From positions 1 through 22,557 of the IMG/VR virus record IMGVR_UViG_3300036851_000798: a stretch of DNA of 22,557 nt. The stretch is one strand, 5' to 3'. Below the pieces are notes generated by a model. The model did not search any database. It saw nothing but the letters and a program-made list of their open reading frames with translations, and was not told the DNA's origin. This document shows positions 1 through 22,557 of this stretch, piece by piece. Made by a program: the position numbers and the translations under genes. The stretch comes from a virus. The first letter of the stretch is position 1. The number at the start of each line of letters is the position of its first letter.

Positions 1-94
1 CGCTCGGATCCTCGAAGGTGATCGTGATGGCCGGCGTGCCGTACTTGATCCGGCTGTACCGCCAGGTCGCCCGGGGATCGCCGGTCCGGCCCAT
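1..94 (-). CDS. Partial tail protein (5' end only)
   Basis: An ATG at 94 opens a reading frame that runs to the left window edge; about 31 codons are visible, beginning MGRTGDPRATWRYSRIKYG. It starts seven bases after the TAG of the tape measure gene. In long-tailed phages the gene after the tape measure normally encodes a distal-tail or baseplate-hub protein, so that role is inferred from position only. The fragment is too short to recognise a family. G/C-ending codons dominate, as in neighbouring genes. Confidence 0.6.
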   Translation of the reverse strand, partial: MGRTGDPRATWRYSRIKYGTPAITITFEDPS

Positions 95-100
95 CGCCCG

Positions 101-3085
101 CTAGCTCTGGCTGTAGTGGCTCACCACGAGGGGGCCGCTGTCGTCCTGATAGATGATGCGGAGGTCGAAGTCCTTGTCGATCTTCGCGAGCTCGATGAGG
201 AACCGCTTCTTGTCCTCGGCGGAGAGCGCGCGCAGGGCCTCGCCGAGCACCGAGAGATCGAACCCCTTCGCCTCGTAGCGGCGGTTGAAGGCGAGCTCCG
301 TCCGGCGCGTGGTCGGCCCGTAAGGGGCGCGGCGCGCCGGCAGGACCTCGTCGTAGCTGAGCCAGGGCCCGGTGTCCGCCTCCTGGCGGGCCGCCGCCTC
401 GAAGGCGTCGCGGATCGCCGCCGTGATGTTCTGGTTCGCGGGGTCGAGCAGGTGCGGGGCGATCCCCTGCTGCGCGCTCGCCCAGACGTCCTCGTAGTGG
501 GCGAAGAGGTCCTCGAGCGAGGCGTAGGGCAGCCCCTGGCCGGGGCCGTAATAGTTGCGGACCAGCTCCTCCTTGCCGAAGTAGCGCCGCGCCCCGGGGC
601 CGCCGATGCCGCTCATCACGGCCGGGCTGTTCGTGCCGCCGAGGTAGCCGCTCGTCCACTTGGTCAGGGTCTCGTAGAGCGCGACCGTGTCCTTCGCCGC
701 GAAGAGCTCGTTCACCAGCTGGTTGCCGGCCTCGTAGAGGCGGTTCGCCTCACGCGCCTCGCGCACGTGGTGCGGGATCGCGGGCTTGAACAGCGAGCTG
801 ATGGTGAAGAAGTTCTCCAGGATCGTGCTGAGCCCGAAGGTGTAGTAGCTCGCCACGCCGAGGGCGACCTGGTCGAAGGCCAGGATCGCCTTCTCCCAGT
901 CCTCGTAGCCCTCGCTCTGCGCGATCATCGCGATGTTGTAGGCGCGCTTGGCGACCTCGACGGCGATCGCCGCGTAGCCCATGACCTGGCCCCACGACAT
1001 GCCGCCGCCCGCGCCCTCGACGCCGCCGCCGAAGTCGGCGCCGTAGGACACGCCCGGGTCCACGTCGGGGACGCCGCCGCCGAAGTCGGCCCCATAGCTG
1101 TCGATGGCGTAGCCCGTGTAGTCGAGCCGCTCGCCCGCTCGGTACGACTGGTACGCGGCGTAGCTCGAGCCGTAATCCCGGGGCTCGCCGTAGCCCGGCG
1201 TGGTGAAGCGGTCGTAGAGGCCGGTGTAGAGGCCGCGGTAGTCGATGCCGGCGAGCTGGCGCACCGCGAGGCCGTGCTGGCCGCCGGGCCCGAAGGTGTA
1301 AGCGCTGCCGGGGCTCGACGGCGCGGCGATGAGGACGTGCTGGCCGCCGGCGTCCGTCGAGCCGACGACCTGGTAACCGGGCGGCACCGCCGCGCCCGGC
1401 GGCACGACGAGGTTACCGCCGAAAAAAGGGCTGCCGGGCGACCCCGGGGCGCCCCCGAAGAAGTCGGCGAGAGTGCGGTGGAGCGGCGCCATCATCGCCT
1501 GGCCGAGCGCGTCGGTGACGGCGCGGAGCAGCTGCTGACTCATGGCCTTGGCGACGTCGGGCAGCTTCTTGAACTCGCCCGTCACGACGTTGAAGAGCCC
1601 GTCCTGGTAGGCGCGCGTGATCGCCTGCGAGCTCTGGCGGGCGACGTCGGTCATGATGCGGCCCGAGGCTTCCGCGGTCTCGGCCGCTTCGCGCCAGCCC
1701 TTCGCGAAGCCCGCGAGCGGGTCGTCGCGCTCGAGCTGCTGGCGCAGCACCGAGGTCGTCTTCACCGTCGCGTCCAGGTTGGCGAGATCGGTCTTCCTTT
1801 GATCGCCGAGCGCCTCGTGGATCTTCAGCAACCGCTCCGCCTCGATCGCTTGAAGCTCCAGCGCCTCGCGTTCCTTCTCCGTCAGGCCGTATTGCCGGGA
1901 AAGGATCTCGGCGCGCCGGCTCGCGAGCTCCAGGGCCTGTCGTTCCGACTCGACGAGACCGGTGTCCGCCGACGCCAGCGCCTGGGGCAGCTGGGCCTCG
2001 GCGGAGATCTCCGCCTGCGCCAGGCGCTCGGCCTGTGTCGGCAGCGGCAAGAGGCGCGCGCGCTCGACCTCGAGCCGCTCGACCTGCTCGCGGATGGCCG
2101 CCATCGTCGCCGACGTCACCAGCACGCCGTGGCCCTGAAGATCGAGCTGGGCCTGGGTCGTCGCGCCGGCGAGTTCGGGACCGAGAAACGAGCCCTGAAG
2201 GTCGTACTCGGCGCGGGTCGTGCGGAGCTTGAGCCGCGCCGCAGCCATCAGCCGCTCGGCGGCGGCTACCTGCCCCTCGTTCCGGAGCTCCTCGGCCTGG
2301 CGCTCCGCAGCGCGGAAGTCCGCCTCTCCCGGTCGCGTGAGGAGGAAGTCGTAGAGGCCAGCCTGGCTCCGACGCAGCTCGAACGATCGGCGCGACCGTC
2401 CGAGCTCGAGATCGCGCAACCCCTGCGCGGCGAGGATCTCGGCCTGGGCGAGGTCCTCGCCGAGGTCGAGTCCCCGTTGGACCGCGCGCCCTTCGGTTTC
2501 CTCGGCGAGCGTGGCCGCGCGCTCGCGCTCCTTGCCGGTGCGTTGGCGCAGCGCCGGGCCGTAGAGCAGGGCCCATCCGCGACTGCCGACCCGCTTGTTG
2601 AGCTCGTCGATCTCGCGGGTGAGCTGGCGAACCTCGTCGGCCTTCTTCTTGACGGCGCCGGCTACCTGGCCGACGTCGCCCGACATCATCGCCTCGTTCC
2701 ACTCCTTCTTGGCGCGCGCGCCTTCGCGCCACGCGCGCAGGAGCTCGCCCCCAACGACACCGGCCAGCCCCGCGGCCGCGATCGCGAGGGTGCCCCAGAT
2801 CGTGGTGGCCATCGACGACGCGGCCACGACGTTCGTGATCTGTGCGGTCGTCGCGCTCATCGCCGGGGTCAGCTCGGAGACGAGGGGGAGCGCGAGATTC
2901 CGCACGGACCGCGCCGCCTTCGCGGAAGCGCCGTCGAGGAGGTCGAGCGACTGCACGTGCTTGCGCGTCCGCTCGTCCGCGAGCACCAGGGCGCCGCCGT
3001 ACTGGTCGACGATCAGGGCGCGCGCTTTTTCGACGACGGGCGAGGCCCGGTCCTGCGCGGTGAGGACGAGCTCGACTTCGTTCAT
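101..3085 (-). CDS. Tail tape measure protein
   Basis: This 994-residue protein is the longest in the window and follows two tail chaperone-like genes, the usual place for a tape measure, which sets tail length and is ejected with the DNA. It starts at the ATG at 3085, which overlaps the previous stop as ATGA. The N-terminus (MNEVELVLTAQDRAS) is typical of the family. A hydrophobic stretch spans about residues 93-113 (TIWGTLAIAAAGLAG). Residues 115-510 are charged and predicted to form long helices or coiled coils rich in E, R, L and A. Around residue 540 begins a Gly/Pro/Tyr-rich stretch with two YGADFGGGV copies at residues 664 and 681. A second hydrophobic region lies near 700-760. No peptidase or muralytic domain was recognised. 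Confidence in tape measure is high from size, architecture and context. Confidence 0.9.
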   Translation of the reverse strand: MNEVELVLTAQDRASPVVEKARALIVDQYGGALVLADERTRKHVQSLDLLDGASAKAARSVRNLALPLVSELTPAMSATTAQITNVVAASSMATTIWGTLAIAAAGLAGVVGGELLRAWREGARAKKEWNEAMMSGDVGQVAGAVKKKADEVRQLTREIDELNKRVGSRGWALLYGPALRQRTGKERERAATLAEETEGRAVQRGLDLGEDLAQAEILAAQGLRDLELGRSRRSFELRRSQAGLYDFLLTRPGEADFRAAERQAEELRNEGQVAAAERLMAAARLKLRTTRAEYDLQGSFLGPELAGATTQAQLDLQGHGVLVTSATMAAIREQVERLEVERARLLPLPTQAERLAQAEISAEAQLPQALASADTGLVESERQALELASRRAEILSRQYGLTEKEREALELQAIEAERLLKIHEALGDQRKTDLANLDATVKTTSVLRQQLERDDPLAGFAKGWREAAETAEASGRIMTDVARQSSQAITRAYQDGLFNVVTGEFKKLPDVAKAMSQQLLRAVTDALGQAMMAPLHRTLADFFGGAPGSPGSPFFGGNLVVPPGAAVPPGYQVVGSTDAGGQHVLIAAPSSPGSAYTFGPGGQHGLAVRQLAGIDYRGLYTGLYDRFTTPGYGEPRDYGSSYAAYQSYRAGERLDYTGYAIDSYGADFGGGVPDVDPGVSYGADFGGGVEGAGGGMSWGQVMGYAAIAVEVAKRAYNIAMIAQSEGYEDWEKAILAFDQVALGVASYYTFGLSTILENFFTISSLFKPAIPHHVREAREANRLYEAGNQLVNELFAAKDTVALYETLTKWTSGYLGGTNSPAVMSGIGGPGARRYFGKEELVRNYYGPGQGLPYASLEDLFAHYEDVWASAQQGIAPHLLDPANQNITAAIRDAFEAAARQEADTGPWLSYDEVLPARRAPYGPTTRRTELAFNRRYEAKGFDLSVLGEALRALSAEDKKRFLIELAKIDKDFDLRIIYQDDSGPLVVSHYSQS

Positions 3086-3645
3086 GGGGTCAGCAGCCGC
3101 GGATCGTTCGTGTACAGCGCCGCGTCGACGTGCGGCGCCAGGAGGATCCGCCAGTTCAGGAACCACGCCGAGATCGGCTGCCGCCACACCGTCGCCGGCA
3201 GCTGCGCCCCGCGCTCAGCCAGCGCCACCGTGATCTCGCGCTCGGGCGGGCCCGGCGGCGTGGCGAACGCAGACAGGGGCCAGCCCGGCTCGACGTCGAC
3301 GAGCGCGGCCGCGGCCGCCTCGCCCTCGCCGAAGAGCCGCTCGAGGTCCAGGTCGAGCTGGTGGAAGTACGCGAGCGCGCCGACGGCCTGAAAATACCGG
3401 AGCGCGAGCTCGTCGCGCGCCGCGCCCAGGCGCCGGACCAGGTCGACCGAAAGCCGTGGCCTGACGACCACGCGGGTCAGGAGCGTGTCGATCCAGGCAT
3501 GGAGCGCATCGCGATCGCGGTGACCGCGCTCCGGCTCCACCACCGGCATCCCGTAGAAGAAGACGCACGCCGGGACGTCGCGGGCCACCACGTCGACCGG
3601 GCGGTCGGCCGCCCGGCGCAGCGTCAGCGTGAAGTCGGGGAGCAT
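3082..3645 (-). CDS. Possible second tail-assembly chaperone or tail accessory protein
   Basis: This 187-residue protein starts at the ATG at 3645 (MLPDFTLTLRRAADRP), nine bases beyond the stop of the preceding gene, and overlaps the tape measure start by ATGA. I do not recognise a family. It is soluble, with hydrophobic patches but no clear membrane segment. It lies between the probable chaperone and the tape measure, where many siphophages place a second chaperone made as a frameshift fusion. Its frame is -1 relative to the upstream gene and stays open far upstream, so a fusion is formally possible. No canonical X XXY YYZ heptamer is seen near the junction, so independent initiation is the simpler reading. 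Confidence 0.65.
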   Translation of the reverse strand: MLPDFTLTLRRAADRPVDVVARDVPACVFFYGMPVVEPERGHRDRDALHAWIDTLLTRVVVRPRLSVDLVRRLGAARDELALRYFQAVGALAYFHQLDLDLERLFGEGEAAAAALVDVEPGWPLSAFATPPGPPEREITVALAERGAQLPATVWRQPISAWFLNWRILLAPHVDAALYTNDPRLLTP

Positions 3646-3653
3646 CCGGACGA

Positions 3654-4217
3654 TCAGGCGGCGGCCGCCGCCGGCCCGACCTGGTACACGCCGGGCTCGA
3701 GCGTCACGATGTGCCCGGCCGCGGCCTCGGTGGCCGGGCGCTCGAGCACGACGATCGACTCGACGGCGAGCGTGAGCGTCCCGTCGCGCTTTTCCTCGAG
3801 GCGGATCGGGCCCGGGCGCTCGGGCTCGAGCAGCCCGGAGAGTCGCAGCACCTCGTTCGCCACGACGGCGGCATCGTCCCCGAGCCGGCGCGCCTGCTCG
3901 AGCGTGAGCTTCGGCCGGAGCGACGCGATCTCGACGACGCGATACAGCACGTCGCGGGCAGCGCGCCGCCGCTCCTCTTGCTGCGCCGGCGACAGGCTCT
4001 CGAACCAGGCCTTGGCCGCGGCCGCCCGCTCGGGCCCCTTGTCCGGCCAGCCTTCCGCCTCCGGCGGCCGGTCGGGGTTGCACTGGACGTACTCCGGCCC
4101 GGAGATTCGGCGGACGGTGATGGCGACCTCGCGGCCCAGGTCCTTCGACAGCCCGGGCAGCGCGACTGTCTTCTCGCTGATGGCGAGGAGGGTCTCGACG
4201 GTCAGAATCTCGGCCAT
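3654..4217 (-). CDS. Probable tail-assembly chaperone (gpG/XkdN-like position)
   Basis: This 187-residue protein begins MAEILTVETLLAISEKTVAL at the ATG at 4217, preceded by a GAGGAG ribosome-binding site. An N-terminal beta-like portion (EVAITVRRISGPEYV) is followed by helical, charged sequence (residues about 65-140) and an Ala-rich C-terminus. Its place immediately after the tail tube gene and before the tape measure is that of the tail-assembly chaperone, which coats the tape measure during tube polymerisation. The assignment rests mainly on position; the N-terminus resembles chaperones that begin with a short set of strands around a V-R-R/K motif. It ends with five consecutive alanine codons before TGA. 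Confidence 0.6.
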   Translation of the reverse strand: MAEILTVETLLAISEKTVALPGLSKDLGREVAITVRRISGPEYVQCNPDRPPEAEGWPDKGPERAAAAKAWFESLSPAQQEERRRAARDVLYRVVEIASLRPKLTLEQARRLGDDAAVVANEVLRLSGLLEPERPGPIRLEEKRDGTLTLAVESIVVLERPATEAAAGHIVTLEPGVYQVGPAAAAA

Positions 4218-4225
4218 GGCTCCTC

Positions 4226-5221
4226 TCAATCGAAGACGATGACGAGGCTGTCCTCGCCGGCGTTGGCGAGCAGGTTCAGGATCACCGGGAACGTGCGGAG
4301 CTCGTCGCGCTGCCCCCAGCGGAGCGACGCGATCTGGGCCTTGCTGTTCGTCGCCTCCCCGAACTTGATGCGCGCGTACTGCGCGCCGTTCGTCCCGAAG
4401 CTCCAGTCCACGAGCGTGCCGGCGCCCCACTTCGTGAACCAGTCGTAGGTCGCCGCGGCGACGGCCTCCGGATCGAACTCGAGCGTGGGCGGGCGGTTCG
4501 GGTCCCGCGTGATGAAGAAGCCGCCGTAGGCGTTGGCGTCGTTCGGGTCCATCCGCGGGGCGAGGATGTTGTTGAGGGAGATCGTGAGGGCGCGGAAGGC
4601 GGCCGCGTAGTTCTCGGTGCCCACCTGGAAGGCCGCCGAGGCCAGGATCGGATGGATCGGCGTGGCGGCCGGCGCCTGGGTGACGAGCGCCTGCGTGTTG
4701 CGACCGCCGTGGAGGGCCATGCAGGTGTAGCGCAGGACGACCGGCTGCCCCGCAACGAAGAGGAGCTGGCCGTCGGCGAAGCCGCCGAGGAGCTTCACGC
4801 CCGGGGCGTTTTCCTGCACGAACCACGCGGCGACCGACTCGTGGCCCGAGGCGCGCGGGAACTTGTAGGTCACCTTCTCCGAGCCGGGCGTGGCGTCGAC
4901 CGTCTCCGAGGCGCCGAGCGAGCGCAGCAGCAGGCTCGCCTCGGGCTTGTTGCCGGCGGCATAGGCCGAGCCCTTGCCGCGCAGACGCAGATCGAAGCTC
5001 ACGCGCCCCATGAGCTCGCCGACGACGCCGGGCAGCGCGTCGAGGAGGCCGGAATGGCCGGCCCAGTGATAGAAGGGGCGCGGCTCCTCGATCACGATGT
5101 TCTCGACGGGGAGCACGTCGGCGGCCGCCGGCGCGCCGGCCCAGGGATCCGTCCCGTAGGTGCTCTCGAGCTTGACCGCGACGACGCCGCGTCGGATCCG
5201 GGCGACCGTGGTCCCGGGCAT
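4226..5221 (-). CDS. Major tail tube protein
   Basis: This 331-residue protein begins MPGTTVARIRRGVVAVKLES, then STYGTDPWAG, an opening typical of phage tail tube proteins. The sequence is mostly beta-rich (VSFDLRLRGKGSAYAAG, VTYKFPRASG, RALTISLNNIL), as expected for a tube subunit that stacks in hexameric rings. The ATG at 5221 has the strongest Shine-Dalgarno in the tail region, AAGGAGGG at 5236-5229, consistent with a highly made structural protein. It follows the tail terminator region and precedes the chaperone-like genes. At 331 residues it is longer than many siphovirus tubes, so an extra C-terminal domain is possible. Tail tube is a confident functional call; the exact family is not. 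Confidence 0.82.
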   Translation of the reverse strand: MPGTTVARIRRGVVAVKLESTYGTDPWAGAPAAADVLPVENIVIEEPRPFYHWAGHSGLLDALPGVVGELMGRVSFDLRLRGKGSAYAAGNKPEASLLLRSLGASETVDATPGSEKVTYKFPRASGHESVAAWFVQENAPGVKLLGGFADGQLLFVAGQPVVLRYTCMALHGGRNTQALVTQAPAATPIHPILASAAFQVGTENYAAAFRALTISLNNILAPRMDPNDANAYGGFFITRDPNRPPTLEFDPEAVAAATYDWFTKWGAGTLVDWSFGTNGAQYARIKFGEATNSKAQIASLRWGQRDELRTFPVILNLLANAGEDSLVIVFD

Positions 5222-5224
5222 CGG

Positions 5225-5467
5225 TTATCCCTCCTTGCGGGCGCGGGCCCGGCGGCGCTCGACGAGCGCGGCCTGGGCGCGCTCGGCGCCGGCGCGGGCA
5301 CTCGCGACCTCGGCGGCGTCCGCGACGGGCGCGAGGTCGTCGGCCGACTCGTATATCGCGTGGGTCTGCGTGTTGGCGATCGCCACGGTGATCTTGCCGT
5401 CGGCGGCGATCGCGGCGACGTAGCCCAGCAGGCCGTCCGGGGTCATGACCAGGTCGTTCGGCTGCAT
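5225..5467 (-). CDS. Small tail-region protein, unknown function
   Basis: This 80-residue protein begins MQPNDLVMTPDGLLGYVAAI at the ATG at 5467, with GGAGGG just upstream. The first half looks like a small beta barrel of SH3 type (DLVMTPDGLLGYVAAIAADGKITVAI); the second half is Ala/Glu/Arg-rich helix ending RRARARKEG. No family is recognised with certainty. It lies between the tail terminator and tube genes, so a minor tail or assembly role is likely. G/C-ending codons and good spacing support a real gene. Confidence 0.7.
   Translation of the reverse strand: MQPNDLVMTPDGLLGYVAAIAADGKITVAIANTQTHAIYESADDLAPVADAAEVASARAGAERAQAALVERRRARARKEG
5229..5236 (-). promoter_or_regulatory. Strong ribosome-binding site of tail tube gene
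   Basis: On the minus strand this reads AAGGAGGG, seven bases before the ATG at 5221. It lies inside the last codons of the upstream small gene, just before its TAA. It fixes the tail tube start and implies high translation. Confidence 0.8.
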
Positions 5468-5480
5468 CGCGTGTCCCTCC

Positions 5481-5945
5481 TCAGAAAGATTTCGGCTCGG
5501 TCACGGGATAGGCGATCTCCACGTAGTGGACGTGGAACTCGCCGAACGCTCGGGGGTCGAAGATCCGCACCGAGGGCGGCCCGCACGTGAGACAGGTCCC
5601 GTCGAGCTGGTCGTTCTCCTTGGCCCGGAGCGTGTTGCACACGGCCTCGATCAGGTCCTGGAACGCGGGCTCGCTCGGATTGACCGCGTCCTGGTCGATC
5701 GCCCGGTAACCGCGGATCACCATGACGTGGGTGCGCTCGTTCGTGTGCGCCGCATCCCGCATCCGCTCCGGGCTCGCCTCGCGGGTGATCGTCCAGCCCT
5801 GGATGTAGGCGAGCGCGCCGTCCTTGAAGAAGGTCTTGAAATCCTCCTGGCGCCGGACGAACGGCTCGTAGGCGGTGACGGGCCCGACGTTGGCGACCGT
5901 CAGCATCGCGGTCCGGATGGCGGTGCGGATGTCGACGAGCGCCAC
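5481..5945 (-). CDS. Tail terminator/completion protein (probable)
   Basis: This 154-residue protein starts at a GTG at 5945 (MALVDIRTAIRTAM), placed directly after the previous TAG with GGAGG about seven bases upstream. The pattern is typical of tail terminators: an N-terminal helix, a strand pair around YEPFVRRQEDFKTFF, the segment THVMVIRGYRAIDQD, a helix (FQDLIEAVCNTLRAK) and a C-terminal strand (YVEIAYPVTEP). Such proteins cap the tail tube and join it to the head. It precedes the tube gene, as expected. Two cysteines form a CLTC pair (near residue 125), which may be structural. Confidence 0.65.
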   Translation of the reverse strand: MALVDIRTAIRTAMLTVANVGPVTAYEPFVRRQEDFKTFFKDGALAYIQGWTITREASPERMRDAAHTNERTHVMVIRGYRAIDQDAVNPSEPAFQDLIEAVCNTLRAKENDQLDGTCLTCGPPSVRIFDPRAFGEFHVHYVEIAYPVTEPKSF

Positions 5946-6440
5946 CTACCGGCCTCCGAGCTGGCGCGCCAGGCGCGCGCCGAGCGCCTGCCAGCGCTGC
6001 TGGGCGATCGGCTGGAGCCGGCGCGCCGCCTTCAGGAACATGCTCGCGGGCTCGGTGCCGCGGCGGCCGATCTTGCGGGCGATCAGGAAGGCCACCGAGC
6101 GCGCGCGCTTTTCATCGGTGATGCCGAGCTTGCGGACGACCCAGAGCACGAGGGCCTGGACGGGCGGCCGGCGCCCGGGCCGGCGGCCGCGCTCGACGAT
6201 CGGCAGGTAGAAGACCGACGTCGCCACAACACCCTCGCGGCGGCCGGGGCGCCCGCGGAGCTCGGTGATGATCGAGCCCCGGCCCTGGCCCGTCGCGCCC
6301 CGCGGGGTCTCGGAGACGACCAGGCGCTGGCCGATCGACGAGAGCTCCACGAGCTCGGCGGAGATCTCGCGGTCGAAGCGCTCGCGGACGTCCTGGCGCT
6401 CGAAGAGGGGGCCGCGGTAGCGGAGGTCGATCCGGTACAT
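5946..6440 (-). CDS. Head closure or minor tail protein, HK97 gp10-like
   Basis: This 164-residue protein starts at the ATG at 6440, which shares one base with the upstream TGA (TGATG re-initiation). A GTG at 6449 would add MAL. The sequence is basic and includes SIGQRLVVSETPRGATGQGR followed by short strands and VFYLPIVERGRRPGRRPP. This layout (a helix, then a Gly-Arg loop as part of a compact fold, then a site where a Y..ivE.G beta edge occurs) matches the HK97 gp10/tail completion family, which act at the head-tail junction. Its position between the connector and the tail terminator agrees. Confidence 0.65.
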   Translation of the reverse strand: MYRIDLRYRGPLFERQDVRERFDREISAELVELSSIGQRLVVSETPRGATGQGRGSIITELRGRPGRREGVVATSVFYLPIVERGRRPGRRPPVQALVLWVVRKLGITDEKRARSVAFLIARKIGRRGTEPASMFLKAARRLQPIAQQRWQALGARLARQLGGR

Positions 6441-7129
6441 CAGCGCCACCGCCGCGGGTGATAGAAGCGATCGCCCCCGGGCTGGAGGTCGACGTCGAGG
6501 TCGGCGGAGGCGCTCGCGGCGGCGACCTGGCCGTCGTCACGGATGCCGAGGTGGGCCTTGTAGGACTTCTCGAGCTCGCGCGCCAGCGCCGAGTACTCCT
6601 GCGACTTCGTCCGGTAGTTGGCGATGTCGGCGCCGAGGGTGGGATCGGACGTCTGGGCGTAGAACGCGGCGAGCGAGCGCGCGCAGTAGCTCGCCGCGAG
6701 CTTGGCGCCGGCCTCGCGGTCGGCGACGGCCACCGTGTCGGTCGTGGCGTCGACCGTGTGGCGGACCGTGTAGAGGAAGCGCACCTTCTCGCTCGCCGTC
6801 GGCGTGTGGTTCAGCAGGCGAAACCGCAGCCCGGCGGAGGGGTCCCGATAGACGATCCAGTCCTCGGCCTCGAGGTACTCGGGGATGCGCTTGGCCGCGG
6901 GATACTCGATGTCCCCGCGGATCCCGGAAAACCCGTCCTCCCAGTCCGCGGGCAGCGCGAACTCGTACGCCGAGCCCGTGCCGGCGAGCTCGTGGGCGCG
7001 CTCCCGCGGGCGGTGACGCGAGTACTCCTTCACCGCCTCGCCGATGGCCTTGTCCTTGTCGGCCTGGGCGAGGATCGCGGCCGTGTCCTTGATCTCCTGG
7101 TCGACGAGCGTGCGCCAGTCGGCGAGCAT
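6440..7129 (-). CDS. Head-tail connector/adaptor-type phage protein
   Basis: This 229-residue protein begins MLADWRTLVDQEIKDTAAIL at the ATG at 7129. It resembles a family common just downstream of capsid genes: an N-terminal helix with D.A.I..A...YS (AIGEAVKEYSRHRPR), a middle beta section with DWEDGFSGIRGDIEYPAAKR, then TDTVAVADREAGAKLAASYC and a C-terminal helix with the tail ALARELEKSYKAHLGI. These usually form the adaptor ring below the portal. It fills the Mu gp36 (DUF1320) position but is longer and is not obviously DUF1320. The Shine-Dalgarno is poor, and TGATG followed by TAAATG upstream suggests coupled translation. Confidence 0.65.
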   Translation of the reverse strand: MLADWRTLVDQEIKDTAAILAQADKDKAIGEAVKEYSRHRPRERAHELAGTGSAYEFALPADWEDGFSGIRGDIEYPAAKRIPEYLEAEDWIVYRDPSAGLRFRLLNHTPTASEKVRFLYTVRHTVDATTDTVAVADREAGAKLAASYCARSLAAFYAQTSDPTLGADIANYRTKSQEYSALARELEKSYKAHLGIRDDGQVAAASASADLDVDLQPGGDRFYHPRRWR

Positions 7130-7149
7130 TTACCGGATCCCGCTCCGCA

Positions 7150-7407
7150 TCAGGCGACGAAGCCGCCGATGAGTTCCACGTCGACCGCCGCGATCGTGCG
7201 CCCCTTGGCCGCCTGCACGGCGGCGCGGGCGGCGTCCTTCACGGCCTGGTTGCGCGTCGCCGCGCTCGGCAGCACGCTGAACTCGATCGTGGCGCCGCTG
7301 TCGATCTCCGTCGCCGGATCGTCGTCGACGAAGGCGTGAAAGTTCACCTGCGCCTTGCCGGCCTCGAGGGGAGCGCAGCTGTGCACGCACACCACGAGCT
7401 TCGCCAT
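7150..7407 (-). CDS. Small virion-region protein, unknown function
   Basis: This 85-residue protein begins MAKLVVCVHSCAPLEAGKAQ at the ATG at 7407, after a GGGAGGG ribosome-binding site. It has a short strand at the N-terminus with two cysteines (C7, C11), a middle section with alternating hydrophobic residues (ATIEFSVLPSA) and an Ala-rich helix (QAVKDAARAAVQAAKG). I do not recognise the family. Flanking structural genes suggest a small head or head-tail protein. Codon use is typical of the region. Confidence 0.7.
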   Translation of the reverse strand: MAKLVVCVHSCAPLEAGKAQVNFHAFVDDDPATEIDSGATIEFSVLPSAATRNQAVKDAARAAVQAAKGRTIAAVDVELIGGFVA

Positions 7408-7417
7408 GTCGCCCTCC

Positions 7418-8307
<890 letters not shown>

Positions 8308-8311
<4 letters not shown>

Positions 8312-8664
8312 TGGTCCTCCGTCGGCATGACCTTCTTGTTGCCGACGCCGTTGTGGATGCAGTTGACGACATCGGTCGGGGCGGCGACGTCGGCGTGCCA
8401 GTTGCCGCCGGCCGCGTTCAGGCGAATCCCCTTGCCGACCACGGCCGCGGTGCCGTCCGCCGCGCAGTAGACGATCGTGTCGCTGTCGTTCTGGAGGATC
8501 AGCACGCGGCGGTCGTTCTTGGCGGCGAGGACCTGCGTCGACGTCGTCGTGACGTCGACGGCGTCGTAGTGCTTGTGGCGGAGCGCGGCCGCCGCCGGCC
8601 CGGCCACGAGCGGGACGGCGAGGACGGCGGCGGCGATCGCGACGGCGACGAGGCGCAGGCTCAT
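8308..8664 (-). CDS. Small head-region protein with signal-peptide-like N-terminus
   Basis: This 118-residue protein starts at the ATG at 8664, four bases after the TAG of the cement gene. Residues 1-26 resemble a signal peptide: MSLR, hydrophobic core LVAVAIAAAVLAVPLVAG, then PAAAA. The mature part is a small beta domain with VTTTSTQVLAAKNDRRVLIL and QNDSDTIVYCAADG, then GIRLNAAGGNWHAD. I recall this pattern from small phage head proteins that usually lack a signal sequence. The role is probably capsid-associated. The presence of a Sec-type leader is discussed as a finding. Confidence 0.7.
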
Positions 8665-8668
8665 CGCC

Positions 8669-9628
8669 CTACTTCCGGGTGTACTCGATCCAGACCGCGT
8701 AGAGCTCGACCGTGTCCGTCCCGTGCGCGCCCGGCGTCAGGGTCACCGCGGCGACGGCCGGATAGGCGCCGATGTCGCCGGCGGCGATCGTGCGCGAGAC
8801 CTTGGCAAGCGTCGAGGAGAGCGCGCCCGTGGCGCCGCCGGCGTCGGTGTCGCCCGTCTTCTCGAAGTAGGCGACGGTGATCGTCGGCGTGTCCGTGGCG
8901 CCGCCCGACTTGGCCAGGCAGTTCACGACGACGGGCGCGGCGTCGTCGAGGTCCGGGGGATACGCGAAGCTGAAGGTGACGGCGTCCGTGTTGGCGGCGG
9001 CCCACTTCACGCGCAGGGCCTGGTCCGTGGCGCCGTTGACGCGCTCGAGGATCGGCGTGGAGTCCTTGCCGAGGATGCCGCCGGAGCCCTTCGCCGCCCC
9101 CGTCGCGACCGTGTCGATGTCGCTGGAGACGATCTCGCGCAAGCCCGCGAGCGGAATGTTGATGAAGCCGGTCGCGCTGTGCACCGCGATGTCCAGCGCC
9201 ATCTCCGTCGCCGAGAGCGCCCAGCCGAGGCGCTGCGCGTACGTGGCAGGTGCCGTCTGCGTGGTGCCGGCGGCCGTGGTGCTGAGGAAGACGGCGCCGC
9301 CCTTCGTCAGGGAGGAGAGCCCGCCGACGATGCCGCGGGTGACGATCTCGACCGGGTCTCCGGACGAGCCGCCCTTGCCGATCACGCCGATGGCGGGGCG
9401 GAGCGTGGCGTCGTCGGCGTCGGCCTTGTACGCCTTGCCGTCGGACTTCACCATGACGACGTCGCCCTCGGCGAGCGTCTCGCCGGCGGTCGAGCCGACA
9501 CGCGAGAAGATCTGCTGGACGCTGACGGCGGCCGCGGCCTCGCCGGGGATCCACGGCGCGGCGACGGCGAGCACGGCCAGGAGCACGAGGGCGGCGAGCG
9601 GCCGCCCGAAGAGTCGGCGATCGGACAT
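8669..9628 (-). CDS. Capsid cement (DUF2190-like) protein with C-terminal extension
   Basis: This 319-residue protein starts at the ATG at 9628 after a GGAGGG ribosome-binding site; a longer frame upstream exists but lacks support. Residues 1-34 resemble a signal peptide (RPLAALVLLAVLAVAAPW, then GEAAAA). Residues about 45-150 match capsid cement proteins: GETLAEGDVVMVKSDGKAYK, ATLRPAIGVIGKG, DPVEIVTRGIVGGLSSL, then QRLGWALSATEMALDI. Residues 151-319 form an extra domain beginning TGFINIPLAGLREI and ending YAVWIEYTRK, probably a beta-rich knob or fibre. It lies immediately after the capsid gene, as expected for a protein that binds between capsomers and stabilises the head. Confidence 0.8.
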   Translation of the reverse strand: MSDRRLFGRPLAALVLLAVLAVAAPWIPGEAAAAVSVQQIFSRVGSTAGETLAEGDVVMVKSDGKAYKADADDATLRPAIGVIGKGGSSGDPVEIVTRGIVGGLSSLTKGGAVFLSTTAAGTTQTAPATYAQRLGWALSATEMALDIAVHSATGFINIPLAGLREIVSSDIDTVATGAAKGSGGILGKDSTPILERVNGATDQALRVKWAAANTDAVTFSFAYPPDLDDAAPVVVNCLAKSGGATDTPTITVAYFEKTGDTDAGGATGALSSTLAKVSRTIAAGDIGAYPAVAAVTLTPGAHGTDTVELYAVWIEYTRK

Positions 9629-9633
9629 GGGTG

Positions 9634-9639
9634 CCCTCC
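9634..9639 (-). promoter_or_regulatory. Ribosome-binding site deciding the cement gene start
   Basis: The minus strand reads GGAGGG here, five bases before the ATG at 9628. It supports that start over codons farther upstream, which lie across the hairpin-rich gap. Confidence 0.7.
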
Positions 9640-9645
9640 GTAGGC

Positions 9646-9674
9646 GCGGGGCGCGCCATTCCAGCGCGCCCCGC
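9646..9674. repeat. Perfect 11-bp inverted repeat before cement gene
   Basis: The arms are GCGGGGCGCGC (9646-9656) and GCGCGCCCCGC (9664-9674), with a 7-base loop. The hairpin ends just before the ribosome-binding site of the cement gene, so it could modulate translation or partly stop transcription. No U-run follows it. Confidence 0.75.
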
Positions 9675-9724
9675 TTCGTCAGGAACGCTGCATCACGCGG
9701 GCTTGGGGCCTGCCCTGTCAGGCT

Positions 9725-9740
9725 CGTCGCGATCGCGACG
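9725..9740. repeat. Perfect 16-bp palindrome
   Basis: CGTCGCGATCGCGACG is identical to its reverse complement. It lies in the capsid-cement gap. A dimeric protein-binding site is possible; chance is also possible because CpG-rich palindromes are common at this GC content. Confidence 0.6.
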
Positions 9741-9819
9741 CCCGGCGCCACCGGGTTCGCCCGTTCGTTGGGGCGGCGATCCGTCGCCCTTCCAGAATCG
9801 TGGGTCACGGACTGCTCGC

Positions 9820-12201
9820 TTACGCCACCACCGACTTGACCGCGCCGCGGAAGTCGATGACGTCGCCGCCGTACTCATGGCGGATCTTGTACTGGAGCTT
9901 GTCGGCCTTGAACATCTCGCCCACCGTCGGCTGATCGGCCAGGAAGAGCTCGGGCTCCTCGCGGCCCTGGAGGAAGTCGATGACGATGGAGGCGAGATCC
10001 GCGGCGTCGCGGAACACGCCCCAGTCGGTGGCGTCGGAGAAGAGCGGGTTCACGATGATCCGCTCGTTCGCCTCGCCGAAGAAGTAGCGCACCGGGTTCG
10101 CCGTGAAGGCGGCGTCCAGGTACTCCTGCTCGTTGAGCTTCTTGGCCGTGTCCCAGAGGTCGATCGGGACGGCGAGCCAGAGGTTGGCGCGCAGGCCGCG
10201 GGCGAAGGAGAGCCCGAGCTTCTCGCTGGAGCCCGGCTCGGTCATCTTGGCGAGGTTGGTGACGGCCGTGGCCACGTTCGGCGCGGAGAGCGCCACCGCG
10301 AGGAGATTCGAGCCGTGGTCGGCGTGGAACCAGGCCGTGCCGTCGACGTCGTAGGCGTCGTTGTTGATCCACTTGTTCCAGACGTACTTCGCGAAGGTGC
10401 GGCGGGCGGAGCGGCCGAGGTATTGGACGAGGCGCTGCACGGTGCGGAGGTCGTCGTTGATGATGGTCTTGCGCGTGATCGTCAGCGTGTTGCCCTTCTG
10501 GATCACGCTGTAGGAGACCTTCTCGTCGCCGGGCGCGGCGATCTCGGGCCAGTCGATCGTCTCGGGGTTGACCTCCGAGAGGTCGCCGAAGTACTTGAGG
10601 CGCACCGCCTCCTTGGTCCGGAAGTCCTCGGCGCGGCCGACCGTGATGATGCGGCGCTCGCCGTAGTCCTGCTCGGCGTACGCCATGAGGAGCATCCGGT
10701 AGAGGGTGTTGCCGAGGATGTTGGGCCAGGTGTTCGACTGCACGGCCTCCTGGATCCGGGCGCGCTCGAGCACGCCGCGCACCTCGACGTCGCCGGTGAT
10801 CCGGGCGTACGCCTCGCGCAGGCTCGTGAAGTGCGGGCCGGCGCCGGCGTCCTTGTGGAGCTTGATCACGGGCGCGAGGGCCTCGCGGACGCGGACGGCG
10901 GTCTCCGCCGTGAACGCCTCGTGCACGCGCTCGAGCACGGGGGCGTCCAGGCCGAAGAGCCGGTCGAGGCCGACCTGGAGCTTGTCGGCCGCCTCGGGGC
11001 CGAGGTCGACGCGGGAACGGCCCACGCCCCGGGGCTCGCCGCTCTCCGGGAAAAGCTTCGCGAGCGTGGTCTTCTCCTCGGCGATCAGGCTGTCGAGCTC
11101 GGTCGCCTCGACCACGCGGGCGGCGAGCTGCTTGCCGAGCTTTTCCTGGATGGGGGCGGGCAGGCCGGAGGCGGTCAGGGCTTCCCGCACGCGCGCCTGG
11201 CTCTCGCGGAGCGCATCGCGCCGCTCGAGCTCGTCGAGCCGCTTCTTGATCGGATCCTCCGTGGGCGGCGCGGCCGCGGGCGGCGGCGCCAGGCCCTCGC
11301 GCACGAGCACCTCGAGCTCCGGGTCGGTCAGGGCCTCGGCCGTCCGGCCCTTGAGCAGATCCGGGCGGCCCTTGGCCAGCTCGATCAGCTGACTCCGCGT
11401 CATCACGTCCTCCTTGTGGGTGAAGAGCGACTGGGCTTCCGTCGCCCGGATGAAGCGCCCGTCTGCCGAGGGCGCGGTGACGATGTCGACCGAGAGCACA
11501 CGCTCCACCTTGCGGACCCACTTCGCGAGCCGGGGCTCCGTGGCGCTGCCCTCGCGCACCTGGACGGGGATCACGCCCGTGAACGTGTCGATGGAGAGCC
11601 CGAGCGCGTTCTGCAGGAGCCCGCGCTCGGCGAACTCGAGGAGCTTCTTGCGCAGGCCGCCGGCGCTCTCGTGGATGTGGGCCCGGCCATAGACGCCGTC
11701 CGGCTCGAGCCGGGGCTGGCTCAGATCGCCGACGATGTTGCGCACGACCGGACCGCCGGCGGTCCGGATCGCCTCCTCGCTGGCGTGGCCCATGAAGCCG
11801 TTGGCGTACTCGTAGCAGCCGATCGGCACGCGCCCCAGGTGGGGCAGCAGCGCCTCGCCGCTCTCGCGCGTCCAGAGCCAGCCGTGGCGGGAGACGCCGA
11901 AGCGCAGCACGCGGACGTCCCAGGTGGCGCCGGACCGGTCGAGGGCGCGCTCGAAGCCGACCGCTTCGGCCACCGATTCGTACTGGACCTCGACGAGCTC
12001 GGGCTCGGCGAGCGTGACGTCCTGCCCCTCCGTGATCGTGTAACCGATCTTCCAGAGCTTGCCGTCGCGCTGGATGACCGCCTCGGCGTCGAACGTCGCC
12101 ACCAGATACGGCCCGCTCTCCCACGACCCCTCGCGGCGCGGGAACTTCTGCTCGAGCGCCGCGCGCAGCTTCTGCTGTCGATCCTCGAAGCTCATCGCCA
12201 T
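9820..12201 (-). CDS. Prohead protease-scaffold-major capsid fusion protein
   Basis: This 793-residue protein begins MAMSFEDRQQKLRAALEQKF at the ATG at 12201 with GGGAGGG upstream. Three parts are visible. Residues 1-80 form an N-terminal domain with GKLWKIGYTITEG. Residues about 95-255 resemble phage prohead proteases: GRAHIHESAG with H175/H177 as candidate catalytic His, LGLSIDTF with S203 as candidate nucleophile, and RVLSVDIVTAPSADGRFIRA. Residues about 265-480 are charged and helical, like a scaffold. Residues about 485-793 resemble the Mu T-type HK97-fold capsid (NTWPNILGNTLYRMLLMAY, ARRTFAKYVWNKWINND, GTAWFHADHGSNLL). The protein must presumably be cut between parts during head maturation. 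Separate protease and capsid genes are more usual; fusions of this kind are known. Confidence 0.88.
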   Translation of the reverse strand: MAMSFEDRQQKLRAALEQKFPRREGSWESGPYLVATFDAEAVIQRDGKLWKIGYTITEGQDVTLAEPELVEVQYESVAEAVGFERALDRSGATWDVRVLRFGVSRHGWLWTRESGEALLPHLGRVPIGCYEYANGFMGHASEEAIRTAGGPVVRNIVGDLSQPRLEPDGVYGRAHIHESAGGLRKKLLEFAERGLLQNALGLSIDTFTGVIPVQVREGSATEPRLAKWVRKVERVLSVDIVTAPSADGRFIRATEAQSLFTHKEDVMTRSQLIELAKGRPDLLKGRTAEALTDPELEVLVREGLAPPPAAAPPTEDPIKKRLDELERRDALRESQARVREALTASGLPAPIQEKLGKQLAARVVEATELDSLIAEEKTTLAKLFPESGEPRGVGRSRVDLGPEAADKLQVGLDRLFGLDAPVLERVHEAFTAETAVRVREALAPVIKLHKDAGAGPHFTSLREAYARITGDVEVRGVLERARIQEAVQSNTWPNILGNTLYRMLLMAYAEQDYGERRIITVGRAEDFRTKEAVRLKYFGDLSEVNPETIDWPEIAAPGDEKVSYSVIQKGNTLTITRKTIINDDLRTVQRLVQYLGRSARRTFAKYVWNKWINNDAYDVDGTAWFHADHGSNLLAVALSAPNVATAVTNLAKMTEPGSSEKLGLSFARGLRANLWLAVPIDLWDTAKKLNEQEYLDAAFTANPVRYFFGEANERIIVNPLFSDATDWGVFRDAADLASIVIDFLQGREEPELFLADQPTVGEMFKADKLQYKIRHEYGGDVIDFRGAVKSVVA

Positions 12202-12207
12202 CGGCGA

Positions 12208-12214
12208 CCCTCCC
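12208..12214 (-). promoter_or_regulatory. Ribosome-binding site of capsid fusion gene
   Basis: The minus strand reads GGGAGGG, six bases before the ATG at 12201. It selects that ATG over the second in-frame ATG at 12195. Confidence 0.65.
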
Positions 12215-12229
12215 GTCCCGCCGGCCCGC

Positions 12230-12481
12230 TCAGGCCGCCGGCGGCGCCGGCGCCTCGGCCGGCTTGATGGAGCGCCCGGCGTGGAGCGGGTGCAGCGGCT
12301 TCACCTCGCCGCCCGAGCGGTAGGTGCACTTGTGGCCGCCGATCGTCACGATCGTCGCCACCTCCCCGCGGACGGCGGCCGCGAAGATCTCGTGAGGCTG
12401 GAGCTCGAACGCCTCCGCTGCCTCCTCGACGAGCTGCACCTGCTTGGTGTTGAGCGTCTTCTTCCACTCACCGGTCGCCAT
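12230..12481 (-). CDS. Small head-region protein, unknown function
   Basis: This 83-residue protein begins MATGEWKKTLNTKQVQLVEE at the ATG at 12481, preceded by GGGAGG. The first half is a charged helix (LVEEAAEAFELQPHEIFAAAV); the second has short strands (TIVTIGGHKCTYRSGG) and a Pro/Ala tail. No family is recognised. It lies between the MuF protein and the protease-capsid fusion. Spacing and codon use support a real gene. A longer version starting upstream inside the MuF gene is not needed. Confidence 0.72.
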   Translation of the reverse strand: MATGEWKKTLNTKQVQLVEEAAEAFELQPHEIFAAAVRGEVATIVTIGGHKCTYRSGGEVKPLHPLHAGRSIKPAEAPAPPAA

Positions 12482-12492
12482 GGCGCCTCCCT

Positions 12493-13350
12493 TTACGCGG
12501 GCCAGTCCGCCTTGTAGGGCAGGCTGTCGCACCCGCACTGCACGGTGTTAGCGGCCGAGCCGCGGGGATCCCGGGGATAGAGGAGCTGCTCGCGGGGCGC
12601 GCTCGGGCGCGGGGCGACCTCATAGAAGTCCTCGACCTCGCGCACCGTGCCGTCGTAGAGGCGGTGGGTGACGCGGCCGTTGATCGCGCCCGAGTGCTTC
12701 CACTGCTTCTGGAGATCCGGCACCAGGCGCTTCGAGGCCTCGAGCGTCGCCTGCCCGGCGACGGCCTGGACCCGCTTGATCTCGGTGCGCGTGATCGCCT
12801 CGGCGCGCGCCGCGATCGACGCGAAGGCGCCGGGCCCCTCGAGCGAGCCGGCGACCGCGCGCATGATCTCGAAGGGGCTCTTCCCCTCGATCGCGCCGAG
12901 CCGGATCGCCTGGGTGATCTTCCGGCGGGCGTCGTCCGTGAGGCCCTGGATCAGGTCGGCCTGGAAGTCGACGGTCGCCTCCACGAGGCGGCGCGGGATC
13001 TCCGGCACGCCGAAGGTGAGCCCGGAGTGCACGAGCGGCTCGGCGACGAGCGAGCGGCCGAGCGCCGCGGCGTCGGCCTGATACGGGGCGAGCGCGACCT
13101 GGTAGCGCTCGCTGAACTCGTCCATCACGCCGGCGAGGCGCTCGGTGAGCTGGCGGAGACGATAGGCGTCGAGCCCCTCGGCGTGCGTGGCGAGCTCGGC
13201 GAGCACGCGGCGGCGGATCCCCTCGAGCTCCTCGAGCGCGGCGCGCACGGCCGCGTCCGGCAGCTGGTCGATGCGGGCGCGGATCGCCTCGATCCGGGCG
13301 ACGAACCGGTCCTGGGGCGTCGAGGCCAGCGCCACGCGCACGCCGATCAT
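12493..13350 (-). CDS. MuF-type head morphogenesis (minor head) protein
   Basis: This 285-residue protein starts at the ATG at 13350, which shares one base with the portal stop (TGATG). The N-terminal two thirds are helical. The C-terminal part has the MuF/SPP1 gp7 signature: AEAITRTEIKRVQAVAGQAT, then RVTHRLYDGTVREVEDFYEV, YPRDPRGSAANTVQCGCDSL. Proteins of this family bind the portal inside the procapsid and are ejected or needed for head assembly. It follows the portal gene, as Mu gp30 does, which supports the call. The paired cysteines at CGC match the conserved NC.C of the family. Confidence 0.9.
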   Translation of the reverse strand: MIGVRVALASTPQDRFVARIEAIRARIDQLPDAAVRAALEELEGIRRRVLAELATHAEGLDAYRLRQLTERLAGVMDEFSERYQVALAPYQADAAALGRSLVAEPLVHSGLTFGVPEIPRRLVEATVDFQADLIQGLTDDARRKITQAIRLGAIEGKSPFEIMRAVAGSLEGPGAFASIAARAEAITRTEIKRVQAVAGQATLEASKRLVPDLQKQWKHSGAINGRVTHRLYDGTVREVEDFYEVAPRPSAPREQLLYPRDPRGSAANTVQCGCDSLPYKADWPA

Positions 13351-14870
13351 CACGGGCGGTCCCCCAGGCGATCGCGGAGATCGCGCACCTTCGCGGGATC
13401 GCGCTCGTAGTCCCGGCGCTCGGCCGGCGTGGGCTCCCCCTCCGGCGTGACTTCCTCGTCGGCCTTGACCTCGCTGCCGAGCTGCGAGGCCAGGAGCGCG
13501 AAGAGCCGGGCGGAGGTCTCGCGGCGGATCCAGCCCCGCTCCTCGGCCTGGCCGAGCGCGACGGTCAGCTGCGTCATTGCCGTGGTAATCGCCGAGGTGT
13601 CGCGCATCGAGATCTCGGGCAGCTCGACCGTCAGGGTCTCGTCGGCGTCCTTCGGCAGGACGCCGTGGACCTTCGCCTGGTGGACGGCGAAGCGACAGAG
13701 GAAGAGGATCACGTGCCGGACGGTCTTCTGCCGGCGGCTCATCCGCTTCATCGTCGGCAGCCCCATCTCCTTGGCGGTGGCGAGGTTCACCTCGCCGCCG
13801 AGCCCGTAGTAGTGCTCGGGGATCGAGCGCGCGCCGAGGATGTGCCCGCGCAGCAGGCGCGCGAGCGCGTCGAGCTCGTAGGACTGGAGGGTCGGGCCCT
13901 CGGCCTTCCACTCCACGCCCTCGTTGTGGGCGCGGATCGCGCCGCGCCGGACCGTGGCGTTGTCCTTGAGCCACGCCTTGATCTGCGCCTCGTCCATGCC
14001 CTTGAGCGTGACGTCCCAGATGAACGCCCCGAGGAGCTGGGCGCGGTCCATGCCGTCGAAGAGGAAGGCGTCGTAGCCGTCGAGCCAGTCGATCAGCGAC
14101 AGGAGATCCGAGCGCCCGCGGCGCGCCGCGGAGCGCTGGTTCACCTGGAACAGACAGCACGAGCCGTCGTACGGGCGATCGAAGCGGTGCAGATCGCGCT
14201 CGCCCCAGAGGGCCGGCATCAGCTGGCCGAAGGTCGCGCTCGAGCGGACGTCGTCGGCGCGGACGACCTTGTAGAGGCGCGGGCGCTCGCCGGTCGCCCG
14301 GCTCTTGAGGGCGACCGTCTCGGCGATCAGCGCGTTCTCCGGGTGCGTCACGACCTCGGCGATCTCGCTGGGCTCGAGGTAGCCCAGCCGCACGTGCCCG
14401 TCGAAGTCGTTGACGAAGACGGGCAGCGCGAGCTCGCCGTCGAGCCCGAGTTCGCGCACGAAGCTGTCCATGCGGAGATCGAGCTGGTTCACCGGGTCGT
14501 CCCAGAAGGCGTCGACGATCGCCTGCACGCGCGCGTCGTCCGCCTTCACGCGCCCGCCTTCGCCCCAGACGAAATCGACCACGGTCTCGGCGAGCCACTG
14601 GGCGAGCGGGTTCGACTCCCACAGCCAGTGCACCATCGCGAGCATCCGGTCCTGGGCGAGCGGCGTGAGATCGCGCTCGCTCTGCTCGCTCGTGAGCCGG
14701 CGGAAGCCCTGCTGCATCAGCAGCTCGTCGGCGCGGCTCATCCCCGCCGACAGCGCCTCGCGCACCCGGGTGTCGGCCTCGGCGCGCAGGCGCGTCTCCG
14801 TCTCGGTGAGGCGCCGGCCGATCAGGTCGCCGGCCAGGTACTCCATCAGGCGCTCCCGGATGGTCCTCAT
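13350..14870 (-). CDS. Portal protein (Mu gp29-like position)
   Basis: This 506-residue protein starts at the ATG at 14870 (MRTIRERLMEYLAGDLIGRR) behind GGGAGC; a longer frame upstream crosses repeats and is less likely. Features typical of portals are seen: WESNPLAQWLAETVVDFVWGEG, VRELGLDGELALPVFVN, RRGRSDLLSLIDWLDGYDAF, ILGARSIPEHYYGLGGEVNLA and TAKEMGLPTMKRM. The 12-subunit portal forms the DNA channel and terminase docking site. It sits between terL and MuF, as in Mu-type genomes. The C-terminus is acidic then basic (EEVTPEGEPTPAERRDYERD), which is common in the family's interior tail. Confidence 0.9.
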   Translation of the reverse strand: MRTIRERLMEYLAGDLIGRRLTETETRLRAEADTRVREALSAGMSRADELLMQQGFRRLTSEQSERDLTPLAQDRMLAMVHWLWESNPLAQWLAETVVDFVWGEGGRVKADDARVQAIVDAFWDDPVNQLDLRMDSFVRELGLDGELALPVFVNDFDGHVRLGYLEPSEIAEVVTHPENALIAETVALKSRATGERPRLYKVVRADDVRSSATFGQLMPALWGERDLHRFDRPYDGSCCLFQVNQRSAARRGRSDLLSLIDWLDGYDAFLFDGMDRAQLLGAFIWDVTLKGMDEAQIKAWLKDNATVRRGAIRAHNEGVEWKAEGPTLQSYELDALARLLRGHILGARSIPEHYYGLGGEVNLATAKEMGLPTMKRMSRRQKTVRHVILFLCRFAVHQAKVHGVLPKDADETLTVELPEISMRDTSAITTAMTQLTVALGQAEERGWIRRETSARLFALLASQLGSEVKADEEVTPEGEPTPAERRDYERDPAKVRDLRDRLGDRP

Positions 14871-15048
14871 CGGGGCTCCCGGCCGGACCCGGCCGTGTAA
14901 AGCCGGGAAATGGGTGTGCAGACGGTTACCCAACCGGTGTCACAAACTGTCACGAGGGGTGTCACCGCGATGTTTCCGTCGCCGGGAAGGGGGAGATAGC
15001 GCCCCCCTCCCCGAGCGGGCCGGAAATCGCCTCCTAGCGATTGCGTCC
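14871..15048 (-). promoter_or_regulatory. Intergenic region with GTGACA repeats and hairpins, candidate late control site
   Basis: The 178-bp gap between terL and the portal holds no supported gene. On the minus strand it contains, in order: a hairpin with 6-bp arms (15025-15030/15037-15042) just after the terL stop; a 10-bp stem with one mismatch (14984-14993/15002-15011); three direct GTGACA copies (14960-14965, 14948-14953, 14938-14943) spaced 12 and 10 bp; and a 5-bp-stem hairpin at 14923-14936. GTGACA also resembles a weak -35 element, with GGTAAC 17 bp after the middle copy as a poor -10. An activator or repressor site or a promoter is plausible but unproven. No T-run terminator is seen. 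Confidence 0.45.
14938..14965 (-). repeat. Three GTGACA direct repeats
   Basis: The plus strand reads TGTCAC at 14938-14943, 14948-14953 and 14960-14965, so the copies are on roughly one helix face. This is the usual look of a regulator-binding array. They lie about 70 bp before the portal start. Confidence 0.55.
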
Positions 15049-16539
15049 TCACCCGCGAACCCCCCAGAACCGGACCCTGCCCCGGGTGAAGCCCCCGCCC
15101 GGCGCCGCCGCTTCCTCCGGCTCGCCCACGTCGACGGCCGCGATGCCGGTGGAGAGCGCCTGGAGGGCGAGCCCGAGTGCCCAGGCGTGGTCGGCGTGGC
15201 CGGTCGCCTCCGTGCGGTCGGCGTCGAAGCGGAAATTCCCGGTCGCCGTCTGCAGGCGCTTGAGCGAGTGCAGGCTCTCGCGGATCGTGCGGTCGACGGG
15301 AATCGCGACGCTCCCATCCTCGAAGGCGCGCTTGAGGCCGCCGGCGAGGATCGCCTTGTTGTCGACGGTGAAGTCGATGCCCTCGACGCGGACCTCGCCG
15401 AAGCGTTCGACGGCGCGCTCGGCGAGCTGCATGCCGAGCCCCGAGCGGTCGATGCACGCCCGGCGCACCGGCGCGCGCGCGAGCAGCGTCCACACCACGC
15501 GCTCCTGGACGCCGAAGGGCTGGCGCGCGAGCGCGATCGCGGCGGCCGTCGTGCGGGCGAGCGGCTCGTCGGCCAGGAGCCACACGACGCTGAGATCACG
15601 CCGGCGGCCGACGTCGAAGCCGAGCCCGAGCGGGACGGCGAACTCCGGCAGCGCCACGTCGGTGAGCGGCTGGACGTTCGTGGGATCCGCCCGGTGGGCG
15701 GCCTGGGCGGCGGCGACGAGCTCGACGGCCCACGCAGGCTCCGCCTCGAGCTTCAGATCCTCGACCGCGGCGATCAGCTCGTAGGACAGCCAGGCCGTCG
15801 CCTCGTCCAGGAACTCGACCAGGTACTCCTGCGCCCACGCCTCGGCATCGCCGAGCGCCAGGCGCAGGGCCTCCGGGGTCGTGAGCTGGCCGTCCTCGTC
15901 GCGCAGATCGAGCCCGTCGGCGATCGCGTCGTGGATGGTGACGACGTGCTGGGAGTAGGCCGGGTTGGTGGCGAGCTCGTAGAACTTGTTCTTCTTGCCC
16001 TGGGGCGTCGAGAGCACGCGGAGCTTGTAGCCCCGGGTGATCGTCGGGAAGAGCGCGGCCCAGATGCCGCGGCTGTCCTTGTGGAAGGCGAACTCGTCGA
16101 GCACCACGTTCGCCGACCAGCCGCGGGCGGTGTCGGGGTTCGCGGGCAGCCCGATGCACCACGCGCCGTTCGCCAGGCGGATCTCGTGGGTCTTGAACTT
16201 GGTGCCCGCGAACTCGTCCTCGCCCTCGATCACCTCGGCGGCGCGCTGGATCGATCGCAGATGCGTGGCGACGGTGTCGACGTTCTTCTTGGACTGGCGC
16301 TCGCCGGCGGAGAGCACGACCCAGGGATCGTTCGCGTGCTCGGCCATCTCGAGCGCCGGCTCGAGCATCCCGACGAAGCTCTTGCCGGTCTGCCGCGCCA
16401 TCCGGGCGATCTTGAAGCGCGCCCGGTCCTCGACGTAGCGCTTCTGGTAGCCGGTGAGCTGGACGACGGCCTCAGCCACGGGCGCGCTCGGGATCGCGCC
16501 GAGGGCCAGCAGGATGAGGAGCGCGAGCGCGCGTCTCAT
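15049..16539 (-). CDS. terL: Terminase large subunit (Mu gp28-like)
   Basis: This 496-residue protein packages DNA into the prohead with ATP and cuts it with a C-terminal nuclease. The start is the ATG at 16539, overlapping the terS stop as ATGA. Visible motifs: Walker A-like ARQTGKS at about residues 48-54, Walker B VVLDE at 145-149, coupling motif LSTPQGKKN at 176-184, and nuclease acidic site GFDVGRRRDLS at about 307-317 with a second acidic region near CIDRSGLG (residue 371). The family length is normal. The N-terminus is odd: residues 1-24 (RRALALLILLALGAIPSAP, then VAEA) look like a signal peptide before the usual GYQKR start of the ATPase. A GTG at codon 21 is an alternative start but has no ribosome-binding site. 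Confidence 0.92.
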   Translation of the reverse strand: MRRALALLILLALGAIPSAPVAEAVVQLTGYQKRYVEDRARFKIARMARQTGKSFVGMLEPALEMAEHANDPWVVLSAGERQSKKNVDTVATHLRSIQRAAEVIEGEDEFAGTKFKTHEIRLANGAWCIGLPANPDTARGWSANVVLDEFAFHKDSRGIWAALFPTITRGYKLRVLSTPQGKKNKFYELATNPAYSQHVVTIHDAIADGLDLRDEDGQLTTPEALRLALGDAEAWAQEYLVEFLDEATAWLSYELIAAVEDLKLEAEPAWAVELVAAAQAAHRADPTNVQPLTDVALPEFAVPLGLGFDVGRRRDLSVVWLLADEPLARTTAAAIALARQPFGVQERVVWTLLARAPVRRACIDRSGLGMQLAERAVERFGEVRVEGIDFTVDNKAILAGGLKRAFEDGSVAIPVDRTIRESLHSLKRLQTATGNFRFDADRTEATGHADHAWALGLALQALSTGIAAVDVGEPEEAAAPGGGFTRGRVRFWGVRG

Positions 16540-17105
16540 GCGGCCGACGGCTTCCGCGGCGCGAGGCCGTAGATCTCGGTGCGGATCGTCTCGATCGTCG
16601 CCTCATCGAGCCCCTTCTTCTTGAGCGTCCGCTCGGCCTTGCCGGCGACGCTGGCGACCTTGCGCTCGAGCTCCCGCTCGCGCAGCGCGAGCTTCTGCTC
16701 CTCGAGGCGCAGCTTCCGTTCGCCGAGATCGAGCCAGCCGAGCTCGTTGGGGTCGGGTGTGCGGTCCTCGGTCATGGCCGTGAGCCGCTGCGCCATCAGG
16801 AGCTGCCGGATCACCTGCTCGATCTCGGGGGTCTCCTTGCCCTTGAAGGCCCGCAGGAGCTCGTCGACCTTGTCGGAGGCCTCGAGCACCGGCCGCTCGG
16901 TCGCCGCCCACCACTCGCGGTAGCGGTTGAGCGAGGCCACGGGGATCCGCTCGCCGAAGTCCTTCCCGATCGCGGCGACGATGCCCGTCGTGGACTCGTT
17001 CTGACGAAAGCCCGCGAGCGCCCGCTGACGGGCGCCGTCGGAGAGACGGTAGAAGGCCCGGTAGTGCGGCCGGTGCTTCCAGGCGTCGCCTTTCCGGCGG
17101 CTCAT
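16536..17105 (-). CDS. terS: Terminase small subunit, DUF3486 (Mu gp27-like)
   Basis: This 189-residue protein begins MSRRKGDAWKHRPHYRAFYR, starting at the ATG at 17105 with ATGA overlaps at both ends. It matches the DUF3486 layout: an N-terminal DNA-binding helical domain (ARQRALAGFRQNESTTGIVA, then IPVASLNRYREWW) followed by a long coiled coil (LGERKLRLEEQKLALREREL) for oligomerisation. Such proteins recognise the packaging start and load the large subunit. Its position directly before terL, as in Mu (gp27 before gp28), supports the call. Length fits the family. Confidence 0.9.
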   Translation of the reverse strand: MSRRKGDAWKHRPHYRAFYRLSDGARQRALAGFRQNESTTGIVAAIGKDFGERIPVASLNRYREWWAATERPVLEASDKVDELLRAFKGKETPEIEQVIRQLLMAQRLTAMTEDRTPDPNELGWLDLGERKLRLEEQKLALRERELERKVASVAGKAERTLKKKGLDEATIETIRTEIYGLAPRKPSAA

Positions 17106-17449
17106 GCACTGGCCACGCTCGCGTCGTGACGCGCCCCCTCGAGCACGTCGCGGCCGAGGTCGGTGATGCGCCAGCGGAAGTACTCCTCGCGCCCGACCTT
17201 CGTCCGCTTGAAATGGACGTACCCGGCGTCACGCTCGCGCGACTTGCCACGCTCGTAGAGGTAGTAGAGCTCCTGGCGCAGGCGCTCCATCGGGAGCGGA
17301 AAGCCGCGGAGGGCGAGCTGGCTCTGGAGCAGCGCCTCGGCGACGTACGTCGAGACGTCGTCGCCGGGCGAGCGCATGCGGCTGCCGGCCGCCTCGAGGA
17401 CCTCGAGGAGGTGACGACGGATGAGGGGATTCTCAGCCGCGGCGTCCAT
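17102..17449 (-). CDS. Winged-helix-like protein (Mu gp26/VpaChn25_0724-like)
   Basis: This 115-residue protein begins MDAAAENPLIRRHLLEVLEA at the ATG at 17449 and overlaps the upstream gene by 17 bases. The pattern HLLEVLEAAGSRM, then LLQSQLALRGFPLPMERLRQ, ELYYLYERGKSRE and finally YFRWRITDLGRDVLEG is that of a small winged-helix domain seen in Mu-like phages just before the small terminase. Its exact role is not established; DNA binding during packaging or gene control is suggested by fold and place. The overlap with the neighbour and tight ATGA at its end point to translational coupling. Confidence 0.7.
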   Translation of the reverse strand: MDAAAENPLIRRHLLEVLEAAGSRMRSPGDDVSTYVAEALLQSQLALRGFPLPMERLRQELYYLYERGKSRERDAGYVHFKRTKVGREEYFRWRITDLGRDVLEGARHDASVASA

Positions 17450-17864
17450 CGGTCAGGCTCCTGCTGAGCGCGAGCACGTCGGCGTGCACCCCACGCAGCT
17501 CCTCCCGGGTTTCGACCGTCTCGCGACGGAGCGCCTCTTGCCCGATCAGGACCTCCTGGATGTCCTCGTGCTTGGCCATGCCCTCCTGGCTGCGCGCGAT
17601 GCTCGTCAAGGCGCTCGCCGTGCGCTCGGTCGCCCGCACGAAGGTCGACAGATGCGCGACCAGCACCAGGAAGATCAGCAGGCCCGGGCCCCACTGAATC
17701 AGCAGCAGCTTCAGATCGGCGCCGAGGCCGCCGAAGATCGCGGCGGCGAGGAAGGCGGCGAGGCCGCCCCAGGGCAGGAAGTCCTTCGCGAGTGCGCGCG
17801 CCTGCTCCACGCGGCTCGTGGCCGGCGTCTCGCGCTCAAGGTCCGCGACCGCCGAGGCGCTCAC
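17433..17864 (-). CDS. Two-TM holin-like membrane protein with coiled-coil tail
   Basis: I place the start at the GTG at 17864, forming a GTGA overlap with the upstream gene, rather than codons farther upstream. The product is about 143 residues. Two membrane segments are visible at about residues 31-48 (WGGLAAFLAAAIFGGLGA) and 58-76 (WGPGLLIFLVLVAHLSTFV), followed by a long coiled coil (RETVETREELRGVHADVLAL). It follows the endolysin group and precedes Mu gp26-like and terminase genes. In Mu-like phages this slot holds DUF2730 proteins (one membrane segment plus coiled coil) or holins. Holin or DUF2730-like spanin-type role are alternatives. Confidence 0.65.
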   Translation of the reverse strand: MSASAVADLERETPATSRVEQARALAKDFLPWGGLAAFLAAAIFGGLGADLKLLLIQWGPGLLIFLVLVAHLSTFVRATERTASALTSIARSQEGMAKHEDIQEVLIGQEALRRETVETREELRGVHADVLALSRSLTDGRRG

Positions 17865-18139
17865 CGGCGCGTCTCGCCGGCGCACCAGGCGAAGGCCTCG
17901 AGCGCGTCCGGCCGGTCGGGATGCGTGCGGAGCGCGAGCGTGATCGGGCAGTCGGGACCGCCGGCGCGGACGAGCGCGGCGGCGACCGCCTGGCGGAGCG
18001 TGGCCATGTCGTCCACGGCGTGCGCCGGCACGGCGAGCGTGATCCGCTCGATCGGCTCACGCACCGCCAGGTCCTGCGCCGAGGCGACGCCCCCCCCGGT
18101 GGCCGCGACGACGAGGGCGAGCACGAGGCGCCGCCTCAC
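17861..18139 (-). CDS. Small exported protein, unknown function
   Basis: This 92-residue protein starts at the GTG at 18139, forming GTGA with the previous stop. Residues 1-21 look like a signal peptide: MRRRLVLALVVAATGGGVAS, then A followed by QD. The mature part has two cysteines (GPDCPITL and AWCAGETRR). It contains an eight-G run within codons for the TGGGV segment. It lies among lysis-type genes. A periplasmic lysis helper is a possibility, but it shows no Rz-like coiled coil or lipobox, so the function is unknown. Confidence 0.65.
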   Translation of the reverse strand: MRRRLVLALVVAATGGGVASAQDLAVREPIERITLAVPAHAVDDMATLRQAVAAALVRAGGPDCPITLALRTHPDRPDALEAFAWCAGETRR

Positions 18140-18567
18140 GCGGCGCCCCCGGCGACGAGCGCGGCGACGGCGAGGATCCGCCGCCGCGAGGGACCGGACT
18201 CGTACGCGCCGTCGCCGTAGAAGGCGACGGCGTTGTAACGCTGGTCGACCCACACCGGATCGAGCCCGGTCGCGGCGAGCGCCTCGCGGTAGATCGCGTC
18301 CGCGAGGACCTTCTCGACCACGTGGCTCGCGTAGAGCCAGTCGTGCAGCACGCCGCACGCGGTGCGCTCCGGACCGGTGATCGGCCCCGCGGTAGGGCGA
18401 CTCTCGCGATCCGACACGAAGCCCGCCGGCACGACGAGCTCGCGGCCGAGGAGCGGGCTCGCGTAGCGGAGCTCCTCGAGGAGCGCGATCTTCTGCCGGT
18501 AGCCGTCCCACTCCTCGAGGAACCGCGCCCGGCAGGGCGTCAGGAACCGAGCGGCCGCGTCGCTCAT
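18136..18567 (-). CDS. DUF1353 family phage protein
   Basis: This 143-residue protein starts at the ATG at 18567, with ATGA overlap upstream and GTGA downstream. It carries the DUF1353 signature: LVVPAGFVSDRESRPTAG, then ACGVLHDWLYASHVVEKVLA, DAIYREALAATGLDPVW and a final aromatic helix. These proteins occur in phage and prophage lysis/tail regions; biochemical function is not established. The conserved HDWLY and D.IY.EA motifs are intact. Length is usual. Confidence 0.82.
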   Translation of the reverse strand: MSDAAARFLTPCRARFLEEWDGYRQKIALLEELRYASPLLGRELVVPAGFVSDRESRPTAGPITGPERTACGVLHDWLYASHVVEKVLADAIYREALAATGLDPVWVDQRYNAVAFYGDGAYESGPSRRRILAVAALVAGGAA

Positions 18568-18704
18568 CCGCCGAACGCCGCCAGCAGCGCGGGCAGCAGC
18601 TCCTGGACCTTCGCGGCCGCGGCCGGGCCGCCGTAGTACATCGCCGCGCCCGTGGCCGCGGTGAGCGCGGCCGTCTTCCAGTGCTTGCGCGCGAACTCTT
18701 TCAT
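18564..18704 (-). CDS. Tiny hydrophobic protein, 46 aa
   Basis: The ATG at 18704 overlaps the endolysin stop (ATGA) and the frame ends at TGA 18564, overlapping the next start (ATGA). The product begins MKEFARKHWKTAALTAATGA and continues through AMYYGGPAAA to a helical C-terminus (LLPALLAAFGG). It is short, basic at the N-terminus and Ala-rich. It may be membrane-associated; a small holin or antiholin is possible from position only. Tight coupling on both sides is strong support for it as a real gene. Confidence 0.65.
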   Translation of the reverse strand: MKEFARKHWKTAALTAATGAAMYYGGPAAAAKVQELLPALLAAFGG

Positions 18705-19237
18705 CGGGTCACCTCGGAGGCGCTCGCGATCGCCTGGAGCTCGATGTGGAACTCGGGGCTCGGCCAGTAGACGTACTCGCCGGCGGCATCACGGACCCAG
18801 AGGACCTTGGCGTTCCACGGGGTGCCGCGATCTTTCCGGTCGACGTGCACGATCGGGCACCACGCGGCGCCCGTGGCGCGGCCCGGCAGCGGATAGGGAT
18901 AGAGGCCGAGGGCGAAGAACGGGTAGCGGACCAGGTGGAGGAACTGCTCGAAGAGCGAGAGCCCGAGGAAGTAGCCGTCGACGGCGCGGGCGCGGCCGTC
19001 CTTCGCGTCCGGCAGGTGCGCCGAGTCGGTCGCCCCGTGCGCGTGGCCGTTGCGCGACGGCGAGCGGAAGCTCGAGGTCACGATGAACGGCACGCCCGCC
19101 TCCTCACGCGCCTCGTCGAGGAGGACCATCACGCGCTCGTCCATCAAGGTGCCGTGCGGATCCTGGAGTCCTGCGTCGTGCGTTGGGGCGAAGTGGCCGT
19201 GCTTGAGGGCGCTGGTCCAGCTCACGGTGGGCCGCAC
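18701..19237 (-). CDS. M15 family peptidase, putative endolysin
   Basis: This about 178-residue protein has the M15 zinc peptidase layout: VPFIVTSSFRSPSRN, SAHLPDAKDGRARAVD (Zn ligands H74 and D87) and WCPIVHVD (third ligand H131). Such enzymes cut peptide stems of peptidoglycan and act as phage endolysins. There is no signal peptide, so release would need a holin; two candidate membrane proteins follow. The start is uncertain: GTG at 19237 or 19225; both lack a good ribosome-binding site and keep the HGHF.PTHD segment. It is separated from the preceding HTH gene by about 50 bp, the only clear gap in the early part. Confidence 0.85.
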   Translation of the reverse strand: MRPTVSWTSALKHGHFAPTHDAGLQDPHGTLMDERVMVLLDEAREEAGVPFIVTSSFRSPSRNGHAHGATDSAHLPDAKDGRARAVDGYFLGLSLFEQFLHLVRYPFFALGLYPYPLPGRATGAAWCPIVHVDRKDRGTPWNAKVLWVRDAAGEYVYWPSPEFHIELQAIASASEVTR

Positions 19238-19287
19238 GCTACGACAGATTTCGGAGATGGGATGTCGCTGGTGGCGCTACTGGCAGA

Positions 19288-19521
19288 CTACTTTGGCGCG
19301 TCGGCGAACGGCAGCTTCAATTGCAGCGGCGCCCGGAGGCCCGGGTATTGCTCGTGGAACTCCTCAATCGGGATCCGCAGCAGCTTGCCGATGCGAGCGA
19401 GGCACGGCATCGAACCGTCTTCAATCCGGCGATAGACGCTCCGGACGCTGATGCCGAGCATGGCGGCGACCTCTTCAGGGCTGTACGTCTGGCGGAAGAA
19501 CCGCGTGGGGTCGAGGCTCAC
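19288..19521 (-). CDS. Excisionase-like MerR-type HTH protein
   Basis: This 77-residue protein starts at the GTG at 19521, which overlaps the upstream stop as GTGA. Residues 10-56 form the HTH_17/excisionase domain: TYSPEEVAAMLGISVRSVYR followed by RIEDGSMPCLARIGKLLRIP and IEEF. Such small DNA-binding proteins act in excision or as repressors/activators; here it is the last gene before the lysis block, so it could regulate late genes. The C-terminus (LQLKLPFADAPK) is an extra tail. Family is confident; role is inferred. Confidence 0.85.
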   Translation of the reverse strand: MSLDPTRFFRQTYSPEEVAAMLGISVRSVYRRIEDGSMPCLARIGKLLRIPIEEFHEQYPGLRAPLQLKLPFADAPK

Positions 19522-19904
19522 GCGGGGCGGGCGGCGGTCGGTCGGTCTCCCGCTCGGTGCGGCAGCCGAGCGTTGCACGTGGCACAGCGTTCGGGGATGG
19601 GCGCCTGCGGTCCGCGGCGGACCGCCTGGCGCAGCAGCGCGTCGTCGACCTCGGCGCCGACGAAGAAGAGCGGGCGGCCGACGCGCCGGGTCTGCGCGCG
19701 CTCCATCACCTTGAGCACCCCGATCGCCCACCGCGCCTCGCCGATCGTCAGCTGGGCGATCGCGCGCGTGCGGCCCGCGGTCGCGCACTCGACCAAGTCG
19801 AAGACCTGCTCGGCGCGGAGGCCCACGCGGCCAGCGGTCGCGAAGATCAGCCGCCGCTGCCCGGAGCGGATCCGCACGTCGTCGACGGGGTTGGCGAGCG
19901 TCAC
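19518..19904 (-). CDS. GemA/gp16-like helical domain protein
   Basis: This 128-residue protein starts at the GTG at 19904 (GTGA overlap). Residues about 10-70 show a pattern I associate with Mu gp16/GemA-like domains: SGQRRLIFATAGRVGL, then a helix and QLTIGEARWAIGVLKVM. The C-terminal half is different: it includes ERCATCNARLPHR, a C..C pair followed by His that could be part of a metal site, although only two cysteines are present. GemA modulates host gene expression in Mu; for this protein the function is inferred by resemblance. Confidence in a real gene is high, in the family moderate. Confidence 0.6.
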   Translation of the reverse strand: MTLANPVDDVRIRSGQRRLIFATAGRVGLRAEQVFDLVECATAGRTRAIAQLTIGEARWAIGVLKVMERAQTRRVGRPLFFVGAEVDDALLRQAVRRGPQAPIPERCATCNARLPHRAGDRPTAARPA

Positions 19905-20110
19905 GCGCTGATCCGGTCCCGCTCGGCGACGCCTTCCCACGCGAGGAGCCACGCCAGCGGCGTGTCGTGATCGCCGAGCGCGGCGGTGTGGTCCCCGAAC
20001 CGCTCGAGGGCGTCGTGGCGCAGCCGTCGGAAATACGGCCGGAAGTGCGATGGCCCGGGCTTGTCGAACGGGCGCACGAGCCGGCCGTTCAGGAGTCGCG
20101 GCCTCCTCAT
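19901..20110 (-). CDS. Small basic protein, 69 aa, unknown
   Basis: This 69-residue protein begins MRRPRLLNGRLVRPFDKPGP at the ATG at 20110 (ATGA overlap) and ends at 19901 (GTGA overlap). It is rich in Arg and aromatic residues (HFRPYFRRLRHDALERFG) and ends with a short helix (TPLAWLLAWEGVAERD). No family is recognised. Coupling on both sides makes it a convincing gene. It lies between two GemA-like proteins. Confidence 0.7.
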   Translation of the reverse strand: MRRPRLLNGRLVRPFDKPGPSHFRPYFRRLRHDALERFGDHTAALGDHDTPLAWLLAWEGVAERDRISA

Positions 20111-20589
20111 GCCGACTCTCCGGACGAGGGCCGCCAGCCGCCCTGGACGCGCGCCTCGAGGGCCTTCAGCGCCTCGATCGCCTTCTCGGCTTCGTGCGAG
20201 GTCCGCGGGAACGGGTACCCGCACGCGCGCAGCCGGACGCCCTCGAGGTAATTCGAGCTGAGCCCGGCGGCGAGGAGCGCGCGCGTGAGCTCGGCCAGGC
20301 GCTCCCGCTGGGCCGGCGTGATCAGCATCGCGACGTCGCCGGTCGCGACCGCCCCGCGGGCGCGCCCGCGCATCCGCGGCTGCGGTCGCGTGGGCGTCTG
20401 GCCGGCGAGCAGCTTCAGGGCGTCGATGATGAGATCGGCCTCGGGGTTGCTGAGGTCGCGGAAGCTCACCGCCCCCGGGAAGTACTGCTGGAGGAGGCGC
20501 TCCTTGTCGATCGGCTGCAGCTTGAGGACGCCGAAGGCGAGGGTGTTCAAGCAGCGGAGCCGCCCGGGGCTGAGCGCGACCTGCTTCAC
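20107..20589 (-). CDS. Tandem GemA/gp16-like helical domain protein
   Basis: I start it at the GTG at 20589 (GTGA with the HD gene stop), giving 160 residues. It seems to hold two related halves. The first is LSPGRLRCLNTLAFGVLKLQ through SFRDLSNPEADLIIDALKLL. The second is ITPAQRERLAELTRALLAAG through RTSHEAEKAIEALKALEA. Both end in a helix with EA..(L/A)I(D/E)ALK.L, the Mu gp16/GemA-type pattern. The linker between them is basic (RMRGRARG). This suggests an internal duplication. Possible role: early regulatory or DNA-associated protein as for GemA; not proven. Confidence 0.55.
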   Translation of the reverse strand: MKQVALSPGRLRCLNTLAFGVLKLQPIDKERLLQQYFPGAVSFRDLSNPEADLIIDALKLLAGQTPTRPQPRMRGRARGAVATGDVAMLITPAQRERLAELTRALLAAGLSSNYLEGVRLRACGYPFPRTSHEAEKAIEALKALEARVQGGWRPSSGESA

Positions 20590-21143
20590 CGGGCGAGCTC
20601 CTGGAAGCGGTCGAGGAAGGCGTGCTCGGCTTCGTCCGGGGTCCAGGGCTTGATCTGGCCGGCGATCGGCTCGACGTCGATCGCCCAGCGGCCGTGCGCC
20701 ATGTTCATGAGGTCCCGGGCTTCGGTGGCAAGGACCACCTCGTCGGCCCACTTCACGCCCGAGGGAATGACGTCCGGGATCCCGAAGCGTTCGGCGATCG
20801 CGCGATGCACGCGGCCCTCGACCAGGCGGTAGACCAGGAAGCTCGGCGCCCGCTTGATCGGGCGCGGCAGGTCGATGATGTACGCCTCCGCCGCGTCGTG
20901 CAGCAGCCCCACGAGCGCGTCGCCCGGCGCGCAGAGGTGGCTGACGAGCACGCTGTGCTGGGCCACGGAGTAGAAGCGCGTGCAGTGGCCGGCGAACCCG
21001 CAGAGCAACGAGAGCGCGTGGGCGATGTCCTCGATCACGACGTCCTCGGCGGCCGGATCGAGCGGCCAGAACTGCCGGCCGGTGAAGGTCGTCATCCAGT
21101 CCCCACGCCGGGCGGGGGCTTCGAGGAGACGGCGGGCCTTCAT
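20586..21143 (-). CDS. HD-domain phosphohydrolase
   Basis: This 185-residue protein carries metal-binding residues of the HD superfamily: QHS (H63), LHD (H82-D83), ID (D91) and WAD (D134). The N-terminal portion contains MTTFTGRQFWPLDP, then EDIAHALSLLCGFAGHCTRF, a typical opening for phage and bacterial YfbR-like 5'-nucleotidase/phosphohydrolase relatives. Such enzymes act on nucleoside monophosphates, so a nucleotide-pool role during replication is likely. Start at the ATG at 21143 (ATGA overlap) adds 16 residues before MTTF; the internal ATG at 21095 matches the usual family start and cannot be excluded. Confidence 0.85.
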   Translation of the reverse strand: MKARRLLEAPARRGDWMTTFTGRQFWPLDPAAEDVVIEDIAHALSLLCGFAGHCTRFYSVAQHSVLVSHLCAPGDALVGLLHDAAEAYIIDLPRPIKRAPSFLVYRLVEGRVHRAIAERFGIPDVIPSGVKWADEVVLATEARDLMNMAHGRWAIDVEPIAGQIKPWTPDEAEHAFLDRFQELAR

Positions 21144-21313
21144 CGCGGGGCCCCGAGCTCGCGCACCAGGCGCTCGAGCGCGGCCGTCTGCCGGCGCGAC
21201 TCCGCCAGGGCCTCACGCACGAGCTTCCATGCGGCGCGCTCCGCGGCGCTGGGGCGCCGGCGCCGCTCGATCGCGAGCGCGGCCCGGCGGGCCGCCGGAC
21301 GGCGCGACCCTAC
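21140..21313 (-). CDS. Short coiled-coil ORF lacking a standard start codon
   Basis: The frame from 21313 to the TGA at 21140 codes for 57 residues, ending in an amphipathic helix AAWKLVREALAESRRQTAAL then RLVRELGAPR. Codon use is strongly G/C-ending, unlike the non-coding frame it continues upstream, and the stop overlaps the HD gene start as ATGA; both indicate real coding. No ATG, GTG or TTG exists near its beginning. The only geometry like its neighbours is GTAG at 21313-21310, where GTA would overlap the previous TAG. A GTA start, -1 frameshift from the upstream gene, or an assembly error are alternatives. Confidence 0.45.
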   Translation of the reverse strand, partial: VGSRRPAARRAALAIERRRRPSAAERAAWKLVREALAESRRQTAALERLVRELGAPR

Positions 21314-21471
21314 GCGCTGCGCTCGGCGAGGGCGCGCAACCGCGCCTCGAGCTCGCGCGCCAGCGTGTCGCTCAGGCTGATGAACCTCGTCCCCTCGGGC
21401 CGGTCCACGGCGCCGCCGATCCGATGGGCGCGCGCTAGGACGTCGGCGATCTCCTCGAGCTCGTCCTTCAT
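21310..21471 (-). CDS. Small conserved-type phage protein, 53 aa
   Basis: The ATG at 21471 has GGGAGG eight bases upstream and the frame ends with TAG at 21310. The product reads MKDELEEIADVLARAHRIGG, then an EGTRFISLSDTLARELEARL segment. Third codon positions are almost all G or C, which marks this as the true frame here. The R-x-I-x-L/I-SDTLA motif recalls small early proteins in Mu-like and other phages with unknown function. No other domain is present. Confidence 0.65.
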   Translation of the reverse strand: MKDELEEIADVLARAHRIGGAVDRPEGTRFISLSDTLARELEARLRALAERSA

Positions 21472-21510
21472 CGACCGGCCTCCCGTCGCGCGCGATCGGT
21501 TCGCTGTTAG

Positions 21511-21700
21511 TCACGCCCCCCCCCAAGACATCGCGCGCGAGGTCGCCCACGCGCTTCGCCTGCTGCGCGTCGTCGGCCGTGCGCGCGATCGCGAGCGCGT
21601 CGTCGGCCTTCACGTCGTGGTCATCGACCAGGTGGGCCACGAGCTGACCGACGAGCTCGCGCTCGACCGTGCACCGCTCGCCGTACGTGCAGCGGATCAC
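21511..21700 (-). CDS. Small early protein, 3' end disturbed by nine-G run
   Basis: The GTG at 21700 overlaps the DUF6745 stop (GTGA). The product begins [20 protein letters not shown] and continues helical to DLARDVLGGG. Good codon bias is kept until a run of nine G (plus-strand C at 21516-21524). As written, the frame has no stop and runs through the next gene to 21140. If the run has eight G, TGA at 21511-21513 ends it after about 62 residues; with ten G, TAA at 21507-21509 ends it. I give the coordinates for the eight-G reading. Either read-through, slippage, or an indel in the sequence explains this. Function unknown; C4 and C10 are present. Confidence 0.5.
21516..21524. repeat. Nine-base C/G homopolymer
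   Basis: Nine C on the plus strand (nine G in the coding direction) lie within the small early gene that starts at 21700. Homopolymers of this length are prone to slippage and to assembly indels; both alternative frames meet a stop within a few codons. Confidence 0.8.
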
Positions 21701-22557
21701 GTCTGTCGCTCCGGGCGGTATCGCGAGGCCGGCAGATCGAAGGTCCAGGCGACGGCCTCGCGCGCCGTGCGCACCGAGGGCGGCACGCGAAGGAAGTACT
21801 TCTTCACCGAGCCGTCGGGCTCGGGCGTGCTGTTCGTGACGTGGACGAGCACGAGCGGCTCATCCCCCTCGAGCTCGATCCGGTAGAGCGCCCCGTAGTC
21901 GTCGGCCTGGAGCGGGCGGGCGCCGGTCTCGAGGATGAACCGGTCGTGGCCGAGCCGCTCGATCATCACGCGGCGGACCTCGGCGTTGCGCTCCTCGAGC
22001 ACGAGCTGGCCGTGGAGCGAGTCCGGCGCCGCGATGACGAACTCCGGCACCTGGACGCCGCGCCAGAAGTAGTAGCAGCGGCCGTCGGGCCAGGCGACCG
22101 CCGGACCGTCCGCGCAGTGCAGGCGGTCGTCGAGGATGCGGAGCGCGGGACGCGCCACGGCGATCACCTCGTCGCGCGTCACCCAGAAGAGCCACAGCCC
22201 GGCCTCGCTCGCCTCGACGAACGGCAGCCAGATGCCGATCCACTTCTCCAGAGCGGCGGCTGCGTCCCTTGCCGCCGCTGAATTTTTCTTGAGAGACGTT
22301 CCGGCGGCGCTCCGGGCGGCGCTCTCGGCGGCGCTCCGGGCGGCGCTCCGGGCGGCGCTCCGGGCGGCGCTCTCGGCGGCGCTCCGGGCGGCGCTCCAGG
22401 CGGCGCTCCGGGCGGCGCTCCAGGCGGCGCTCCGGGCGGCGCTCTCGGCGGCGCTCCGGGCGGCGCTCCAGGCGGCGCTCCGGGCGGCGCTCCAGGCGGC
22501 GCTCTCGGCGGCGCTCTCGGCGGCGCTCCGGGCGGCGCTCCAGGCGGCGCTCTCGGC
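21697..22557 (-). CDS. DUF6745 protein with [R/E/W]SAA repeat (5' end beyond window)
   Basis: A frame without stops runs from the right window edge to TGA at 21697, giving 286 visible residues. The N-terminal visible part is 21 copies of X-S-A-A (X is R, E or W). After a linker ([20 protein letters not shown]) comes [19 protein letters not shown] and then the DUF6745 signature: [73 protein letters not shown] and [20 protein letters not shown]. The family has no established function. A GTG at 22182 is only an internal codon: coding continues upstream with conserved residues. The true start lies outside the window. Ala-rich middle segments occur in relatives, but this regular repeat is striking. 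Confidence 0.85.
22303..22557 (-). repeat. 12-bp tandem repeat encoding XSAA, 21 copies
   Basis: The plus strand is GGCGGCGCT followed by CCG, CTC or CCA, repeated 21 times without a gap and then cut by the window end. The nine-base core is identical in every copy; only the last three bases vary. On the minus strand the copies read [CGG/GAG/TGG]-AGC-GCC-GCC, coding R/E/W-S-A-A in frame with the DUF6745 protein. The last three bases, from 22303 rightwards, give R E R R R E R W R W R E R W R W E E R W E. The array continues beyond the window, so its length is unknown. Confidence 0.95.

Follow-up and report, generated by a model that had tools for sequence, protein, structure and literature searches.

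Signal-peptide-like leaders on the large terminase and other head proteins of Mu-like phages suggest that heads are built or filled at the cell membrane

Viral proteins with an N-terminal targeting sequence include pVIII, the coat protein of filamentous phages, which is made with a signal peptide, and the SAR endolysins, phage enzymes with an N-terminal Sec-type anchor. The likeness of pVIII to the system described below is that of a coat protein with a signal peptide, whereas its fold is different, its phages leave by non-lytic extrusion and no tailed head is formed. SAR endolysins differ in acting in the periplasm and in serving lysis instead of packaging. As an enzyme, the large terminase (TerL) described below is like that of Mu/B3-like transposable phages: both share the Terminase_6N and Terminase_6C domains, a gp27 gene upstream, a portal gene downstream, the presumed catalytic residues and the T4 gp17 fold, and Pseudomonas phage B3 is among the named relatives. 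In contrast to Mu/B3-like TerL, the enzymes described here possess a signal-peptide-like leader, in many relatives followed by a further linker of 30-40 residues before the ATPase.

Head assembly at a membrane has precedents in T4 (PMC9958956) and in 201phi2-1 (PMC7950403), as far as the available parts of the two accounts go. T4 proheads begin on the inner membrane with the gp20 portal, gp40 and YidC; the portal and a helper protein attach to the membrane, and the prohead leaves it before the packaging motor binds (PMC9958956), which counts against the idea of packaging at the membrane. Tailed-phage head assembly at the inner membrane is likewise proposed here, whereas in T4 it is the portal that is membrane-attached, and here TerL, capsid and cement proteins carry leaders and the portal-position genes do not. 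In 201phi2-1, empty capsids form on the cell membrane, as proposed here, whereas packaging occurs at the phage nucleus (PMC7950403). The available parts of these accounts mention no leader on TerL or on a capsid protein. Among the listed matches from the open-access literature, with subscription journals mostly outside, titles and abstract openings revealed no signal peptide on a large terminase or a tailed-phage capsid protein.

The stretch analysed here (the window) is a 22,557-base IMG/VR virus record from a Mu-like phage, with all 31 called genes on the minus strand. In the order of transcription, small lysis-like genes (by eye) are followed by a Mu gp27-like gene, TerL, the portal, a head morphogenesis protein, a protease-capsid fusion gene, three leader-bearing genes and tail-like genes (by eye). 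The features concerned are as follows.

15049..16539, minus strand: large terminase (TerL), 496 residues, with a signal-peptide-like N-terminal leader (Terminase_6N 8.4e-16, Terminase_6C 3e-10, Foldseek)
16468..16539, minus strand: TerL leader, residues 1-24, MRRALALLILLALGAIPSAPVAEA (read from the sequence)
16492..16527, minus strand: hydrophobic core of the TerL leader, residues 5-16, LALLILLALGAI, mean Kyte-Doolittle hydropathy 3.07
16468..16476, minus strand: AEA, last residues of the TerL leader and possible site of the signal-peptidase type
16477..16479, minus strand: in-frame GTG, TerL codon 21, rival start
16536..17105, minus strand: Mu gp27-like gene, its stop overlapping the TerL ATG (Phage_Mu_Gp27 2.3e-8)
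13350..14870, minus strand: portal protein, without leader (phrog_10963 2.7e-41)
12493..13350, minus strand: head morphogenesis protein, without leader (phrog_2468 2.3e-23; Phage_Mu_F below cut-off)
9820..12201, minus strand: head protease and major capsid protein in a single 793-residue reading frame, without leader (Phage_capsid_4 2.1e-32)
8669..9628, minus strand: capsid-cement-like protein with a signal-peptide-like leader (family comparison, structure model)
8308..8664, minus strand: 118-residue protein with a signal-peptide-like leader, without family match
7418..8308, minus strand: 296-residue protein with a signal-peptide-like leader, without family match

Three further features lie upstream of the gp27-like gene. 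The region read by eye as lysis genes contains a small protein at 17861-18139 (minus strand; VRRRLVLALVVAATGGGVASAQD...) with a signal-peptide-like start and a GTGA overlap with the preceding gene; a PHROGs search with a shorter frame gave no match. The 185-residue protein at 20586-21143 (minus strand) presumably resembles HD-type hydrolases, judged by eye. At the right edge of the record (22310-22557) a short GC-rich unit is repeated (by eye GCCGCCCGGAGC and variants), and these repeats encode an Ala-Ala-Arg/Trp/Glu-Ser pattern.

The TerL of the window is an ordinary T4/Mu-type ATPase-nuclease which the leader adjoins directly. Its ATPase domain scores 58.7 bits against Terminase_6N (curated cut-off 22) and its RNase H-like nuclease domain 40.7 bits against Terminase_6C (curated cut-off 22.6). 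G52, K53, D148, E149, D309, D364 and D450 are invariant in 22 aligned sequences; we take them to be the Walker A, Walker B and nuclease acidic residues. The AlphaFold2 model (mean pLDDT 85) has T4 gp17 as its best Foldseek match (4e-19). In this model residues 3-12 form a low-confidence helix and order in the ATPase sets in at about residue 30, so the leader is an addition and lies outside the TerL fold. Set against the criteria for a Sec type I signal peptide, it has an n-region charge of +2, an uncharged core of 3.07 and the site AEA.

In a chance control, 133,439 stop-free stretches of 24 codons were drawn at random with the base composition of the window, and none contained a 12-residue uncharged core with a mean hydropathy of at least 3.0; across the six frames of the window 41 of 34,460 overlapping 24-residue segments reach this value, the leader genes among them. 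Judged by the genes of the window itself, the leader has a coding log-odds of +5.5 in its own frame, with a GC3 of 0.91; the remaining forward frames give -17 and -18, and one antisense frame over it scores +3.8. The initial annotation had placed the start at the ATG at 16539 on the minus strand, giving 24 leader residues, and had drawn support from an ATGA overlap. Both points were confirmed, the ATG (16537-16539) sharing bases with the TGA (16536-16538) of the gp27-like gene. It had also described the later GTG as having no ribosome-binding site; a good site is indeed missing there (GAG, spacing 7), but the ATG has none either (GGA, spacing 13). The choice of the ATG consequently relies on the stop-start overlap and on the relatives.

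A first scan of viral contigs yielded 199 relatives, and among the best 80, which were kept, 16 possess a hydrophobic TerL leader. Four further viral scans and one scan of bacterial genomes brought the collection to 250 TerL loci, in which individual contigs recur many times. A leader was read at 59 loci (23 distinct N-termini) and its absence at 136 (87 distinct); the other 55 fell outside the start rule, being truncated or lacking a recognised gp27 or YQ motif. Three further leader-bearing TerLs are L022, L286 and L352, the first two belonging to the 55 and read by eye. The extension, for which the initial annotation had recommended a check of homologues, is thus found in homologues too. Leaders range from the 24 residues of the window to a signal-peptide-like part followed by a linker of 30-40 residues, as in L008 (MAWRHNFLHIFLPALAFFFLLGTIRPDAILAAAK...PLIKLTDYQKRW). 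A hydrophobic core and an [AVT]xA site are present in all 25 distinct leader N-termini, against a mean of 17.3 and a maximum of 24 for the site after the core in 5000 shuffles; the stricter AxA follows the core in 21 of 25 (shuffle mean 11.6, maximum 19), kinship being ignored in both comparisons. The n-region is basic (+1 or more) in 21 of the 25 leaders and of zero charge in four.

Among distinct TerLs, 18 of the 23 with a leader and 47 of the 87 without one start at an ATG within TATGG, which encodes Tyr-Gly near the end of the gp27 frame; where such enzymes have a leader, it lies behind this fixed start and ahead of the conserved LTxYQ motif. Six of the 23 leader TerLs (L008, L010, L013, L083, L231 and L278) have no ATG, GTG or TTG between the core and the YQ motif; barring a rare start codon, these enzymes can only start with the leader, and an internal start as a general answer is ruled out for them. 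Homologues starting at VVQLTGYQ, which had been named as evidence against the extension, were not clearly found: leaderless homologues use starts of their own close to where gp27 ends, with 4-45 residues separating them from the YQ motif, although some lie near the VVQL column (L018: MPAIHLTHYQ). By alignment positions alone, the 30 best listed of 1664 named-phage matches to the L008 TerL align from query residue 22 or later, and 29 of the 30 from residue 34 or later.

Hosts of leader TerLs, provided that the bins are reliable, are Nitrospiraceae SURF_45 (L082), Nitrospirae X2 (L083) and Geobacteraceae E14 (L087), which account for three of the nine loci of the bacterial-genome scan. The search of 295 genomes in the phylum of the L082 genome gave 20 with any terminase match, and a leader was read in 3. 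Of 345 genomes in the phylum of the L087 genome, 29 had a match of any kind, and a leader was read in the known genome alone. The other matches in bacterial genomes that were read for leaders were G039, G040, G216 and G380 (present) and G209 (absent). In four leader-TerL contigs, L411 (G216), G016, G040 and G047, the co-directed genes end a few kb after TerL and opposite-strand genes come next; some of these contigs have extra genes between the portal and the next head gene, and a search of the available stretches brought up no capsid gene.

Over leader residues 7-34, pN/pS is below 1 in 16 of 17 pairs of relatives (0.19-0.74; the exception 1.13), the pairs not being independent; the enzyme part of the same pairs gives 0.07-0.23. 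By this codon measure the TerL leader is under purifying selection. A quick tree of 116 TerL cores, 26 of them with a leader, and with a program warning on some long branches, needs six changes, at least four on well-supported branches, compared to about 24 when the leader labels are shuffled. It contains an 18-row clade with a leader in every row (SH-aLRT 100), a second leader clade of L257, L271 and L278 (SH-aLRT 100) and single leader rows L019 and L022, while the window groups with L002, L005 and the leaderless L003 (SH-aLRT 99). In a group of Mu-like phages, the comparison shows that the leader is made as protein and that selection maintains it. A chance hydrophobic frame in a GC-rich genome is ruled out by the pN/pS values, the motif counts and the random-stretch control; leaders in contigs of 47-68% GC also argue against it.

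The major capsid protein itself carries a leader in eight distinct phages, belonging to two capsid families: the Phage_cap_E type in G008, G009, G015, G014, G024 and G042, and the Mu gpT type in L087 and G041. Pfam assigns six of the eight (cap_E 5.9e-42, 9e-52, 4.9e-54 and 4.4e-54; gpT 2e-119 and 9e-94), the G015 capsid was assigned by PHROGs (major head protein, 5e-25), and the assignment of G009 rests on 87% identity to G008. The best Pfam match begins 46-57 residues into the leader-bearing proteins, and the 15 best listed of 28 named-phage records with related capsids align only from query residue 41-57 onward. A capsid leader is present in 8 of 17 contigs with a TerL leader versus 0 of 44 without (61 distinct contigs; Fisher 8e-6, kinship ignored). 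These 61 were obtained from 89 contigs or stretches by removing 20 without a capsid hit and eight duplicates. Ten of the 20 have a TerL leader (G005, G012, G013, G016, G018, G020, L083, G040, G047 and G216) and ten have none, and several of the 20 end within 8 kb of TerL. The remaining 9 of the 17 leader-TerL phages have a capsid gene in reach without a leader, two of them protease fusions. This fusion type, the one found in the window at 9820-12201, occurs in 19 of the 61 distinct contigs with a capsid hit. All eight capsid-leader phages make up one TerL subclade of eight rows, in which both capsid families carry the leader, so the association does not stand for many independent events.

The leaders of the two capsid families are themselves alike. 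That of L087 (gpT) scores higher with that of G008 (cap_E) than all but one of 195 other leader-like N-termini, the single exception possibly being the G015 capsid leader, which was left in the comparison set; weaker cross-family pairs rank down to 43 of 195 (G041 with G014). In both families an LPLLxxG-like junction closes the leader immediately ahead of the native start, and the G014 (L097) capsid leader has no AxA. Similar leaders on two capsid families (L313, L314, L097, L100, L096, L087) look as if the leader had stayed while the capsid gene was swapped.

A third kind of leader-bearing head protein is represented in the window by 8669-9628; every one of the 13 family members identified among called genes (12 distinct, that of the window included) bears a leader. 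Its domain model matches PDB 8saj of phage Adjutor (1.3e-4; chain role not stated) and an HFTV1 portal-capsid entry (7e-4), with weaker matches to T1, TW1 and Sf11 capsid entries; with two PDB matches below E 0.001, the domain behind the leader is predicted to be of the cement type. The AlphaFold2 model has a pLDDT of 87-96 per ten residues over positions 41-140; the rest of it is poor and, beyond residue 150, unreliable. Against curated cement families there was no Pfam match, and PHROGs returned families of unknown function only (2.7e-5), hence the name cement-like. In the L002 phage, a 288-residue protein combines a leader-like N-terminus with a domain of the cement type (phrog_1731 1.9e-32; Pfam cement score below cut-off). 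The 13 of 13 leaders speak for a leader that this family would need. Disulfide formation as the reason for export was rejected, since the 13 members have 0-5 cysteines, and 10 of them 0-2.

The other 11 distinct members of the family belong to phages with a leaderless TerL, so in 11 of 12 distinct cases the cement-type leader does not track that of TerL, which speaks against a cause shared by these two, as judged from co-occurrence. A pattern on three other structural genes had been described, apparently 8669-9628, 8308-8664 and 7418-8308; all three do have leaders, but only 8669-9628 could be tied to the head, the other two giving no match in Pfam or PHROGs. The shared cause suggested for them gains from the leaders on other head proteins, including the major capsid proteins of relatives, and loses from the cement-type leader in 11 phages with a leaderless TerL; across the head genes it is plausible. 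Inspected by eye, the genes of a single genome showed no leader sequence in common. Leader-like N-termini are absent from 70 portal-position and 64 gp27-position genes; of the 826 genes that follow TerL, 71 have one, a count which takes in the capsid and cement genes. In G002/G003 (L116-L119) TerL is leaderless, yet genes +5, +6, +8 and +9, after a fused capsid gene, have leaders; one of the four is FN3-like by eye.

Several lineages therefore have leaders that are conserved in character and under constraint, and such leaders occur on three kinds of head protein, all of which are expected to be cytoplasmic or capsid-bound. From their Sec-type features on these three kinds, and their absence from the portal and gp27 positions, we infer membrane targeting. 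Our tentative proposal, to which we give somewhat less than even chances, is that the leader is a Sec-type membrane-targeting sequence anchoring TerL, and in relatives the capsid protein, at the inner membrane for head assembly or packaging. Added to an otherwise ordinary packaging ATPase-nuclease, it would bring nascent TerL (in relatives, the major capsid protein too) to the inner membrane and would stay as an uncleaved or slowly cleaved anchor; head assembly and packaging would thereby be concentrated there, with cement proteins bearing the same kind of leader. A wider version appears rather doubtful: a Mu-like branch would use portable Sec-type leaders on TerL, on major capsid proteins of any family and on cement proteins; the polycistronic late mRNA would likewise be recruited to the membrane through the leader of its first head gene, making the inner membrane the place where heads are both made and filled. 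The main difficulty for anchoring is topology. The N side is more positive in 20 of 21 long leaders scored, which favours N-in/C-out and hence export rather than a cytoplasmic anchor, and this bias together with the [AVT]xA site, suggestive of cleavage in all 25 leaders, is what cleavable signal peptides would have. Charges are equal on both sides of the leader in L002 and L005, and in the window the N side has +3, compared with a C side of 0 if the following 15 residues are counted and of +4 if 30 are. Either fast folding may halt translocation, or the leader may anchor despite its charges, or a pool may be exported.

The last of these leads to an explanation we consider unlikely, in which the leader would be a genuine signal peptide that is cut off, with some of the TerL, capsid and cement protein ending up in the periplasm, where it could act, for instance, as a nuclease on incoming DNA or, in the case of cement, bind to heads once the cell has lysed. 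The signal-peptide-type n-, h- and c-regions and the charge bias would fit, as would the leader throughout the cement-like family, whose fold matches include capsid entries and whose members presumably sit on the capsid surface. Against this, export would remove the sole packaging enzyme from the six phages whose TerL has no usual start after the core, an exported ATPase would be without ATP, and the portal-position genes have no leader. The leader might instead be a hydrophobic head-assembly peptide without contact to Sec, comparable to a short scaffold or delta domain and either removed by the head protease or kept. The LPLLxxG-like junction before the native start in two capsid families and the G014 capsid leader without AxA are in its favour; TerL is not located inside the prohead, however, and such a peptide would not require the [AVT]xA site or the basic start of the TerL leaders, which makes this origin quite improbable. 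That the leaders are functionless N-terminal extensions, gained by recombination and tolerated, would agree with sequences differing widely between clades and with the close relatives L003 and L004 that have none, but is very hard to reconcile with the pN/pS values, with a core and site in every leader and with an 18-row clade free of leaderless members.

The case is weakest for the clade of the window. In L002 and L005, the leader-bearing relatives nearest to the window, the column of the window GTG is likewise occupied by a start codon (GTG and ATG), so TerL in this clade might begin at codon 21, with the upstream hydrophobic frame hardly or not at all translated. The weak ribosome-binding site at the window ATG would fit such a start, as would the strong differences between the three leader sequences and the leaderless L003 and L004, close relatives which start at an ATG inside gp27. 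The GTG of the window, though, has no good site either; a start-stop overlap is found in all three phages, with a fair ribosome-binding site at the leader start in L002 and L005; the leader codons are coding-like; and the three stretches, with little common sequence, are all hydrophobic. Leaders are also needed in sister clades. On balance a start at the GTG is improbable, and the leader of the window TerL is very probably made.

Terminases and HK97-fold capsid proteins are regarded as plain cytoplasmic proteins. Annotation that trims N-termini, or labels every gene with a signal peptide as secreted, would misread the genes described here. The leader on TerL has been gained or lost several times, and may offer a handle on the membrane association of heads, which is hard to test otherwise because the evidence is usually indirect. 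Leaders on the packaging motor, and in part of the group on the main shell protein, suggest that the heads of these phages are built or filled at the cell membrane; if true, some tailed phages would organise head assembly via the membrane-targeting route of their host.
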